A stretch of 64,000 bases of DNA, taken from NCBI RefSeq assembly GCF_003234175.2, contig NZ_CP126257.1, positions 1,984,001 to 2,048,000 on the forward strand. The letters are read 5' to 3'. Shown here in pieces: positions 1 to 64,000 of this stretch. The stretch comes from Curtobacterium sp. MCSS17_007. Lineage in GTDB: Bacteria > Actinomycetota > Actinomycetes > Actinomycetales > Microbacteriaceae. How positions within the stretch are numbered: the first letter of the stretch is position 1; each line of letters starts with the position of its first letter. A program made the translations under genes and the position numbers. The notes beneath the pieces are model-generated. The model saw nothing but the letters and a program-made list of their open reading frames with translations. It was not told the origin of the DNA and searched no databases.

Positions 1-1435
1 CGCCCGCACGGATGAGAGCGGGACCGAAGATCACGCCGAGCGTGATCGCAATGCCCTTGATCCAGCCCTCATACGACTTGTAGAAGTCGATGCCGTCCTT
101 CACCCGGTCGCGCATCCAGTCGACGGCGTCTCCGCCCGCCTTCATCGCGTCAGAGAACTTGCCCTTGACGAACTCGACCGAGTCGTTCCAAGCGTCTTGG
201 ACTTGTCCCCACGCGTCCTTGAGCACGTCCGCTGCCTTGCCGACGATGTCGAACTTGGTTTGCAGGTATACGAGCCCGACCGCAAGCGCCGCGGCAGCCG
301 CGATTCCGAGCGCTATAGGAGTGAGGCTCAGCGCGCTGAGGGCGAGGCCGATGGTCTGAGCGGCTTTGGCGAACGCCACCAGGTCGGTGATGACGTTGCC
401 GATCTTGAACGCGACGAACGCGGAAGCGACGCCGATCAGTGCGAACTTGATCTCAGGGAGATGCGTGGCGCCCCACTTGATCCACTCGACGAGCTTCTGT
501 CCAGCGCCTTCGACGAAGTTGGCGAGCCCGTTGCCGATCTGTTTCGCGGCGTTCTTGAGCTCCGGAGTCGACATGGCATCGGAGAAGCCCTGTACTGCCT
601 TCGTCAAACGGTCGAAGAGCCCGCCCTGTTGAACGAGCACCGGAGAGCCGTCGTCGAACTTCGAGTAGTCGATGCCGATCAGTGAGAACGCGAGGGAACG
701 GACGGAGCCGGTCAAGCCGCTGAGGCGGCCGGTCATCGTGTTGCTCATCTTCTCGATGGCGTCGGCCGGGACCATGCCGCGCATCGCCTCGTTGAACGTC
801 TGCGCGGAGATCTCGCCGGCCGCCATCTTGTCGCGGACGTCGGTGATGGACACGCCGAGCTTCTTCGCCAGGGCGGTCGTGATCGGGACGCCGTTCTCGA
901 TCAGCTGGAGCGCGTCCTGCGCGTAGAGCTTGCCCGCGGCGTTGACCTGGCCGTACACGACGGCGAGGTTCGACCAGTTGGCACCCGTGGTAGCCACGAG
1001 CCCGCCGAGCGTCTGGATGTCGCCCTTCACGTCCTGAGCGGTGCGTCCGTAACCGAGCAGCGTCTTGGCGGCGGCAGTGACGTCAGGGAAGGCGAACGGA
1101 GTGCCGCGCGCGAAGTCGTAGAGATCGGTGAAGAGGTCTTTGGCCGTCTGGGCGTCGCCGGTGAGAGCCCGGAAGGAGGCCGCCGTATTCTGCAGCTGAG
1201 TGGCGCTGGCCAGGCCGAAGCCGACGAACGCGGTAGCGCTTCCGGCGACGATGGCCGTTGCCGCTTTGGCAGCCGTCCCGATGAAGTCGAAGTTGCTTTT
1301 GAAGCGTTCGGCCGCTTGCGAGGCGCTGCCCGTATCGCTCTCGACCTGTTGGAGATTTTTTCGAACCGAATCAGAGGCGGCCTTGCTGCCGCTCTCTTTC
1401 GTCTCAATCAGGATGCCGATGCGATTTTGTGCCAC
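1..1435 (-). CDS. Tail tape measure protein (5' part; runs off the left edge)
   Basis: The frame opens with GTG at 1435 (protein begins AQNRIGILIETKESGSKAA) and stays open to the window edge, so at least 478 residues are present and the C-terminus is missing. An in-frame stop lies two codons upstream of the GTG, which fixes the start. The protein is rich in Ala, Ser, Gln and Lys with alternating helical and hydrophobic stretches, as in siphovirus tape measure proteins that set tail length. Its place directly after a frameshifting tail-chaperone pair is the classic position. The family call rests on composition and context. Confidence 0.85.
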   Translation of the reverse strand, partial: MAQNRIGILIETKESGSKAASDSVRKNLQQVESDTGSASQAAERFKSNFDFIGTAAKAATAIVAGSATAFVGFGLASATQLQNTAASFRALTGDAQTAKDLFTDLYDFARGTPFAFPDVTAAAKTLLGYGRTAQDVKGDIQTLGGLVATTGANWSNLAVVYGQVNAAGKLYAQDALQLIENGVPITTALAKKLGVSITDVRDKMAAGEISAQTFNEAMRGMVPADAIEKMSNTMTGRLSGLTGSVRSLAFSLIGIDYSKFDDGSPVLVQQGGLFDRLTKAVQGFSDAMSTPELKNAAKQIGNGLANFVEGAGQKLVEWIKWGATHLPEIKFALIGVASAFVAFKIGNVITDLVAFAKAAQTIGLALSALSLTPIALGIAAAAALAVGLVYLQTKFDIVGKAADVLKDAWGQVQDAWNDSVEFVKGKFSDAMKAGGDAVDWMRDRVKDGIDFYKSYEGWIKGIAITLGVIFGPALIRAG

Positions 1436-1456
1436 TCGTTATTCAATTGACAGTGT

Positions 1457-2043
1457 TTAGTTGTTGTTTCGCGCTTTCTGTCTTTCTTCGTCCAATTTAA
1501 CACGCTCCTGGTCGAGTAGACAGAACCAAATGAACTCGTCCACGGCCTCTTCCGGCTCGCGCTCAAATTGAAGACGGGAGAGGTGAAACCTCTCCCTGTA
1601 GCGGTATTCGAGAACCGCGCGCACCACTTCCGGATCGGCGGAGTCGAGTTCGTTCCGTACGACGACCTTGCTGTATTGCTCCCAAAGGTCCGCGAACTGA
1701 CGCCGCTGATCCTCTAGGCTTTTGGGGCGACGAACTTGCTCTGCGTGATCGTGGTGAAGATGTCAGTCAGGACCACTTTGCCGAAGTCGTCGAGGTCGTC
1801 GACCTCGGCTTCCACGTGCTCGCCGTCCACGACGACCGTGCCGCCCTTGAACGCGTGCTTCGCTGCTTCGCGGAAGACTTCTACCGTTCCGGCTTCGTCA
1901 TCCTTGTGCAGCTTCTGCAGTTTGGCCTGCACCTCGTTGCTGTAATCGTTGCTCAAGGGTTGAAAACGGATGAACGTCTGGTCGTCGAATCCGTCGGCCA
2001 GGCCGTCAAGCAAGTAAGTTTTCGTTAGGTCCAATCGTGACAT
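1457..2043 (-). CDS. Tail assembly chaperone GT fusion made by -1 frameshift
   Basis: The upstream chaperone frame (2043-1714) ends ...FVAPKA. Just before the stop lies the canonical slippery heptamer C-CCA-AAA (1726-1720 on the minus strand). Slipping back one base gives an open frame continuing to the TAA at 1457, adding 87 residues (SLEDQRRQFADLWEQY... to ...QKARNNN) for a 195-residue product. This matches the lambda G/GT arrangement, in which a minor fraction of ribosomes makes the fusion that guides tail tube assembly around the tape measure. The downstream part has no plausible start of its own. The frameshift is inferred from sequence and position, not shown. Confidence 0.85.
1714..2043 (-). 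CDS. Tail assembly chaperone G-like, unshifted product
   Basis: This 109-residue acidic protein (MSRLDLTKTYLLDG...) lies between the tail tube gene and the tape measure gene, where siphoviruses encode the short tail assembly chaperone. It resembles tail chaperones with a phosphate-loop-free, mostly helical body; no catalytic motif is visible. Its last codons overlap the slippery heptamer described for the GT fusion. The start is the ATG at 2043. Function is assigned from position, length and the frameshift signal. Confidence 0.8.
   Translation of the reverse strand: MSRLDLTKTYLLDGLADGFDDQTFIRFQPLSNDYSNEVQAKLQKLHKDDEAGTVEVFREAAKHAFKGGTVVVDGEHVEAEVDDLDDFGKVVLTDIFTTITQSKFVAPKA
1720..1726 (-). 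promoter_or_regulatory. Programmed -1 ribosomal frameshift site (CCCAAAA)
   Basis: The heptamer reads C CCA AAA in the zero frame, an X XXY YYZ slippery site, four bases before the zero-frame TAG. The -1 frame is open for 87 codons beyond it and closed soon upstream, so both products share one start. Confidence 0.85.
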
Positions 2044-2113
2044 GTATGTGTTGCTCCAATTAAATAGTGCCCTTATTTACGCATAAGGGCACTTGAGAGT
2101 CAACGGTCAAGCT

Positions 2114-3073
2114 TTAAGCAGGAAGATAGCTTACCTGTGCGTTCGTGAGAACGGGAACCACCGTCTTTCCGGTGGTGTCAGGCTCGAAGTAGAGCGAGAC
2201 CGTCTGGGTCACGATGTCGTCCAATCCCTTGTTCAGAGAGATTTCTCGGATGCGCACACGGTTGCCCGAGAGGACAAGTGTCTTCGTTCCGTTCGCGATC
2301 GTGATCTGAGCGGACTGAATCGAGTTGGCGAACCAGCCGTCTTCGAAGTCGGTGTTCTTGTAGCGCATCGTGATCTCGCCCTTCGCTTCCCAAGGGCCGC
2401 GGTCGAACTCCGCGTTGGAGTCGGTGCCGAGCGGGAAGAACGGATCGCCGGTCGAGCGGTCGAGGTTCAGCGTGACGCTGGTCGCGTCGATCACCGGAGC
2501 GGCTGCGATCCCCGCCTGGTTCGCAGCAAACTTGATCGAGACGTGCTTGCTGGTGAACTCGGTCTCAGGGACGAACGCCGCCGAAGTAGTGACGACCGAG
2601 CCGAGCCGCGCCTTCATCGGAGCGGAGACGGTGACCCATCCTCCTGCTTCCGCCTTCAGTTCGATGCTGTCGACTACCGCGTACGGGTGCCGCTTGCTGT
2701 GAGCCGGGCTGACCATGGAGAGGGTCGCCGTCTTCGGAACGGAGCTTGGAAGCACGTCGAAGGTGTGGTTGAAGAGTCCGCCGTTCGCTACGGAGCTGAC
2801 GGAACCGAAGAGCAGGTAGAACAGGTAGCCGATGCCGATGTCCGTCACTTTGCCGCCGAGCGTGCCCGCATAAGAGCGCGCGACGATCTCGCTGTCGTTC
2901 ACCTTGACGGGGTTTCCCATCGCGCTGTTGTTCTCGATGATGTTCAGGTTCGGCTGCAAGTCGTTGTCGAGCCATCGGTAGAAGATCTGCGGAGCTACCG
3001 GAACGCCGGGCGTGGTTTCGAGCCCGAGCCCGACCGCCTCGATCCGTCCGTCAAATTGCTGGTGGCTACTCAT
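2114..3073 (-). CDS. Major tail tube protein
   Basis: A 319-residue protein, the right size for a siphovirus tail tube subunit, starting MSSHQQFDGRIEAVGLG. It is rich in beta-forming segments, and its position between the tail terminator/completion genes and the tail chaperones is the normal place for the tube gene. The N-terminal half holds the conserved-looking segment GLETTPGVPVAPQIFYRWLD, common in phage tube proteins that contact the tail terminator. It overlaps the preceding small gene by 8 bases. Assignment is by length, composition and synteny. Confidence 0.8.
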   Translation of the reverse strand: MSSHQQFDGRIEAVGLGLETTPGVPVAPQIFYRWLDNDLQPNLNIIENNSAMGNPVKVNDSEIVARSYAGTLGGKVTDIGIGYLFYLLFGSVSSVANGGLFNHTFDVLPSSVPKTATLSMVSPAHSKRHPYAVVDSIELKAEAGGWVTVSAPMKARLGSVVTTSAAFVPETEFTSKHVSIKFAANQAGIAAAPVIDATSVTLNLDRSTGDPFFPLGTDSNAEFDRGPWEAKGEITMRYKNTDFEDGWFANSIQSAQITIANGTKTLVLSGNRVRIREISLNKGLDDIVTQTVSLYFEPDTTGKTVVPVLTNAQVSYLPA

Positions 3074-3266
3074 CGCTCTTCTCCTTTCCGGCTTGGTCGG
3101 CCGCTTCTTGTTGTTTCGCTACGATCGCGTCGTGCTTCTCCGTCGCTTCAGCGAGGGTTTCGGCTTGGACCGAGATGCCGGTGTAGGGGAAAGTGAAAGT
3201 CTTCGTCATGTCGACTTCCTCGGCTTCCGCCACCTTCTTGATAGGTTCTTCCTGTTTCTTAGTCAT
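3066..3266 (-). CDS. Small acidic/basic protein before the tail tube gene
   Basis: A 66-residue, highly charged, probably helical protein (MTKKQEEPIKKVAEAEE...) of unknown function. I chose the ATG at 3266 rather than an upstream in-frame start because a TATATT hexamer (3273-3278, complement) ends six bases before it, which predicts a leaderless transcript. The gene overlaps the start of the tail tube gene, suggesting translational coupling. Small genes at this position are common in phage tail modules, but I do not recognise the family. Confidence 0.6.
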   Translation of the reverse strand: MTKKQEEPIKKVAEAEEVDMTKTFTFPYTGISVQAETLAEATEKHDAIVAKQQEAADQAGKEKSDE

Positions 3267-3308
3267 GCGGCCAATATAAAGCAAGCGCAATCATTTTAGA
3301 ATAGGAAA

Positions 3309-3818
3309 CTAATAGCGCACGTCGACCGAGTACTGGATGCCGAAGGTCACGTGGGCCTCGATCGTCATCAGCCCCGAATCGCGCGGCTGGATGCCGTATT
3401 CAGTGGTCATGTCGTCGGCTATCTCGTTCTGGTCGAGTCGTCCGAAGTCGCGGATCGCGCCTTTGACCGTCTGGTCCATGTAGTGACCGGTGGTTTCGTC
3501 GCGCCGGCCTACGATCGCCCGCAGTTTGCGCTGGGTCGGCGCGTCCAGGACTTCCTTGTCGTTCCGGTAGTCGTCCTTCTTGTCGAAGACGACCTTGATC
3601 AGGATCTGCTCTTCGATGTCGTCCTGGCTCATTGAGCCCTGGCTGGTGACGTCTTGGTTCTCGCTGACGATGACGCAAGGGAGGTCGAACGCGGCGATGT
3701 CTCCGGGGTCGTCGTCGAAGTAGCGCTTGAAGTACTCCCCGAAGCGGTCGCGAAGCAGATCGATCACCTTCGTGACGCGATCGCCGTAGTCGCCCGCCAG
3801 AGGGTCGAAATCAGACAC
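3309..3818 (-). CDS. Putative tail terminator / minor tail protein
   Basis: A 169-residue protein (MSDFDPLAGDYGDRVTK...) sitting between the tail-completion gene and the tail tube gene. Size and order match tail terminator or neck proteins that cap the tail tube and join it to the head. The pattern of an N-terminal helix followed by beta strands ending in IQYSVDVRY fits such proteins. It overlaps the previous gene by 8 bases. There is no decisive motif, so another neck role is possible. Confidence 0.6.
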   Translation of the reverse strand: MSDFDPLAGDYGDRVTKVIDLLRDRFGEYFKRYFDDDPGDIAAFDLPCVIVSENQDVTSQGSMSQDDIEEQILIKVVFDKKDDYRNDKEVLDAPTQRKLRAIVGRRDETTGHYMDQTVKGAIRDFGRLDQNEIADDMTTEYGIQPRDSGLMTIEAHVTFGIQYSVDVRY

Positions 3819-4269
3819 CGGCCGACTCCATGTTCTTGCCGATGTTGTCAGCGATGAACTCGCCTACGCGCTGAGCGCGCGGAGCGTCGACGTCCATCGT
3901 GACGCGCTGAGGCACGCCCTCGCCGTTCTGGTGGAAGCGGAAGTAGAACCTGTCGTTGAACAGGAACACCGAGCTCTCTTTGGCGTCGAACTTGTAGCCG
4001 CGGTTCATCGCGCCGCTGCGAATGAGCGGAGGACGGCCGGGGAAGCGTCGCGCCTTGAGGGCCGCGTAGGAGGCGCTGAGAGGCTGCCAGGGCTTGCCGA
4101 CGATCTGGCCTCGAGACGCGAACACCTCGCCGGAGAAGAACTGCGAGAGGTACTTGCCGGATGCGTTCATCGCCTGGCCGAGATTCAAGATGGTCGCCCC
4201 GAACTTCTGGAACCGGGACATGAACTCCCGGCTGCCGCTGACCTTGATCGTGACCGAGAAGTCAGCCAT
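3811..4269 (-). CDS. Phage virion morphogenesis protein, Mu gpG-like tail completion
   Basis: A 152-residue basic protein. The central segment WQPLSASYAALKARRFPG followed by PPLIRSGAMNRG is the typical signature of the Mu G / P2 S tail-completion family (W-x-PL...Y...K...P.LI.SG.M). These proteins act at head-tail joining. The ATG overlaps the stop of the upstream connector gene by one base, so the pair is probably translationally coupled. The start at 4269 follows that junction. Confidence 0.75.
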   Translation of the reverse strand: MADFSVTIKVSGSREFMSRFQKFGATILNLGQAMNASGKYLSQFFSGEVFASRGQIVGKPWQPLSASYAALKARRFPGRPPLIRSGAMNRGYKFDAKESSVFLFNDRFYFRFHQNGEGVPQRVTMDVDAPRAQRVGEFIADNIGKNMESAGV

Positions 4270-5156
4270 CAGAACCGCTGTCCGATCCCGAACATGCGCG
4301 GCTGATCGCCGAAGTCATAACTCACCCCCTCCGTGGTGGAGAGCGAGTTCCCGTCCGTGTCGGTCAGGGATGCGCCCTGGTTGGCGTACAGCTGCACTGA
4401 GGCGCGCGCTTCGTCGACGAGCTTCTGGTACTTCGAGCCGTAGGCGTTGAGCAGAAGGAAGGCTGCTGCAAGCTTCTCGGTCAGAACGCGCACCGCGTCG
4501 GGCACCGGCTTGAAGGGCGTCTCGTAGTAGTTCGCCAGGGCGGCGTTAATCTCTGCCTGCGCGGCTCGACGCTGCTGGTCCACGGCGGTGTCGCTCAGGT
4601 TGGTCGAGTTGGTGAAGCCCGCCTCGGCCCGGATGTCTCCGAGCGACGCGTAGCGCGCATAGTCATCCCCGCGGACGGCGGCAGACAGATCGAGCGGCGT
4701 CTCTTCGTCAGTGAGCTCGTTCCAGTTCGTGAGCAGGTACCAGTAGCCGGCACCCCCGCTTGGATCGGCGTAATAGGTGTCGGGCCGGTCCGCCTGGATC
4801 GCCCGGCTGGCCAGAGGGCTGAACGCCTCGATCAACGGCACCCTGCCGTCGACGTTGACTGCTCTGCGGATGCGCACCCGGTCGCCGAGCACGGCCGTGA
4901 CGGGCTCAAAGCGCTTGTGTGCGCGTTCCAATGGCGCGGCCAGGTTCAGGGTCGTTTCATCGGCAACGGCCTCAACTACGGCCTTCTCGCAGCCGTCCAG
5001 GCCCGGTTCGCCCAAGTAGATCGACTGACCGGCAATGAAACCGGCCGTATCAGCCACGCTGACGGCGGAAGCCCCCTCCGCCGCGTCGAGAGCAAGCTCC
5101 GACCGTTCGGTGACGTTCTCGTTCCTGAATGACTTGACGAAGAGGGGTACTGGCAT
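4269..5156 (-). CDS. Head-tail connector protein, DUF1320/Mu gp36-like C-terminal domain
   Basis: This 295-residue protein appears to have two parts. Residues ~1-90 carry a beta-rich repeat-like domain (TERSELALDAAEGASAVSV). The C-terminal ~150 residues begin YASLGDIRAEAGF and hold DQQRRAAQAEINAALANYYE, which resembles gp36/gp6-type adaptor proteins joining portal to tail. I use the ATG at 5156, preceded by AAGGAAA; an in-frame start nine codons upstream (5183) is possible. It is the first gene of the tail module, separated from the head genes by two opposite-strand genes, so it probably has its own promoter; a weak CATATT lies just upstream. Confidence 0.65.
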   Translation of the reverse strand: MPVPLFVKSFRNENVTERSELALDAAEGASAVSVADTAGFIAGQSIYLGEPGLDGCEKAVVEAVADETTLNLAAPLERAHKRFEPVTAVLGDRVRIRRAVNVDGRVPLIEAFSPLASRAIQADRPDTYYADPSGGAGYWYLLTNWNELTDEETPLDLSAAVRGDDYARYASLGDIRAEAGFTNSTNLSDTAVDQQRRAAQAEINAALANYYETPFKPVPDAVRVLTEKLAAAFLLLNAYGSKYQKLVDEARASVQLYANQGASLTDTDGNSLSTTEGVSYDFGDQPRMFGIGQRF

Positions 5157-5240
5157 TGAGTTTCGTGTTTCCTTGAGCATCAATATGACACAGTGACTCC
5201 ACTAATTGAATAGTAATGCGAGCGGCCCTCGCGGTTCTGC

Positions 5241-5252
5241 TACAGTCGCCCC
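5241..5252 (+). promoter_or_regulatory. -10 element for a leaderless start (TACAGT + 6 nt)
   Basis: TACAGT ends six bases before the ATG at 5253, leaving no room for a 5' leader or ribosome binding site. The same spacing is seen at the paralogous gene (TAGAGT at 5849-5854, GTG at 5861). No convincing -35 hexamer is visible. Confidence 0.6.
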
Positions 5253-5825
5253 ATGCTCACGCCCGGGTCGGCCGTTCATCTGCACGCGGTCGGCCAAGCC
5301 GCTGCCCCGACCGCCCCTTGGTGGGGCGTTCCCGTCGTGGCGGGCTGCTTCCTGATCGTCGGCGCGATTCTGGGGTTCCTCTTCAATCGCCTCCAGGACA
5401 AACACAGAGCCAAGCGTGAAAAGCTCGAGCGTTGGGATCAGAACGTCCTCGACCACACTTCGCGCGTAGTTCTGTTGGCGGAGCGGTTCATCGCCGAAGC
5501 ACATGAGCACGAACTGTCCACGCGCACCATGGCCGAAGCGGGGATCGCCCAGATGCACGCAGGCCAACCGGTAGCCCCACCTCCCGTGCCCGTTCCGACT
5601 CTTGCCCGATTCATGGACACCTACGAAGAGATCGCGAGCGAACTGACGTCGCTCCGGCTCATCGCTACCAGCAGCATCCGCGACGTGGCTCAGACGGTCA
5701 AAGACGAGGTCTGGCAGCTGATGATGACAACCGAGATGGCTGACATCTACGCCCGGGAGAGGACCGTCCGTACGTCCGTCGGTTCGCTCGAAACTGCGGT
5801 CCGGAGCCACTTCGGAATCGAGTGA
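5253..5825 (+). CDS. Accessory membrane protein (moron A), single-pass
   Basis: A 190-residue protein with a short N-terminal region, the segment TAPWWGVPVVAGCFLIVGAI that starts one membrane helix (residues ~21-45), a basic stretch (DKHRAKREKLER) predicted to be cytoplasmic, and a long helical C-terminal domain. It is paralogous to the next gene: both share PWWGVPV-(V/I)-AG followed by LG and FNR. The gene is read against the flanking structural genes and has its own apparent leaderless promoter, typical of phage 'morons' expressed from the prophage. A role in superinfection exclusion or host modification is a guess; no known domain is recognised. Confidence 0.75.
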   Translation: MLTPGSAVHLHAVGQAAAPTAPWWGVPVVAGCFLIVGAILGFLFNRLQDKHRAKREKLERWDQNVLDHTSRVVLLAERFIAEAHEHELSTRTMAEAGIAQMHAGQPVAPPPVPVPTLARFMDTYEEIASELTSLRLIATSSIRDVAQTVKDEVWQLMMTTEMADIYARERTVRTSVGSLETAVRSHFGIE

Positions 5826-5860
5826 CTAGCGGGGCAAAGGGTGCGCGCTAGAGTCGCGGA

Positions 5861-6463
5861 GTGAGCCTCACTTCGGTACCAGGTGCGACGACGATTCCGA
5901 CGCCCAGCCCGTCCCCCATCGTGGTGGAGCTGTCCAACCAGGCGTCAACTGCCCCTTGGTGGGGAGTACCAGTGATCGCCGGCATCTTCCTGCTCGCCGG
6001 TGCGTGCCTCGGGTACGTCTTCAACCGGTCGATGGATCGAAGGCGCAACCTCCGCGAAGACCAGATCCGCTGGCACACCGTCGTCCGGGAACTTGCCGCG
6101 GACATAGTGGCGCTCGGAGACGACCTAGCCTGGTCCGGCCGCGTGCTCGATTCGTTGCGCAATGACGACGGGGACATCGACGACGCCAAGCTCCCCGGCT
6201 ACTCGGAGCAGCTCAAACGGTTCAGCGAGGACCTCCAGTCCATGTTCTCGAAAGCGAACCAATTGAACCTGCTCGTCGGCAGGGACATCGGCGATCCGAT
6301 GTTCCTGTTCACCTACGTGTCCAGAGACGCCTCAAAGGTTCCCGACGACGACGAAGAGCGGAAGCTCATCAGGACCACGCATAAGAAGTTCAAGGACGAC
6401 TTCATCGCTGCAGTCCGCAAGTACCTCGAACTAGACACGGAGCAAACAAAAAGAGCCCCGTAG
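5861..6463 (+). CDS. Accessory membrane protein (moron B), paralogue of the previous gene
   Basis: A 200-residue protein, GTG start at 5861 directly after TAGAGT plus six bases. It has a Ser/Thr/Pro-rich N-terminus, one membrane helix starting TAPWWGVPVIAGIFLLAGA, then basic residues (DRRRNLRED) and a helical, acidic cytoplasmic domain. The membrane segment is closely similar to that of moron A, but the cytoplasmic domains have diverged strongly, suggesting an old tandem duplication with changed targets. Its stop codon lies inside a bidirectional terminator hairpin. Function unknown. Confidence 0.75.
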   Translation: MSLTSVPGATTIPTPSPSPIVVELSNQASTAPWWGVPVIAGIFLLAGACLGYVFNRSMDRRRNLREDQIRWHTVVRELAADIVALGDDLAWSGRVLDSLRNDDGDIDDAKLPGYSEQLKRFSEDLQSMFSKANQLNLLVGRDIGDPMFLFTYVSRDASKVPDDDEERKLIRTTHKKFKDDFIAAVRKYLELDTEQTKRAP

Positions 6464-6468
6464 GGCTC
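6453..6468. terminator. Bidirectional intrinsic terminator between head and moron genes
   Basis: GAGCCC-CGTA-GGGCTC. Read leftward, the stem is followed by TTTTTGTTT, a strong terminator for the head operon just after the gene ending at 6489. Read rightward it lies at the stop codon of moron B and is followed by CGTTTGG. It implies that head and tail modules are separate transcription units. Confidence 0.75.
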
Positions 6469-6488
6469 CGTTTGGCGCGTAGGACCGA

Positions 6489-6782
6489 TTAGTCCTGTTT
6501 TACTGCACGTGCGGCCGCGATGGCCTCCACGATCTGATCGCGCTTGCTGTCGCCGTTGATTCCTTCCAGGACGAGCCCTTCGGATTCAGCTTCGGCCAGC
6601 AGTTCGGCTTTGGTCTTCGGTTTTTCTTCGATGACTTCCGCTTCTTGAGCGTGGCGGCCTTTGGTCGCGACGCCCGCTTCGATGAGGGCGTCGGCCTGGT
6701 CGGTCTTCAGTTCGATCGACTGGCCCTTCGTGTAGATTTCGCCGTCGTGTTCAATGTTCGTGAGTGCTTTTACTGAAACCAT
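6489..6782 (-). CDS. Head-associated small protein (SH3-like start, HeH-like C-terminus)
   Basis: A 97-residue protein just downstream of the capsid gene. It begins with a beta-rich module (VKALTNIEHDGEIYTKGQSI), often found in phage proteins of the head-neck region, then an acidic linker, and ends with a short helix-extension-helix-like segment (SKRDQIVEAIAAAR). Such proteins are common after the major capsid gene, but the exact role is not established. A terminator follows its stop codon. Confidence 0.6.
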   Translation of the reverse strand: MVSVKALTNIEHDGEIYTKGQSIELKTDQADALIEAGVATKGRHAQEAEVIEEKPKTKAELLAEAESEGLVLEGINGDSKRDQIVEAIAAARAVKQD

Positions 6783-6796
6783 GTTGATGTTCCTTC

Positions 6797-7741
6797 CTAC
6801 GCCACAGCGTTCTTGATTAGTGAGAACAGTTCGCTCGCGAAGAGCATCTGGTCGTAGTAGTCGTTGTTGCGGACGTACGTGCCCTTAGGGTCGTTCTCAT
6901 CCCACTTGTCGACGTACTTGCCATCGCGGAGAACGAGCGTGTAACCGCCGTTTACAGCGCGCAGGGAAGGCGTTCCCTGGACGAAGCCGATGATGATGTC
7001 CTTGCCCCAGACTGATGTCGGAGTTCCGGTCTGCCCTTCGGTCGTCGCGTCGTACATGGCAGCGCCTACGAACACCTGGGTGATTCCGTAAGGAGCGAAA
7101 AGCTTGATGAAGTCGGCGGTGCCGACTACGCCGGTCTGCGTGTACTTGATGCGTTCGAGGATCTTCGGGTGGTCGACGAGCTGAAGCCAGACGTCCCAGC
7201 CGAAAGCGATCGTGTTAGGACGCTTGAACGACGTGTTGCGTTGCTGGATGATGCGGTTCTTGATCGTGACGAACGGATCGGAGTTCGCGTAGTCGCTGAA
7301 CTGGCTCGTGCCCGAAAGGGTGATGTTGTTCGTGACGATCGAAGTGTCGCGCAGCATTGTAGCCAGGCTGATTTCCTCGGCGAGCGTCATGACTTCGTTA
7401 AGGTTTTCGACAGAGTCGCTTTCGATGTTCAACGGCGAGTCGACGAACTTGTATTCGTCCTTGCTGATGAAGTCTTTCAACGCGTGCTCTTGAAGAGGAC
7501 CGAAGTCTTTCAGAGACTTGCCGAAGGTGATCTCAGAAGTCTTGCTGCGACCCGTACGGAGATCGATGTTCGTACCGCCAGCGCGCAGGTTGTCTTTGTT
7601 GTACGCCCAGTATTTGCCGGTCGGTTTGTCGACGACGATCACTGGGAACAGTTTGCGAGCAATGAAATCGTCCGAGCCGTTGGTGTACTTCTGACTCAGG
7701 CTGGTCAGTACTGGGTCGACGTATGATTGTCCGGTTGCCAT
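6797..7741 (-). CDS. Major capsid protein
   Basis: A 314-residue protein (MATGQSYVDPVLTSLSQKY...) located after protease/scaffold and cement genes, the normal place for the coat subunit. Features include KLFPVIVVDKPTGKYW near the N-terminus and an alpha/beta layout with a C-terminal segment containing NNDYYDQMLFASELFSLI, which fits a HK97-fold capsid protein without a separate N-terminal scaffold domain. The separate protease/scaffold gene supports this. A ribosome binding site AAAGGAAA precedes the ATG. Confidence 0.85.
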   Translation of the reverse strand: MATGQSYVDPVLTSLSQKYTNGSDDFIARKLFPVIVVDKPTGKYWAYNKDNLRAGGTNIDLRTGRSKTSEITFGKSLKDFGPLQEHALKDFISKDEYKFVDSPLNIESDSVENLNEVMTLAEEISLATMLRDTSIVTNNITLSGTSQFSDYANSDPFVTIKNRIIQQRNTSFKRPNTIAFGWDVWLQLVDHPKILERIKYTQTGVVGTADFIKLFAPYGITQVFVGAAMYDATTEGQTGTPTSVWGKDIIIGFVQGTPSLRAVNGGYTLVLRDGKYVDKWDENDPKGTYVRNNDYYDQMLFASELFSLIKNAVA

Positions 7742-7770
7742 ATTCAGTTTTCCTTTGTGGATTTAGTTGT

Positions 7771-8163
7771 TTAGTACAGGAGCGAGAGCTTGTCGTATTC
7801 GAGTACGTCGCCCGCTGCTGCTGCTGCGCGTGCTCGACCGAACACGCGGACCGACGGTTGAGCGCCAGCTGTTGATTGGACCGCGGTGACAGCCTTGCCG
7901 CTCGCGTCTGATGTCAAGAGGGCGTCCTTCGCGATCGTCCCCCCGGCCAGAACTTTGAAAGTTCCCGATCCGTTGAGGTTCGCGACGTCTGCCGTCTCCG
8001 TTGCTTTAGGCGCGTTCGCCAGGACGCCACGGATGTTGTCCGTAGGTCCGGTAGCGAGGATGTACTGTCCGAGCGCGTCAGTCTTCACGATGAAGTACTG
8101 TTTCGCGGTCAGATCTGCACCCGCTTGTCGGCTGTCGTAGTCACCTTGTCGAAATGATGTCAT
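7771..8163 (-). CDS. Capsid cement/decoration protein, DUF2190-like
   Basis: A 130-residue protein with an N-terminal arm (MTSFRQGDYDSRQAGADL) and a small beta-rich body containing DNIRGVLANAP and TFKVLAGGTIAKDALL. This pattern fits DUF2190-type 'recombinase-like' proteins that in many phages are trimeric capsid cement proteins. It lies between the scaffold and major capsid genes. Assignment is by pattern and synteny. Confidence 0.7.
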   Translation of the reverse strand: MTSFRQGDYDSRQAGADLTAKQYFIVKTDALGQYILATGPTDNIRGVLANAPKATETADVANLNGSGTFKVLAGGTIAKDALLTSDASGKAVTAVQSTAGAQPSVRVFGRARAAAAAGDVLEYDKLSLLY

Positions 8164-8178
8164 GTGATTCCTTTCCTT

Positions 8179-8751
8179 TTACTTTCGTTCTTCGTCGACC
8201 GCTTTGCTCAGAGCTTTGTCTGATGCGAGGACAGTCTTCATCGCTTCGTTCAAGCGGGTTTTGCCTTGTGAGTCCGCGACGATCTTCTCCGCGCGGGTCA
8301 TGAGCTGTTCGGTAGCGGTGCCTTCAGGCGTTCCGCCTTTGCCGATCTCGTCGGCGTTGATGTCTTTGTTGACCGGGAGGCCGTTCAGGAAGCTTTCGAG
8401 CGCCGGGCGAGATTCACCGGATGCCAGAAGGATCTTCACGAGATCTGCCTTTTGATCGCTTTTCACTTGGCCGGCTTCGATGCGAGCGTCAGCGAAAGTG
8501 CTTGCTTCCGTTTGAGCGAGCTTTTCAGCCGCTTCGACGCCGCGCTGAGCGTTGGCACGGAGCGTCGCGAGTTCGTCGGCGCCGATGTGCACCTGTTTGT
8601 CGTTCGCTTCGACTTTCGTTTCAGTCTTGATGCCGAACTTAGTCAGTTCCTCAGCAGACAGTTGGTCTTTGTGTTCTTCGAGGAAAGCGCGGTGCTCGTC
8701 TTTGAGAGCGCTTGCTTCCATCGTTCGGACGTCTTCGAGTTTCAAACTCAT
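8179..8751 (-). CDS. Nested scaffold protein (in-frame internal start, Mu Z-like)
   Basis: Inside the protease gene an ATG at 8751 is preceded at five bases by AGAAGGAG, a far better ribosome binding site than most in the module. The predicted product is 190 residues (MSLKLEDVRTMEASALKDEH...), highly charged and helical as scaffolds are. In phage Mu the scaffold Z is made from the 3' part of the protease gene I in exactly this way. Expression is inferred from the strength and spacing of the site. Confidence 0.75.
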   Translation of the reverse strand: MSLKLEDVRTMEASALKDEHRAFLEEHKDQLSAEELTKFGIKTETKVEANDKQVHIGADELATLRANAQRGVEAAEKLAQTEASTFADARIEAGQVKSDQKADLVKILLASGESRPALESFLNGLPVNKDINADEIGKGGTPEGTATEQLMTRAEKIVADSQGKTRLNEAMKTVLASDKALSKAVDEERK

Positions 8752-9297
8752 AGGTTCTCCTTCTGTTCTTTTATTGCTGCTGCCTTGAATCTCCGAGGCC
8801 GCGACCTTCTTGAGCTTCTTGAACAACGGACGGTTGGTCAGCCCCGCGCCGGTAAGGACGTTCGGGACCATGTGCCACTCTTCCTCTGGGTCTTCCCAGG
8901 GCAGGGCCCGTGGGTTGAACTCCGGAGAGATGTAGCGAAACTCGCCCTCCACGATTGCTTTCTGACCCGCAGGGGTCCATTCGATGTCTGCCAATAGCGA
9001 CAAGACTCCGTTGACGTCTTCGGCGCGCACGTTGAAGAGCCACCCTGCGGCTTTCTCACCGCCGTAGTGGCTGTAGTTGATAGGGGCTTTGCCTTCGGAG
9101 TCGTCAGGCAGGCCCACGTTCGCGGCAAAGTTCGTGGCGAACGCGCGGATGTCGCTTTCGGTCAACTCGAAGTCGCCGTGCCACGGTGTGTTCCAGTTGC
9201 CCGCGTGCAGCAGTTGGATGGTCTTGGGAAGACCGCCCTGATCGTCGGCTTTTATCTGAATCTGTCGGATGAACTTGTTGTTTGCCATTGCTGCCAT
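8179..9297 (-). CDS. Prohead protease with C-terminal scaffold, Mu gpI-like
   Basis: A 372-residue protein. Residues ~1-170 resemble the Mu I protease family: TIQLLHAGNW...HGDFELTESDI, INYSHYGGEKAAGW and RYISPEFNPRA. The C-terminal half (from residue 183) is helical, charged and of scaffold type. An internal in-frame ATG with a strong ribosome binding site allows the C-terminal half to be made alone (next entry), as in Mu I/Z. The protease would cut the scaffold during capsid maturation. The ATG at 9297 has another in-frame ATG three codons on. Confidence 0.8.
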   Translation of the reverse strand: MAAMANNKFIRQIQIKADDQGGLPKTIQLLHAGNWNTPWHGDFELTESDIRAFATNFAANVGLPDDSEGKAPINYSHYGGEKAAGWLFNVRAEDVNGVLSLLADIEWTPAGQKAIVEGEFRYISPEFNPRALPWEDPEEEWHMVPNVLTGAGLTNRPLFKKLKKVAASEIQGSSNKRTEGEPMSLKLEDVRTMEASALKDEHRAFLEEHKDQLSAEELTKFGIKTETKVEANDKQVHIGADELATLRANAQRGVEAAEKLAQTEASTFADARIEAGQVKSDQKADLVKILLASGESRPALESFLNGLPVNKDINADEIGKGGTPEGTATEQLMTRAEKIVADSQGKTRLNEAMKTVLASDKALSKAVDEERK

Positions 9298-9333
9298 GAA
9301 TATGAGCTACGGCATAAGCTTTGTCAACACGAT

Positions 9334-10128
9334 TTAATAGACGTAGATCAGGGAGCAGCGGCAGCGGGGATGAGCGGCCGGACGGTCTATCTCGACGCCG
9401 TTGCTCATCATGAACAGGTCGTCTATGTCGATCGTCTTGCCGATAAGCGGGGTGCAGAGAGCGCACGCACCGGCCAGGCCGTCCCAGGTCTTCTTCTTCG
9501 CTCCGGTGGCCTTCGCGTAGAGCTTGTAGCCCGTCTGGTAGGCGTTCACCGGTTCGGTCTGCGCGATCAGTTCGGCGCGTACGGGGTTGTTGATGATCTT
9601 GAAGAGGCGCTGCTTCGCGAGCGTCGCGTCCTCCCCCAGGCTGATGCTCTGGGCTACGGCCTCGCGGATGAGCTTGCGGGTCGTGACGGTCGCGCCCTTG
9701 ACGAACGTGGCCACGTGGAGACGTGCGGCTTCCAGGACGGCCTCGTCGAGCGTCGAGAACCCGGCAGGGATCTCGTAGATGAACTCGCCTGCCAGAGCGC
9801 CAGTCGCGATCAGTGAAACGATGATGTCAAGCACGGCGGCTGTGAGCAGTTGTTCCTCGCGGGCCCACGCCGGGTCGTCGTTGTTGAAGACAGGTCCCGA
9901 ATCCGCGCTGATCGGTTGCGGCAACCGCGTCCAGTCGACGTAGCCGGCGGCACGCGTTCCAAGCTCGAGCAGGTACTCACCCATGGCTGTCTGCATCATG
10001 GCTTCCAGTTCGAGCAGAGCACGGAAGGTGTCCTCCGACTGCTTGTAGCTGTCCTGCCACTCTTCGGTCGCCCGGATCTCTACGTGCAGCTCTTCGGCGG
10101 TCCTAAGGATCTCGTCGCGACTTGCCAT
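9334..10128 (-). CDS. Minor head protein, Mu gpF / SPP1 gp7-like
   Basis: A 264-residue protein whose C-terminus holds the conserved features of this family: ELIAQTEPVNAYQTGY, then KKTWDGLAGACALCTPLIG and a final AHPRCRCSLIYVY with paired cysteines that may bind metal. These proteins associate with the portal and are carried into the head. The gene overlaps the portal gene by 26 bases, as usual for this pair. Confidence 0.85.
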   Translation of the reverse strand: MASRDEILRTAEELHVEIRATEEWQDSYKQSEDTFRALLELEAMMQTAMGEYLLELGTRAAGYVDWTRLPQPISADSGPVFNNDDPAWAREEQLLTAAVLDIIVSLIATGALAGEFIYEIPAGFSTLDEAVLEAARLHVATFVKGATVTTRKLIREAVAQSISLGEDATLAKQRLFKIINNPVRAELIAQTEPVNAYQTGYKLYAKATGAKKKTWDGLAGACALCTPLIGKTIDIDDLFMMSNGVEIDRPAAHPRCRCSLIYVY

Positions 10129-11467
10129 ACAGCTTGTCCCTCAGGCTGGCGAGAACGCCGCGCGCTCGTTCGACAACCGACGCCTTCTTGTCGGTCGGGT
10201 TCTGTTCGTCGTCAGGCGCGTCCTCGTCGTCCGGACCATCCGAAGCGGGTTCGCCATCGTCCTGTGCGGCTTCATCTTCTTCAGGGCGTTCAGGAAGGCG
10301 CAGGATGCCTCGCAGGTACGCCTCGTCTTCGGAAGTAGGAACGATCATGCCCGCGTCGACCAGGCTCTTGAGCGCTGCGGCCAGTTCGGTCAGGCTCTCT
10401 CCGTCCACGTCACCGGCTACCAGCTTCGGGTACTCGGTCACGTTGAAGTTGCGGTCCACGATGTCCTTGATCACGTACCTGTTGAGGGTGTCCGCGATGT
10501 AGTCGGCAATGAATTTGACGTAGTGCTCGAAGATCGCCAGTTGAGGTTCTCCTACGGCGCGGGAACCGCTGCCGCTGGTGGACCCGAGGTTCATGAACTG
10601 AGCAAGCACGTTGACGGAGATCTGCCGGTCGTGGTGCTCAATCGACGGCATGGACTCTTTGAGTGTCTTCGCCTGCATGTCCATGAAGTCGATGTTCCAG
10701 CCGTCAGGCTCGGTGATGTGACCGATCTCGCTTGCGCGAAGGTCTTCGGCCGCACGTTCGGCGGCAACGATCTGTTTGGCCTCCGCGTTCTTCGGGTGCT
10801 TGATCTTCACCACGCCGAGTCCCTGCCGTTCGTGGCCGATCGCGTCGATCTGGTAGAGCTTGTCCTTGTAGTAGTAGTGCTTGTACGCGGAGCGCAGCAC
10901 GCTCACGCCTTCGAAGTTGTCGCCCTCCTGTTCGTTGGTGAACACTACGAGCTTTTCAAGCGGGATCGAAATGTCTATGCCGCCCGGACCGGTCTGAGTG
11001 ATGCCCGGCTTCCCTGCCGCTTCCCATTTGGTGATGCTGGTCTGCTTGCGGAACGCGAGCTTGCTCATGTACACGCGGTTTACGCCGTGCACGGGACCGT
11101 AGGAGAGCGCCTTCTCGAACGCGGCGAATCCGAACTCAAGATGAGTCAGGATCTCGCCGAGCGTCGTCTTCCAGCGCAGCACGTTGAACATCTGATCGGT
11201 GATCATCTCCGCCACCTCCAAGTCCTTCGCCTCTTTGGACGCGGGCTGCACGTGGTAGCTGAGGGCCTTAACCGGCTCTTTCACGACGCGGAGGGACATC
11301 TTGACCGTGGCGTCCGACCGGCGCATCTCTTCCCAGACTTTCGGAGCCCTCCGGCCCATCAGCTCGAAGTTGTATTCCTCGTTGGTGATGATGCCGTTGA
11401 AGATCTGAGTTCCGGACTGTCCGGTCTCTGGGTAATCTTTGCGGGTCGGTTTCTGCTTTGTCGCCAT
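10103..11467 (-). CDS. Portal protein, Mu gp29/DUF935-like
   Basis: A 454-residue protein between large terminase and the F-like head protein. Typical portal features include EMRRSDATVKMSLRVVKEPV, the segment EFGFAAFEKALSYGPVHG, and the later VLAQFMNLGSTSGSGSRAVG. The C-terminus is an acidic low-complexity tail (DDGEPASDGPDDEDAPDD). The portal ring is the DNA entry gate and head-tail joint. The start is the ATG at 11467, 18 bases after the terminase stop. Confidence 0.85.
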   Translation of the reverse strand: MATKQKPTRKDYPETGQSGTQIFNGIITNEEYNFELMGRRAPKVWEEMRRSDATVKMSLRVVKEPVKALSYHVQPASKEAKDLEVAEMITDQMFNVLRWKTTLGEILTHLEFGFAAFEKALSYGPVHGVNRVYMSKLAFRKQTSITKWEAAGKPGITQTGPGGIDISIPLEKLVVFTNEQEGDNFEGVSVLRSAYKHYYYKDKLYQIDAIGHERQGLGVVKIKHPKNAEAKQIVAAERAAEDLRASEIGHITEPDGWNIDFMDMQAKTLKESMPSIEHHDRQISVNVLAQFMNLGSTSGSGSRAVGEPQLAIFEHYVKFIADYIADTLNRYVIKDIVDRNFNVTEYPKLVAGDVDGESLTELAAALKSLVDAGMIVPTSEDEAYLRGILRLPERPEEDEAAQDDGEPASDGPDDEDAPDDEQNPTDKKASVVERARGVLASLRDKLYGKSRRDP

Positions 11468-11484
11468 CTGCTTGTAAATATGAG

Positions 11485-13023
11485 CTAGAAGCGCTTATTT
11501 AACAAGCCCCCAGTCATCGTCGTGCCGCGGAATCCGCCGTCGTCTTCGTCGTCGCTCTTCGGCGATTCGTAGGCGAAGTCCTGAGGGCGGTTCTTGTCCA
11601 CCCAGTAAGCGGCGAGCAGGGCGTCGGAGTAGTCGGGCGACCGGCCGAGGCGCAACTTGAGTTCGGGTTTGCTCTCGATAATCGTCTGGCGCTCTTTGAA
11701 CTTGACCTTGTGCGCCGAGAGGTCCTTCTTGTACTCCTGCAGGTGCGGCACGTCCTCGAAGAACAGCAGGGTGCCCTTCTCCAAGTCGGTCGCGATGTCG
11801 GAGTAATTCTGGGACCTGATGTTGTTGAACAGCGCGATGCTGTCCTTCTTCTGAGCTGGCGTCGGATCGTCGATGATCACGCCGTACTTATCGAGCACGC
11901 GTATGCCTACGGTCGAACCGGCGATGAACGCCTGGACGTAGAAGCCAAGGCGGTTGCAGGCGTCCAGGACGCCCGAGCCGATACCCACGGCGTCGATCGC
12001 CGCGTCCTCGTAACCGCCCCCTCGCGACTGCACCCAGTCGATGAACTCTTGCGCGATGAAGGTGTCGACGTCGAAGTGGGGATCATCCTGCGGGATCTCA
12101 AGCCGCTTGGAGTCGACGACCACTCCGCCCTTGAGCTCGGTGAAGATACAGCCGTCCCCGCCCCTCGAAGGGTCGCACCCGAACGCCGACCTGGCGTTGC
12201 GGTCAAAGTCGTCGGTCGTGCGGATCTTGTGCGAGGCGATCAGTTTGCCCTCGTCCTGGTCGAAGTCCCAGTCACCTTCGAGCAGGCGCCGGCGCTGAGC
12301 AGGAGGGAGGCTTCTAAGCGTCTCGATGTAGTTGCGGGGAAGGAACGGGTTGTCAGTCGGCAGGGACTTGATGAAGACACGCTTCGCCCCGTCCACGTAG
12401 AGCTTTCCGCCGATCCACACGTCGCCGCGCGGCCATGACTGCATGTCTCCACCGCCCAGGCGTTCGAACACGTCGTAGTACTGCTCCCGCGCGAAGTTCT
12501 GAGACGGGTTGCAAGTCTGGATCGTCTTGCCGGTGATGTCGTACTCGCGGTTGAGCTTGCGGTTGACACGTGACGCGAACGCGCGCACGGCCCGCTCGTC
12601 CAGTTCGCCGATCTCTTCGATGATCGCGTGCGTCAGAGGCAGGGAACCGAAGCGGTCGTAGTTCGGATCGGACGGCGCGTACGCGAGGTCGTGCAGCGTG
12701 ATCGCGCTGCCGTTCTTGTAGTAGATGCCGGGGTTCGGGGAGCCGGGAGCCTTGTAGGTGAAGTCATCCTTGCCGATGCCGAGGTAGAGGTGCGCTTCGG
12801 TCAGCAGGGTCGCGACGGTCGTCTTGCCGAGGTTGGAGATCTCCTTGCGTCCGAGCCCGATAGTGATGCCCGGGAACTTGCGGCACTCGATCGCCGCCCA
12901 CATAGTGACGAGCAGACTCTTGCCGCCGCCCGCGCCGCCTCCGAAGAGCAGGTCGACCACGAACGGGTCGTTGAGCACGTTGAAGGCGAGAAGCTGCTTA
13001 GGCCCCAGTCGGATGTTCGGCAT
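11485..13023 (-). CDS. Terminase large subunit
   Basis: A 512-residue DNA-packaging motor. The N-terminal ATPase has Walker A GGGAGGGKS (residues 28-36) and Walker B THAIIEEIGE. The C-terminal RNase H-like nuclease shows GCDPSRGGDG, AIDAVGIGSGVLD and the final acidic motif DYSDALLAAYW. All expected motifs are present, so the enzyme looks intact. It overlaps the small terminase gene by 26 bases. Confidence 0.92.
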   Translation of the reverse strand: MPNIRLGPKQLLAFNVLNDPFVVDLLFGGGAGGGKSLLVTMWAAIECRKFPGITIGLGRKEISNLGKTTVATLLTEAHLYLGIGKDDFTYKAPGSPNPGIYYKNGSAITLHDLAYAPSDPNYDRFGSLPLTHAIIEEIGELDERAVRAFASRVNRKLNREYDITGKTIQTCNPSQNFAREQYYDVFERLGGGDMQSWPRGDVWIGGKLYVDGAKRVFIKSLPTDNPFLPRNYIETLRSLPPAQRRRLLEGDWDFDQDEGKLIASHKIRTTDDFDRNARSAFGCDPSRGGDGCIFTELKGGVVVDSKRLEIPQDDPHFDVDTFIAQEFIDWVQSRGGGYEDAAIDAVGIGSGVLDACNRLGFYVQAFIAGSTVGIRVLDKYGVIIDDPTPAQKKDSIALFNNIRSQNYSDIATDLEKGTLLFFEDVPHLQEYKKDLSAHKVKFKERQTIIESKPELKLRLGRSPDYSDALLAAYWVDKNRPQDFAYESPKSDDEDDGGFRGTTMTGGLLNKRF

Positions 13024-13519
13024 CGTGCGAGTTCTCGACGACGGTGATCGTCAGTTCGTTGTTTCCATAAAGGCCGTCCGGGTTCACTGAGTGCTCGACC
13101 TTCTCAGTGAGCTTGCCCTTGAGCTTGTAGGCCAACAGAAGCGCCTTCGCCTGCGCGTCGTGGTTGGGCGCGTAGTACCAGACGACGGTCACGCCCGTCA
13201 TCGGGTTCGTCTCCGAGTTGCGCGGCGAACAACCGGCTTCAAGCAGGATCTCCCTGATCCGTTCTTGCGGCACCCAGATGGGAAACTTGGCCGATTCGAG
13301 CTTCTGCGCGTTCAGCAGCTCGTGATGCTTCGCCAGCAGGTCGATGTCCGGCAGAAACGCTTCCATCGCTTCCTTCCACTCCATCGTGCGGGTGAGGTTG
13401 CTCGGGTTCTTCGCTGTGGCATCCGAATACCCGGCGCGGCGCATGGACTCGGAAACGCTGACTTTTCCATGTCCTTCCACGTAGATCTGAATTGCTTTCG
13501 TTTGCATAGGAGTCGCCAT
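12998..13519 (-). CDS. Terminase small subunit
   Basis: A 173-residue protein immediately upstream of, and overlapping, the large terminase. The N-terminal ~70 residues (GKVSVSESMRRAGYSDATA) form a helix-turn-helix-like DNA-binding region as in small terminases that recognise the packaging site. The rest is probably the oligomerisation and motor-binding part. The 154-base gap upstream (13,520-13,673) would be a natural place for pac/cos, but I see no clear repeat there. Confidence 0.8.
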   Translation of the reverse strand: MATPMQTKAIQIYVEGHGKVSVSESMRRAGYSDATAKNPSNLTRTMEWKEAMEAFLPDIDLLAKHHELLNAQKLESAKFPIWVPQERIREILLEAGCSPRNSETNPMTGVTVVWYYAPNHDAQAKALLLAYKLKGKLTEKVEHSVNPDGLYGNNELTITVVENSHDAEHPTGA

Positions 13520-13673
13520 ATCTACCCCTATTAACGCACAAGCGGAACGATTAGAAAAGAGCGGTTTTCATTGACCCCTAATCGAAAAAACATCGTCCGG
13601 CCTGCGGCGCTTATCTACTTCGAGTCCGGGTGTTTTGTGATAAGAGAATCCATAGGGCCGCGTGCCGTCCGGA

Positions 13674-14381
13674 TCAGTCCTGGGCGAGCGCTTCTTTTGC
13701 CACCTGCTGGACAGACTTACCTTCAGCAGAGGCGCGCTCCCTTACGTCGTCGTACGTCTGCACCTCGGTCTCCTGGAAGACCAGGTTCAACCGCCGCTCC
13801 GCCCGCAGCTCAACATGCGTGTAGTCGTCGGGGTGCGCCCAGAAGCAACGCTCGCAAGCTGATGCGTCACGGATCGTCCAGTTGGGGCAGTGCTCGCACG
13901 ACCAGGACTTCGCGCGGTTGTCCGGTGCGCACAGCGGCATGAAGTCCTCGAGCAGCATCTCGGGCTGGTCCCCCGCGATCGCAAACGGTACGCGGTGGTC
14001 GGCCTGCAGCACCCTTCCCGCGAACTTGCCCTGGCACACTTCGCACTTGAAGCCGGTGCTCTCTTTCACGCGGTCCGTGAACGCCTTCGGAAGCACCACG
14101 CGTCCCGCGCCGTCCTCGTTGGCTTTGCCGTCGAAGGTGTAGCTGGCCATCCGCTTGCCGCCGACGTTCACCATGACCGAACGGACGCCCGCTCCGGCGT
14201 CCTTCAAGTCGCGCGCCGCACGCGGCGGGTGGTTGTACCCGAGCTTCGCCAGCTCGTCAGTAGTGATGGCGCCGTGTTCGAGGATGTGGTCGCGGACTAC
14301 CGCCGCCCGCTTCGACATCTTGAGGCCCTTAAGCCATGTGACCTGTTCGGGGGTAAGTTGAAGCGGCGCGTTAACTGACAC
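13674..14381 (-). CDS. HNH endonuclease with winged-helix start and zinc ribbons
   Basis: A 235-residue protein. The N-terminus (residues ~10-65, MSKRAAVVRDHILEHGAITT) is winged-helix-like. The catalytic part has C113-x2-C116, D128-H129-R130, then C151 with N155, and two further CxxC pairs (162/165 and 176/179), i.e. an HNH domain with structural zinc sites. The GTG start at 14381 is preceded by TATGAT plus six bases, a probable leaderless start. It follows a Dam-type methyltransferase gene, so it could be the restriction partner; alternatively it is a packaging-associated HNH nuclease, common next to small terminase. Confidence 0.75.
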   Translation of the reverse strand: MSVNAPLQLTPEQVTWLKGLKMSKRAAVVRDHILEHGAITTDELAKLGYNHPPRAARDLKDAGAGVRSVMVNVGGKRMASYTFDGKANEDGAGRVVLPKAFTDRVKESTGFKCEVCQGKFAGRVLQADHRVPFAIAGDQPEMLLEDFMPLCAPDNRAKSWSCEHCPNWTIRDASACERCFWAHPDDYTHVELRAERRLNLVFQETEVQTYDDVRERASAEGKSVQQVAKEALAQD

Positions 14382-14414
14382 CTGATCATCATAGTGATCC
14401 GGTTCAATTAGGCG

Positions 14415-15377
14415 TCAGAAGAGCGAAGCTTGATCCGCCGGCTCTACGTCAATCCGCGCGTCGATGTTGTCCTCGCCACCAAGACGCTGCACCAGCGCAG
14501 GGCTGATGTAGAGGGACTCGATCGACATCTCGCTGCGACCGCTCAACGTGGCCTGTGACGAAACCCCCACGACTACGTGGCGATGCGTCAGTCCGAGTTC
14601 GTCCGGAAGCTTGAGACCGTACTTGTTGTCGTCGCGCACCACGTCGTAGGACACGATGAAGCTCACCTGGTTGTCCACCGCCCGTTGGAGCGTTTCGACG
14701 AACGGTTCGCGGCGAAGTCCCATCAAGTAGCGGCTGTCCGGCACGTCCGTCGTTCCCTGGTACGGAGGATCCATGTAGACCAGGGCGTCACGCGGCGCGT
14801 CGACGAGGAACGGTTCATAGCTCTCGCTGTGAAGCTCGGTCCCTTGCATGAGCCGTGACGCTTCGAACACTCGCTGCTTGATGTTCGACGGCTTGGCCCC
14901 GAGCCGGCGGTGGTCGGCGCTCTGGTTGAAGGCGCCGTTCTTGGTGTATCGAACGGCCGCCTTGACGACCCGGCAGAGCAGGTAGAGCAGCAACGTCGGG
15001 TCCTGCGACCGATTGAAGTCGTCACGTACCTGCAAGAAGTAAGCGCGCGCATCCTCTTGTTGTTCGGTCCACATCCTTGAGTAGTCGTCCACGAGCCCTT
15101 CCGGGTCGTCAATGATGCGCTGCCAAAGGCCCATCAGCGGCCCGTTGACGTCTGACAGACTGACGTCGCCCGCCAACCCGTAACGGCGCGCGGCCACCGA
15201 GATGGCAGCGGAACCCGCGAAGGGCTCGATCAGCCGGGTGGGGCCGCCATCGGGGAAGAGCGAGAGGATCTGAGCGCTGAGAGCGCGCTTCGAGCCCTGG
15301 TAGGGGAAGGCTTGCGGCACGCTGCGCGGTCCGTCAGTCTTCCAAGGCTCTCGGCGGGCGGCGGTCAGCGAGGTCAT
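14415..15377 (-). CDS. DNA adenine N6-methyltransferase, Dam/D12 class
   Basis: A 320-residue enzyme with FPYQGSKR (residues 24-31), the SAM-binding EPFAGSAA (51-58) and the catalytic DPPY (203-206), all in the order of D12-class Dam/DpnM methyltransferases. It would methylate adenine in a short target that cannot be read from sequence. Its ATG overlaps the stop of the RHH gene (ATGA), so they are translationally coupled, and the HNH gene follows 33 bases downstream. Likely role: protection of phage DNA, or modification half of a restriction-modification cassette. Confidence 0.88.
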   Translation of the reverse strand: MTSLTAARREPWKTDGPRSVPQAFPYQGSKRALSAQILSLFPDGGPTRLIEPFAGSAAISVAARRYGLAGDVSLSDVNGPLMGLWQRIIDDPEGLVDDYSRMWTEQQEDARAYFLQVRDDFNRSQDPTLLLYLLCRVVKAAVRYTKNGAFNQSADHRRLGAKPSNIKQRVFEASRLMQGTELHSESYEPFLVDAPRDALVYMDPPYQGTTDVPDSRYLMGLRREPFVETLQRAVDNQVSFIVSYDVVRDDNKYGLKLPDELGLTHRHVVVGVSSQATLSGRSEMSIESLYISPALVQRLGGEDNIDARIDVEPADQASLF

Positions 15378-15577
15378 CCGACCATCCTACGAGCAGCGCG
15401 GAGGGTGGACGAACGCGCCCGTTGGGGCGGTGCCGTCTCCAAGTTGACCCTGTCTGCGAGGATGTTGTTGATGAGGCTCGTGATGGTTTGGTCGCGGTCC
15501 TCCGCCTCTCGCACGAGGCACTCGTACACGTCGTGCCGTATACGTACGTTGTGCGCGGGCGCGGTTTCAGTCGCCAT
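15374..15577 (-). CDS. Ribbon-helix-helix regulator
   Basis: A 67-residue protein with the pattern of an Arc/CopG-type DNA-binding domain: a short strand (NVRIRHDVYECL) followed by two helices (EAEDRDQTITSLINNILADR). GAAGAAGGG lies seven bases before the ATG at 15577. As first gene of the RHH-methyltransferase pair it may autoregulate the operon, like small control proteins of restriction-modification systems. That role is inferred from position. Confidence 0.7.
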   Translation of the reverse strand: MATETAPAHNVRIRHDVYECLVREAEDRDQTITSLINNILADRVNLETAPPQRARSSTLRAARRMVG

Positions 15578-15749
15578 GAACAACCCTTCTTCTAGCGAGC
15601 AACCGTAGCGCAGGCTTGCACGTCAAGAAAGAAGCGCAAGGTACATGTGCGTCGGGCTTGGCGACTGATTCGAACGTTTCTGACTTCCACAACGTGTTCT
15701 GTAATCGACGTCAATAGACGGACTGCGGACGCACGGCGACCATTGACGG

Positions 15750-16121
15750 ATGACGACATTCGATATGGCCGACTGGGGCAGACGCAAACCCGACGAGGGT
15801 TTGTCGACGGAGCAGGCCGTCATGGCCTTCTTCCCGCTGGCTTCGGACCTGAACAGCGGCACCGTGCTGAACTACTTCCCCGCGCAGCCCGCCCTGCACC
15901 ACCTGCAGCTCTCCATGGACACGATCGACGGGGGCAACCCTGTCGCGTGCTTCGACGAAGAGCTGATCCGGCGCGCATGGGAGTTCGGCTTGTGGACGCA
16001 GCTGGTCCCGGCTGACGAGTCCTACCTGGTCGAGTCGACGATCTACGCGCTCGAGGATCTGAACTTGGGACGAGGCCCGTACCCGGAAGAGCGCATCGTC
16101 CGATACAGGCGCGAGTCGTGA
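15750..16121 (+). CDS. Uncharacterised phage protein (123 aa)
   Basis: An acidic, soluble protein (MTTFDMADWGRRKPDEGLS...) with no recognised domain. It is divergent from the RHH-methyltransferase operon and its stop overlaps the start of the next gene (GTGA), so the two form a small rightward operon ended by a hairpin terminator. The start could also be the ATG six codons downstream. Probably an accessory (lysogenically expressed) gene. Confidence 0.6.
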   Translation: MTTFDMADWGRRKPDEGLSTEQAVMAFFPLASDLNSGTVLNYFPAQPALHHLQLSMDTIDGGNPVACFDEELIRRAWEFGLWTQLVPADESYLVESTIYALEDLNLGRGPYPEERIVRYRRES

Positions 16122-16411
16122 ACCAGCTGGGCTGGCTGATCGAGTGGGGACGCATCGGCCACGGCCTGTCCGGCACCTTCCAAGACCAGCTGACGGGCCG
16201 ACGTCCGACCGTCGACAGGAACATCGTCGCGGTCCTGTTCCCCGCATACCCGAGCAAATCGCACGTCCGTTTCCGCAGCTACGACGCTGCCGAGTGGCAG
16301 GCCTGCTACGACGGGCGCATGATCCGATCGGCCATACGTCTCGGCTACGCCGTCGAGATCAGTCAAGAGCCCGACGACACTATTCCTGAAGAGAGCCACC
16401 AGTCGCACTGA
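16118..16411 (+). CDS. Uncharacterised phage protein (97 aa)
   Basis: Second gene of a two-gene rightward operon, GTG start overlapping the previous stop by four bases. The protein (MNQLGWLIEWGRIGHG...) is soluble with an acidic tail. I recognise no domain. The coupling to its neighbour suggests that the two products work together. Confidence 0.6.
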   Translation: MNQLGWLIEWGRIGHGLSGTFQDQLTGRRPTVDRNIVAVLFPAYPSKSHVRFRSYDAAEWQACYDGRMIRSAIRLGYAVEISQEPDDTIPEESHQSH

Positions 16412-16423
16412 CTGAAACCAAGC

Positions 16424-16461
16424 GACCCCGCGTCTGGTGTCCCGAACCTAGGCGCGGGGTC
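16424..16461. terminator. Bidirectional terminator hairpin between convergent genes
   Basis: GACCCCGCG (16424-16432) pairs with CGCGGGGTC (16453-16461). It separates the rightward operon ending at 16411 from the leftward gene ending at 16448; the right arm overlaps the end of the latter. Confidence 0.6.
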
Positions 16462-16741
16462 TTCCCATGCGCAGGATCGCGTAGAGCGCCTGTCTCAGGT
16501 TGAGGCGCTGCGGGACGAGATCGGCCGCGTTCTGCGCGCCCTGCCGCCCGCCCTTGAGGTACTGGAAGAACGCGAACACGGCAGCAGCCTGAGTCAGTTC
16601 GATATTGCCGACGTCCGGATGGAAGCTGCGCCACACTCCCCCGTCCGGATGCACCCGCGCTTCCCACTTGAAGCCGTTGCCGATCATCCAGGCGTTGACG
16701 GCGAAGTGGTCGTCGTCAGTCACCTTCAGGAATCCAGCCAT
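16448..16741 (-). CDS. Uncharacterised phage protein (97 aa)
   Basis: A small soluble protein (MAGFLKVTDDDHFAVNAWM...) at the end of a leftward three-gene operon that starts with the CAP-domain gene. The ATG at 16741 lies inside the end of the upstream gene (26-base overlap). Aromatic-rich segments (WKWEARV-like) suggest a compact globular fold, but I do not recognise it. Confidence 0.55.
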   Translation of the reverse strand: MAGFLKVTDDDHFAVNAWMIGNGFKWEARVHPDGGVWRSFHPDVGNIELTQAAAVFAFFQYLKGGRQGAQNAADLVPQRLNLRQALYAILRMGRPRA

Positions 16742-17021
16742 ACTCGACGATCTGTTCGATCTCGATGGCTTCGGCCGTGCGCATGGCGATCTCGAAATCC
16801 AAGGCTTGGATGATCGACAGCGCCTGACCCTTCGCACGGTCGCTCGTCCAAGATGCGAGCCGAGAGTAATAGTTGGAACGCTCTTTCAACTGCTCCATCG
16901 TGAAGACCTCGGGGTCGGCGTACAGGTGCAGGTAGTGCGTCGCCTCTACGTGGATGGAAGGGTACGAGGGGAGATCGAACGCTTCAGTCGGGTAAAATGG
17001 AGGGCCGGATTCCGCGCTCAC
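16716..17021 (-). CDS. Uncharacterised phage protein (101 aa)
   Basis: GTG start at 17021 overlaps the stop of the CAP-domain gene by four bases (GTGA), which fixes the start and implies coupling. The protein is acidic and mostly helical (TMEQLKERSNYYSRLASW...). No family recognised. Confidence 0.6.
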   Translation of the reverse strand: MSAESGPPFYPTEAFDLPSYPSIHVEATHYLHLYADPEVFTMEQLKERSNYYSRLASWTSDRAKGQALSIIQALDFEIAMRTAEAIEIEQIVEYGWIPEGD

Positions 17022-17587
17022 TGCTCCGCTCCCTGGCGCGTTCCGAAGTGAGCGACGACGTAGTTGCAACCGTCCTTCGGGTTCTTGGCTATGCCGAAGC
17101 CGACGTCCTGGTAGTTGCCGGTCAGGACCGCTTCATGGGTGGGGCTGGCGATCCAGGCGTTGACGACGGAGCTAGTGTCCGGCCAGCACTTCGCAAGGTT
17201 CTCCCCCGCGACGCTGTAGACGTACCCGGCTTTCGCGAACCAGTCCCATGACGTAGCGCCGAGGCGGTTGTGAGCCCAATACTGATTAGCCACAAGATCG
17301 TCGGCCTTGGCCTGAGCCGATTCGGTCAGCTGAGGGTCTAGGAACAGCATCGCAAGATGCTTGCTCGCCCGGTACTGGTCAACGAGCTCCAGTGCGCCAG
17401 GCACCGTCTCGGCAGCTTGCTGCGGGCGGGCCGTGACTGCCGCCGCCGGTGTGACCGCGGGCTCTTGAAGTTGGTTCTGAAAGTTGGTGACGGCCTGGAC
17501 CAGAAGCCAGATGCCGAGAACGATGAGTGCGCCGCACCCTGCCGCTATGAGCAGCCCGTAGTCTTTGTCCGATAATTTCCTTTGCAC
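17018..17587 (-). CDS. Membrane-anchored CAP/SCP-domain protein
   Basis: A 189-residue protein with an N-terminal membrane helix (residues ~10-34, LIAAGCGALIVLGIWLLVQ), a short linker and a C-terminal CAP (YkwD/SCP) domain: LVANQYWAHNRLGATSWDWF, AGENLAKCW, AWIASPTHEAVLTG and CNYVVAHFGT with two cysteines. CAP proteins act outside the cell in many bacteria; their presence in a prophage suggests lysogenic conversion of the host surface. The start GTG at 17587 has GAAGGAAC upstream. Confidence 0.8.
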   Translation of the reverse strand: MQRKLSDKDYGLLIAAGCGALIVLGIWLLVQAVTNFQNQLQEPAVTPAAAVTARPQQAAETVPGALELVDQYRASKHLAMLFLDPQLTESAQAKADDLVANQYWAHNRLGATSWDWFAKAGYVYSVAGENLAKCWPDTSSVVNAWIASPTHEAVLTGNYQDVGFGIAKNPKDGCNYVVAHFGTRQGAEQ

Positions 17588-18103
17588 GTTGATGTTCCTT
17601 CTTTAGTTGTGAATATGACGATCGACTGATCGCATGGACGCCGGCAGAGCCCAAGACAGGGAACTGCCGGCGAGTGATTGAACTGGCCATAATGAGAACT
17701 TAGCTCGAAAGCATTGTGCCGCCGCAGATCACTCTTTTGGCTGCCCTTCAATCACTTGGTTGAGCGCGCTGTTCTTAGGTATCTCTCCGTTCGACAGTGC
17801 GCCCATGTGATGAGTCGATGAAAGGTGCGATCAAGCGTATGAGTGTCGGCAGATTCGTCGGGGTTTGACCCGAAGTCGTCAGTGTCGTCCCGGGTGAACC
17901 GGCCCGCAAGTAACTAACTCACGTCCCTGGACATCCGTCCTCTCGGCGAGGATGACCGTTGAATCCCGCCTTGGCGATCGCCTAGTTATACCTACCAGCT
18001 CTCTGGCTGTCTCCGTCTGCCGACGCTACTACGCTTGATTGTTAAGTCGTTCTTTCGAACTGCCCTCATTATGCGCCTTGGTACTGAATAGTCAACCCTA
18101 TTT
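17588..18103. other. Non-coding gap: leader of the leftward CAP operon
   Basis: No convincing gene is seen in these 516 bases. A strong leftward promoter lies at its right end (18068-18095), so most of the gap should be transcribed as a leader or small RNA of about 470 bases before the CAP gene. Two hairpins are visible: CCGGCAG/CTGCCGG at 17641-17670 and TCCTC-TCGGC-GAGGA near 17938-17952. An open leftward stretch lacking a start codon (about 17,730-17,900) is probably fortuitous. Confidence 0.5.
18068..18095 (-). promoter_or_regulatory. Leftward sigma70-type promoter, copy 1
   Basis: TTGACT (18095-18090) and CATAAT (18073-18068) separated by 16 bases. The flanks AATAGGG before the -35 and G after the -10 are shared with the promoter at 20,039-20,067, suggesting joint control. 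Confidence 0.7.
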
Positions 18104-18595
18104 TTAGGAAACAGTAGGAACATCGGGAGTCGCATTGTCGGCTTCGAGTTGTATGACGTATTGCCAATGCTCCGGACGCGGCAGGTAGGTGAACCGGACT
18201 TGATTCGATCCGCCGTTCGTTTCGACACTGAGCGTTCCGTAGTTGAGGACCCTGCCGAAGATGCCGCCTATGAGCGCGTTGGACCGCGTGACGCGCACCC
18301 ATTCGGATTGCTCGTCGCGGCTGGTGAACGGCGTGACCCAGTTCTTGACCGTGATCCCGTTCTCAGTGAGTTCGACGTAGCTGAGGCCGTACACGTAGAT
18401 AAGGACGATCGAGATCGCGGCGGTCGAGAGGATGGCCAGGGCGGCGATGCCGAGCACGAGCATCTGATTGATGCCGGTCTGTTCGAGCATGGTGCCAAGC
18501 CCGGACCAGAAGATCCCGATCACGCAGAGGCCGGCCAACGCGATGATCACGTAGCCGATCCAGTGCTTGTAGATGCGTACGGGTAGCTGTTCCAT
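18104..18595 (-). CDS. Membrane protein with two helices and a PH-like domain
   Basis: A 163-residue protein with two membrane helices (residues ~12-32 and ~45-70) followed by a beta-rich domain (YGLSYVELTENGITVKNWV...) that resembles bacterial PH (YdbS/YokE-like) domains. The ATG at 18595 lies six bases after CACATT (18602-18607), with TTGACT 16 bases further upstream, so the transcript is probably leaderless. It is divergent from another membrane gene, their promoters overlapping. Likely expressed in the lysogen; function unknown. Confidence 0.7.
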   Translation of the reverse strand: MEQLPVRIYKHWIGYVIIALAGLCVIGIFWSGLGTMLEQTGINQMLVLGIAALAILSTAAISIVLIYVYGLSYVELTENGITVKNWVTPFTSRDEQSEWVRVTRSNALIGGIFGRVLNYGTLSVETNGGSNQVRFTYLPRPEHWQYVIQLEADNATPDVPTVS

Positions 18596-18601
18596 GACCC
18601 G

Positions 18602-18643
18602 AATGTGACAGAACCCGACAAAAAGTCAACGTGCCCCTATGCT
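18602..18643. promoter_or_regulatory. Overlapping divergent leaderless promoters
   Basis: Leftward: TTGACT (18629-18624), 16 bases, CACATT (18607-18602), six bases, ATG at 18595. Rightward: TATGCT (18638-18643), six bases, ATG at 18650. The leftward -35 lies within the rightward spacer, so polymerase binding at one should hinder the other. Confidence 0.65.
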
Positions 18644-18649
18644 TGCCCC

Positions 18650-18976
18650 ATGACAGACAAGATGACCCCGCGCCAGATCAGCAACGCTCTCCTGTGGGGC
18701 ACGATCGGCTCGCTGATCGCTTCGTTCATCATCGCGCTGCTCGGCAGGCTCTCTACCGACGTGGCCGACAACGTGATCGGCGCGATTGTGGCCATCATCA
18801 TCTTCGTGCTACTGATGATCTTCGCCAACCGGAAGATCGTGCCCGCGCTGGAGACGGGCGACTACTCGCTCTGGTACTCGTTCCTGTTCACGATCGGCTA
18901 CCCTTTCCTGGCCACCGGCATTTGCATCCTCGGCGTACTGACCGCGTTGTCGCTCGCCGATTTCATCCGGGCATAG
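18650..18976 (+). CDS. Small integral membrane protein (108 aa)
   Basis: Three predicted membrane helices: around residues 10-30 (LLWGTIGSLIASFIIALLG), 37-58 (VIGAIVAIIIFVLLMIF) and 75-104. The ATG at 18650 is preceded by TATGCT plus six bases, so the start is chosen as a leaderless one rather than the in-frame start 15 codons upstream. No known family. Divergent partner of the PH-like membrane protein. Confidence 0.7.
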   Translation: MTDKMTPRQISNALLWGTIGSLIASFIIALLGRLSTDVADNVIGAIVAIIIFVLLMIFANRKIVPALETGDYSLWYSFLFTIGYPFLATGICILGVLTALSLADFIRA

Positions 18977-19457
18977 AGCCCCCCTTCCCTAGCAGCAGGG
19001 ACCAGACGGGCGCGAAACCTTCAGCTGCTCTCTAAGACCGTTCCTTTTCCCGAGTACTGAGTGAGAGCAACCGGACCGCTTGTGAGCACCGCATAGACCA
19101 GGACGACGTTTAGGGGGCAATCAGATTTTTTACCGACGCCGGTAAAAAATCCATCGGAGCCTGGTTTTAGCGCTGACCGCAAAGTCCTGACTGCTGCCTT
19201 GGCTTCGTACTGCGAGGGGTTACGGCGTGCAATCTGTTGCTAAAGTATTTGCATAAGGGAACAGAACTGGTAAAATAGAACCAGTTGTGAATGGCGAACA
19301 GAAGCTCCGAGAGATCGGGGCTTTCTTAATGGCCGACTTATACCCCCGTGAGCCAGTTGTTGTGAATGGCAAACGGTTGCTACTATCAAACCACGCCGAC
19401 CGCATGCCGGTCAATATTGAACTATGCAAAGCGCCTGTGCTCGTGCATAATCAAGGC
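18977..19457. other. Regulatory gap with a palindrome and a short promoter-hairpin unit
   Basis: No confident gene in these 481 bases. It holds a perfect 12-bp palindrome (19124-19151), a TAAAAT hexamer (19271-19276) inside the inverted repeat AACTGG/CCAGTT, a hairpin AAGCTCCG/CGGGGCTT followed by TCTT (19302-19327), and a direct repeat CCAGTT...GTGAATGGC(G/A)AAC (19281-19299 and 19353-19374). A longer reading of the next gene could start at GTG 19287 and would cover part of it. Confidence 0.5.
19124..19151. repeat. Perfect 12-bp inverted repeat, 4-base spacer
   Basis: GATTTTTTACCG (19124-19135), ACGC, CGGTAAAAAATC (19140-19151). The A/T tracts are on the outer side of the stem, unlike a normal terminator, so a protein-binding palindrome (operator or partition-like site) is more likely. 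No neighbour identifies the binder. Confidence 0.6.
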
Positions 19458-19667
19458 ATGACAGCTCCCCGAAAACCAACACTGTTCGGCTGGCACCAGG
19501 TGCCCGAAATGAAACGGCCGCAGAAGTTCATAGACGCCGACCTGGCAGAGTTCCAAACGAAAAAGGGTGGACATGGACAGAACTATCAGTCACAATTGGT
19601 GAAGAAGATGGAGGAAGCGGCTGCTCGCAGGTCGAAGAAACCGGATTCATCTGCCACAAAAGAGTAG
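19458..19667 (+). CDS. Small basic protein (69 aa)
   Basis: Starts at ATG 19458, six bases after CATAAT (19446-19451), and ends at an intrinsic terminator. The product (MTAPRKPTLFGWHQVPEMKR...) is strongly basic at the C-terminus and might bind nucleic acid. A longer version from GTG 19287 (126 residues) cannot be excluded. No family recognised. Confidence 0.5.
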   Translation: MTAPRKPTLFGWHQVPEMKRPQKFIDADLAEFQTKKGGHGQNYQSQLVKKMEEAAARRSKKPDSSATKE

Positions 19668-19691
19668 CCCCGCTGGCGAGCGGGGCTTTTT
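19666..19691 (+). terminator. Intrinsic terminator
   Basis: AGCCCCGCT-GGCG-AGCGGGGCT followed by TTTTTC; the stem starts within the stop codon of the preceding gene. Confidence 0.85.
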
Positions 19692-19696
19692 CTATG

Positions 19697-19867
19697 TCAG
19701 AGTGCGATTGATACGGCGGCGAAGAGCAGCGACAGAACCGTCAAGAGCCAAAGCGTTTCGTTCTGTTGCCAGTATCGTACGTTGAGTCTTTTCGTCCTCG
19801 GACCGCGGGGCTTTCGTCCCAGGGCGCTCAAGTCGAGAATCTCGCCGGTGGCGGTATTGACGATCAC
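19697..19867 (-). CDS. Small single-pass membrane protein (56 aa)
   Basis: GTG start at 19867 overlaps the stop of the upstream small gene by four bases (GTGA). The product begins MIVNTATGEILDLSALGR, has a basic middle (KPRGPRTKRLNVRYW) and ends with a membrane helix (TLWLLTVLSLLFAAVSIAL). It is shorter than usual annotation cut-offs. The coupling and the promoter at 20,039-20,067 support it as real. Function unknown. Confidence 0.65.
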   Translation of the reverse strand: MIVNTATGEILDLSALGRKPRGPRTKRLNVRYWQQNETLWLLTVLSLLFAAVSIAL

Positions 19868-20007
19868 GCGGCCGCCTGCAGTTTGTCTTTGACCTCGCCC
19901 AACAGCGCGACTTCGTTCAACGAGTCCATGTCCAGCTGATCAAGCATGTCGTCTATGACGAGCAACAGCAATCCTTTTTCATCTTCACTCAACGTGATGG
20001 TTATCAT
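19864..20007 (-). CDS. Small acidic protein (47 aa)
   Basis: ATG at 20007 preceded by AGGACAAGAAGT, an acceptable ribosome binding site. The product (MITITLSEDEKGLLLLVIDD...) is acidic and helical, of a type often seen in phage regulatory gene clusters. First gene of a two-gene leftward operon with the membrane peptide. No family recognised. Confidence 0.6.
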   Translation of the reverse strand: MITITLSEDEKGLLLLVIDDMLDQLDMDSLNEVALLGEVKDKLQAAA

Positions 20008-20038
20008 ACTTCTTGTCCTGTTTAGTTATTACCCTTTC

Positions 20039-20067
20039 ATTATGCGCTTCCGCGCCGTAATAGTCAA
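20039..20067 (-). promoter_or_regulatory. Leftward sigma70-type promoter, copy 2
   Basis: TTGACT (20067-20062), 17 bases, CATAAT (20044-20039). It shares AAATAGGG-TTGACTATT and GCGCATAATG with copy 1 at 18,068-18,095. It would start transcription about 25 bases before the small gene at 20,007. Confidence 0.75.
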
Positions 20068-20082
20068 CCCTATTTACAGAGG

Positions 20083-20787
20083 TCAACCGAAGAACAAGCC
20101 CGTAAACTCGGGAAGCGTGCACGCGTAAAAAAGGTCCTTCACTTCATCCCTGCCCCGCTCGATGATCGTGCGCAGCTCACGGGCGCGCTGCTCGTCCGGC
20201 GCGATGAACACCACGCGCGGAAAGAACGTCATGCTCCCCTGCTCGTACGCATGTGCGTATCGCTTGAGCTTGTCCTTGATCGCGTCCTGGCGTTCGGTCC
20301 CCCGGTCGGCTTCGATCCAGAGTTCGACGTTCCGCCGCTTCACGTGGTCGCCGGCATCAACGTAGTAGTCGGGCCTCAGTTCGGCACCGGCCACTACCCT
20401 GTGCGTGTGGGGTTCTGTGTCGTAGCGGTCGATCGTGATGCGGCCCGCCTGTTCCGCCCGGACCAATTCCACGTGCACGTCGGCAATGGCGAGCGTATGC
20501 AGGTTCACCGAACGATAAGGCCAATACTTGCCCGGACGTCCTGAGAGCGCGTGTCCGGCGCTTCCGAGCTGATAGACGTACTGACCGCTGCCCGAGCCGT
20601 TTCCGCCCACTGGACGGCGTTCTACGAGCTTCACGTAGTTGTGATCGATGAGCCGGTGCATGGTCCGCCACTGCGGAGTAGGGCTCTTCACGTCCGCGAA
20701 ATGCATGGCCGCTATGTGTTCGGAAGCAAGCTGTCCGAAGCGTGCAATAGACAGCACGATGAGGCGGTCACGGTCGAGGATGATCAT
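20083..20787 (-). CDS. Replication-relaxation family protein, candidate phage regulator
   Basis: A 234-residue protein with an N-terminal winged-helix region (MIILDRDRLIVLSIARFGQL...) and a C-terminal part containing RPDYYVDAGDHVKRRNVELW and EADRGTER, the pattern of the replication-relaxation (PF13814-like) family found on actinobacterial plasmids and phages. The ATG at 20787 is directly preceded by TTGACA-17-CATAGT and seven bases, so it is expressed from a strong promoter without a leader. Position beside the divergent early operon makes it a candidate immunity or replication regulator; this is inferred. Confidence 0.7.
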   Translation of the reverse strand: MIILDRDRLIVLSIARFGQLASEHIAAMHFADVKSPTPQWRTMHRLIDHNYVKLVERRPVGGNGSGSGQYVYQLGSAGHALSGRPGKYWPYRSVNLHTLAIADVHVELVRAEQAGRITIDRYDTEPHTHRVVAGAELRPDYYVDAGDHVKRRNVELWIEADRGTERQDAIKDKLKRYAHAYEQGSMTFFPRVVFIAPDEQRARELRTIIERGRDEVKDLFYACTLPEFTGLFFG

Positions 20788-21245
20788 GGGGATCACTATG
20801 AGGGAGCCAAGTACGCGTGTCAACGGCCGCCCGATCCCCGCGCCAGCGCGGATGCGCCGTGGCCCGAAGTCCACAACAGGTCCACGTCCATCTCCACACC
20901 CAGAGGCCGTCATGATTTATCCACAGCAAAACGACTTGTTTGCGACATAAAAGCGTTGACTATTGAACGACCATAGTCCACACTATTGCACAGACGAAAG
21001 CGGAACGCCGATAGCAAGTTCGACAGCCTGTAGTCACCGCATATTTAACAACCAGGTCATGCAGCGGCAAGGGCGCACGACGCACTGGACCGTCAGTCCT
21101 TCGGCCCGCTGAAAGTGAAACGCGCCTAAGTACCGCGTGTCTCTGCGTCTCAGTCCCTTCCGCCTACCGCATGTGTCAGAAGGGACGCCCTTGCGACTGC
21201 ATGACTACATATCAAAAAGGGGGAAACGAAAGGCTCAAACACCGA
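20788..21245. promoter_or_regulatory. Divergent control region of the early operon
   Basis: Leftward promoter TTGACA (20823-20818), 17 bases, CATAGT (20800-20795) for the replication-relaxation gene. Rightward, TTGACTATT at about 20954 with CACACT 17 bases downstream is a plausible early promoter and repeats the TTGACTATT word of the promoters at 18,095 and 20,067. A GTCCCTT/AAGGGAC hairpin lies near 21,160-21,190. No confident gene is present; a possible upstream extension of the 21,246 gene begins at 21,201. Confidence 0.6.
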
Positions 21246-21545
21246 ATGAATCGAGAACACCAGTGGAACCTGCCACCCAAAGTGAAGGGCTCCACGCTCA
21301 AGAAACTCCACCACAAGCTCGACCCGTCTTTCATAGAAGCCCTCGACGGCCTCTCGAAGCGGGAAAGCGAGCGTACCGGCCGCAAGGTATCGAGAGGAAC
21401 CATCCTCACCGACCTCAGCACCAAGGACTCAGCGTTCCACCGCCAGAAGCGCGCCGAACTGCGACGTCTGTACACACAACTTAAAAAGGAACTCACCACC
21501 GATGCAAGCACTCACAACAACCCGAAGGAACAAGAACGAACGTAG
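21246..21545 (+). CDS. Uncharacterised early protein (99 aa)
   Basis: A basic, helical protein (MNREHQWNLPPKVKGSTLKK...) at the head of the rightward early operon. The central segment GRKVSRGTILTDL resembles the helix start of RHH-type proteins but is too weak to call. Starts at 21201 or 21171 are possible in the same frame. No known family. Confidence 0.55.
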   Translation: MNREHQWNLPPKVKGSTLKKLHHKLDPSFIEALDGLSKRESERTGRKVSRGTILTDLSTKDSAFHRQKRAELRRLYTQLKKELTTDASTHNNPKEQERT

Positions 21546-21690
21546 TCGAGCCACGGAAGCCCGCCTGGACCGCCGCATGGCCGCCTCAGCGCCCCGCTAC
21601 CAGCCACGACGACGATCGTTCGGCAAGTCACCCCAGCACTCACTAGCACGCTCTCTGAGCAAGGCCCTCGTATGGACGACGATTCAGTAG
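21502..21690 (+). CDS. Possible small basic protein (62 aa)
   Basis: Overlaps the previous gene by 44 bases and the ERF gene by 19. AAAAAGGA lies about 13 bases upstream of the ATG. The product is rich in Arg and Ser (TRRNKNERSRATEARLDRR...). It fills an otherwise empty gap between two genes, but there is no family support. Confidence 0.35.
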   Translation: MQALTTTRRNKNERSRATEARLDRRMAASAPRYQPRRRSFGKSPQHSLARSLSKALVWTTIQ

Positions 21691-22577
21691 GCAAGAAGAC
21701 GCCGGAGTACCTGGTACCGCCGGTCATCGCCAAAGCGCTGATCAGCATCCAGTCGGAACTCAAGGCTCTTACCAAGAGCGCTGCGAACGACGCCTACGGA
21801 AGCAACTACGTGCCGCTCGACGTGGTGACAGAGAAGGCGCACGAGCTGCTGTCCGCCAGGAAGATCGCGGTGATGCAGCCGATGATCACCGACGAACACG
21901 GCCACGCAGCCCTCGAAACGATCCTCGTCCACGAGAGCGGCAAGAGCTTCATCAGGACCACCAAGCTCGCCATACGGGAGATCGATCCTCAGAAGCACGG
22001 CTCTGCCGTCACCTACACGCGCAGGTACGCCTTGATGGCCATGATCGGCATCACGGCGAAAGAAGAGGATGACGACGGCAACAAGGCTGCGGGTGCCATC
22101 GCGCCGGTGACCGAGGAACAGAAGGGCCAGATCGAGACGCTTCTGAAGCACCTCAAGTGGCCGAGGAAGAACATCGCGGCCGAGGTCTTCAAGCTCAAGT
22201 CCCGGGACTCCGCCGCACTGGCGATCATCAACTTCGAGAAGATCGTCGCCGAGAAGATGCGCGACGTCGAGTCGGTGAAGAACGCCACGGCGATCGAAGT
22301 CACCGAGGACCCCGACACGCTGCCGATAGACGACAGCACGCCGGTCGGAACGCTCGGAGCCCGGCTCAAGGCGCTCAAGCTGGCGAGCCCGTCCTACGAG
22401 AACAAGGTGGTCAAGTCGGCCACCGGCAAGCCGTTCATGGCGAACGTGAAGACGCCGGAGGACTTCAAGAAGCTTGACGAGTACCTGGCAGCGCTCGAGA
22501 AGGGCACCTACCACCTGCCAGCAGAGTTCTACGCGCCGTCGGACGAAGAGATCATCGTCGACGAGCCGGTCGCGTAG
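21672..22577 (+). CDS. ERF-family single-strand annealing protein
   Basis: A 301-residue recombination protein. The N-terminal ~150 residues fit the ERF family: ALISIQSELKALTKSA, YVPLDVVTEKAHELL, and GSAVTYTRRYALMAMIGITA, the last being the most conserved part of the family. ERF proteins anneal complementary DNA strands during phage recombination and circularisation. The C-terminal half is variable and charged, ending in a degraded acidic tail (PSDEEIIVDEPVA). First large gene of the early operon. Confidence 0.88.
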   Translation: MDDDSVGKKTPEYLVPPVIAKALISIQSELKALTKSAANDAYGSNYVPLDVVTEKAHELLSARKIAVMQPMITDEHGHAALETILVHESGKSFIRTTKLAIREIDPQKHGSAVTYTRRYALMAMIGITAKEEDDDGNKAAGAIAPVTEEQKGQIETLLKHLKWPRKNIAAEVFKLKSRDSAALAIINFEKIVAEKMRDVESVKNATAIEVTEDPDTLPIDDSTPVGTLGARLKALKLASPSYENKVVKSATGKPFMANVKTPEDFKKLDEYLAALEKGTYHLPAEFYAPSDEEIIVDEPVA

Positions 22578-22627
22578 GACCGCACACACAACTGAATAAC
22601 GGGCCGAGGCCCAGGAGAACAATCCAC

Positions 22628-23140
22628 ATGAGCAAGCCGCTACAACAGCGCACGTTCAACAACATCAATCGCTACATCAAGCAGGTTGTGAAGGAAGGCT
22701 TGTACAAAGCCGAGAAGGTCGCCGAAGTTACTGGCGTCAGCGTGTCCACCGTCCGGGCCATCAAGCGCCTCAAGACGTGGAAGGCGTACCAGGCATACCT
22801 CTTGGCCCGACACACGAGCCGCAAGACGACGCCGGCCGAACAGACGCTGATCAACGACCTCAAGGAGGTTCAAGAGAACCCCGCCGAGCACGAGTACGTC
22901 ACTCTGAAACAGTTCAATGATGCGGTTGCCAAACTGTCCGGTGACGTCAGCAACGCAAAGTCCGTCGCGAACATCGCCAACGGCAAAGCGGACGCAGCCG
23001 TCAAGAAGAGCGAGCAAGCCTTCAGCGCGGCCGACGACGCATCTACCCGCGAACATCAGAACAGCGGCATCCTCTGCACGATCATGCAGCGCAAACCGGG
23101 ATGGTTCCGCCGCGTGCAAGTCGAGACGTCCGACCGCTGA
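22628..23140 (+). CDS. HTH protein with coiled-coil C-terminal half
   Basis: A 170-residue protein with CAGGAGAAC eight bases before its ATG. Residues ~20-50 (GLYKAEKVAEVTGVSVSTV) are a helix-turn-helix. The C-terminal half is Ala/Lys/Asp-rich with heptad-like spacing (VANIANGKADAAVKKSEQAF), a probable coiled coil. It could be a transcription regulator or replication accessory protein. Its stop overlaps the start of the next gene. Confidence 0.65.
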   Translation: MSKPLQQRTFNNINRYIKQVVKEGLYKAEKVAEVTGVSVSTVRAIKRLKTWKAYQAYLLARHTSRKTTPAEQTLINDLKEVQENPAEHEYVTLKQFNDAVAKLSGDVSNAKSVANIANGKADAAVKKSEQAFSAADDASTREHQNSGILCTIMQRKPGWFRRVQVETSDR

Positions 23141-23415
23141 TGAAACAGCTCGGTTTGCTCGAAGGCTCGAACATCTTCGGAGACGAGGTGCCGGAGAAGC
23201 AGCCGGACCCGTATCGGACCGCTGATGGCGAGATACGGGCGCTCCCCTCCAAAGCGATCCTCTGGTACGTGAAAGAGCACGGCCTGACACTATGGGCGAC
23301 CGGAGCGTGGCCCACGATCTACTTCGTCACCGAAGATGATCAGCAGCAGGGCGTGACGATTGGAGAGATCGTCGAGGACTACCAGGCGCGGGACCACAAG
23401 AACAACCGCGCCTAG
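23140..23415 (+). CDS. Uncharacterised early protein (91 aa)
   Basis: The ATG at 23140 overlaps the previous stop (TGATGA), so the start is set by coupling. The product (MKQLGLLEGSNIFGDEVPEK...) has an acidic N-terminus and a beta-rich middle (GLTLWATGAWPTIYFVTEDD). No family recognised. Confidence 0.6.
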   Translation: MKQLGLLEGSNIFGDEVPEKQPDPYRTADGEIRALPSKAILWYVKEHGLTLWATGAWPTIYFVTEDDQQQGVTIGEIVEDYQARDHKNNRA

Positions 23416-23418
23416 CAC

Positions 23419-23769
23419 CTACCTATCGCTCGCCACCGAACAGTGGCGGCACACGAACACCAGGACGTCAAGGGACGGGTCGCCGTTGAGTGCGTGAATG
23501 AAGCCGGGTTCCATCCTGCGCTTCAGACACAGCGAGCAGTAGTACTGATCCAGCCCTCTCGACTCCATGTACGCGACGACACGGCTCCTGACAGTGTCCG
23601 GCATACGGATCGCCTGCCTGGTCGGCCGACGGCCCACGCGCTGCGCAATGAGGCGCTGCAGCTGACGCTGGGTAATCGACAGCGAGAGCTCTTCCTTGAT
23701 CCACGCGGCACTCATGCCCTTGGTCTGGGACAGGTAAAGGATCTCGTCGATGTCGTAGTCGCGCGCCAT
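23419..23769 (-). CDS. HTH plus zinc-ribbon protein on the opposite strand
   Basis: A 116-residue protein, convergent with the early operon. The N-terminal ~50 residues look like a helix-turn-helix (DEILYLSQTKGMSAAWIKEE). The C-terminal half has C78-x2-C81 and C107-x2-C110, a four-cysteine zinc ribbon. A possible phage transcription regulator. No clear ribosome binding site precedes the ATG at 23769, and an adjacent small gene is divergent from it. Confidence 0.65.
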   Translation of the reverse strand: MARDYDIDEILYLSQTKGMSAAWIKEELSLSITQRQLQRLIAQRVGRRPTRQAIRMPDTVRSRVVAYMESRGLDQYYCSLCLKRRMEPGFIHALNGDPSLDVLVFVCRHCSVASDR

Positions 23770-23799
23770 TAATACTTACATTTAATCACAGGAGGTCAT

Positions 23800-23961
23800 A
23801 TGACCCTAGTTATCGGACTACTCTTATCAGTCTTCCTCGACATCACCGCGCAATGGGTTTTGATGCTGACGCACTCGCAGTTCTCAGTGCCGGTCGCGCT
23901 CGTCGTGGGAACACTCAGCGGTCTCGCTGGCATGTCAATCGTCGTCGCGGCGACGAGGTAG
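23800..23961 (+). CDS. Small two-helix membrane protein (53 aa)
   Basis: A perfect ribosome binding site AGGAGGT (23790-23796) precedes the ATG at 23800. The product has two hydrophobic segments (TLVIGLLLSVFLDITAQWVL and VALVVGTLSGLAGMSIVVA) with few charges. Below common length cut-offs, so easily missed. It may be a holin-like or host-modifying peptide, but position in the early region argues against a simple holin; function unknown. Confidence 0.7.
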   Translation: MTLVIGLLLSVFLDITAQWVLMLTHSQFSVPVALVVGTLSGLAGMSIVVAATR

Positions 23962-24284
23962 CACATGTCGCAATAGCGTCGGATCGTCAAATGTATATTT
24001 CCCGACGTTAGCAACAGGGGTGACGCGGCGTAGTTCTGCGAGGACACATTTTGTCGGCCTGTCAATTAGCCGAAACGAACGACAGAACGAACGAAATGTG
24101 TCATAGCTACGCCGCCAGCCCACCATGTGACGGACTTGTCAAAACCTTACCCGACTCGCACTTCTCCACAGGCTCATGCAACGAATCGTTCGGCGCGGCA
24201 ATAACATTCAACCGTTAGTGCTGTACAACGCGCCGGACGATCCGGTCCAGGAGCGGACCATATAACTAAACAGGAGAATCATGA
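23962..24284. other. Non-coding gap with nested inverted repeats
   Basis: No confident gene. Holds the nested inverted repeats described separately (24025-24115). A 29-codon reading frame (ATG 24177 to TAA 24266) is possible but unsupported. The ArdC-like gene's ribosome binding site AGGAG lies at the right end. Confidence 0.5.
24025..24115. repeat. Nested inverted repeats, long imperfect hairpin
   Basis: Outer arms GCGGCGTAG (24025-24033) / CTACGCCGC (24107-24115); middle arms GACACATTT (24043-24051) / AAATGTGTC (24094-24102); inner TCGGC (24054-24058) / GCCGA (24069-24073), followed by repeats of GAACGA. Three collinear nested stems in 91 bases are unlikely by chance. It may be an RNA element upstream of the ArdC-like gene, or a DNA site such as a replication origin. 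Confidence 0.6.
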
Positions 24285-25076
24285 ATGAGCGAACAACTTG
24301 CCGAAGGCCGGCATCTTGACCTGAAGCAGAAACCCAACTGGGGCGTACTGCTCGAAGAAGCGCTCGAAGCTCCCGGGCAGCTGAGCGACACGTACAACCG
24401 CTTTTACCCGTACAGCTTCCTGAATCAGATCGCGCTTCGCATGCAGGGAGCGACCGAGCCCGTGGCCACCTACAAGAAGTGGCTTGAGATGCAGCGCCAG
24501 GTGCAGCGCGGGGAAAAGGCGCTAGCCATCCTCCGCCCGATCGTCGTCAACAAGGAAGACGAGTTCGGCTTCCAGGAACGCAAGGTGCGCGGATTCAAGT
24601 GGGTCAGGTGCCTGTTCCAGTACTCGCAGACCGAGGGCGAAGAGCTTCCGCCCTACCGACCGGCCGAGTGGAGCCGTGAGCGCGCGCTGGCCAACCTGGC
24701 GATCAAGGAAGTCGCCTTCACCGAACTGAACGGAAACATCCAGGGCTACGCGAACGAGAACGACGAGCTGGCGATCAACCCGGCAGCGCGCTGGCCGCTC
24801 AAGACCACGATGCACGAACTCGGTCACCTGGTGCTCAAGCACCCGAAGTGGAGCGAGGAAGAGTACCAGCAGCACAGGGGCATAGCGGAGTTCCAGGCGG
24901 AAGCGACCGCCTACCTGACGATGAACGAAATCGGGGCACGGGATCAGATGAACCCTGCCGAGAGCCGCGCCTACATCCAAAACTGGTTGAAGACGACTAC
25001 GAAGCCCGACGAAGGGCAGATGCGCTCCGTGTTCACCGCTACGGACAAGATCCTGAAAGCGGGGCGCGATGAGTGA
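24285..25076 (+). CDS. ArdC-like antirestriction protein (ssDNA-binding plus metallopeptidase)
   Basis: A 263-residue protein. The N-terminal ~125 residues fit the ArdC N-terminal domain (YPYSFLNQIALRMQGATEP, TYKKWLEMQRQVQRGEKA), which binds single-stranded DNA. The C-terminal part has the zinc-peptidase motif HELGH (177-181) and downstream E202/E206 in GIAEFQAEATAY. ArdC-family proteins protect incoming DNA from restriction. AGGAG lies about nine bases before the ATG. Placed in the early operon, it could act right after infection. Confidence 0.8.
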   Translation: MSEQLAEGRHLDLKQKPNWGVLLEEALEAPGQLSDTYNRFYPYSFLNQIALRMQGATEPVATYKKWLEMQRQVQRGEKALAILRPIVVNKEDEFGFQERKVRGFKWVRCLFQYSQTEGEELPPYRPAEWSRERALANLAIKEVAFTELNGNIQGYANENDELAINPAARWPLKTTMHELGHLVLKHPKWSEEEYQQHRGIAEFQAEATAYLTMNEIGARDQMNPAESRAYIQNWLKTTTKPDEGQMRSVFTATDKILKAGRDE

Positions 25077-25278
25077 GCAGGAGCCAATTGCACCGAATTC
25101 GAGGGAATTAGAACCTGACGTCACGTCGATGACCGAAGCCGAGCTGATCGAACTCGGGACCACTCTGCCGTCAGCCGTCACCGCACTGGGCGAACGGGCA
25201 ATGGACGAGTATTTCAAGCGACGAGGAGAGGTGATCAACAGGGCGATGGAAGAACGGAGGAATGGCGAGCATGACTGA
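25069..25278 (+). CDS. Small acidic protein (69 aa)
   Basis: ATG overlaps the end of the ArdC-like gene by eight bases, indicating coupling. The product (MSEQEPIAPNSRELEPDVTS...) is acidic with a helical second half (GERAMDEYFKRRGEVINRAM). No recognised family. Part of a run of three short overlapping genes. Confidence 0.6.
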   Translation: MSEQEPIAPNSRELEPDVTSMTEAELIELGTTLPSAVTALGERAMDEYFKRRGEVINRAMEERRNGEHD

Positions 25279-25471
25279 CGAGATTGATGAGATCGTGTAC
25301 AGATGCTTTGTACAGGGACAGTACTGGGGAACGGCAAGTGGCATCGGTGACGAAGAGAATAAGTTGAATCCCGACTACGAGCCCGACGAACCAATAGACC
25401 GCACGCAAGCGGTCGAAGCGATCGTGGCGATCTTCGAGCAATACAAGGACGATCAAGAGGGTACGGAATGA
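25271..25471 (+). CDS. Small acidic protein (66 aa)
   Basis: I chose ATG 25271 because GGAGG (25256-25260) is 10 bases upstream; the ATG at 25262 would be only one base from it. The product (MTDEIDEIVYRCFVQGQYWG...) ends in an acidic helix. Overlaps both neighbours by a few bases. Function unknown. Confidence 0.55.
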   Translation: MTDEIDEIVYRCFVQGQYWGTASGIGDEENKLNPDYEPDEPIDRTQAVEAIVAIFEQYKDDQEGTE

Positions 25472-25821
25472 GCCTACCCACCCCTACCCACTCGGACCTT
25501 CCTCCGATGGAAGACCCTATCGAAGACATCATCATCTTCGTGAAGAAGTGGCTCAACAAAATCCGATTGTCGTTCCTCAATGAAGATGAGATAATCGGCC
25601 CAGGAGAGCCTATGGTGATCCGCACCGATTACGGGACGCTCAGGATGCAGTTCCTGCCGCTCGAATCGGAACCCGACTTGAACAAGCTGGCGAGGCAGTA
25701 TCGCGCTGAAGCGGCACTACGGGCTGCAGAGCGTTCCCGCCGTCAAGTCATAAGGGCAACTCAGCAGCTGTGGGCCGTGCTGGCCGCCAACAGGCGGTTG
25801 AAAAGCCCACGTAACCGGTAA
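25468..25821 (+). CDS. Uncharacterised early protein (117 aa)
   Basis: Coupled to the previous gene by a four-base overlap (ATGA). The N-terminus is acidic and Pro-rich, the middle has a short beta region (MVIRTDYGTLRMQFLPLE), and the C-terminus is basic and helical (RAAERSRRQVIRATQQLW), suggestive of nucleic acid contact. No family recognised. Last gene before the structured non-coding region. Confidence 0.6.
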   Translation: MSLPTPTHSDLPPMEDPIEDIIIFVKKWLNKIRLSFLNEDEIIGPGEPMVIRTDYGTLRMQFLPLESEPDLNKLARQYRAEAALRAAERSRRQVIRATQQLWAVLAANRRLKSPRNR

Positions 25822-26171
25822 GCGTCCGCCGAGGACGTACGTCGCGACAAGCGGCCGGTTCGCACCTTTTCAGGATCGGTTCGACAGTCAAGCCGCGACG
25901 AGTGGCTGATATTGAGGAAAGCTAGGCGAAACGTTACGCCGATGAGGGCGGGTGCGGAGACGGCCCGCAAGGGGTTTCCACGGCTCCTATATGCCTCCGC
26001 GGTGCAGGGTTCTGAAAAGCCCCTGCCTCTCGCGGCTTTGACTGCCGGACTGATGCCGATCGCCCGATCACCGCCCGTTTACTGGTGGTGCTCTGAACCG
26101 CAGTGACCGGGCGTTCGGCGCGCACGAGCTTTTCCACCTGCTCGTGCGCCCGTCATAGGAGAACCGAACGA
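25822..26171 (+). ncRNA. Multi-branched structured RNA candidate
   Basis: This gap between early genes folds convincingly. GATCGG (25874-25879) pairs with CCGATC (26056-26061), and CAGTCAAGCCGCGA (25885-25898) with TCGCGGCTTTGACTG (26030-26044, one bulged base). Enclosed local stems: GGCG/CGCC (25925-25940), GCGGG/CCCGC (25948-25968), AGGGG/CTCCT (about 25970-25987), and GCAGGG/CCCTGC (26004-26026). Two further hairpins follow: 26072-26113 (12 of 13 pairs) and a perfect 10-bp stem GCGCACGAGC/GCTCGTGCGC (26120-26149). U-G pairs in two stems favour the plus strand. It matches no RNA family I know. Confidence 0.55.
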
Positions 26172-26534
26172 ATGGAACGAAAATCATCCCGTCACCCTGA
26201 GAAGAAGCCCGACGAGGCGCTTCTGCTGCTGGGCGACATCTACGGCGACCAGCCGGACCACGTGCTCGAAGAGCACGTCAAACACCTGTCGGAAGAAGAC
26301 CGGCAAGTTGAACTGGAACTCAAGTACCTCGAACTGGAACAGGTGGCACGGGGCCCGATGGCCTACGTCCCGACCGACGAGTTCGAGATGATGCGAGCCG
26401 TCTGGGAAGACGACACCGACGAGCAGATCGCGGAACGCATCAGCTACCTGCGCGACCGTCACCTGACCGTGCTCGGCCACTACGCGGTGATCCGCGCGGT
26501 GAAGACCATGCGCTCAAAGGACGACGAGTCATGA
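26172..26534 (+). CDS. Uncharacterised early protein (120 aa)
   Basis: An acidic helical protein (MERKSSRHPEKKPDEALLLL...). The ATG at 26172 follows AGGAGAACC about 10 bases upstream, itself just after a 10-bp hairpin, so its translation could be affected by the upstream structure. Stop overlaps the start of the nuclease gene (ATGA). No family recognised. Confidence 0.6.
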   Translation: MERKSSRHPEKKPDEALLLLGDIYGDQPDHVLEEHVKHLSEEDRQVELELKYLELEQVARGPMAYVPTDEFEMMRAVWEDDTDEQIAERISYLRDRHLTVLGHYAVIRAVKTMRSKDDES

Positions 26535-27082
26535 GCGAGAGCAGCGAGAAGGGCAAGAGCCTGGAGAACTACATAGCGAAGACGCTTCAGAAGAAGCTCG
26601 GCGCCCGCGTGAAGCGCGATGGCAAGTCCGGCGCGGGCAGCCATCAGAAGATGGACATCAGCGACTACTTCCGGGACACGCCGTTCGACATCGAAGCGAA
26701 GAACCACAAGACGATCAAGCTCGGCGAGTTTTGGGGACAGACGGTCGCCGGAGCGAGCATGGGGCGCGTTCCCCTGCTGGTCGTGCAGCTCAAGGACGAG
26801 CCGCTGGCCGTGCTGAGGTTCGACGACCTGGTGAACATCGTCGCGGAACTGAAAGAGGCCAACGAGACGATCGCGGATCTGCGCCGGCCGATGAGTCACG
26901 ACATCCCACGCACGCGCGAGGAAGTGTTGGAACAGATCGAGACGGTGTTCGCGCCCGCCAAGAAGGACGACGACACCAAGACGTGCCGCAACGGCCACAT
27001 GATCGCGCCGGGCCAGACGCGTTGCCTGGCGAAGGGCTGCCAATACTCGTTCGGGTACAAGGCCAAGAAGATCAAGAAGTAG
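26531..27082 (+). CDS. PD-(D/E)XK nuclease (Holliday-junction-resolvase-like) with zinc ribbon
   Basis: A 183-residue protein. Residues ~25-60 show the PD-(D/E)XK core: VKRDGKSGAGSHQKMDISDY with D42, then FDIEAKNHK with E55 and K57. The C-terminus has C152, H155, C165 and C170 spaced as a small zinc-binding ribbon. Such nucleases resolve branched DNA during phage recombination, fitting the ERF protein in the same operon. The zinc ribbon fused at the end is less usual. Coupled to the preceding gene by overlap. Confidence 0.75.
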   Translation: MSESSEKGKSLENYIAKTLQKKLGARVKRDGKSGAGSHQKMDISDYFRDTPFDIEAKNHKTIKLGEFWGQTVAGASMGRVPLLVVQLKDEPLAVLRFDDLVNIVAELKEANETIADLRRPMSHDIPRTREEVLEQIETVFAPAKKDDDTKTCRNGHMIAPGQTRCLAKGCQYSFGYKAKKIKK

Positions 27083-27150
27083 GTCACGGGCCTACTGCTG
27101 CGCCCGGACTTCGGACGCGGCTCAAGCCCATGATCCGAAGAGGTGCCACC

Positions 27151-27636
27151 ATGCCGCAAGGCATCCTGATCCCCGTAGAAGAAGCCGAACCGCTCCGCGT
27201 GGTCGAGCTCAAGAAGGTGTCCGACTACCAGGCCGCGATCGGAGGGTGGGTCGAAGTCGTCGACTTGGACTCCCCCGAAGCGTCGATCTGGTTCGACGAG
27301 GAAGGCAAGCTCAAGAACCTGCCGCTCAACCGCCGCGCGTCCCTGATCCTGTGGATGCACAACCCGGCGTTCCGCGACCGGGACGTAGTGAAGGGACCGG
27401 CCATCGTGCTCGGCCCCGGCAACGAAGACGGAGAGACGCAGGACGTGCCTCCGGAACTCAAGATGCTGCTCACGGTCAGGGAGACGCTGCGCGTCGAAGT
27501 GCAGACGGCCGACAACGGCGAAGCCTGGAACATCAACCAGCGCCGGTTCCCCGACTGGGTGGACGCGTACAACTTCGCGCTCGCCCTCTCCGACCGCTGG
27601 ATGGCGGTCGAACGGGTGCGAGTGGTGCCCGAGTGA
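27151..27636 (+). CDS. DUF3846-like protein
   Basis: A 161-residue protein starting MPQGILIPVEEAEPLRVVEL. The N-terminal pattern ILIP...LRVVELKKVSDYQAAIGGWVE matches the DUF3846 family, common in actinophages and plasmids but without a known function. AGAGG is seven bases before the ATG at 27151; an upstream ATG at 27130 is less likely. Last gene of the early operon, followed by a terminator. Confidence 0.7.
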   Translation: MPQGILIPVEEAEPLRVVELKKVSDYQAAIGGWVEVVDLDSPEASIWFDEEGKLKNLPLNRRASLILWMHNPAFRDRDVVKGPAIVLGPGNEDGETQDVPPELKMLLTVRETLRVEVQTADNGEAWNINQRRFPDWVDAYNFALALSDRWMAVERVRVVPE

Positions 27637-27645
27637 TCATGGAAG

Positions 27646-27670
27646 ACCCGTCGCGTCAGCGGCGGGTTTT
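27646..27670 (+). terminator. Intrinsic terminator of the early operon
   Basis: ACCCGTCGC-GTCA-GCGGCGGGT followed by TTT: nine base pairs with one U-G pair and a four-base loop, ten bases after the stop codon. Confidence 0.85.
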
Positions 27671-27686
27671 CACGTCCAATTGAAGA

Positions 27687-27729
27687 GCCCCCTGTCCGCG
27701 AGATCGGTAACCTCAAGCGGACAGGGGGC
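27687..27729. terminator. 13-bp hairpin between convergent transcription units
   Basis: GCCCCCTGTCCGC (27687-27699) pairs perfectly with GCGGACAGGGGGC (27717-27729). Together with the preceding terminator it isolates the early operon from the leftward gene ending at 27751. Confidence 0.75.
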
Positions 27730-27750
27730 GGGCGGGTGATCAGGACCGGA

Positions 27751-28065
27751 TCAGTCCTGCTGGCTGGGACGAAAACCCTTGCGTCGTCCCCGGAGGCCGT
27801 CGGCGTTCTTGAGAACGTCGTTGATCTTCGGGGAGAGCTTGTTGAACTCTTCCAGGGTGACGACGATCTGCTGGGTGTCCCCATTGCGGATCTCGAGAGC
27901 GACGAGGTTCCCCGCGTCCTTGAGGCCGGAGACCTCTTCGGGCAGGGCGTCGAACTGAACGGGCTCGTCCAGCTGCGGGTGGCGTCGGACGACGACCGTG
28001 ACGAACTTCTCGTCGGCGTCTTCCTTGCCTGACAGGTCCGACACGCGGACCGACCGGTAGGCCAT
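27751..28065 (-). CDS. Conserved small phage protein (104 aa)
   Basis: Begins MAYRSVRVSDLSGKEDADEK and continues with a beta-rich acidic/basic body (FVTVVVRRHPQLDEPVQFDA). The N-terminal pattern recurs, to my recollection, in small actinobacterial phage and plasmid proteins of unknown function. GAAGGGAAAG lies upstream of the ATG. It is divergent from the 44-residue gene, with an AT-rich control region between them. Confidence 0.65.
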   Translation of the reverse strand: MAYRSVRVSDLSGKEDADEKFVTVVVRRHPQLDEPVQFDALPEEVSGLKDAGNLVALEIRNGDTQQIVVTLEEFNKLSPKINDVLKNADGLRGRRKGFRPSQQD

Positions 28066-28199
28066 TGATCTTTCCCTTCTAGTTGCGAGCGAGCACGCGC
28101 CGTGTCGCTGCCCTTATTGAGACATATTCAATGACTGCCGTAAATTGTAGTTAATACAACAGTATTAGGCGACCTCTGTTGGTACAATAGAAGCTACAA
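28066..28199. promoter_or_regulatory. AT-rich divergent control region
   Basis: Contains the inverted repeats TTGA-GACATA-TTCAA (near 28116-28131) and TTGTA-GTTAA-TACAA (near 28145-28159) and a rightward -10 TACAAT (28183-28188). The palindromes look like repressor operators between two divergent genes. Confidence 0.5.
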
Positions 28200-28334
28200 A
28201 TGAACACGTTCGATCTCGCCAGCTACGTGGAAAAGTCGGCCGCCGCCAGCGGCGTTCCGTTGCGCGTGCTGGACCAGGGGGCTCTTCGAGAAGTCGCTCA
28301 GCTGGTACTCAAGAGGTTGCGGCCTCGACCTTAA
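28200..28334 (+). CDS. Small phage protein (44 aa)
   Basis: MNTFDLASYVEKSAAASGVP... a short helical protein, with TACAAT 11 bases before the ATG and no ribosome binding site. It resembles small proteins often found in actinobacterial phages and genomes (a YVEKS..ASGVPL..-type pattern), function unknown. Its TAA shares the palindrome TTAA with the stop codon of the convergent membrane gene. Too short for most gene callers. Confidence 0.6.
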   Translation: MNTFDLASYVEKSAAASGVPLRVLDQGALREVAQLVLKRLRPRP

Positions 28335-29125
28335 ATGTCCTCGTCAGCCGGGGTCGACGGCTCCGCTGCTTGCTCGGGGAACAGCATCTGCTCCAAGTCC
28401 TTCGACTGCTCCATCTGCTCCGCGTAGTACGCCTCGTTCTCAGCGTCGATCCGGTGTCCGTCGCGCATGACGACCCCCAACCCTCCGTGGATGCTCTCGT
28501 TCCACTTCTTCTGGTTCTTCTGGATCTCAATGAGGGCCTTGGCAGCGTGGTGCACGGTCTTCAGTTCGACCCAACGCCGCGTCTTGTAGACGGACCAATC
28601 GAGCACGACCTTCGAGACGCGCTCCGCGCCCCCGACGCCCTTGTACCTAACAAATCCCTCGTGACGATCCGGAAGGTCGCTCTTCTTGCGCGTCATGCCG
28701 CTGTCCCAGAGCGTCCTCCACTCCTGGCCGGGCGCGAGGACCGGAATCACGTCAGGCATGGCCACCGGCTCCGTCGAACCGAAAGCCGTGCGCCTAAGAG
28801 CCGGGGTGATGTCGGTCCGCACGTCGAGTGCCGCCGTCTGGCCGTAGTTCTTGATGACGAGTTCGATCAGCACTTGCGACGCGCTGCTCGGTTCGGTGTA
28901 CATGACGACATACGGCTGACTGCGTTCAACCTCAAGCTCGGCAACTTGCTTGCGAGCTTCCTTGCCCTCGTCGATTTGCTTCCGGGCATAAAGGGCAGCT
29001 GCCAGGGCCACGCCGAACGTTAGCACGGCGGCAGCGGCCATGATCCAGTCCGTGACTGACGGCCCAGTGCCCTGAACAGCCTCCAGAAGCCTCTCGAAGT
29101 CTCGTTCCGTCACGCCTGCGATCAT
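28331..29125 (-). CDS. Accessory membrane protein next to the attachment site (moron C)
   Basis: A 264-residue protein. One membrane helix (residues ~22-44, WIMAAAAVLTFGVALAAALY) is followed by a short coiled coil (ARKQIDEGKEARKQVAELEV) and a beta-rich domain (YVVMYTEPSSASQVLIELVI...) and an acidic C-terminus. The ATG at 29125 lies six bases after CAGAAT (29132-29137), again leaderless. Position at the prophage edge and separate promoter fit a lysogenic conversion gene. No known family recognised. Confidence 0.7.
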   Translation of the reverse strand: MIAGVTERDFERLLEAVQGTGPSVTDWIMAAAAVLTFGVALAAALYARKQIDEGKEARKQVAELEVERSQPYVVMYTEPSSASQVLIELVIKNYGQTAALDVRTDITPALRRTAFGSTEPVAMPDVIPVLAPGQEWRTLWDSGMTRKKSDLPDRHEGFVRYKGVGGAERVSKVVLDWSVYKTRRWVELKTVHHAAKALIEIQKNQKKWNESIHGGLGVVMRDGHRIDAENEAYYAEQMEQSKDLEQMLFPEQAAEPSTPADEDI

Positions 29126-29166
29126 GTAGCGATTCTGGCAGTTCTCGGCCGTCAAGGCCCGCACAG

Positions 29167-29215
29167 CCCCTCTCAGAGGGGTATCGTTCGTGCTTCGTCC
29201 AGATTCTTTGACTCG
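29167..29215. other. Prophage right attachment junction (attR) inside comM
   Basis: Normal ComM coding reads to ...VLFLDE (GAG at 29212-29214) and then changes to unrelated residues and a stop at 29173, so the crossover lies close to 29,205-29,216. A perfect palindrome CCCCTC-TCA-GAGGGG (29167-29181) lies just inside the phage. The common core cannot be defined without attL. Confidence 0.75.
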
Positions 29216-30132
29216 TCGAGGAACAGCACACCGCGCGTCGCCCGCGACACCGCACCGGGGCGCACGGTGCCGGAGCCGCCCCCGATGAGCGACACGGCGG
29301 ACGCAGAGTGGTGGGGTGCCTCCCACGGTGGCCTCGTCGTCCACGAGGCCACGCCGTGCCCGGCGACCGACCGGACCGCCGCGACCTCGAGGGCGGCTTC
29401 CTCGTCGAGGTCCGGCAGCAGCCCGGGCAGGCGCTCGGCGAGCATCGTCTTGCCCGCACCCGGCGGCCCCACGAGCAGCGCGTGGTGCCCACCCGCGGCG
29501 GCAGCGACCACCGCGCGGACCCCCACCGGGTTGCCGATGACCTCCGCGAGCTCGGCGGCAGGTGACCGCTCGGGCAGGACCGGTGGGGCGGTGACCGGCT
29601 CGACGTCGACCGGGGGCAGCAGCGCGCCGGCGTCGATGGCGGCCGCCCGGAGCGAGTCGACCGCGCGGACCTCGACACCGTGCACGAACCGCGCCTCGTC
29701 GGCGTTGCCAGCGGGCAGGACGACCCGGTCGACACCGGCGTCGCGGGCAGCGAGCAGCATCGGGACGACACCGGGCACCGGCCGGAGCCGCCCGTCGAGC
29801 CCGAGCTCACCGATGTAGACGACGCGCTCGCTCACGCGCGGTGCGACGTCCGCCCCGGCGAGCACCGCCATGGCGATGGCGAGGTCGAACCCCGACCCTC
29901 GCTTCGGGATCGCGGCCGGGGTCAGGTTCACCGTGATCCGTCGCGCGGGCAGCGGAGCCCCGGCGTTCGCGGCAGCGGCACGGACGCGTTCCCGGGCCTC
30001 CCCCAGCGACGTGTCCGGCAGTCCGATGATGCTGAACGCCGGCAGCTGGCTCGTCAGGTGTGCCTCGACCTCGATCCGTCGGCCGGTGACGCCGAGGAGC
30101 GCGACCGCGGCCGACCGGCCGATCCCGGTCAC
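29173..30132 (-). pseudogene. comM: comM (YifB, Mg-chelatase-like AAA+ helicase), split by the prophage
   Basis: The 319-codon remnant starts at GTG 30132, overlapping the yraN stop (GTGA). It has the N-terminal ribosomal-S5-like domain and the AAA+ Walker A GPPGAGKT (residues 222-229), and reaches the Walker B region GVLFLDE (301-307), after which 12 phage-encoded residues and a stop follow. Full-length ComM is about 500 residues, so Walker B onward and the C-terminal domain are lost; the rest should lie left of the window. ComM promotes branch migration during natural transformation, so the lysogen should lack this function. Confidence 0.9.
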
Positions 30133-30482
30133 AGGATCCCCTCGAGGTGCTCGACCCCGACCCGGTCGCCGTCGACGTGCACCGCGACGGCATCGAGCCG
30201 GATCGCCGCTGCGTGCACTCCCGGGTGCGCCGCGAACCACATCGGGACGAGCTGGCGCAGCCGCGCGGTCTTCGCCGGCGTGATCGCCTCGAACGGGTGA
30301 CCGGTCGACACCCCCGCCCTCGTCTTCACCTCGATGAACACGAGCGTCGGGCCGTGCCACGCGACGACGTCGATCTCTCCGCGCGCACACCGCCAGTTGC
30401 GTTCCACCAATCGGTACCCGTGATCGGTGAGCCATTCCACCGCGTGGTCCTCGCCGTACCCGCCGAGTGTTCGTCGTTCCAT
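30129..30482 (-). CDS. yraN: YraN/UPF0102 family nuclease-like protein
   Basis: A 117-residue protein starting MERRTLGGYGEDHAVEWLTD with GGAGG eight bases upstream. It has the endonuclease-like core of UPF0102: ARGEIDVVAWHGPTLVFIEV with D, E and K (EVKTR) of a PD-(D/E)XK fold. Its cellular role is unclear. It precedes comM, with dprA expected next, the usual order rnhB-yraN-comM-dprA of many bacteria. The reading frame is open further upstream, but the ATG at 30482 fits the family. Confidence 0.85.
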   Translation of the reverse strand: MERRTLGGYGEDHAVEWLTDHGYRLVERNWRCARGEIDVVAWHGPTLVFIEVKTRAGVSTGHPFEAITPAKTARLRQLVPMWFAAHPGVHAAAIRLDAVAVHVDGDRVGVEHLEGIL

Positions 30483-30590
30483 GTCGTCGCCTCCGTCGAC
30501 AACGATCCGCGACGACAGCCTCCGCCGAAGTTCCGGAGGGCCGATCTGTGGAGGAGCACGACTGGAGGAAATGCTGTGCAGGAATGACGA

Positions 30591-30623
30591 GACCCCGGGT
30601 GATGCGTGATCACCCGGGGTCTG
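30591..30623 (-). terminator. Hairpin after lsr2
   Basis: AGACCCCGGGTGA (30591-30603) pairs with TCACCCGGGGTCT (30611-30623): 13 perfect pairs, seven-base loop, 12 bases after the lsr2 stop. No T-tract, as is usual in GC-rich actinobacteria. Confidence 0.65.
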
Positions 30624-30634
30624 GAACGACAGCG

Positions 30635-30988
30635 TCAGTGCGCGGCTGCGTAGGCTTCCTGCACCTGCGTGGAGATACGGCCGCGGCTCGAGACCTCGTA
30701 GCCGTTCTCCTTCGCCCACTCGCGGATCTTCGCGAGCTCTTCGGAGTTCCCGCGCTTCGGCGACGACTTCGGCGCGGAACCGCTGCCGCCGGAACGGCGA
30801 CCGGACACCTTGCGGGCCGCTGCCACGTAGTCGGAGATCGCTTCGCGGAACTTGTCCACGTTGTCGTCGGACAGGTCGATCTCGTAGTTGGAACCGTCGA
30901 ATGCGAATTCCACGGTACGGCCTTCGCCGGCGGCGATGGGCGAGTCGTCGAGGTCGTCGACGAGCTGGACGGTGACCTTCTGTGCCAT
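30635..30988 (-). CDS. lsr2: Lsr2, nucleoid-associated xenogeneic silencer
   Basis: A 117-residue protein (MAQKVTVQLVDDLDDSPIAA...). The N-terminal dimerisation domain is followed by a flexible Gly/Ser/Lys-rich linker and a DNA-binding domain ending SSRGRISTQVQEAYAAAH. The RGR AT-hook-like motif is present. Lsr2 binds AT-rich, often foreign, DNA and represses it; the adjacent prophage is the obvious local target class. AGGAG lies seven bases before the ATG at 30988, so the upstream extension of the frame is rejected. Confidence 0.92.
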   Translation of the reverse strand: MAQKVTVQLVDDLDDSPIAAGEGRTVEFAFDGSNYEIDLSDDNVDKFREAISDYVAAARKVSGRRSGGSGSAPKSSPKRGNSEELAKIREWAKENGYEVSSRGRISTQVQEAYAAAH

Positions 30989-31125
30989 GTCGTGCTCCTG
31001 GGTCGAGGGGTGGTGGTCCCCATGACGACGAGTCACGGGGAAAGGATCTCCACCACCGTAGCGCGACAATTCCAGGAATGTCACCGGAATGCCGCCGCGT
31101 CGCTATTCCGACAGGAAAGCGACGA

Positions 31126-31449
31126 TCACTCGTCGAGCGCGAGTTCCTTCGGGAGTTCGAGTTCGCGACTCGTCAGTTCTTCCACGTTCACGTCCTTGAA
31201 CGTGAGGACGCGGACGGACTTCACGAAACGGTCGGAGCGGTAGACGTCCCAGACCCAGACGTCGTTCATCGTGAGTTCGAAGTAGAAGTCGTGCTCGGTG
31301 TCCCGGCGGACGAGGTCCACCTCGTTCGCCAGGTAGAACCGGCGCTCGGTCTCGACCACGTACCGGAACTGCGACACGACGTCGCGGTACTCGCGGTACA
31401 GGGCAAGTTCGACCTCGCGGTCGTAGTCGTCGAATTCGTCGTCATCCAT
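31126..31449 (-). CDS. DUF2469 family protein
   Basis: A 107-residue acidic protein (MDDDEFDDYDREVELALYRE...) that matches the actinobacterial DUF2469 family (Rv2901c-like), almost always found beside rnhB and lepB, as here. The function is not established. It is co-directional with rnhB, 46 bases downstream of it. Confidence 0.9.
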   Translation of the reverse strand: MDDDEFDDYDREVELALYREYRDVVSQFRYVVETERRFYLANEVDLVRRDTEHDFYFELTMNDVWVWDVYRSDRFVKSVRVLTFKDVNVEELTSRELELPKELALDE

Positions 31450-31495
31450 CGCCCGCCCAGTCTACGGCGAGTCGACGGACCGTGGACGCAGCCGG

Positions 31496-32197
31496 TCAGC
31501 CCGCGACGGGGAGGTCCTGGAGCGCGTCGAACCCGTCGAGGGCCATGCTCGACGCCTGGTGCAGCCAGCTCTTCCGGTGCAGCGCATGCGCACCCACGGC
31601 CCGGATGCCGTCGTAGTGCGCGGCCGACCCGTACCCCTTGTTCGACGCCCATGCGTAGTGCGGCGCGTCCTCGTGCGCGGCGACCATCAGCGCGTCCCGC
31701 TCCACCTTGGCGACGACCGACGCCGCGGCGACGGACGCGCAGTCACGGTCGGCCTTCACGCGGACCACGACGTCGAGCGGGGCGGCGGACGGCGGGACCG
31801 CCCGGGACAACCAGTCGAACGACCCGTCCAGCACGACCACCGCGCCGTCGAGCGAGAGCCCGTCCTGCACCAGGGCCCCGAGGGCCGCAACGCCCGCCTG
31901 TCCGAGCGCCGGCACGATGCCCTGCTCGTCGACGACCTGCGCGGACGCCATGCCCACGGCCGTGCGCGCCCAGCGACGGACGACCGGCACGAGTTCCGTC
32001 CGACGTGTGGCGGTGAGTAGCTTCGAGTCGGCGAGGCCCTGCGGCACACGCGCGACGTCGATCGTCACGGCAGCGACGCCGACGGCGACCGGCCCCGCGA
32101 TCGCACCGCGGCCGACCTCGTCCATGCCGATCACGGTGACCCGTCCGGCACCGAGCAGCTTCTTCTCGACGCGCAGGGAGGGCCGGACGACGGTCAC
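31496..32197 (-). CDS. rnhB: Ribonuclease HII
   Basis: A 233-residue enzyme that removes ribonucleotides from DNA. The GTG at 32197 overlaps the lepB stop by four bases, which selects this start over the long upstream extension. The active-site motif GMDEVGRGAIAGP near residue 25 contains the D-E pair, and the later acidic residue is in VVLDGSFDWL and VKADRDCASVAAAS. Part of the rplS-lepB-rnhB-DUF2469 cluster. Confidence 0.93.
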   Translation of the reverse strand: MTVVRPSLRVEKKLLGAGRVTVIGMDEVGRGAIAGPVAVGVAAVTIDVARVPQGLADSKLLTATRRTELVPVVRRWARTAVGMASAQVVDEQGIVPALGQAGVAALGALVQDGLSLDGAVVVLDGSFDWLSRAVPPSAAPLDVVVRVKADRDCASVAAASVVAKVERDALMVAAHEDAPHYAWASNKGYGSAAHYDGIRAVGAHALHRKSWLHQASSMALDGFDALQDLPVAG

Positions 32198-32937
32198 CGG
32201 TCCTTCTCCTCCACGCCTGCGAAGACGTCCGGGTAGTCGTCGAGCCAGGTCCACCGGCTGGTCGGCCACGAGATGACGAAGGCGCGCCCGGTCACGTCCG
32301 ACAGCGGGACGAAGCCCTTCGACGGGGTGTCGCGGTTGTACCGGGAGTCCTTCGAGTCGTTCCGGTTGTCGCCCATCACCCAGATGGACCCCTCGGGCAC
32401 GGTCACCGAGAACGGATCGGCCGAGGCGGGGGCACCGTCGGGCAGGAGCGTGTACGGCTCCTTGATCGGCACCCCGTTGACGGACATCTGCCCGAGGTCG
32501 TTGCAGCACGACACCGTGTCGCCCGGCAAGCCGATCACGCGCTTGATGAGGTGGTCGTCACTGTCGCCGGTCCCCAGGCCCACCTGCGTGAGCAGCCAGT
32601 CGATCGCCTTCGCCGGCTGCGTCGTCGGCGCGACGCTCGGCACGTCCGTGCCCGCGAGCCATCCGCCCGGGTCCTTGAACACGACGACGTCGCCGCGCTT
32701 CAGCGACACGACGTCCGGCACGAGCTCGTTCACGATGACGCGGTCGTTGATCTGCAGCGTGTTCTCCATCGACGCCGACGGGATGTAGAACGACCGGATC
32801 AGGAACGTCTTCACGAGGAACGACACGAGCAGTGCCGCGAGGAAGATGATGACGAGGTCCCGCAGGAAGGTCAGGACGCCGTTCCCCTGCTTCTCCGTCC
32901 GCGGGCGGCGCCCCGATCCTTGCGTCGTGTCCGTCAT
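32194..32937 (-). CDS. lepB: Signal peptidase I
   Basis: A 247-residue membrane protease that cleaves signal peptides. One N-terminal membrane helix (residues ~23-45), catalytic Ser56 in YIPSASMENT and Lys132 in HLIKRVIGLPGD, and the conserved WVMGDNRNDSKDSR are all present. It lies outside the membrane. The start ATG at 32937 gives a cytoplasmic tail of about 20 residues. Coupled to rnhB. Confidence 0.95.
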   Translation of the reverse strand: MTDTTQGSGRRPRTEKQGNGVLTFLRDLVIIFLAALLVSFLVKTFLIRSFYIPSASMENTLQINDRVIVNELVPDVVSLKRGDVVVFKDPGGWLAGTDVPSVAPTTQPAKAIDWLLTQVGLGTGDSDDHLIKRVIGLPGDTVSCCNDLGQMSVNGVPIKEPYTLLPDGAPASADPFSVTVPEGSIWVMGDNRNDSKDSRYNRDTPSKGFVPLSDVTGRAFVISWPTSRWTWLDDYPDVFAGVEEKDR

Positions 32938-33011
32938 TTCCGCTCTCGTTCACGTCCGCACCCGACGAGTGCGGAGACCCTGCGCCACTGCGGGCGCGCA
33001 CAACGGGAAAG

Positions 33012-33047
33012 CCCCCCGTCGATGCACAACCGTACATCGACGAGGGG
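33012..33047 (-). terminator. Terminator after rplS
   Basis: CGTCGATG/CATCGACG extended by CCCC/GGGG around a bulged base; read leftward the stem is followed by CTTTCC. Lies 43 bases after the rplS stop. Confidence 0.75.
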
Positions 33048-33090
33048 CGTCCAGCGGCACCCGGCTCGCGGGCACTCACTGTGAAGGCGA

Positions 33091-33447
33091 TCAGGCGTCG
33101 CGCTTCTCCTTGATCTTGCGGCGGGCCGCCTTGCCGCGCAGCTCGCGCAGGTAGTACAGCTTCGCGCGACGGACGTCACCGCGGGTGACGACCTCGATGT
33201 GGTCGATGATCGGCGAGTGCACCGGGAACCAGCGCTCGACGCCGACCTGGAAGCTCACCTTGCGGACCTTGAAGGTCTCGCCGAGGCCGTGGCCCTGACG
33301 CGCGATGACGACGCCCTGGAAGACCTGGATGCGCGAACGCGTGCCTTCGATGATGTTGACGTGCACCTTGATGGTGTCGCCGGGGCGGAAGTCGGGGACG
33401 TCGGTACGCAGCGACGCTGCGTCGACGTGGTCGAGGAGCTGGCTCAT
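33091..33447 (-). CDS. rplS: Ribosomal protein L19
   Basis: A 118-residue 50S protein ([20 protein letters not shown]...). The conserved [28 protein letters not shown] and the final [20 protein letters not shown] are typical of L19, which lies at the subunit interface. The ATG at 33447 is selected by family alignment; the open frame upstream is not part of L19. Divergent from map. Confidence 0.96.
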
Positions 33448-33614
33448 GTTCGGTTCACTCTCTGCGGACGCGCACGGGTCGCCGCGGATCGGTAGATGGA
33501 AGGAAGTGTTCGTGCCCGGAATCGGCGACTCCCCCATGGCAGAGTCCAGCCAGGGCACAGCGACCAATCCTGCCACAGAACGGGGGCCGCTGCCAACCGG
33601 TGCAGGATGGACCC

Positions 33615-34397
33615 ATGATCGAACTCCGCACCCCCGCCGAGCTGGACGGCCTGCGTGCCGCCGGCCGGTTCGTCGCCGACGTCCTCGACGAGCTGCTCGA
33701 GACCGTCGACGTGGGCGTGAACCTGCTCGACCTCGACCGCGTGGCCGCCCGCATGATCGCCGAGCGCGGCGCCGTCAGCTGCTACGTCGACTACCACCCG
33801 TCGTTCGGGAACTCACCGTTCGGCCGGAACCTCTGCACCTCGGTGAACGACGCCGCGCTGCACGGCCTGCCCTACGACCGCGTCCTGGAGGACGGCGACC
33901 TCGTCAGCCTCGACTTCGCCGCGAGCGTCGACGGCTGGGTCGCCGACTCGGCGGTCACCGTGCAGGTGGGGACCGCCCGGGAGGACGACCAACGGCTCGT
34001 GGAGACCGTCGAGCGGGCACTCGTCGCGGGGATCGAGCAGTTCCGCCCGGGGAACAAGCTCGGCGACGTGTCCTACGCCATCGGTCGGGTCGCGAAGGAC
34101 GCCGGCTACACCGTCAACACGCAGTTCGGCGGGCACGGCGTGGGGCGCACGATGCACGGCGACCCGCACGTGCCGAACGACGGCCGCCCCGGTCGGGGGC
34201 TGAAGCTGCGGCCCGGGTTGGTCGTCGCGATCGAGCCCTGGCTCATGCAGGGCACCGACGAGCTCGTGCAGGACGAGGACGGCTGGACCCTGAAGAGCGT
34301 CGACGGCTCGCGTGCTGCACACGTCGAGCACACGGTCGCCGTCACCGAGGCCGGACCCGAGGTCCTCACCCTGCGTCGCGCCCAGCGCGACCGGTGA
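33615..34397 (+). CDS. map: Methionine aminopeptidase, type I
   Basis: A 260-residue enzyme that removes N-terminal methionine. Metal ligands are visible in [18 protein letters not shown] (two Asp), [10 protein letters not shown] (His) and the C-terminal EPW and EHTVAV glutamates. I use the ATG at 33615; a GTG five codons upstream is in frame. Ends at a repeated convergent hairpin. Confidence 0.93.
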
Positions 34398-34402
34398 ACG
34401 GA

Positions 34403-34438
34403 CGGGAGGCGCGGTGCCGGCTGGCACCGCGCCTCCCG
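34403..34438. repeat. Convergent-gene hairpin, copy 1 (map/trmD)
   Basis: CGGGAGGCGCGGTGCC, loop GGCT, perfect 16-bp partner. Same family as the hairpins at 39941, 43345 and 45815. Probable bidirectional terminator. Confidence 0.8.
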
Positions 34439-34471
34439 GTCCGGTGCGGTGCCCGGTCGGTGGACCGCGAG

Positions 34472-35161
34472 CTACGCGTCGGACAGCAGGTCCGGCCGGA
34501 CGCGTCGCGTCCGCTCGACCTGCTGGTCGTGCCGCCACGCGGCGACCCGGGCGTGGTGCCCGCTGAGCAGCACGTCCGGCACCTCGAGGTCACGCCAGAC
34601 CGCCGGCTTCGTGTACGAGGGGTACTCGAGCAGACCGTCCTCGTGGGACTCCTCGACGAGCGACTCGGGGTTGCCGACGACGCCGGGGACCAGACGGCCG
34701 ACCGCTTCGATCATGGCCATGGCCGCGACCTCGCCGCCGTTGAGCACGTAGTCGCCGAGCGAGAGCTCGACCACCGAGCAGCGGGACGCCGCCCACTCGA
34801 ACACCCGGGCGTCGATCCCCTCGTAGCGCCCGCAGGCGAACACGAGGTGTTCGTGGTCGGCCAGCGACCGGGCGATCGCCTGCCGGAACGGTGTGCCGGC
34901 CGGGGTGGGGACGACGAGCGTCGACGACCCGTCCTCGCGGAGGATCGACGACAGCGCCTGCGCCCAGGGCTCCGGCTTCATGACCATGCCCGCGCCACCG
35001 CCGTACGGGGTGTCGTCGACCGTCCGGTGCCGGTCCGTCGTCCAGTGCCGCAGGTCGTGCACGTGCACGTCGAGGAGCTTCTCCTGCCGGGCCCTGCCGA
35101 GCAGCGAGACGTCGAGCACGGAGAAGAACTCGGGGAAGATCGTGACGATGTCGATGCGCAC
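34472..35161 (-). CDS. trmD: tRNA (guanine-37-N1)-methyltransferase
   Basis: A 229-residue enzyme methylating G37 of tRNAs, which prevents frameshifting. Family motifs: [13 protein letters not shown] at the start, [17 protein letters not shown], and the SAM-binding trefoil-knot region [13 protein letters not shown] followed by [17 protein letters not shown] start at 35161 just after the rimM stop. Order rpsP-khpA-rimM-trmD is conserved in bacteria. Confidence 0.95.
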
Positions 35162-35163
35162 GA

Positions 35164-35724
35164 TCAGCCCCGCGGGTCGGTCGGCGTGACCGTCTCGGGG
35201 CGCGAGGTGTCCTCGGGCTCCTCGAACAGCCCGGTCGGCGGCGTCACCGTGACGGTGCCGGCCGCGATGTCGACGGTCGGCACGATGGCCGAGACGAACG
35301 GCACCAGCACCTCGCCGCGCGAGGGGGTGTCGATCGCGAGCAGGTCCTGCGCGGGCAGGTGGTCGACGCGTGCGACGGAGCCGACCTCGACGCCGTCGCG
35401 GAGCACGCGGAGCCCGACGAGCTGGTGGTCGTACCAGGCGTCGTCCTCACCGGTCTCGGCGTCGGCGTCCTGCTCGACCCAGAGGATCGCCCGCGCGAGT
35501 GTCTCAGCGGCGGTGCGGTCCGCGACGCCCTCGAAGAAGGCGACCGGATGGCCGTTGTACCAGCGGAGCTCGTCCAGCGTGATCGACTTCCCCGACCACG
35601 GGGAGTCCGCGGGGACCTGGAGCGTGAACTCCGCTCCTGGCGTGAACCGACGATCCGGGTCGTCGGTGTAGAGCTCGAGCTTGATGCCGCCCTTGAGCCC
35701 GTGCGCCTTCGTGATGCGACCCAC
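35164..35724 (-). CDS. rimM: 16S rRNA processing protein RimM
   Basis: A 186-residue ribosome maturation factor acting on the 30S head with S19. The N-terminal [20 protein letters not shown] and the C-terminal PRC-barrel part ([18 protein letters not shown]) are visible. The start is the GTG at 35724; AGGGAG lies 13 bases upstream and family starts usually add 2-5 residues before GRI, so the exact start is uncertain. An acidic C-terminal tail is present. Confidence 0.92.
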
Positions 35725-35743
35725 CCGGAGCTGGGTCGTCTCC

Positions 35744-35980
35744 CTAGGAATCGGTGTCGACCACGTCGACCCGCACCCGCTTGCCGTCGGCGAGAGCCGA
35801 GACGAGGGTGCGGAGCGCCTTTGCGGTCCGTCCGGCGCGACCGATCACGCGGCCGAGGTCCTCGGGGTGCACACGCACCTCGAGGACCTCGCCCCGCGCG
35901 GAGGTGGAACTGGCGACGCGCACGTCGTCCGGGTGATCGACGATCCCCTTGACGAGGTGCGTCAGCGCGGATTCGAGCAA
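35744..35980 (-). CDS. khpA: KH-domain RNA-binding protein KhpA
   Basis: A 78-residue protein (LLESALTHLVKGIVDHPDDV...). The KH signature is GRVIGRAGRTAKALRTLV. The start is a TTG at 35980, four bases after the rpsP stop, which gives the standard family length; the longer open frame upstream is a shadow of rpsP. KhpA binds RNA, often with KhpB/Jag. Confidence 0.92.
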   Translation of the reverse strand: MLESALTHLVKGIVDHPDDVRVASSTSARGEVLEVRVHPEDLGRVIGRAGRTAKALRTLVSALADGKRVRVDVVDTDS

Positions 35981-35984
35981 GGAA

Positions 35985-36401
35985 TCAGGCCTCGGTCGTC
36001 TCAGCGGCGTCGGCCGACTCGTCGGCGGCGGGGGCCTCGGGGGCCTTCTTCTCCGACTTCGGCTTGAGGACCGGCTTCTTCGCGGAGTCGGCGACGAAGG
36101 CTTCCTTCGGCTCGGCAACCTTGACGGTGGACTCGGTGTTGCCCTCGCCCTTGAACTTGCCCCAGTCGCCGGTCAGTTTGAGGAGCGCCGCGACCTGCTC
36201 GGTCGGCTGCGCACCGACGCCGAGCCAGTACTGCGCACGGTCCGAGTTGATCTCGATGACCGAGGGCTCCTCGGTGGGGTGGTACTTGCCGATCTCCTCG
36301 ATCACGCGACCGTCGCGCTTGGTGCGCGAGTCGGCGACGACGACACGGTAGTACGGCGCACGGATCTTACCGAGACGCTTGAGACGGATCTTGACAGCCA
36401 C
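35985..36401 (-). CDS. rpsP: Ribosomal protein S16
   Basis: A 138-residue protein. The first ~80 residues are S16 ([34 protein letters not shown]). An unusually long Lys/Ala/Glu-rich C-terminal tail of about 50 residues follows, as in other actinobacteria. GTG start at 36401 with AGGAG seven bases upstream. First gene of the rpsP-khpA-rimM-trmD operon. Confidence 0.95.
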
Positions 36402-36583
36402 AATTGCTCCTGTTGCGTGTTGTTGTGGTTGAACCGGAACCGCGGGCGTGGGGGCACGCGCGGTGGAAGCTCGAAGGGAGTCGCGACCTGCTGGATAGAG
36501 GGTCGAGCAGACGCGATTCGACCGTTCATTCTTGCAGGTTTCCGACCGAGAAGCGAGCCAGGACGCGCCGACGGTCCCGAGGA

Positions 36584-38719
36584 CTACGGCGCGAGCCGCC
36601 GGACGGCCTCGAGCGCCTCGCTCGTCGCGCGCACCGCGTCGACGCTCCGGGCGTCGCGAGCCCCTCCCACGACGGCGAACGGCACGCCCGCGGCGCGCAG
36701 GTCGTCCGCGAGTCCGGTGCCGGCCGTCGCCCCGGCGCCGTCGGCCGACTCCTGCCCGGCGCAGACCACCACGTGGTCCGCCGGCACGGCGCGCTCGACC
36801 CCGTCCTCGTCGCGCACCCAGAGCGTGCCGGGCTCGATCCGGAGGTACTCCTGCACGCCGCCGACCATCCGCACGCCGGCGTCGCGCAACCGGCCGACGG
36901 CCACCCAGCGCGAGGTGACCCCGACCCCCTGGCCGAACCTGCCCGACCGGCGGAGCACGGTCACCCGTCCCCCCGGCCGGAGCACACGTTCCGCGGCCGG
37001 CAGCCGCTGCGGGACGTCGCCGATGACGTCGTCGGCGACCGCGACGTCCCAGCGGGCGGCGAACTCCGCGGCCCGGACCACCTCGTCCGGCGACTCCACC
37101 AGGAACGCCGCCGTGTCGACCCCGATCCCGCCACCGCCGATCACCGCGACCGAGCCCTCCGGGACGCCGTCGCGCAGGGCGGTCTCGTACGACACCACGT
37201 GCGGCAGCTCGGCCCCCGGCACGTCGACCGCCCGCGGCACGACGCCGGGCGCGAGCACCACCGCGTCGCTGGCGAGCAGGTCGCCCGCGGTCGCTGCCCG
37301 CCCGAGGTGGACCGTCGCCCCGCGCTCGTCGAGCTCGGCACGAGCAGCCCGCACCGTGGCCGCGTAGTCCTCCTTGCCGGGCACCACGGCGGCCAGCGCG
37401 AACTGGCCGCCGAGCGTCGGCGCCGCCTCCCACAGCGTCACCGTGTGCCCGCGCCGGGCGGCGTCCACGGCGGCGGTGAGTCCGGCCGGCCCTCCGCCGA
37501 CGACGTCGACACGCAGCGGCCGGGTCGTCGGGCGCGCGGGGAACGCCAGCTCCCGGCCCGCGCATGGGTTGACCAGGCACGACACCGGCGCGCCGACGAT
37601 CGATCGGTCGAGGCACGCCTGGTTGCAGCCGATGCACGTGTTCACGAGGTCGAACCGCCCGCCGAGTGACCGCGCCACGATCGCCGGGTCGGCGAGGAAC
37701 GGCCGCGCCAGGGCCACCGCGTCGACGAGCCCGTCGGCCAGCACCGCCTCGCCGTCCCGCAGGTCGGTCATCCGGTTCGAGGCGATGACCTGCACCCCGG
37801 GGTGTGACGACGCACGGACCACGCCCGCGATCCGCTCGGCGTACGCGAGCCAGGCGCCGTGCGGCACCGCGGCCTGCACCGTGGGCGTTCGGGACTCGTG
37901 CCAACCGATGCCGACCGAGATGCCGTCGAGCCCGAGCGGCAGCAGGTCGTGCACGAGCGCGTCGACCTCGTCATCGGTGGTCGAGCCCGGCATGAGGTCG
38001 GCGCCGGAGAGGCGGATCGTCACCGCCAGGTCCGGCACCGCCGCCCGCACCGCACGCACGACCTCGACGGCGAACCGACGGCGACGGACAGGGTCGCCGC
38101 CCCACTCGTCGTCGCGCAGGTTCGTCAGCGGTGACTGGAACTGGTTGATGAGGTACCCCTCGGACGCCATGATCTCGACGCCGTCGAACCCGATCGCCCG
38201 CGCCGACCGCGCGGCGGCCGCGAAGTCCTCGACGGTCCGCTCGACCTCCGCGCCCGACATGGCGGACGGGACGATCCCCCGCGCCGCGGCCCAGGGCAGC
38301 GCCGACGGTGCGACCACGCGCTGCGGGCGCCCGTGCCGATCGGTCACGCCCTGTACGAGCGCGTACCGGCCGGCGTGGAAGAGCTGTGCGAGGATCGCGC
38401 CGCCCTCGTCGTGCACGGCGTCGACGGCGACCCGGAACCGCTCGTCCGCTCCCCCGACGCCGAACACCGCGAAGTCCGGGCCGCCGCGCGCCTCGTCGCT
38501 CACGGCGATCCCGCCGGTGACGATGCAGCCGACGCCGCCTTCGGCGCGCTCGCGGTAGAACGCGGCCATCGCGGCACCGCCGTCGTCGAGGACCTCGAGT
38601 CCGGTGTGCATCGATCCCATCACCACCCGGTTCCGCAGGTGGAGCGGTCCGAGGGTCCAGGGCGAGGCGACGGTCCGGAGCGACTCCGGGACCACGGGTG
38701 CGGAAGCGACGCTGCTCAT
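36584..38719 (-). CDS. FAD/FMN oxidoreductase, 2,4-dienoyl-CoA reductase (FadH) type
   Basis: A 711-residue protein. Residues ~1-350 are an old-yellow-enzyme TIM barrel ([20 protein letters not shown]). The linker has the iron-sulfur motif [11 protein letters not shown] followed by [11 protein letters not shown]. The C-terminal half has two dinucleotide folds ([20 protein letters not shown] and [19 protein letters not shown]). This is the layout of FadH and trimethylamine dehydrogenase-like enzymes; the substrate cannot be told from sequence. ATG start at 38719. Divergent from the ybdK-type gene. Confidence 0.88.
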
Positions 38720-38797
38720 GCGACCACTCTGCCCGACCGCCGCGCCCGGACCGAACTCCTTGTGCCGACCCTCCAACCCGACGGGCAGGATGGCCCC

Positions 38798-39928
38798 ATG
38801 GACATCCGCTTCACCGAGTCCCGCCCGTCGACCCTCGGCGTCGAGTGGGAGCTCCCGCTGGTCGACCGCGGCACCGGCGACCTCGCGCCCCGTGCCCCTG
38901 CCGTGCTCGCCGCCGTGCAGGAACGCCTCGGCGACCCCGACCGGGTCACCGAGGAGCTCCTGACGAACACCGTCGAGGTGGTCACGGGTGTGCACGAGAC
39001 CGTGAGCGGGGCGACGAGCGAGCTCGCGGGCATCATCGGTGAGGTCATCGACGCCGCCGAGCCGCTCGACGCGCAGGTGATGTGCTCCGGGACGCACCCG
39101 TTCGCGCAGTGGGACCAGCAGGAGATCACGTCGGACAGCGAGCACTACACGACGCTGATCGACCGGACGCGGTGGTGGGGTCGTCAGATGCTCATCTGGG
39201 GCGTCCACGTGCACGTGGGGATCGACCACCGCGACAAGGCGGTGCCGATCATGAACGCGATGCTCGCCTACGTCCCGCACCTGCAGGCGTTCACCGCGTC
39301 GAGCCCGTTCTGGGGCGGGACCGACACCGGCTACGCGTCGAACCGCGCCCTCATGTTCCAGCAGCTCCCGACCGGCGGACTGCCCCCGGGCATCGACGAC
39401 TGGACCGGCTTCGAGACCGTCGTCGACGACCTGACGAAGACCGGTGTGATCGACGGGTTCAAGGACCTCCGGTGGGACATCCGCCCCTCGCCGGGCTGGG
39501 GCACGCTCGAGAACCGCGTCTCCGACGGCATCTCGACGCTGCACGAGGTCGGCGCCGTGACCGCGTTCGTCCAGTGCCTGGTCACGGCGCTGTCGGACCG
39601 ACTCGACCGCGGGGAGACGCTGCCGTCGATGCAGCCGTGGTTCATCCGCGAGAACAAGTGGCGTGCGGCGCGCTACGGCATGGAGGCGGAGATCATCACG
39701 AACGCCGCCGGCGACGAGCGCCTGGTCACCGACGAGGTGCACGACCTGGTCGAGCGTCTGGACCCGATCGCCGAGCGACTCGGCTGCCAGCAGGAGCTGC
39801 ACCACCTCGACACGATGATCGCCGAGGGTGCGTCCTACCAGCGGCAGCTGCGGGTGGCGCAGGAGAACGGCGGGGACCTCCGCGCGGTGGTCCGCCACCT
39901 GGTCACGGAGCTGCGCGAGTCGCTCTAG
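38798..39928 (+). CDS. ybdK: Carboxylate-amine ligase, YbdK/GCS2 family
   Basis: A 376-residue enzyme of the glutamate-cysteine ligase 2 family. Conserved parts: STLGVEWELPLVDR (the GxEwE metal site), WGVHVHVGIDHRDKAVPIMN, and the later RWDIRPSPGWGTLENRVSD. Members make gamma-glutamyl-cysteine or an unknown ligase product. GGGCAGGA lies about eight bases before the ATG at 38798. Confidence 0.88.
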   Translation: MDIRFTESRPSTLGVEWELPLVDRGTGDLAPRAPAVLAAVQERLGDPDRVTEELLTNTVEVVTGVHETVSGATSELAGIIGEVIDAAEPLDAQVMCSGTHPFAQWDQQEITSDSEHYTTLIDRTRWWGRQMLIWGVHVHVGIDHRDKAVPIMNAMLAYVPHLQAFTASSPFWGGTDTGYASNRALMFQQLPTGGLPPGIDDWTGFETVVDDLTKTGVIDGFKDLRWDIRPSPGWGTLENRVSDGISTLHEVGAVTAFVQCLVTALSDRLDRGETLPSMQPWFIRENKWRAARYGMEAEIITNAAGDERLVTDEVHDLVERLDPIAERLGCQQELHHLDTMIAEGASYQRQLRVAQENGGDLRAVVRHLVTELRESL

Positions 39929-39940
39929 CCGCGACCCACG

Positions 39941-39988
39941 GACGGACGGGAGGCCCGGTGCCAGCTGGCACCGGGCCTCCCGTCCGTC
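39941..39988. repeat. Convergent-gene hairpin, copy 2 (ybdK/ffh)
   Basis: A perfect 22-bp stem with loop AGCT: 39941-39962 pairs with 39967-39988; core GGGAGGCCCGGTGCC. Longest member of the family. Confidence 0.8.
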
Positions 39989-40000
39989 GTCCGGTCGCGA

Positions 40001-41554
40001 CTAGCGACCCAGGAACTTCTGCAGGCTGGCCAACTCTTCCTCGGTCGGCGCCTTGCCGCCCTTCGGACCGCCGAGCCCGAGGCCGGAACCGGTGGGCGCC
40101 TGCTGCGGCTGCGCCGCGGCGCCCGACGCGAGCGCCGCGCGCTTGGCGGGGTTGCCGACCTTCTTCTTCTTGGCGCCGCCCTGCTGCTGCTTCTTCTTGC
40201 CGCCGTGCATGCCAGGGATCGGACCCATGCCGGGCATCTGCGGGACGCCACCGCGCGCGACCGTCTTCATCATCTTCGCGGCCTGCTCGAAGCGGTTCAC
40301 GAGCGCGTTGACCTCGGTCACGGTGGTGCCGGAGCCCTTCGCGATGCGGAGACGGCGCGAGCCGTTGAGGAGCTTCGGGAGCTCGCGCTCCTGCTTCGTC
40401 ATCGACTGGATGATCGCCTCGGTGCGGACGATCTCGCTCTCGTCGAAGTTGTCGAGCGCCTCGCGCATGCCCTTGGCACCCGGGAGCATGCCGAGCATGC
40501 CCTTGATCGAGCCTGCCTTGCGGAGCTGCTGCATCTGCGCGAGGAAGTCGTTCAGCGTGAACGAGTCGGTCGCGATCTTCTCGGCGACCTTGCGCGCCTC
40601 GTCCTCGTCGAACGCCTGCTGCGCCTGCTCGATGAGCGACAGGATGTCACCGAGGTCGAGGATGCGGCTCGCCATGCGGTCCGGGTGGAACGGCTCGAAG
40701 TCGTCGAGGCCCTCACCCGTGGAGGCGAACATGATCGGCCGACCGGTCACGCTGGCGACCGACAGTGCCGCACCACCGCGGGCGTCACCGTCGAGCTTCG
40801 ACAGGACGACACCGGTGAAGTCGACGCCCTCCTGGAAGGCACGCGCGGTGGCGACGGCGTCTTGTCCGATCATCGCGTCGATGACGAACAGGACCTCGTC
40901 CGGGTCGACCGCCTTGCGGATGTTCGCAGCCTGCTTCATGAGCTCGGCGTCGACACCGAGACGACCGGCGGTGTCCACGATGACGGTGTCGTACTGCTGG
41001 TCGACCGCGGCCTTGATCGCGTTCTTCGCGACCTTGACCGGGTCACCGACACCGTTGCCGGGCTCCGGCGCGAACACGTGCACGCCGGCCTGCTCACCCA
41101 CGACCTGGAGCTGCTGCACGGCGTTCGGACGCTGGAGGTCCGCCGCGACGAGCATCGGCGTGTGGCCGTCCTTCTTGAGCCACTTGCCGAGCTTGCCCGC
41201 GAGCGTGGTCTTGCCGGCGCCCTGGAGACCGGCGAGCATGATCACCGTCGGCGGGCGCTTCGCGAACTCGAGCCGTCGCTGCTGCCCGCCGAGGATGCCG
41301 ACGAGTTCCTCGTTGACGATCTGGACGACCTGCTGCGCCGGGTTGAGCGCCTTGTTGACCTCGTCCGAGAGCGCGCGCTCCCGCACCGAGGCGGTGAACG
41401 CCTTGACGACCTCGAGCGCGACGTCCGCGTCGAGCAGGGCCCGGCGGATCTCGCGGACGGTGCCGTCGACGTCGGACGGGGACAGACGACCCTTGCTCCG
41501 CAGGTTGCGGAAGGTCTCGGTCAGCCGATCGGAGAGTGAGCCGAATTGTGCCAT
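40001..41554 (-). CDS. ffh: Signal recognition particle protein Ffh
   Basis: A 517-residue GTPase that binds signal sequences with 4.5S RNA. N domain, then G domain with GLQGAGKTTLAGKLG and the DTAGR motif, then the methionine-rich M domain (LAQMQQLRKAGSIKGMLGML and GMGPIPGMHGG) with a basic tail. All parts are present. Divergent from lipB. Confidence 0.96.
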   Translation of the reverse strand: MAQFGSLSDRLTETFRNLRSKGRLSPSDVDGTVREIRRALLDADVALEVVKAFTASVRERALSDEVNKALNPAQQVVQIVNEELVGILGGQQRRLEFAKRPPTVIMLAGLQGAGKTTLAGKLGKWLKKDGHTPMLVAADLQRPNAVQQLQVVGEQAGVHVFAPEPGNGVGDPVKVAKNAIKAAVDQQYDTVIVDTAGRLGVDAELMKQAANIRKAVDPDEVLFVIDAMIGQDAVATARAFQEGVDFTGVVLSKLDGDARGGAALSVASVTGRPIMFASTGEGLDDFEPFHPDRMASRILDLGDILSLIEQAQQAFDEDEARKVAEKIATDSFTLNDFLAQMQQLRKAGSIKGMLGMLPGAKGMREALDNFDESEIVRTEAIIQSMTKQERELPKLLNGSRRLRIAKGSGTTVTEVNALVNRFEQAAKMMKTVARGGVPQMPGMGPIPGMHGGKKKQQQGGAKKKKVGNPAKRAALASGAAAQPQQAPTGSGLGLGGPKGGKAPTEEELASLQKFLGR

Positions 41555-41640
41555 GGTCCGACGATTCTACAGGGCCGCCTCCGACCACCCTCGACGGTGA
41601 GCAACGACGTTGTTGGACTGCGTCCAAGAACCAGGGTAGC

Positions 41641-42339
41641 GTGCTCGACGTGCCCCAGCTCGAGATCATCCGCTGGCCCGGGCTCCTCGACTACGAGGAG
41701 GGCCTCGCCGTCCAGCGGGCGTACCACGTCGACGTCGTCGCCGGCCGCTCCCCCGGTGTCGTCGTGCTCTGCGAGCACCCGAGCGTCTACACGGCCGGGC
41801 GCCGGACCGAGCCCGCCGACCTGCCGACCGACGGGTCCCCGGTGGTCGAGGTCGACCGGGGCGGGCGGATCACCTGGCACGGGCCGGGGCAGCTCGTCGC
41901 CTACCCGATCGTCCGGCTGTCCGAGCCCCTCGACGTCGTCGCGTGGGTCCGTGACCTCGAGCAGGTCGTCCTCGACGCGGCGGCCGCGGTGGGGGTCTCG
42001 GCGGAACGGGTCGCCGGGCGCAGCGGCGTCTGGGTCCCCGGAGCCGGCGGCGGCCCGCTCGACAAGGTCGGTGCGATCGGCCTGCACGTCGCGGAGCACG
42101 TCTCGAGCCACGGCATCGCGATCAACTGCGACAACGACCTCGCCCCCTTCGGCGCGATCGTGCCGTGCGGCATCGCCGACGCGGGCGTCACCACCCTGAG
42201 CCGCGCGGCGGGGCGACCCGTCACCGTCGACGAGGTCGCCGCCCTCGTCGGACCGCGCATCCAGCAGGCCGTCGACGGCATGCACGCCGGACGACGGATC
42301 AGCCACACCAGCACCACGCGACAGGAGGTCGCCGCATGA
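41641..42339 (+). CDS. lipB: Octanoyl-ACP:protein octanoyltransferase
   Basis: A 232-residue enzyme that transfers octanoyl groups to lipoyl domains. Motifs: [18 protein letters not shown] and [20 protein letters not shown], with the lysine of DKVGAIG and the later cysteine in VPCGIAD. The GTG at 41641 (or 41650) is chosen because the upstream part of the open frame is unlike the family. Stop overlaps lipA (ATGA). Confidence 0.93.
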
Positions 42340-43319
42340 CCCTCGCCCCCGACGGCCGCCGCATGCTCCGCGTCGAGGCCCGGAACGCCGCCACACCCAT
42401 CGAGACGAAGCCGGCGTGGATCAAGACCCGAGCCACGCAGGGGCCGGAGTTCCGCGAGCTCTCCGGCCTGGTCCGGGACAAGCAGCTGCACACCGTCTGC
42501 CAGGAGGCAGGCTGCCCGAACATCTTCGAGTGCTGGGAGGACCGCGAGGCCACCTTCCTGATCGGCGGCTCGCAGTGCACCCGGCGCTGCGACTTCTGCC
42601 AGATCGACACCGGCAAGCCGAGCCCGCTCGACCGCGGCGAACCCCGGCGCGTGGCGGACTCCGTCGTGTCGATGGGCCTGAAGTACGCGACGGTGACCGG
42701 CGTCGCCCGGGACGACCTCGACGACGGTGGCGCCTGGCTCTACGCCGAGACGATCCGGGCGATCCACGCGCACTCCCCCGGCACCGGGGTGGAGATCCTC
42801 GTGCCGGACTTCACCGGCCGTCCGGACCAGCTCGGGCAGGTCTTCGACGCCCGGCCCGAGGTGTTCGCGCACAACGTCGAGACGGTCCCGCGGATCTTCA
42901 AGCGCATCCGTCCGGCGTTCCGCTTCGAGCGCTCGCTCGACGTCATCACGCAGGGTCGGGACGCGGGGCTCGTGACGAAGTCGAACCTCATCCTCGGCAT
43001 GGGCGAGGAGCGGCACGAGGTCGTCGACGCGCTCGAGCAGCTGTACGAGGCGGGAACCGACATCATCACGCTGACGCAGTACCTCCGCCCGTCCCCCCGG
43101 CACCTGCCCGTGGCGCGCTGGGTGAAGCCGGAGGAGTTCGTCGACCTGCGCGAGATCGCTGAGGACATCGGCTTCTCCGGCGTGCTCGCCGGTCCACTGG
43201 TGCGCTCGTCGTACCGGGCCGGACGGCTCTGGGCGCGTGCGACGGTCGCCCGCGGCGGCACGGTGCCGCCGCACCTGTCCCACCTGCTCGAGGCGACCCC
43301 GGGTCGCCAGGCCGTGTAG
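42336..43319 (+). CDS. lipA: Lipoyl synthase
   Basis: A 327-residue radical-SAM enzyme inserting sulfur into octanoyl groups. The auxiliary cluster cysteines are in [12 protein letters not shown] and the radical-SAM cluster in CTRRCDFC; the C-terminal RSSYRAG serine-containing motif ligates the auxiliary cluster. All are intact. Translationally coupled to lipB. Confidence 0.96.
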
Positions 43320-43344
43320 CGCCGGTCCAGCGACCGACGGACGG

Positions 43345-43382
43345 ACGGGAGGCCCGGTACCGACTGGTACCGGGCCTCCCGT
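43345..43382. repeat. Convergent-gene hairpin, copy 3 (lipA/small membrane gene)
   Basis: A 17-bp perfect stem, loop GACT; core GGGAGGCCCGGTACC/GGTACCGGGCCTCCC. The inner GTACC/GGTAC replaces GTGCC/GGCAC of other copies, a paired change. Confidence 0.8.
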
Positions 43383-43417
43383 CATCGCGCGGTCACATCG
43401 TGCGTGACCGGCCGTCG

Positions 43418-43576
43418 CTACGCGCGACCGCGGATGCTCCGGAGGAGCCAGCCGATGACCGCCAGCAGGATGAGCACGATGCCCACCCAGAGCAGGAACT
43501 TCAGGGCACCGACGAAGATGCCGCTGAAGAGCAGGACGAGGCCGACGATGATCGCGATGATCAGCAGTGCGGGCAT
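43418..43576 (-). CDS. Small membrane protein (52 aa)
   Basis: MPALLIIAIIVGLVLLFSGI... followed by VGIVLILLAVIGWLLRSIRG: two hydrophobic helices and a basic end, like the short DUF-type membrane proteins with an IGWLLR ending found in many actinobacteria. GGAGA lies eight bases before the ATG at 43576. It is shorter than most gene cut-offs. It lies downstream of ftsY, but with 111 bases between. Confidence 0.75.
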   Translation of the reverse strand: MPALLIIAIIVGLVLLFSGIFVGALKFLLWVGIVLILLAVIGWLLRSIRGRA

Positions 43577-43687
43577 GAGGGTCTCCAATCCCTGGAACGA
43601 GACCGAGCGGACGCCCGGGCCGACGGAGACGCTACTCGTCGAGCCGCGATCGTGTGCGCTGCGCCCCGACCGGACCCTGCTCGGTGC

Positions 43688-44557
43688 CTAGCCGACCAGG
43701 TTCTGCACGAACACGTGCGGTGTGAAGCCCGTCAGGTCGTTGATGCCCTCGCCCTGGCCGATGAGCTTGATCGGGATCCCGGTCTTCTCCTGCACGCTGA
43801 GGACGAACCCGGCCTTCGCCGACCCGTCGAGCTTGGTGATGACGAGTCCGGTCACCCCTGCGCCCTCGATGAACGCCTGCGCCTGGGCGAGGCCGTTCTG
43901 CCCGGTCGTGGCGTCGAGGACGAGCAGCACCTCGGCGATCTCGGTCTGCTTCTCGACCACGCGCTTGATCTTGGACAGCTCGTCCATGAGCCCGGCCTTG
44001 GTGTGCAGCCGGCCGGCGGTGTCGATCACGACGATCTCGGTGCCGTCGCGCATGGCCTTCTCGACGGTCTGGTAGGCGACCGAGGCCGGGTCCTGGCCGG
44101 GCTGTGCCGGACGCACGACCTCGACCCCCGCTCGCTGCGCCCACGTGGCGACCTGCTCGACCGCCGCCGCACGGAAGGTGTCGGCCGCGCCGACGACCAC
44201 CGTGCGGTCGTACGTCTTGAGGAACTTGGCGAACTTGCCGATCGTCGTGGTCTTGCCGACGCCGTTCACGCCGACGACGAGCACGACCGCCGGACGGTTG
44301 CTGAGCTTGAGCGTCGTGTCGAGCTTCGACAGGCGCTCCTCGAGGACCTCGCGGAGCATGCGCTGCAGGTCGGCCGGGTCGGTCGTGCCGTAGCGGTCGA
44401 CCCGGGCGTGCAGGTCCTCGATGATCTCGTCCGCGATGTCGGGGCCGAAATCCGCACCGATCAACGCGGTCTCGAGGTCGTCCCACGTGGTCTCGTCGAT
44501 GGTCTTCCGCTGGAACAGGCCGCGGAGACGGGTGGACAGTGACCAGGAACTCGCCAT
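43688..44557 (-). CDS. ftsY: Signal recognition particle receptor FtsY
   Basis: A 289-residue GTPase that docks SRP-ribosome complexes at the membrane. The GTPase motifs GVNGVGKTTTIGKFAK, DTAGRLHTKAGLMDEL and TKLDGSAKAG are intact. The long acidic N-terminal domain of E. coli FtsY is absent; only a short basic amphipathic start (MASSWSLSTRLRGLFQRK) is present, as in many Gram-positives. Confidence 0.95.
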   Translation of the reverse strand: MASSWSLSTRLRGLFQRKTIDETTWDDLETALIGADFGPDIADEIIEDLHARVDRYGTTDPADLQRMLREVLEERLSKLDTTLKLSNRPAVVLVVGVNGVGKTTTIGKFAKFLKTYDRTVVVGAADTFRAAAVEQVATWAQRAGVEVVRPAQPGQDPASVAYQTVEKAMRDGTEIVVIDTAGRLHTKAGLMDELSKIKRVVEKQTEIAEVLLVLDATTGQNGLAQAQAFIEGAGVTGLVITKLDGSAKAGFVLSVQEKTGIPIKLIGQGEGINDLTGFTPHVFVQNLVG

Positions 44558-44608
44558 GCTCCCAGCTTAGGGCGCGGCGAGTGAGCGCCGTGCCCGGTAT
44601 CCTCGTGT

Positions 44609-44773
44609 CCTGAAGGGGAGTACTCCCGCGCGGCGCACCCGTCAGTACGGTCTGGGACGATCCAGACCCGGGACGCCGGTCGTGTCGGACCACCAGGTCG
44701 ACACGGCGGAGGAGACCTTCAGGCATCGGCGTACCCGCACACCGCGGAGCGCCCCGAATCCTGAAGGAATCCG
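44609..44773 (+). promoter_or_regulatory. yybP-ykoY (manganese) riboswitch upstream of the TerC gene
   Basis: P1 is a perfect 8-bp stem, CCTGAAGG (44609-44616) with CCTTCAGG (44716-44723). Inside lie the family-typical GGGGAGTA (44616-44623) and CCCGTCAGTA (44638-44647), and GGAGGAGACC at 44708-44717, plus two local stems (GGTCTGG/CCAGACC and GTGTCG/CGACAC). A second CCTGAAGG at 44760-44767 overlaps the GAAGGA ribosome binding site of the gene and could take the same partner. Confidence 0.8.
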
Positions 44774-45799
44774 GTGGACGTCCCCCTCTCCGTCTGGCTC
44801 ATCACCATCGCGGGCATCCTCGCGCTGCTGGTGTTCGACTTCTACTCCCACGTGCGCACGCCGCACGTCCCGCACATCAAGGAGTCCGCGTTCTGGTCGG
44901 CGTTCTACGTCGGCCTCGCGATCCTGTTCGGTGTCGGCATCCTGGTCTTCGGTGGTGGACAGGCCGGCGGTGAGTACTTCGCCGGCTGGTTGACCGAGAA
45001 GGCGTTGTCCGTCGACAACCTGTTCGTCTTCCTCATCATCATGTCGAGCTTCGCGGTGCCGAAGGAGTACCAGCAGAAGGTCCTGCTGGTCGGCGTCGCG
45101 ATCGCCCTCGTCGCCCGAGGCGTGTTCATCGCACTCGGCGTCACGATCATCGAGAACTTCTCGTGGGTCTTCTACCTGTTCGGTGCACTGCTGTTCTGGC
45201 TCGCCTGGTCCCAGGCGAAGGGCGGCGGCCACGACGAGACCGAGGGCGACTCGAAGCTCATCCGCGCCCTGCGCCGGGTCATCCCGACGACCGACGACTA
45301 CCACGGCGACAAGCTCACGGCGCGCGTCGACGGCAAGCGCCTGTTCACCCCGATGCTGCTCGTCATGGTCGCGATCGGCCTCACCGACGTGCTGTTCGCC
45401 CTCGACTCGATCCCGGCGATCTTCGGTCTGACGCAGGACGCGTTCATCGTGTTCACCGCGAACGCGTTCTCGCTCCTGGGCCTGCGCCAGCTGTACTTCC
45501 TCATCGCCGGGCTGCTCGAGCGCCTCATCTACCTCGGTCAGGGCCTGGCGGTCATCCTCGCCTTCATCGGCGTGAAGCTCGTCTTCCACGCGATGCACGT
45601 CAACGAGCTGCCGTTCATCAACGGCGGTGAGCACATCGAGTGGGCCCCGGAGATCCCGATCTGGTTCTCGCTGAGCTTCATCGCACTGACGATCGCGGTG
45701 GCCACGGTCGCCTCGCTCGTCGTGTCGAAGAAGCGCCAGGAGCGCGGGCTCACCCCGACGGGCCAGCCGAAGGAGCCGGTGGAGGCCGACGCGAAGTAG
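44774..45799 (+). CDS. terC: TerC-family integral membrane protein (probable Mn2+ exporter)
   Basis: A 341-residue protein with about eight to nine membrane helices. TerC features include the acidic residues within helices: LTEKALSVDNLFVFLIIM and GLTDVLFALDSIPAIFGLT. Members exchange metal ions; several are manganese exporters under yybP-ykoY riboswitches, as seen upstream here. GTG start at 44774 with GAAGGA five bases upstream. Some members export proteins or give tellurite resistance, so the metal role is inferred from the riboswitch. Confidence 0.9.
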   Translation: MDVPLSVWLITIAGILALLVFDFYSHVRTPHVPHIKESAFWSAFYVGLAILFGVGILVFGGGQAGGEYFAGWLTEKALSVDNLFVFLIIMSSFAVPKEYQQKVLLVGVAIALVARGVFIALGVTIIENFSWVFYLFGALLFWLAWSQAKGGGHDETEGDSKLIRALRRVIPTTDDYHGDKLTARVDGKRLFTPMLLVMVAIGLTDVLFALDSIPAIFGLTQDAFIVFTANAFSLLGLRQLYFLIAGLLERLIYLGQGLAVILAFIGVKLVFHAMHVNELPFINGGEHIEWAPEIPIWFSLSFIALTIAVATVASLVVSKKRQERGLTPTGQPKEPVEADAK

Positions 45800-45814
45800 T
45801 CGCGAGGGTCCGGC

Positions 45815-45854
45815 GACGGGAGGCGCGGTGCCAGCTGGCACCGCGCCTCCCGTC
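45815..45854. repeat. Convergent-gene hairpin, copy 4 (terC/smc)
   Basis: An 18-bp perfect stem, loop AGCT; core GGGAGGCGCGGTGCC. Sequence nearly identical to copy 1 in the core. Confidence 0.8.
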
Positions 45855-45991
45855 CGTCAGTGGTGCGGTTCCGCGCCGCCCGCCGTGCGAGCGCCGAGCG
45901 GTGCGCCGGAGCGACACTGGTCGCGTGCTCCGCGGTCGCGCACTGTCGCTGTGGCGCACCCCTCGCGGGGCGCGTCCTGCGCAGCGCGGCG

Positions 45992-48900
45992 CTACGCGAC
46001 CGCGTCGGCCGGCTCGCGCCGCTGCACGCGCTGGCCGACGACGGCGGAGACGCCGTCCTGCCGCATCGAGACGCCGTACAGCGCGTCCGCGATCTCCATC
46101 GTGCGCTTCTGGTGGGTGATGACGATGAGCTGCGACGACTCCCGCAGCCGCTCGAACACGGTGAGCAGCCGCCCGAGGTTGGCGTCGTCGAGCGCCGCCT
46201 CGACCTCGTCCATGATGTAGAACGGCGACGGCCGGGCCGTGAAGATCGCGACGAGGAGCGCCACGGCCGCGAGCGACCGCTCCCCGCCGGACAGCAGTGT
46301 CAGCCGGTCGATCTTCTTGCCCGCAGGCTTCACCTGCACGTCGATGCCGGTCGCGAGCAGGTCGTCCGGGTTCGTCAGCGTGATCGATCCCGTCCCGCCC
46401 GGGAACAGGATCGGGAAGATGACGTCGAACGCCTCACGCGTGTCGTGGAACGCCGACTCGAAGATCGTCTGCATCTTCGTGTCGAGCTCCTCGATGATCG
46501 TGAGCAGGTCCGCGCGGGTCTTCTGCAGGTCGTCGAGCTGCTCGGCGAGGAACGCGTGCCGCTGCTCGAGCGCCTGGAACTCCTCGAGCGCGAGCGGGTT
46601 CACCTTGCCGAGCCGGCCGAGGTCGCGCTCCGCTGCAGCCAGGCGCTGCTCCTGCTCGGCGCGGACGTACGGGACGGTCTCGACGTCGGCCGGGTCCACC
46701 TCGTCGGTGGCGTCGAACTCGGGCAGCGCGGGACCGCCGGGCAGCGTCGACTCCGCGTCGACGAGCTCGGGCAGGTCCGCGGCGGCATCGTCCTCCACGG
46801 TGGCGGTGTCGTCGACGTGAGCGCCGTCTGCGGGAGGTGCCGCTGCGGCGTCGGCCGCCACCCTCACCCGCTCGGCCTCCCGGTGCCGCCGTGCGAGCAC
46901 CCGCGGGTCGACGAGCACGTCGACGGGCACGGGCACGTGCGGTCCGTACTCCGCGACGAGCACGGCCTCGTTCAGCCCCAACTCGCTCTGCGCGCGGTCG
47001 AGCACGCCGGACACGTGCAGCTTCTTCTCGTAGATCTCCATCTCGAGCGAGTGCACGCCGTCGGTGATGGTCTGCAGTCGGTCGCGGAGCTCGCGCTCCT
47101 CGTTCCGGATCACCTGCAGCTCGGTGTTGCGCTTGGTGCGCTCGGCCTCCTCGGTCGCGAGGCGCACCCGGGCCTCGGCGAGCGAGCGGTCCACCGCACC
47201 GAGCACACCGGGCAGGTCGGCGAGCACGCCCTCGGCAACCACGATCTGCCCGCGCCGGACCACCGCGAGACGCGCCGCCTCCTCGGCCGCAGCCCGCTCC
47301 GCCTCGAGCTGTCGCTGCAGCCCCGCTGCCCGGTTCCGTTCCGACCGGGCCCGCTCGCGGACCGTCTCGACCTGGACGCGCTGCTCGATCTCCGCGGCAC
47401 GCGCCGCCTCGAGCGCCTCCTGCAGCGCGGGCCGGCCGGACGCGTCCACCACGGGGCGCGGTCGCCCGCGGAACACCCGCAGGGCGTCCTCCGCCTCGGC
47501 GAGGGCGCGGTCGGCCGCCTCGACGCCGCCGTCCGTCTCGCCGAGCGCAGCGCGGAGCCGCTCGACCTCGGCCGCGGCGTTCTCCGCCTTCGCCCGCGCC
47601 GCGGCAGTCGACCGGTCGTACTCCGCGACGGCCGCCGTGTGCGCCCGCAGCACCCGGTCCGCGTCGTCCGCGGCGCGGCGGGCGTCGTCCACCGCGGTGC
47701 GTGCCGCCTGGAGGCCCGTGGCCGCGTCCGCAGCGTCCGCCGCGACCGCGTCCCGCCGGGTCTGCGCGTCGTCGCGCTCCGCGACGAGCTCGATGCGGGA
47801 CACGGTCCGGGCGCCGCCGCCCGTCACACGGACGGCGCGCACCAGGTCGCCCGCCCGCGTCACGACCGTCGCCAGCGGGGCGGCGGCGAGCACCGCCTCC
47901 AGGTCGACGTCGTCGTCCACGGCGACCACCGTGCTGCCGAGCACGGCGGTGAGCGCGGGCGGCCCCTGGACCAGCTCGAGGGCCGGACGGACACCGGTGG
48001 GCAGGGCCGAGGGCAGGACCGTGCCGTCGACGACCGCGTCGGCGACGACCACGTCCACGCGGCCCAGGTCGGCGTCCCGGGCGTGCGCGACGGTGGCGAG
48101 CGCGGTGTCGCGGTCCACCGCGAGGACCGCGTCGGCGAGCCCGTCGAGCGCCGTGGCGATCGAGGCCTCGAAACCCGGCTCGACGGTCAGGGCGTCGGCG
48201 AGTCGACCGAGCACCCCGTCGCGGTGCGCGTCGATCACGGCCTGCGAGCCGTCGCGGACGTCGATCGACATGCCGAGGGCGGCGACACGGGCGTCGAGGG
48301 CGTCCCGCTCGCGCTCGAGGGCGTGCAGTTCGTCGCGCAGGGCGTCGCGGACGGACTGCGCCCGCTCCAGCTGCTGTCGGGCCTCGTCGTGCGCGGCTGC
48401 GAGGGCGTCCTCGTCGACCCCCTCGCCCGGGTCGACACCGATGTCGCTCAACGCCGACGCGGCGCGGGCCGCGCGCTCCTCGGCCTCCGCCAGCGCGCGG
48501 GCGCGGCGGTCGCGGTCGGCGACGACCGACCCACGTCGGGACCGGGCGACGTCCACGGCGCTGCCGAGCCGCTGTGCCTCGAGGTCGTGCTGCGCAACGA
48601 GCGCGGCCTGCGCGGCGATCTGCTCGTCGAGCGCGTCGAGGCGGCCACGAGCCTGCTGCACCGCGTCGGCCGCGGCACCGGAACCAGCGGCCATCTCGGC
48701 GGCCCGGGCCTCGAGCCGCTCGGCCTCCGTCCGGACGCCCTGCACCCGCTCGGGCGTGATCGTCGGCCCCTGCTGCGGGGCGTCGGCCTGCTGCGCCAGG
48801 AACATCAGACGCTGGTTCGCCAGGTTGGAGAGCCCGCGGAGCCGTTCCTGCACGCTCTCGAGCCGGTGCACCACCGTCCGGGCCCGGTCGACGTCGTCCC

Positions 48901-49732
48901 CGACCATGCTCTGCTCGACCTGCTGTTGGCGGGCACGGGTCTGGTCGAGGCGCTCCTGCAGGACGATCCGCTCGGACTTCCGGCCGGTCTCGACCTCCTG
49001 GTGCTCGTGGAGCTCACGGCGCAGGCGGACCACGTCGTCGGCCAGGATGCGTGCCTTGGCGTCGCGGGCGACGGCGGCGACGGACTGCGCCTTGCGGGCG
49101 ACCTCGGCCTGTCGACCGAGCGGCTTGAGCTGCCGGCGGATCTCCCCCGCCAGGTCGGACAGGCGCGTCAGGTTGGTCTGCATCGCGTCGAGCTTCCGCA
49201 GGGTCTTCTCCTTGCGGCGCCGGTGCTTGAGGATCCCGGCTGCCTCCTCGATGAAGCCGCGGCGGTCCTCCGGGGTGGCGTGGAGCACCTTGTCGAGCTG
49301 GCCCTGCCCGACGATGACGTGCATCTCGCGGCCGAGCCCGGTGTCGCTCAGCAGCTCCTGCACGTCGAGCAGTCGGCAGTTCTCGCCGTTGATGGCGTAC
49401 TCGCTGCCGCCGTTCCGGAAGAGCGTGCGGGAGATCGTGACCTCGGAGTACTCGATCGGCAGCAGTCCGTCGGTGTTGTCGATCGTCAGGAGCACCTGCG
49501 CACGGCCGAGCGGACCGCGCGTCGAGGTGCCCGCGAAGATGACGTCCTCCATCTTGCCGCCGCGGAGCGTCTTCGCGCCCTGCTCACCCATGACCCAGGC
49601 GAGAGCGTCGACCACGTTCGACTTGCCGGACCCGTTCGGACCGACGATGCAGGTCACACCGGGCTCGAACGCGAACGTCGTCGGCTGCGCGAAGGACTTG
49701 AACCCCTTGATGGTGAGGCTCTTCAAGTACAT
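45992..49732 (-). CDS. smc: Chromosome segregation protein SMC
   Basis: A 1246-residue condensin subunit. N-terminal Walker A GPNGSGKSNVVDAL, two long coiled coils flanking a central hinge (around residues 510-660), and the C-terminal signature LLSGGERSLAAVALLVAIF with Walker B YIMDEVEAALDD. Length is normal. The ATG at 49732 (MYLKSLTIKGFKSFAQPTTF) is chosen by family alignment over an upstream start 15 codons earlier. Downstream of mutM in the same direction. Confidence 0.95.
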   Translation of the reverse strand: MYLKSLTIKGFKSFAQPTTFAFEPGVTCIVGPNGSGKSNVVDALAWVMGEQGAKTLRGGKMEDVIFAGTSTRGPLGRAQVLLTIDNTDGLLPIEYSEVTISRTLFRNGGSEYAINGENCRLLDVQELLSDTGLGREMHVIVGQGQLDKVLHATPEDRRGFIEEAAGILKHRRRKEKTLRKLDAMQTNLTRLSDLAGEIRRQLKPLGRQAEVARKAQSVAAVARDAKARILADDVVRLRRELHEHQEVETGRKSERIVLQERLDQTRARQQQVEQSMVGDDVDRARTVVHRLESVQERLRGLSNLANQRLMFLAQQADAPQQGPTITPERVQGVRTEAERLEARAAEMAAGSGAAADAVQQARGRLDALDEQIAAQAALVAQHDLEAQRLGSAVDVARSRRGSVVADRDRRARALAEAEERAARAASALSDIGVDPGEGVDEDALAAAHDEARQQLERAQSVRDALRDELHALERERDALDARVAALGMSIDVRDGSQAVIDAHRDGVLGRLADALTVEPGFEASIATALDGLADAVLAVDRDTALATVAHARDADLGRVDVVVADAVVDGTVLPSALPTGVRPALELVQGPPALTAVLGSTVVAVDDDVDLEAVLAAAPLATVVTRAGDLVRAVRVTGGGARTVSRIELVAERDDAQTRRDAVAADAADAATGLQAARTAVDDARRAADDADRVLRAHTAAVAEYDRSTAAARAKAENAAAEVERLRAALGETDGGVEAADRALAEAEDALRVFRGRPRPVVDASGRPALQEALEAARAAEIEQRVQVETVRERARSERNRAAGLQRQLEAERAAAEEAARLAVVRRGQIVVAEGVLADLPGVLGAVDRSLAEARVRLATEEAERTKRNTELQVIRNEERELRDRLQTITDGVHSLEMEIYEKKLHVSGVLDRAQSELGLNEAVLVAEYGPHVPVPVDVLVDPRVLARRHREAERVRVAADAAAAPPADGAHVDDTATVEDDAAADLPELVDAESTLPGGPALPEFDATDEVDPADVETVPYVRAEQEQRLAAAERDLGRLGKVNPLALEEFQALEQRHAFLAEQLDDLQKTRADLLTIIEELDTKMQTIFESAFHDTREAFDVIFPILFPGGTGSITLTNPDDLLATGIDVQVKPAGKKIDRLTLLSGGERSLAAVALLVAIFTARPSPFYIMDEVEAALDDANLGRLLTVFERLRESSQLIVITHQKRTMEIADALYGVSMRQDGVSAVVGQRVQRREPADAVA

Positions 49733-49812
49733 GCGGGTCTCCGGGCGGTCTGCTGCGGGTTGCGCTGCTGCGTGCACGGCCGTGCGGCGGACACGACCTG
49801 CTGCGCGTCAGG

Positions 49813-50790
49813 CTAACGCCTGCGCTGGCGTGGAGCGGGCTGGCACACGGGGCAGCGGTGGCTCGACCGGTTCATGAAGGCCTCGCGGACGACGGTCGTG
49901 CCGCAGCGCGGGCAGGGCTTCCCCTGCTGTCCGTACACGGCGAGCCGCTGCGAGAAGTACCCGGACTGCCCGTTCACGTTGACGTACTGGGCGTCGAAGC
50001 TCGTGCCACCGTCCTCGAGCGCGCGTCCGAGCACGCTCCGTACCTCGGCGAGCAGCCGGTGCAGGTCGGCGCGCGGCAAGCGGTCTGCAGGTCGGTCGAA
50101 GTGCAGCTTCGCCGCCCACAGCGACTCGTCGGCGTAGATGTTGCCGATGCCGCTCACCACACCCTGGTCGAGCAGGACCCGCTTGATGCCACTGGAGCGC
50201 TTGCGCGTCATCGCGACGAAGCGGTCGTCGTCGAAGGCCGGGTCGAGCGGGTCCCGCGCGATGTGCGACACCTGCGTCGGGATGGCGCGCCGCCACATCG
50301 CATCCGGTTCGCGGCTGTCGACCGCCCCGGCGGAGCCGGCCGGTGCGCCGTCGATCGTGGGCACCATCGTGTCGATGGCCATGGAGCCGAAGGTGCGCTG
50401 GTCGACGAACTCCAACTCGACGGGCACCTCGGGGGAACCGTCGCGGGCGGTCCCCCCGGGCTGGACGTCGATGAGGATCCGGCGGTGCTTGGCGGCCTCA
50501 CGCCCGCGGCCGAGCAGGATCTGGCCGCTCATGCCGAGGTGCGCGACGAGCGCCTCCGGCCGCGCGCCACCGTCGCTGCCGTCGCTCACCAGGGGGAACC
50601 ACATGAACTTGCCGCGACGAACGGCGGCCGCGATCGTCCTGCCGGTCAACCGCTCGGCGAAGTCCTCCGCGGGGCCGTCGTGACGGGTCAGCGCCCGGTC
50701 GTCCACGACGTCGACGTGCAGCACGCGAGCGCCGGTGACGGCGGGTTCGAGGCCGGCACGGACGACCTCGACCTCGGGGAGTTCGGGCAC
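49813..50790 (-). CDS. mutM: Formamidopyrimidine-DNA glycosylase
   Basis: A 325-residue repair enzyme removing oxidised purines. The catalytic N-terminal PELPEVE and Lys in RRGKFMWFPL are present, and the C-terminal zinc finger CPRCGTTVVREAF...CPVC is intact. GTG start at 50790, four bases after the rnc stop. It is somewhat longer than the ~275-residue norm because of a low-complexity insertion around residues 155-175 (DGAPAGSAGAVDSREPD). Confidence 0.94.
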   Translation of the reverse strand: MPELPEVEVVRAGLEPAVTGARVLHVDVVDDRALTRHDGPAEDFAERLTGRTIAAAVRRGKFMWFPLVSDGSDGGARPEALVAHLGMSGQILLGRGREAAKHRRILIDVQPGGTARDGSPEVPVELEFVDQRTFGSMAIDTMVPTIDGAPAGSAGAVDSREPDAMWRRAIPTQVSHIARDPLDPAFDDDRFVAMTRKRSSGIKRVLLDQGVVSGIGNIYADESLWAAKLHFDRPADRLPRADLHRLLAEVRSVLGRALEDGGTSFDAQYVNVNGQSGYFSQRLAVYGQQGKPCPRCGTTVVREAFMNRSSHRCPVCQPAPRQRRR

Positions 50791-50794
50791 GCGG

Positions 50795-51520
50795 TCAGGC
50801 CGCCCGGCCGGACAGCCGCGTCCACGCCTCGAGCGCGGCGGCCATCTCGGCGGTCTTCTTGCTCGAGCCGGAGCCCGTCGCGACGTCCTCGCCCTGGAGC
50901 ACGACCGTCGCGTGGAAGGTCTTGTCGTGGTCCGGGCCCTCCTCGGTCACCCGGTACGCCGGGTTGCCGAGCGACAGGCTCGCGGCCAGCTCCTGCAGGC
51001 TCGTCTTCGGGTCCATCGCGGCGCCGAAGCGGTCGGGGTCGACCAGCAGCGGCTCGACCAGCCGGAGGACCAGTGCGGTCGCGTCGTCCGGCCCGGCGGA
51101 CAGGTACGTCGCACCGATGACGGCCTCGACCGTGTCGGCCAGGATGGACGCCTTGTCGCGCCCGCCCGTCTGCTCCTCGCCCTTGCCGAGGCGCAGGTAG
51201 GAGCCGAGCCCGATCATGCGGGCGATCTCGGCCAGGGCGACCGTCGAGACGAGGCTGGCACGCCGCTTGGCGAGCTCGCCCTCGTCGAGGTCGGGGAAGG
51301 ACCGGAAGAGCTTCACGGTCACGGCCTGGCCGAGGATGGAGTCCCCGAGGAACTCGAGGCGTTCGTTGTGCCCGATGCCACCGTGCTCGTACGCGTACGA
51401 GCGGTGGGTCAGGGCGAGCTGGAGCAGTTCCGGGTCGAGGCCGACCCCGAGGATGCCCTGCAGACGAACGACGTCCGACCCCACGGGGCGGGACCCCGCG
51501 GCGCCGGACGTCGCTGTCAT
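50795..51520 (-). CDS. rnc: Ribonuclease III
   Basis: A 241-residue double-strand RNA nuclease. The signature HNERLEFLGDSILG with catalytic E and D is at about residue 51, and ADTVEAVIGATYLSAG carries the second acidic pair. The C-terminal dsRNA-binding domain ends GSGSSKKTAEMAAALEAW. Lies between rpmF and mutM, the usual rpmF-rnc-mutM-smc order. Confidence 0.95.
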   Translation of the reverse strand: MTATSGAAGSRPVGSDVVRLQGILGVGLDPELLQLALTHRSYAYEHGGIGHNERLEFLGDSILGQAVTVKLFRSFPDLDEGELAKRRASLVSTVALAEIARMIGLGSYLRLGKGEEQTGGRDKASILADTVEAVIGATYLSAGPDDATALVLRLVEPLLVDPDRFGAAMDPKTSLQELAASLSLGNPAYRVTEEGPDHDKTFHATVVLQGEDVATGSGSSKKTAEMAAALEAWTRLSGRAA

Positions 51521-51533
51521 GTGCGGTGTCCGA

Positions 51534-51737
51534 TCAGACGTCGGCGACCTTGCGGCCCTTGTACTCCATGTACAGGGCGGTGCCGGCCGAGTCCTCGACG
51601 ACCTTCGCGCGGTGCGGGAGGCTGTAGGTGACCTTGCCGTTCTCGATCGTCTTCACGAGCTGGACCGGCGCGGCCTTCCACTGCGAACGACGGGCGTGCG
51701 TGTTGGCACGGGACTGCTTGCGCTTGGGAACGGCCAT
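51534..51737 (-). CDS. rpmF: Ribosomal protein L32
   Basis: A 67-residue protein with the L32 start [20 protein letters not shown]. No cysteines are present, so this is the zinc-independent (C-minus) form. AAAGAGAACC precedes the ATG. The order DUF177-rpmF is nearly universal. Confidence 0.95.
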
Positions 51738-51780
51738 GGTGGTTCTCTTTCGGTTGGTCGGTGGTCAGGGTCGAGGTGCG

Positions 51781-52368
51781 TCAGGCCGTGCGGCCGTCGC
51801 CCTCGGGGCTCTGGGTGGGGGTGCTGTCGTCGGTGTCGGTGCCGGCCCCCTGGAAGCCGCTCAGGGCGGCCCAGCGCGGGTCCAGGACCTCACGAGGAGC
51901 GACCTCGCCGAGGTCGGCCAGCCGCTCGCCCGTGACGGGGTCGAGGCCGGGGCAGTCCGGTCGGCAGACCGGCTGGAACGGCAGCGACAGCACCACCGCA
52001 TCTCGAACGACCGGTTCACAATCCACGTGGTCATCGTGAACGAAGAAGTCGAAATCCTCCGAGGCATCATACGCGAACAGCTCGGCGAAGTCGACCTCGA
52101 CCGGTTCGCTGATGTCGATGAGGCAGCGCGAGCACTCCCCCGTCGCCTCTGCCGACGCGTGGCCGGACACGAGGACCCCCTCGTGCAGGCCCTCGAGCTT
52201 GACGTCCAGGTGGAGCACCGAGCCCTCGCGCACGGCGATCACGCCGGCGCCCATCGCGTCCGGCACCTCGACGTCGAGCGAGTGCTCGCGCATCTCGCCC
52301 GGCCGGTGCGCGAGGTCGCGCACGCGCAGGGCGTAGGGGCTGTTCACGGGGGAAGACACGATCGTCAA
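51781..52368 (-). CDS. DUF177 (YceD-like) rRNA-associated protein
   Basis: A 195-residue protein with the DUF177 core (ASAEATGECSRCLIDISEPV and the paired cysteines CRPDCPGLDP). YceD proteins are linked to 23S rRNA accumulation and are encoded directly upstream of rpmF, as here. The start is TTG 52368 or GTG 52359; both give similar products. A disordered acidic C-terminal tail follows. Confidence 0.88.
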   Translation of the reverse strand: MTIVSSPVNSPYALRVRDLAHRPGEMREHSLDVEVPDAMGAGVIAVREGSVLHLDVKLEGLHEGVLVSGHASAEATGECSRCLIDISEPVEVDFAELFAYDASEDFDFFVHDDHVDCEPVVRDAVVLSLPFQPVCRPDCPGLDPVTGERLADLGEVAPREVLDPRWAALSGFQGAGTDTDDSTPTQSPEGDGRTA

Positions 52369-52417
52369 GCCTAGCGCGATCCGGTCGGTACGTCGAGGAC
52401 GCCCGGGACGCGGCGTG

Positions 52418-52912
52418 TCAGTGGCCGAGGTGCTCCGCGAGCGCGTCGGCGACCGCGCGCGGGACGTAGGGCGTGACGTCGCCGCCGAGGGTCGCGACCT
52501 GGCGGATGAGCGAACTGGACACGTGGGCCCGCGACGCCTCGGGCAGGAGGAACACCGTCTCGACGTCGGCGAGGTGCCGGTTCATGATCGCCATCGGCGT
52601 CTCGTAGGCGACGTCCTCCCCCGACCGGACGCCCTTGACGAGCACACCCGCACCGACCCGGCGGCAGTAGTCCACGAGCAGACCGGACGTCCACTCCCCC
52701 ACCCGCACGGTGTCGGCCACGCCGGTCTCCGTCAACGACTGCTGGATCAGCCGCACCCGGTCCGCCGCGGCGAACATGGCCGGCTGCTTGTCGGGGTTGT
52801 GCACGACGAGCACGTGCACCTCGTCGAACAGCCGCGCGGCGCGGCCGATGACGTCGAGGTGCCCGAGCGTGACGGGATCGAAGGAGCCGGGGACGACCGC
52901 GATCTGAGCCAT
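52418..52912 (-). CDS. coaD: Phosphopantetheine adenylyltransferase
   Basis: A 164-residue enzyme of CoA synthesis. The nucleotidyl-transferase motifs [15 protein letters not shown] and [20 protein letters not shown] are present. ATG at 52912 chosen by alignment; the much longer open frame upstream belongs to a shadow of recG. Lies just downstream of recG. Confidence 0.95.
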
Positions 52913-52938
52913 GCCCGTCACGCTACCGGGCGCGCTCG

Positions 52939-55191
52939 TCAGTTCTTGCCGAGGAACGCGGCGTCCGACTCGTCGAGCCGACGGGCCAGGGCCTCGCGCA
53001 GGGCGGGGTGGTCCCGCAGCTCGGGGTCCGGACCGAGGACCCGCTCGGCCTCGCCCCGTGCGTCGACGATGAGGTCGGCGTGCTCCACGACCCGCAGCAG
53101 GTTGAGCGAGGACCGACCGCCCGACTGCCGCTCGCCGAGGACGTCGCCCTCGCGCCGGAGCTCGAGGTCGACGCGCGCGAGCTCGAAGCCGTCGTCGGAC
53201 GCCGCGACCGCGTCGACCCGTTCGCGGGCGGTCGTCTCCGGCTCCGCCGTGGTGACGAGCAGGCACACCCCGGCGTACTGCCCACGACCGATGCGCCCGC
53301 GCAGCTGGTGGAGTTGGGACACCCCGAACCGGTCGGCGTCGAGCACCGCCATCATCGACGCGTTCGGCACGTCCACGCCGACCTCGATCACGGTCGTCGC
53401 GACGAGCACGTCGACGTCGCCCGAGGCGAAGGAGGTCATCACGCGGTCCTTCTCCTCCGCCGTCATCCGGCCGTGCAGCACCTCGATCCGCCGACCCTGC
53501 AGGACCGGCATCGCCCGCATCCGCTCGGCCGTCGCCAGCACCGTCGCCGGAGCGCGCCCGGGCACGCCGTCGCCGACGTCCGGGGGGTCCTGCCCGTCGA
53601 CCGGCGCGGTCCCGTCGTCCTCGGCGTGGGCGTCGTCGATCGCGGGACAGACGACGAACGCCTGGCGCCCGGCGGCGAGTTCCTCTGCCATCCGGGACCA
53701 GATGCGTCCTTCCCACCCGGGGTGCTCGGCGAGGCCGACCGCGAAGGTCTCGACCCCCGCACGGCCCGAGGGCAGCCCCGTGATCGTGGAGACGTCGAGG
53801 TCGCCGAACACCGTCATCGCGACCGTGCGCGGGATCGGCGTCGCGGTGAGGACGAGCACGTGCGGCGGCGTCGAACCCTTCGTGCGGAGGGCCTCGCGCT
53901 GCTCCACCCCGAAACGGTGCTGCTCGTCGACGACGACCAGACCGAGCTCGGCGAAGTCCACCCGGTCGCCGAGGAGCGCGTGGGTGCCGACGACGAGCCG
54001 TGAGCTGCCGGACGCCGCCGCGAGCAGGGCGCGCCGACGCTCGTCGGTCGACTGCGACCCGGTGAGGATGACCGGCCGGAGCTCCGCGGCCAGGTCCGGC
54101 CCGAGGAACTTCACGATCGAGCGGAGGTGCTGGGCGGCGAGCACCTCGGTCGGGGCGATGAGCGCCGACTGCCCGCCGGACTCGGCGACCGTGAGCATCG
54201 CCCGGATCGCCACGAGGGTCTTGCCGGAGCCGACCTCGCCCTGCACGAGGCGGTGCATCGGCCAGTCCCCGGCCAGGTCGTGCGCGATCTCGGCCCCGAC
54301 GGCCTGCTGATCGTCGGTCAGGGTGAACGGCAGTGCGGCGTCGAAGCGCTCGAGGATCCCACCGGGCGAGACCGTCCGCGAGGTCGCCGCGGTCGCTCGC
54401 GCCGCCATGCGCCGCTGTACGAGGGCGGTCTGCAGGACGAACGCCTCGCGGTAGCGCAGGGCGTCCTGCGCGCGCTTGAAGTCGGCGACCTTCTCCGGGC
54501 GGTGCAGGAGTTCGAGTGCCCGGCGGAACGGCACCAGGCCGAGTCGGGTCCGGACGGGTGCCGGGATCGGGTCGGGCAGGTCCGGCAGGGTGTCGAGGAC
54601 GACGGCGACGGCCTTGGCGATCTGCCACGAGGTCAACGAGGCCGTCGCCGGGTAGATCGGGATCGGCTGCCGCGACCAGCGGATGGCCTCTTCGTCCTCG
54701 GGGTCGGCGGTGGCCCTCGGGTCGTCGCGGTCGAACAGCTCGTAGTCGGGGTGGGCGAGCTGACGGGCACCGCGGTAGTCGCTGACCTTGCCGGCGAAGA
54801 TCCCCCGGGCGCCGGGGACCAGGTCCTTCGTCCGCCACCCCTGGTTGAAGAACGTCAGCGTCAGCAGGCCCTTGCCGTCGCCGATCTTCGCTTCGAGGAT
54901 CGACCCCCGGCGGGCGCGCATGGTCCGCTCGCGCACGTCGATCACCTCGGCCACGATCGTCACCGACTCTCCGATGGCGAGCGAGTCGAGGGCGGTCAGT
55001 GCACCGCGTTCCGCGTACCGTCGCGGCGCGTGCTCGAGGAACTCGCCGACGGTGCGGTAGCCGAACGCCTTCTCGATCGCCTTCGCCGTCCGTCCGCCGA
55101 GCACGCCGGCCAGCCGGGCGTCGAGGGGTGCGGGACCGAGGTCGGGCCGCACCGGCGGGGCCGCGGTGTCGGGGGCGTCGGAGGTGACCAC
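52939..55191 (-). CDS. recG: ATP-dependent DNA helicase RecG
   Basis: A 750-residue helicase that remodels stalled forks. An N-terminal wedge domain, then helicase domain 1 with [16 protein letters not shown] and [14 protein letters not shown] (DEQH box), and domain 2 with [20 protein letters not shown] and [12 protein letters not shown] start at 55191. It ends 26 bases before coaD. Confidence 0.95.
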
Positions 55192-55304
55192 GCGACCACG
55201 GTACCGGGCGCGTCCGACGCACCGGGCGCCTCCCGACCGGCCTGTGCAGGGCGCACCGGCGACGGACGCCCCGGGGGCTGCGTCCGCGCCGCTACGGTGT
55301 CAGC

Positions 55305-55865
55305 ATGACCCGCATCATCGCCGGTGCCGCCGGCTCCACCGCGCTCCGCGTGCCGAAGTCGGGCACGCGGCCGACGAGCGACCGTGTGCGCGAGGCCCTG
55401 TTCTCGTCGCTCGAGGCGCGGGGACTCGTCGACGACGCCGCCGTCGCCGACCTGTACGCGGGGACGGGTGCGCTCGGGCTCGAGGCGGCCTCGCGCGGCG
55501 CCGTCGAGGTCGTGCTCGTCGACCGGGCCGCCCCCGCCGCACAGGCGTGCCGTGCGAACGCCAAGGCCGTGCAGCAGCGTGTCCCCGGGGTGCGCATCGA
55601 CGTGCAGCCGCAGCCGGCGCTCGGGTACCTCCGGAGCACCGTGCGGACGTTCGACCTGGTGTTCGTCGACCCGCCGTACGACGTGGCCGAGCAGGAGATC
55701 GCCGACGTCCTCGAGGCGCTCGTCCCGCGCCTCACCGCCGGTGCCGTCGTCGTGGTCGAGCGCAGCAAGCGCTCACCGGAGCCGACGTGGCCGGTCGGGC
55801 TCGAGCCGTTCAGCAAGCGCAGCTACGGCGAGACCGTGGCGTGGGAAGCCGTCACCGCGTCCTGA
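55305..55865 (+). CDS. rsmD: 16S rRNA (guanine-966-N2)-methyltransferase
   Basis: A 186-residue SAM enzyme. Motif I DLYAGTGALGLEAASRG, the catalytic DPPYD and the N-terminal MTRIIAGAAGSTALRVPKSG are family-typical. Divergent from recG and convergent with thiL. A partial, decayed copy of the convergent-gene hairpin (GGGAGGCCCGGTGC at about 55882) follows its stop. Confidence 0.94.
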   Translation: MTRIIAGAAGSTALRVPKSGTRPTSDRVREALFSSLEARGLVDDAAVADLYAGTGALGLEAASRGAVEVVLVDRAAPAAQACRANAKAVQQRVPGVRIDVQPQPALGYLRSTVRTFDLVFVDPPYDVAEQEIADVLEALVPRLTAGAVVVVERSKRSPEPTWPVGLEPFSKRSYGETVAWEAVTAS

Positions 55866-55908
55866 CACGGACACCGGAGCAGCCGGGAGGCCCGGTGCGG
55901 CCCCGACG

Positions 55909-56907
55909 TCAGCCCGCTGCGCCGTCCCAGTCGGCGTAGGGGTCCCAACCGGTCGTCGGGACCGGCTGCCCGCCTCGGACCAGGTCAGCGTCGCCGCGGG
56001 CGACGACGACCCCGACCCGGCGGAAGCCGCCGGGCAGGGCGACGTCCGGCGGGAAGGTCGCGAGCAGGCCGTGGTCCTCGCCGCCGTGGAGGGCGACCGG
56101 GTCCAGGTCGACCGCGGGGTCGTCCGCGCGGTCGAGTGCCAGCGTCACGCCGCTGGCGCGCGCGAGCCGACCGGCGTCGATCGCCAGGCCGTCCGACAGG
56201 TCGAGCATCGCGGTCGCGCCGGCGGCGGCCGCGACCGGACCGTCGGCGACCGGCGGCACCGGGCGACGCTGCCGATCGACGTCCGGGTCGGCGTCAGCGC
56301 CGCTCGCCACCGTCGCCGCCCGCGACGGCTCCCCCTGCTCGTCGACGCCGTCGCGGAACAGCCGGGCGAGGCCGCGCGCCGCTCGCCCGAGCTCCCCGGA
56401 GACCGCGAGGACGTCGCCGGCGCGAGCACCGGAGCGGAGCACGGCGGTCCGGCCACCGAGGTCGCCGAAGGCCGTCACCGTGACCGTGAAGGTCGCCGAG
56501 GTCGACAGGTCCCCGCCGACCACGCCGCAGCCCGGCGAGAGCGCTTCCACGGCGGCCCGCACCCCGTCCGCGAAGGACTCGAGCACCGCGACGGGGGTGT
56601 CCTGCGGCGCCGCGAGGGCGATCACGAGGCCGCTCGGTGTGGCCCCCATCGCTGCGACGTCGGACAGGTTCGTCGCGGCTGCCTTCCACCCGACGTCCGA
56701 GGGCGAGGACCACGCCCACCGGAAGTCCGGGCCGTGGACCATCATGTCGGTCGTCACGACGAACCGGCCGTCCGGGGCAGCGACGACGGCACAGTCGTCC
56801 CCGGGCCCGAGCAGGGGCGTGCCGGCGGGCAGGCGGCGGACGATGCGGTCGAGGACGACGAGCTCCCCGCACTCGCCCACGGTCGGTCCGGTCCAGGCGT
56901 CGTCCAT
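55909..56907 (-). CDS. thiL: Thiamine-monophosphate kinase
   Basis: A 332-residue enzyme making thiamine diphosphate. Motifs: LLGPGDDCAVVAAPDG, MVHGPDFRW, NLSDVAAMGATP and MLDLSDGLAIDAGRL. Start is ATG 56907 (or GTG 56916). A Val/Ala/Asp-rich insertion around residues 205-225 (SGADADPDVDRQRRPVP) is unusual for the family. Divergent from the DUF3515 lipoprotein gene. Confidence 0.92.
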   Translation of the reverse strand: MDDAWTGPTVGECGELVVLDRIVRRLPAGTPLLGPGDDCAVVAAPDGRFVVTTDMMVHGPDFRWAWSSPSDVGWKAAATNLSDVAAMGATPSGLVIALAAPQDTPVAVLESFADGVRAAVEALSPGCGVVGGDLSTSATFTVTVTAFGDLGGRTAVLRSGARAGDVLAVSGELGRAARGLARLFRDGVDEQGEPSRAATVASGADADPDVDRQRRPVPPVADGPVAAAAGATAMLDLSDGLAIDAGRLARASGVTLALDRADDPAVDLDPVALHGGEDHGLLATFPPDVALPGGFRRVGVVVARGDADLVRGGQPVPTTGWDPYADWDGAAG

Positions 56908-56941
56908 CTCGTCCACGTCCGCAACGGTAGCCTGGACGTCG

Positions 56942-57427
56942 ATGGACACCGTGCGCCGACCCCTCCGCTGGACCGCGATCGCGGGCGTCGTCGTGGCCCT
57001 CGCCGCCGGCCTGACCGGGTGCACGAACGCCGTGTCGATGGCCCCCGCGCCGTCAGCCGACACCGCCGCGTGCGCCGCCGTGCAGGTCCGACTGCCCGAG
57101 GTGGTCGGGAACGACCTGCGGCTGCGCAACACGAACGCGCAGTCGACCGCCGCGTGGGGCGACCCGGCCGCAGCGCTGTACCACTGCGGTGTCGCCGCCC
57201 CGACGGTGTCCGACCTGCCGTGCTTCAGCCAGGGCGGCGTCGACTGGATCCGTGACGACCGCGGTGACCGCGTCGTCTACACGACGTTCGGTCGCTCCCC
57301 CGCGGTGCAGGTCGTCATCGACTCGACGACGACCACGAACCAGGTCGTCCAGGACCTGTCCGACGTCGTGTCGACGCTGCCGGAGGACGGACACCGCTGC
57401 CTCGACCCCTCGGACGTCCAGGGCTGA
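56942..57427 (+). CDS. DUF3515 lipoprotein
   Basis: A 161-residue predicted lipoprotein: basic start, hydrophobic signal (residues ~11-24) and lipobox LTGC with Cys27. The rest matches actinobacterial DUF3515 (CAAVQVRLPEVVG and three further cysteines). Always near thiL or ddl; the function is unknown. Exported and lipid-anchored by prediction. Confidence 0.88.
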   Translation: MDTVRRPLRWTAIAGVVVALAAGLTGCTNAVSMAPAPSADTAACAAVQVRLPEVVGNDLRLRNTNAQSTAAWGDPAAALYHCGVAAPTVSDLPCFSQGGVDWIRDDRGDRVVYTTFGRSPAVQVVIDSTTTTNQVVQDLSDVVSTLPEDGHRCLDPSDVQG

Positions 57428-57477
57428 CGACCGCGCGCGGTGCCCAGCGACCGCGGCGCGCGACGTCGAGCCGGACG

Positions 57478-58626
57478 TCAGCGGACGGCGCTGCGGCCCA
57501 GCTCGATGAGCTCGGTGACGAGCTCGCCGTAGGACACCCCGGACGCGGCCCAGCAACGCGGGTACATCGACAGCGGGGTGAACCCCGGCATGGTGTTGAC
57601 CTCGTTGACGACGAAGCCGTCGTCGGTCAGGAAGCAGTCGACGCGGGCGAGCCCGGCACCGCCGATGGCCTCGAACGCCCGGGCACCGATCGACCGGATC
57701 GCCTCGGTCTCGTCCTCGGTGAGCGGTGCGGGGCACAGGAGCGCCTCGTCGCCGCCGAGGTACTTCGAGGCGAAGTCGTAGAAGCCGTCCTCTGCGACGA
57801 CGATCTCGCCGGGCAGGCTCGTGCGCGGCACGCCGTCGCGACCCTCGAGCACGGCGACCTCGACCTCGCGACCGACGACCCGCGGCTCGACGATGACCTT
57901 GGAGTCGTGCTCGAACGCCAGGTCCATCGCGGCACCGAGCTGCGCCGGCTCGTCGACGCGGGAGACGCCCATGCTCGACCCGGCACGAGCCGGCTTCACG
58001 AAGAGCGGCCATCCGTGCGCCGCGACGGTCTCGGCGACGCCCACCGGGTCGGCCGCCCACTCGCGGCGCAGCACCGTGGTCCACGGCGCCACGCGCAGGC
58101 CGGCGTGCTCGAGCACGGCCTTCGCGGTGTGCTTGTCCATCGCCAGGGCGCTCGCGAGCACGCCGTCGCCGACGTAGGGCAGACCGGCGACCTCGAGCAT
58201 GCCCTGCACCGTGCCGTCCTCGCCGAACGGGCCGTGGAGGATCGGGAAGACGACGTCGACGTCCGCGATGGTCGTGACGGTGCCGTCCGGGTGCGACACG
58301 ACGAGGTCACGGGTGGCCGGCGACGTCGGGAAGGCCACGCGCGTGCCGTTGTCCGGCACGGTGGGCAGGGCACCGTCGCGGAGCGCCCACTGCGCCGGGT
58401 CGTCGGACTGCAGCGTGAACGCACCGTCCTTCGTGATGCCGATCGGCACGATCTCGTACTCGGCGCGGTCGACCACGTCCATGATCCCGCCGGCGGTCAC
58501 GCAGCTGATCTCGTGCTCGCTCGACCGTCCGCCGAACAGGACGGCGACGGTGGTCGTGGTCGTGGGTGCGCCTTCGGCGATGGTCGGCACGGCGGCCCTC
58601 TCGTGTGTCGGGACCGGACCGGTCAC
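57478..58626 (-). CDS. ddl: D-alanine-D-alanine ligase
   Basis: A 382-residue cell-wall precursor enzyme. VAVLFGGRSSEHEISCVTAG, ATP-grasp lysines in HTAKAVLEHAGLRVAP and VKPARAGSSMGVSRVDE, and the C-terminal FVVNEVNTMPGFTPLSMYP are typical. GTG start at 58626 overlaps the gpsA stop (GTGA). The first ~20 residues are a family-atypical extension. Confidence 0.95.
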   Translation of the reverse strand: MTGPVPTHERAAVPTIAEGAPTTTTTVAVLFGGRSSEHEISCVTAGGIMDVVDRAEYEIVPIGITKDGAFTLQSDDPAQWALRDGALPTVPDNGTRVAFPTSPATRDLVVSHPDGTVTTIADVDVVFPILHGPFGEDGTVQGMLEVAGLPYVGDGVLASALAMDKHTAKAVLEHAGLRVAPWTTVLRREWAADPVGVAETVAAHGWPLFVKPARAGSSMGVSRVDEPAQLGAAMDLAFEHDSKVIVEPRVVGREVEVAVLEGRDGVPRTSLPGEIVVAEDGFYDFASKYLGGDEALLCPAPLTEDETEAIRSIGARAFEAIGGAGLARVDCFLTDDGFVVNEVNTMPGFTPLSMYPRCWAASGVSYGELVTELIELGRSAVR

Positions 58627-59636
58627 TCGCCCTGGGGCTCGTCGGTCTCGGTGAGGTGCGGCGCGATGTTGCGCGGATCGAGCCTACCGGCGAGGACCTC
58701 GGCCACCTGACCGACGATGGGCATGTCGACGCCGTTCGCGGACGCGAGCTCGAGGATCGGCGCCACCGACGCCAGGCCCTCCGCGGTCTGGTTCATCTGG
58801 CGCACGACCTCGTCGAACCGGTACCCCTGCCCGAGCAGCCGCCCGGCGGTGTTGTTCCGCGACAGCGGCGACTGGCAGGTGGCGATGAGGTCCCCCAGTC
58901 CGGCGAGGCCGGCGAGCGTCGAGGGCTGTGCGCCGAGCGACACCGCGAAGTCGGTCATCTCGGCGAGGCCGCGCGTGATGATCGACGCCTTCGTGTTCTC
59001 GCCGTAGCCGACGCCGTCGACGATGCCGATGGCGACCGCGATGAGGTTCTTCAGCACGCCGCCGAACTCGGTGCCGATGACGTCGGTGTTCGTGAAGGAC
59101 CGGAAGTACGGGTTCGTCGCCACCGCGGCGACGGCGGTCGCGGTCTCGAGCGACGTCGACGACACGACGGCGGCGGTGGGCTGCCGGCGAGCGATCTCGA
59201 GCGCGAGGTTCGGGCCGCTCGCGACGGCGATGCGGTCGCGGTCGATGCCGAGGCCCTCGTGCAGGACCTCGCTCATCCGCAGGCCGGTGGCCTTCTCGAC
59301 GCCCTTCATGAGGCTCACCACGGGGATGCCCTCGGGCAGCAGCGGTGCGATCGCGGAGAGGTTCGACCGCAGCGACTGCGACGGCACCGAGACGTACACC
59401 TGCTCGGCGCCGTCGAGCACGGCCGACAGCGAGGTCGACGCCGTCAGCGTGCGCGGCAGGTTGATGCCGGGCAGGTAGTCGGAGTTCCGCTTGGTCTCGG
59501 TGATCTCCCGCGCGACCTCGGGACGGCGCGCCCAGACGACGGTGTCGGCACCGCCCTCGGCGAGCACCTTCGCGAACGTGGTCCCCCAGCTGCCGGCACC
59601 GATCACCGCGACGCGCGGCTTGTCCGTCGACTGCAT
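58623..59636 (-). CDS. gpsA: Glycerol-3-phosphate dehydrogenase (NAD(P)+)
   Basis: A 337-residue enzyme supplying glycerol-3-phosphate for lipids. NAD motif VAVIGAGSWGTTFAKVLAEG and catalytic-lysine regions (FGGVLKNLIAVAIGIVDG) are present. ATG 59636 gives normal length. A TTG at 59735, overlapping the plsC stop with GGAG upstream, would add 33 residues and is a real alternative. Confidence 0.94.
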   Translation of the reverse strand: MQSTDKPRVAVIGAGSWGTTFAKVLAEGGADTVVWARRPEVAREITETKRNSDYLPGINLPRTLTASTSLSAVLDGAEQVYVSVPSQSLRSNLSAIAPLLPEGIPVVSLMKGVEKATGLRMSEVLHEGLGIDRDRIAVASGPNLALEIARRQPTAAVVSSTSLETATAVAAVATNPYFRSFTNTDVIGTEFGGVLKNLIAVAIGIVDGVGYGENTKASIITRGLAEMTDFAVSLGAQPSTLAGLAGLGDLIATCQSPLSRNNTAGRLLGQGYRFDEVVRQMNQTAEGLASVAPILELASANGVDMPIVGQVAEVLAGRLDPRNIAPHLTETDEPQGE

Positions 59637-59727
59637 GACCACGCGGATCGCAGCGGTGTCGACGGCGCCGGGGGCGGCGACGGCGGGGTCCGGGTGGTCG
59701 TCGTGCGGGCGCAGGCCCGGGCGCTCG

Positions 59728-60576
59728 TCACTCAAACTTCCCGGTCTCCTTCTGGTTGTTGGCGGCCGGGTCCCAGCGGGTCGCCGGGGCCTGCTCACCG
59801 CGGAGCTCCTCGAGCAGCTCGGTGATGCGCTGCATGAGCTGGTCGGTCGCCGCGAGCAGGGTCTTCTGGTCCAGCGCCTTCCCGCGGTACGCCGACAGGT
59901 CGACCGGGTCGCCGACGATCACGTCGACGCGCGACGGCGGGAACAGGCGGAGCTTCTTCGAGTACCGCGCCATGATCCGCTGCGTGCCCCAGTGGGCCAT
60001 CGGGATGAGCGGCACGTCGTTCTCGAGCGCGATGCGCACCGCCCCGGTCTTCCCCCGCATCGGCCACAGGTCGGGGTCGCGCGTGAGCGTGCCCTCGGGG
60101 TAGACGATGATGGCCCCGCCCTGCTCGATGACGGACTTCCCGCCGCCGAGCGGGTCGTTCAGCCGCGTGCGACCGGAGCGCTCGACCGGGATCTGCCCCA
60201 TGCCCGCCATGAGCTTGCCGACCACCGGCACCCGGAAGATCGAGGCCTTGGCGAGGAACCGCGGTGCACGGCGGGACAGCCAGACGGCCGTCCCGACCAC
60301 GAGCGGGTCGATGTTCGTGAAGTGGTTCGGCGCGAGCACGAAGGCGCCGCCCTCCGGCAGCCGCTTCGGTCCGTGCCAGTGGTACCTGGCGGTGAAGCGG
60401 AAGACCGGGATCACCACGGATGCGGTGATGCGGAAGGCCGTGTTCAGCTCGCCGCGCCGCCACCGGCGTCCGGGGTTCGGGAGGCCCGTGGTGACGTCCG
60501 TGGCGGCGGCGCGCCGCGTCTCCAGGCCGTCGCCCGCTCCGCTCACCGGGCCGTCACCGCTCGCCGTGCCAGCCAC
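59728..60576 (-). CDS. plsC: 1-acyl-glycerol-3-phosphate acyltransferase
   Basis: A 282-residue membrane-associated acyltransferase. NHFTNIDP contains the H-x4-D catalytic motif, and VYPEGTLTRD the substrate-binding motif. It adds the second acyl chain in phosphatidate synthesis, next to gpsA which makes the precursor. Some members act on other acceptors. GTG start at 60576. Confidence 0.92.
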   Translation of the reverse strand: MAGTASGDGPVSGAGDGLETRRAAATDVTTGLPNPGRRWRRGELNTAFRITASVVIPVFRFTARYHWHGPKRLPEGGAFVLAPNHFTNIDPLVVGTAVWLSRRAPRFLAKASIFRVPVVGKLMAGMGQIPVERSGRTRLNDPLGGGKSVIEQGGAIIVYPEGTLTRDPDLWPMRGKTGAVRIALENDVPLIPMAHWGTQRIMARYSKKLRLFPPSRVDVIVGDPVDLSAYRGKALDQKTLLAATDQLMQRITELLEELRGEQAPATRWDPAANNQKETGKFE

Positions 60577-60580
60577 GCGC

Positions 60581-61948
60581 CTAGCCCGCGAAGTCGAAGT
60601 CGGCGCCGAGCTTGCGGAGCTTCGGGATGAAGTGCTCGTAGCCGCGGCTGATGATGCCGACGTTCGTGATGTGCGACTCGCCCTCGGCGGTCAGCGCCGC
60701 GATGAGGTGGCTGAAGCCGCCGCGCAGGTCGGGGACGCGGACGTTCGCCGCGTGCAGCGGCGTCGGGCCGGTGATGACGGCGGCCTGCTCGAAGGGACGG
60801 CGGGCGACACGGCGGTCGTGGCCGGGGAGCCCCTCCTTGTGCACGACGATGTCGGCACCCATCTCGTTCAGCGCGTCGGTGAAGCCGAAGCGGTTCTCGT
60901 ACACCGTCTCGTGCACGATGCTCGTGCCCTCGGCCTGCGTCAGGGCGACGACGAGCGGCTGCTGCCAGTCGGTCATGAAGCCGGGGTGCACGTCGGTCTC
61001 GACGACGACCGGGCGCAGGACCTCGCGCTCGCGGTAGAAGCGGATGCCGTCCTCCTGGATGTCGAACCCGCCGCCGACCTTGCGGAAGACGTTGAGGAAC
61101 GTCATGAGGTCCTGCTGGTCGGCGCCCTCGACGAAGATGTCGCCGTTGGTGGCGAGCGCGGCGGAGGCCCAGCTGGCGGCCTCGTTGCGGTCGTTGATCG
61201 CGCGGTGCGTGTACCCGCGGAGCGACTCGACGCCCTCGATGAAGATCGTGCGGCTCGGCTCGACCGTGACGATCGCGCCCATCTTCTGCAGGATCGCGAT
61301 GAGGTCCATGATCTCGGGCTCGATCGCGGCGTTGCGCAGTTCGGTGACGCCCTCGGCCAGGACCGACGAGAGCAGGACCTGCTCCGTCGCACCGACGCTC
61401 GGGTACGGCAGCTCGATCTTCGCGCCCTTGAGACCGTCCGGGGCGGTCAGGTGGATGCCGTTGACCTGCTTGTCGACGACCGCGCCCATCGCGCGCAGGG
61501 CGTCGAGGTGGAAGTCGATCGGACGGTCACCGATGCGGCAGCCGCCGAGGTCGGGGATGAAGGCCTCGCCGAGCTTGTGCAGCAGCGGACCGCAGAACAG
61601 GATCGGGATGCGGCTCGAACCCGCGTGGGCGTCGATCTCGGCGAAGTGCGCCGACTCGACGTTCGAGGGATCGAGGATGAGCTCGCCTCGTGCAGGATCG
61701 GTGATGCGCACGCCGTGCACCTCGAGCAGCCCTCGGACCACCTTGACGTCGGAGATGTCCGGGACGTCCTTGAGGATGGACGGGGTGTCACCGAGCAGGG
61801 ACGCCACCATCGCCTTGGTCGCGAGGTTCTTCGCGCCGCGGACCTCGATGCGCCCCACGAGCGGCTTGCCGCCCCGGATGACGATCTCGTCCGACTTGAG
61901 GCCCACGCGGGCCCCTGCGGCAGCTGCGTCCTGTACGAGAGAGTTCAC
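60581..61948 (-). CDS. murA: UDP-N-acetylglucosamine 1-carboxyvinyltransferase
   Basis: A 455-residue enzyme for the first committed step of peptidoglycan synthesis. The active-site cysteine is present in GGCRIGDRPIDFHLDALR (so probably fosfomycin-sensitive), and the N-terminal RGAKNLATKAMVASLLGDTP is typical. It has a slightly longer N-terminus than E. coli MurA. Four bases separate it from plsC. Confidence 0.95.
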   Translation of the reverse strand: MNSLVQDAAAAGARVGLKSDEIVIRGGKPLVGRIEVRGAKNLATKAMVASLLGDTPSILKDVPDISDVKVVRGLLEVHGVRITDPARGELILDPSNVESAHFAEIDAHAGSSRIPILFCGPLLHKLGEAFIPDLGGCRIGDRPIDFHLDALRAMGAVVDKQVNGIHLTAPDGLKGAKIELPYPSVGATEQVLLSSVLAEGVTELRNAAIEPEIMDLIAILQKMGAIVTVEPSRTIFIEGVESLRGYTHRAINDRNEAASWASAALATNGDIFVEGADQQDLMTFLNVFRKVGGGFDIQEDGIRFYREREVLRPVVVETDVHPGFMTDWQQPLVVALTQAEGTSIVHETVYENRFGFTDALNEMGADIVVHKEGLPGHDRRVARRPFEQAAVITGPTPLHAANVRVPDLRGGFSHLIAALTAEGESHITNVGIISRGYEHFIPKLRKLGADFDFAG

Positions 61949-62545
61949 TTACTTCACCGGCAATGTCTTCGGCCGCCATCGGGAGCGGCGGGATTCGAAC
62001 TCCGTGATCGCGGTCTCGTCACGGAGGGTGAGCCCGATGTCGTCGAGCCCTTCCATCAACCGCCAACGAGTGTAGGCGTCGATCTCGAAGGGCACGTCCA
62101 CCGCGCCGAGCGACACGCGCTGGGTGACCAGGTCGACCGTCGCCTGCGCCCCCGGCTGCCGCTCGATCTCGGCCCAGAGCCGCTCGACTTCCGATTCGGT
62201 CACGATCGCGGTGACCAGGCCCTGCTTGCCCGCGTTGCCCTTGAAGATGTCCGCGAAGCGACTCGAGACGACGACGCGGAAGCCGAAGTCGCGGAGCGCC
62301 CAGACGGCGTGCTCGCGGCTCGACCCGGTGCCGAAGTCCGGGCCGGCGACCAGCACCTGCGCGCCCTGGTACGCGGGCTGGTTGAGCACGAAGTCGGGGT
62401 CCTGGCGCCACCCGGCGAACAGGGCGTCCTCGAAGCCGGTCTTCGTGACCCGCTTCAGGTAGACCGCGGGGATGATCTGGTCGGTGTCGACGTTCGAGCG
62501 TTGCAGCGGCGCGGCGATCCCGGTGACGGTGGTGATCTTGTCCAT
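61949..62545 (-). CDS. leuD: 3-isopropylmalate dehydratase small subunit
   Basis: A 198-residue subunit of the leucine-pathway isomerase. The swivelling-domain motif [17 protein letters not shown] is present. The ATG at 62545 overlaps the leuC stop (TGATG). Works as a LeuC-LeuD heterodimer. Confidence 0.96.
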
Positions 62546-64000
62546 CAGATGGTCCCCTCGGTGGTCGTGGTCGCGGTCTCGGTGTCGGTCACGGACGCCA
62601 GCGCGTCGTCGGTCTCCAGGTCCCACGGGCTCGAGAGCGTCCCGCGGACGGCGGTCGCGGCGGCGACGAGCGGGGACACCAGGTGCGTGCGCCCGCCCTT
62701 GCCCTGGCGTCCCTCGAAGTTGCGGTTCGAGGTGCTCGCGCAGCGTTCCCCCGGCGCGAGCTGGTCGGGGTTCATGCCGAGGCACATCGAGCAACCGGCG
62801 AACCGCCACTCGGCGCCGAACTCGGTGAAGACCTCGTCGAGCCCCTCGGCCTCGGCCTCGAGCCGCACACGGGCGGACCCCGGGACCACCATGACGCGCA
62901 CACCGTCGGCCTTCTTGCGGCCCTTGATGATCGACGCGAAGGCCCGGAGGTCCTCGATGCGCGAGTTCGTGCAGGACCCCATGAAGACCGCGTCGACGGC
63001 GATGTCCTTCATCGGGGTACCGGCCTGCAGGTCCATGTACTCCAGGGCGCGGGACGCCGCGGCCTGGTCGTTGGGGTCGGCGTAGGTCGACGGGTCGGGG
63101 ACGGTCTCGGAGAGCGAGACGCCCTGGCCGGGGTTGGTGCCCCAGGTGACGAAGGGCTCGAGTTCGTCGGCGTCGATGAAGACCTCGGCGTCGAACACGG
63201 CGTCGTCGTCGGTGGCCAGCGTGTCCCAGTACGCGACGGCGTCGTCCCAGTCCTGGCCCGTCGGGGCGTGGTCGCGGCCCTGGACGTAGTCGTACGTGGT
63301 CTGGTCGGGCGCGACCATGCCCGCGCGGGCACCGGCCTCGATCGACATGTTGCAGATCGTCATGCGGCCCTCCATCGAGAGGGACCGGATCGCCGAGCCG
63401 CGGTACTCGAGCACGTAGCCCTGCCCGCCGCCGGTGCCGATCTTCGCGATGACGGCCAGGATGATGTCCTTCGCGGTGACGCCGGGGCGCAGCGTGCCCT
63501 CGACGGTGATCGCCATCGTCTTGAACGGCTTCAGCGGCAGGGTCTGCGTCGCCAGGACGTGCTCGACCTCACTCGTGCCGATGCCGAACGCCATCGCGCC
63601 GAACGCGCCGTGGGTGGAGGTGTGCGAGTCGCCGCACACGACGGTGATGCCGGGCATCGTCAGGCCGAGCTGCGGGCCGACCACGTGCACGATCCCCTGC
63701 TCCTTGTCGCCCAGGGAGTGCAGACGGACGCCGAACTCCGCGCAGTTGCGACGCAGGGTCTCGATCTGGGTGCGGCTCGTCGGGTCCGCGATCGGCCGGT
63801 CGATCGCGAGGGTCGGGGTGTTGTGGTCCTCGGTCGCGATCGTCAGGTCGAGGCGGCGCACCGGGCGTCCCGCCTGGCGCAGGCCGTCGAACGCCTGGGG
63901 GCTGGTGACCTCGTGCACGAGGTGCAGGTCGATGTAGAGGAGGTCCGGGTTCCCGTCCTCGCCCTTGACCACGACGTGGTCGTCCCACACCTTCTCGGCG
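62545..64000 (-). CDS. leuC: 3-isopropylmalate dehydratase large subunit (5' end beyond the window)
   Basis: At least 484 residues of the iron-sulfur subunit. The cluster cysteines are in [12 protein letters not shown] and [15 protein letters not shown]. The frame stays open to the right edge ([16 protein letters not shown]), so the start lies a few codons outside. Coupled to leuD. Confidence 0.95.

Follow-up and report, generated by a model that had tools for sequence, protein, structure and literature searches.

Between gene C and gene D of the window (the whole 64,000-nucleotide stretch of DNA analyzed here) lies a 350-nucleotide gap, set amid tightly packed genes that all run on the same strand. 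What does this gap hold, and is it related to any described RNA? The initial annotation read it as a multi-branched structured RNA of no known family. Our results support this reading: positions 25813-26150, within a prophage gene cluster, encode a structured RNA that is conserved, lies on the plus strand and has no family in Rfam (Table 1).

The locus and its prophage

Over positions 20172-28065 the window is a perfect match to a segment of IMG/VR contig 2867191002, and we therefore regard this region as a predicted prophage. Together with the Erf, ArdC-like and PDDEXK neighbors, this identity places the RNA in a phage or prophage, a trait of the GOLLD and ROOL RNAs. The label "early operon" given to the cluster in the initial annotation is a putative one that rests on the neighboring genes (Erf-type recombinase, ArdC-like, PDDEXK/resolvase). 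Gene D, directly downstream, returned only its own prophage in an IMG/VR scan, and tblastn found no relatives of it in INPHARED or in the RNA loci of related phages.

Table 1. Features of the RNA locus, given as positions in the window
Feature	Positions	Strand	Evidence or remark
Erf-type recombinase gene	21672-22577	+	Upstream of the ArdC-like gene
ArdC-like protein gene	24285-25076	+	Upstream of gene C, small genes between
Gene C, 117-aa protein	25468-25821	+	Stop codon inside the first RNA domain
Domain I, three-way junction H0/H1/H2	25813-25860	+	Hand comparison of 7 phages
H0	25813-25818 with 25855-25860	+	Varies with compensation
H1 (GCGUC/GACGU)	25822-25826 with 25834-25838	+	Invariant
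H2	25841-25845 with 25851-25855	+	Varies with compensation
Gap with structured RNA	25822-26171	+	Between gene C and the 120-aa gene
Linker motif CGCACCUUUUCAG	25861-25873	+	Counterpart of GYACCUUUACA in L008 and the long RNAs
Core RNA closed by P1 (25885-25902 with 26027-26044)	25874-26061	+	P1 homology from hand alignment
P2 hairpin, D-arm-like position	25903-25924	+	Double changes in 2 of 5 pairs
P3 hairpin inside CUAGGYRA(N8-10)GCCGAUGAGKGYG motif	25925-25940	+	RNAalifold; pattern scan
P4, bearing hairpins P4a (25948-25968) and P4b (25970-25988)	25944-25997	+	Hand alignment, RNAalifold, counts
P5 hairpin, flush with P1, T-arm-like position	26004-26026	+	Hand alignment
3' hairpin region, two alternative pairings	26062-26113	+	Single-sequence fold of the window
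Perfect 10-bp hairpin GCGCACGAGC..GCUCGUGCGC	26120-26149	+	Pairing check; similar hairpin in six long-RNA contigs
Gene D, 120 aa	26172-26534	+	Downstream neighbor of the RNA
PDDEXK_15 / resolvase-like gene	26531-27082	+	Served as bait for relatives
Gene F, DUF3846	27151-27636	+	Second bait for relatives

Folding of the region

The gap (25822-26171) folded at -171.8 kcal/mol. Its 100 dinucleotide shuffles averaged -141.8 kcal/mol (sd 6.1), which gives z -4.9, and none was as low in energy. The minus strand also lay below all of its shuffles (z -3.2), so folding energy only leans toward the plus strand.

The named helices of the initial annotation all exist in the sequence, and two of them are present in the minimum-energy fold: the long-range helix 25885-25898/26030-26044, with 14 pairs and one bulge, and the hairpin 26120-26149, with 10 of 10 pairs. 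The other two compete with alternative pairings. The helix 25874-25879/26056-26061 can form all six of its pairs, but the single-sequence fold pairs 25875-25879 with 26050-26054; likewise, the hairpin 26072-26113 can form 12 of 13 pairs, whereas the single-sequence fold makes a different, longer hairpin at 26062-26112. The gap is structured as claimed, but the RNA begins earlier, at 25813, and overlaps the last codons of gene C. The window forms all 38 pairs of the core described below, 34 of them also in its minimum-energy fold. The exception is P3, which has a pair probability of 0.19 in the single-sequence fold and shows no double change in the structure-free alignment. As a separate observation, GGUGG (26084-26088) could pair with CCACC (26134-26138), a putative kissing interaction between the loops of the two 3' hairpins.

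Searches for relatives

Direct DNA searches failed, and relatives were instead reached via the PDDEXK gene and gene F. The window RNA gave no match among INPHARED phages, only two short fragments among plasmids, and nothing beyond itself and a 27-base fragment in 59 relatives. A long RNA of the family (L014) was similarly without match in phages or plasmids and gave short fragments in three of 396 genomes of the order. With the PDDEXK gene, tblastn found two Methanoculleus viruses in INPHARED, and one relative of this gene was present in Arthrobacter sp. AL12 (L047). The gene F search yielded 94 relatives, 80 of which were kept; within the order, relatives of gene F occurred in 13 of 396 genomes, counting the window's own, and some of these, such as G544 and G596, have multiple copies. 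We selected 26 contigs to make up the phage group; one of them supplied two loci, giving 27 in all. Longer stretches from seven of the other 12 gene-F genomes held no match to the core (best 10.7 bits) and no strict domain-I string, with only loose or already-seen GUUGCCCG-like strings. A domain-I-like string in one of the short gene-F loci (L149) and a GUUGCCCG-like string at one place (L159/L161/L163) were taken as chance.

A five-armed core with compensatory changes

A five-armed core (window 25895-26033) is common to six phage contigs from four lineages: the window prophage, L132, L008, L060, L052 and L053. All six carry the motif listed for P3 in Table 1, and all align by hand to one fold composed of P1, P2, P3, P4 (with P4a and P4b) and P5. 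Our main count uses four of the six rows, L060 and L053 being left out as near-duplicates; across these four lineages, 141 of 148 pair cells were standard and 18 of 38 pairs showed double changes (all six rows: 94.5 % paired, 18 double-change pairs). Shuffled alignments (2000) reached at most 13 double-change pairs, and slid versions 1-3. Two outer pairs of P2 are broken in L008 and L060 in this alignment. The initial annotation had favored the plus strand, and the pair types favor it too, with 14 G.U pairs against 2 A.C pairs (and 5 other mismatches).

The hand alignment was fitted to the structure, with the window's bulged C, the bulged U of L052 and two outer L132 bases left out of the columns. 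We therefore added a check in which the central 82-84 nucleotides were aligned with MAFFT, without structure and with segment ends chosen by the analyst. RNAalifold recovered P3, P4, P4a and P4b from this alignment; in 4 of these 17 pairs both partners had changed. The share of paired cells was 93.5 %, compared with 35.6-46.7 % for slid versions, and the covariation score was 0.263 against a shuffled mean of 0.098, a value reached by none of 500 shuffles. By count, double changes occurred in 4 of 18 pairs (shuffled mean 1.9; 18 of 500 shuffles reach 4). When MAFFT is given the whole core, P1, P2 and P5 end up out of place, and these helices thus rest on the hand alignment.

The covariation test called for initially therefore came out in favor of a structured RNA: compensatory changes occur across lineages, in the long-range stem P1 by hand alignment and in the inner stems also without structure guidance. 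No coding signal was seen: over the region the three frames contain 1, 5 and 3 stops in the window, and in four homologues each frame has between 3 and 10.

The core appears to be restricted to this phage group. The pattern CTAGGYRAN{6,12}GCCGATGAGNGYG, run against the 2.9 million contigs of IMG/VR, returned seven matching contigs: the six core contigs, which belong to this phage group and have the RNA at the same position, and L131, where the match lies inside an ORF. A covariance model of the central stretch scored 82-89 bits on the six core contigs; its best score elsewhere, across 28 sources, was 17.9, and it had no match in the long RNAs described below. Only the window's own copy was found in 396 genomes of the order (core pattern) and in 296 genomes of the class (core model, stricter filters), and the core covariance model had a single match in the 3.3-Mb genome that carries the window.

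A mosaic family of short and long RNAs

Nineteen of the 26 phage-group contigs carry one of two 5' domains: 8 have domain I (the window prophage, L024, L051, L052, L053, L060, L070 and L132) and 12 have a domain running from GUUGCCCG to GGCAAC, with L053 having both. Neither was present in the other seven (L006, L021, L054, L055, L056, L059 and L061), a minus-strand match in L061 being counted as chance. A further 68 loci, 648 kb scanned on both strands and for these two domains only, contained neither.

Neither domain I nor the GUUGCCCG domain could be aligned with MAFFT, and no double-change pair emerged there from RNAalifold. We therefore compared domain I by hand in seven phages (the window and six others), where every listed pair of the three-way junction was standard. 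Base 25855 of the window is claimed by both H0 and H2. Folded singly, six of the seven formed the junction and L052 folded differently; an unguided alignment showed H1 only, without H0 or H2. In L132 the linker motif is present and the junction is degenerate. The GUUGCCCG domain was folded singly for eight contigs, which have an outer 6-bp helix in common.

Several members of the group have far longer RNAs. L006 contains about 1015 nucleotides of non-coding, highly paired sequence (-431 kcal/mol), sub-stretches of which had z scores of -3.7 to -6.2 (as L065). A shorter non-coding stretch, of 372 nucleotides, lies in L005 (z -5.5). Extreme folding was also found for the gaps of L057 (the L008 contig; z -8.9), L067 (-8.6), L055 (-7.9), L060 (-6.8) and L052 (-5.3), while the gaps of L047 (z +2.6), L036 (the same as L017; -0.6), L054 and L061 (both about 0) did not fold better than shuffles. 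By blastn, L006 and L021 (there as L009), which lack both 5' domains, match the long RNAs in other segments. The pattern GCYGAGNYGYACCTTTACA, which is absent from the window, hit seven IMG/VR contigs, all of them carrying RNAs of the family (six with long RNAs, and the L008 contig). In the closing helix of the long RNAs, L015 differs from the others with compensation (UUCAUGCAGUUAAAUGG/CCAUUUAACCGCAUGAA against UUGUGCAGUUACAUGG/CCAUGUAACUGCACAA).

A hairpin of the form GCGCAYGARC..GYUCGUGCGC, like that at 26120-26149 of the window, occurs in L019, L020, L021, L022, L023 and L025. The window RNA and the long RNAs are linked indirectly, by several weak ties rather than one strong one: the presence of both 5' domains in L053, the linker motif, the 3' hairpin and the upstream protein. 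The window RNA appears to be a short form within a mosaic family ranging from roughly 250 to 1000 nucleotides. Two minor observations concern the long RNAs. L023 has two identical copies, at 4626 and 7375, which may be a real duplication or an assembly artifact, and T-arm-like hairpins (GUUCRANUC-type loops) appear to recur within the large RNAs of L014, L022 and L052.

A conserved protein gene upstream of the RNA

Of the 19 phages with a 5' domain, five of which are closely related among themselves, 18 have a plus-strand frame of 38 codons or more whose end lies no further than 25 nucleotides from the RNA start (stop at -23 to +25), compared with 6.1 for random points; L017 is the exception. 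Nine of the upstream proteins are homologous, namely those of the eight domain-I phages and that of L005 from the GUUGCCCG cluster. Homologues of gene C lie directly upstream of the RNA in all seven other domain-I phages (phmmer or tblastn). Searching 32 frames with phmmer from the window, L132 or L051 linked L024, L060, L053, L070, L051, L052 and L005 (E 7e-21 to 5e-5), and tblastn with gene C alone found L130, L024, L132 and L134 (E 3e-7 to 5e-17). The remaining upstream proteins of the GUUGCCCG cluster are alike by eye only, with a short hydrophobic stretch followed by a basic one.

At E 0.01 gene C had no match in Pfam or PHROG, and tblastn found none in INPHARED. A protein search, which requires shared 5-residue words, returned the window's own sequence and one other. 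AlphaFold2 predicted a basic 41-residue C-terminal helix (residues 71-111) with block pLDDT mostly 93-97 and a pTM of only 0.35. The gene downstream of the RNA varies, being gene D in the window and gene F (DUF3846) in L052 and L053.

Comparison with known RNAs

As the initial annotation proposed, the RNA belongs to no known family at this level of search: no Rfam model matched the window at its gathering score, and a permissive search of 25700-26250 gave five chance-level matches (E 1.9-4.6) to three miRNAs, the Streptomyces RNA Scr6925 and a snoRNA. Among relatives, ten loci had no match at gathering, seven loci (five of them additional) had none at E ≤ 2, and L060 had none at E ≤ 1. Matches below gathering in the relatives were miRNA-type apart from one lncRNA (best mir-8229, E 0.003, in L006), and these look like chance matches. 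Group I and group II intron models from Rfam had no match in the window. ARAGORN found no tRNA in the 64-kb window, in L005, in L006 or in seven of eight further loci, and made an incomplete call in L013; tRNA searches at low threshold gave only noise. Among the titles and abstract openings returned by searches of the open PMC literature, and in Rfam 15, there was no description of this RNA, and PMC11109978 has no occurrence of the word "phage."

The layout of the core resembles a class II tRNA cloverleaf, most clearly in L052. The likeness lies in the five-way layout and, by eye, in a T-loop-like hairpin (UUCGACU) flush with a 7-bp stem in L052; the T-arm-like P5 is, again by eye, flush with P1 in the window, L132 and L052/L053, with a linker of 3-4 nucleotides in L008 and L060. 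Unlike a tRNA, the core has a stem that runs into a long helix and has no regular anticodon arm. The Rfam tRNA model and ARAGORN were negative, so we did not accept a tRNA identity for the core and treat the likeness as resemblance only.

According to PMC12286853, GOLLD is a large, multi-domain phage or prophage RNA with a variable 5' region, often near tRNA islands and of unknown task; ROOL is a large prophage RNA, likewise frequent near tRNA genes, also of unknown task and with no protein partner identified; and OLE is a large RNA with the protein partners OapA and OapC. The window family is similar to GOLLD in being large, multi-domain and phage-borne with a variable 5' region, and to ROOL in being a large prophage RNA. 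It is similar to OLE as a large RNA with a protein partner, which for the window RNA is a candidate only. None of the three is matched through Rfam. The window RNA further differs from GOLLD in its length (about 340 nucleotides), in its place behind a conserved small protein gene and in the lack of tRNA genes in the 64-kb window, and from ROOL in having no tRNA island and a putative protein partner. A further mark of GOLLD and ROOL is an RNA-only multimeric cage. With no model match and no tRNA neighborhood, we consider it a variant among large structured phage RNAs, for which GOLLD, ROOL and OLE are closest in kind.

Possible function and alternative explanations

The explanation we prefer, at about even odds, is that the RNA acts in trans with the upstream-encoded protein, comparable to GOLLD, ROOL or OLE. 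The RNA would be transcribed together with the gene cluster and would then be cut out or stably retained. The upstream-encoded protein may bind it, as gene order and the helix prediction (pTM 0.35) suggest, and the resulting RNA-protein particle could act in trans, by analogy with GOLLD, ROOL or OLE RNAs, which are viewed as working in the form of large particles. The shared core fold with double changes, the domain-wise mosaicism and the fixed place behind a small protein gene are observed features of the family. The upstream protein gene stays constant, whereas different genes follow the RNA in different phages and the RNA itself is enlarged by whole domains; this favors a role in trans over one in cis, and the size of the L006 region (1015 nt) suits a trans-acting RNA. 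Weighing against this explanation are the hand alignment behind P1, P2 and P5, the indirect ties between the window core and the long RNAs, the gaps of L017 and L047 with their unremarkable folding scores, and the seven contigs that have neither 5' domain. More tentatively, and with some doubt, we propose an undescribed phage RNA-protein system of actinobacterial prophages, in which exchangeable RNA domains and a small protein with a basic helix would form a particle; with equal reserve, its RNA parts would be domain I or the GUUGCCCG domain, the tRNA-like five-way core, and further domains up to about 1 kb.

The RNA might instead work in cis within the operon, as a long structured spacer controlling how the genes on either side, above all gene C, are processed, stabilized, antiterminated or translated. 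Its position in the gene cluster and its overlap with the end of gene C suit such an element too, as do the upstream stop lying within 25 nucleotides of the RNA start in 18 of 19 phages, the close spacing of the same-strand genes around it and the lack of a T-run 3' of the hairpin 26120-26149. Nevertheless, we think this less likely: the downstream genes differ among relatives, and whole domains vary while the position stays. To our knowledge, antitermination or attenuation elements need less than the 350-1000 nucleotides with five-way junctions seen here.

Improbable, in our judgment, is a DNA-level element such as a replication origin or a packaging or recombination site, with the hairpins acting in DNA. 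The prophage also encodes a Replic_Relax-type protein and recombination genes, and the GCGCACGAGC palindrome is similar in sequence in six long-RNA contigs, yet the excess of G.U over A.C pairs and double changes that preserve pairing rather than sequence argue against it. That the RNA is a diverged example of a class already described, be it a self-splicing intron, ribozyme, riboswitch, tRNA or tmRNA, is quite improbable: the class II tRNA-like order of P1, P2, P3, branched P4 and P5 and the UUCGACU loop of P5 in L052 point that way, but the Rfam and ARAGORN results given above do not, and the RNA is flanked by complete reading frames with no interrupted gene seen. Chance folding of GC-rich spacer DNA, or plain GC content, is very unlikely as the cause despite the GC of 0.64 and the well-folding minus strand, given the double changes in homologues of four lineages and the confinement of the motif to this phage group.

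The family bears on a wider matter, since only a few large, ornate RNAs are known from phages and none has an assigned task. A family that extends from about 250 nucleotides to about 1 kb by added domains, with compensatory changes and a candidate protein partner encoded next to it, offers a tractable member for work on function: the 340-nucleotide RNA of a single-copy prophage should be simple to delete, probe and complement.

Other observations at the locus

A strong hairpin region (24172-24290; z -7.4 for a 120-nucleotide window) lies directly 5' of the ArdC-like gene and is followed by the leader TAACTAAACAGGAGAATCATG; similar gene leaders occur in L008 (3767) and L015 (790). Near the prophage edge, a Mg-chelatase-like gene on the minus strand (29173-30435), which we take to be ComM-like, is shortened (Pfam ChlI and half of Mg_chelatase). 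A similar gene in L005 adjoins a serine recombinase, and the cut-short gene together with this counterpart probably marks the integration site.
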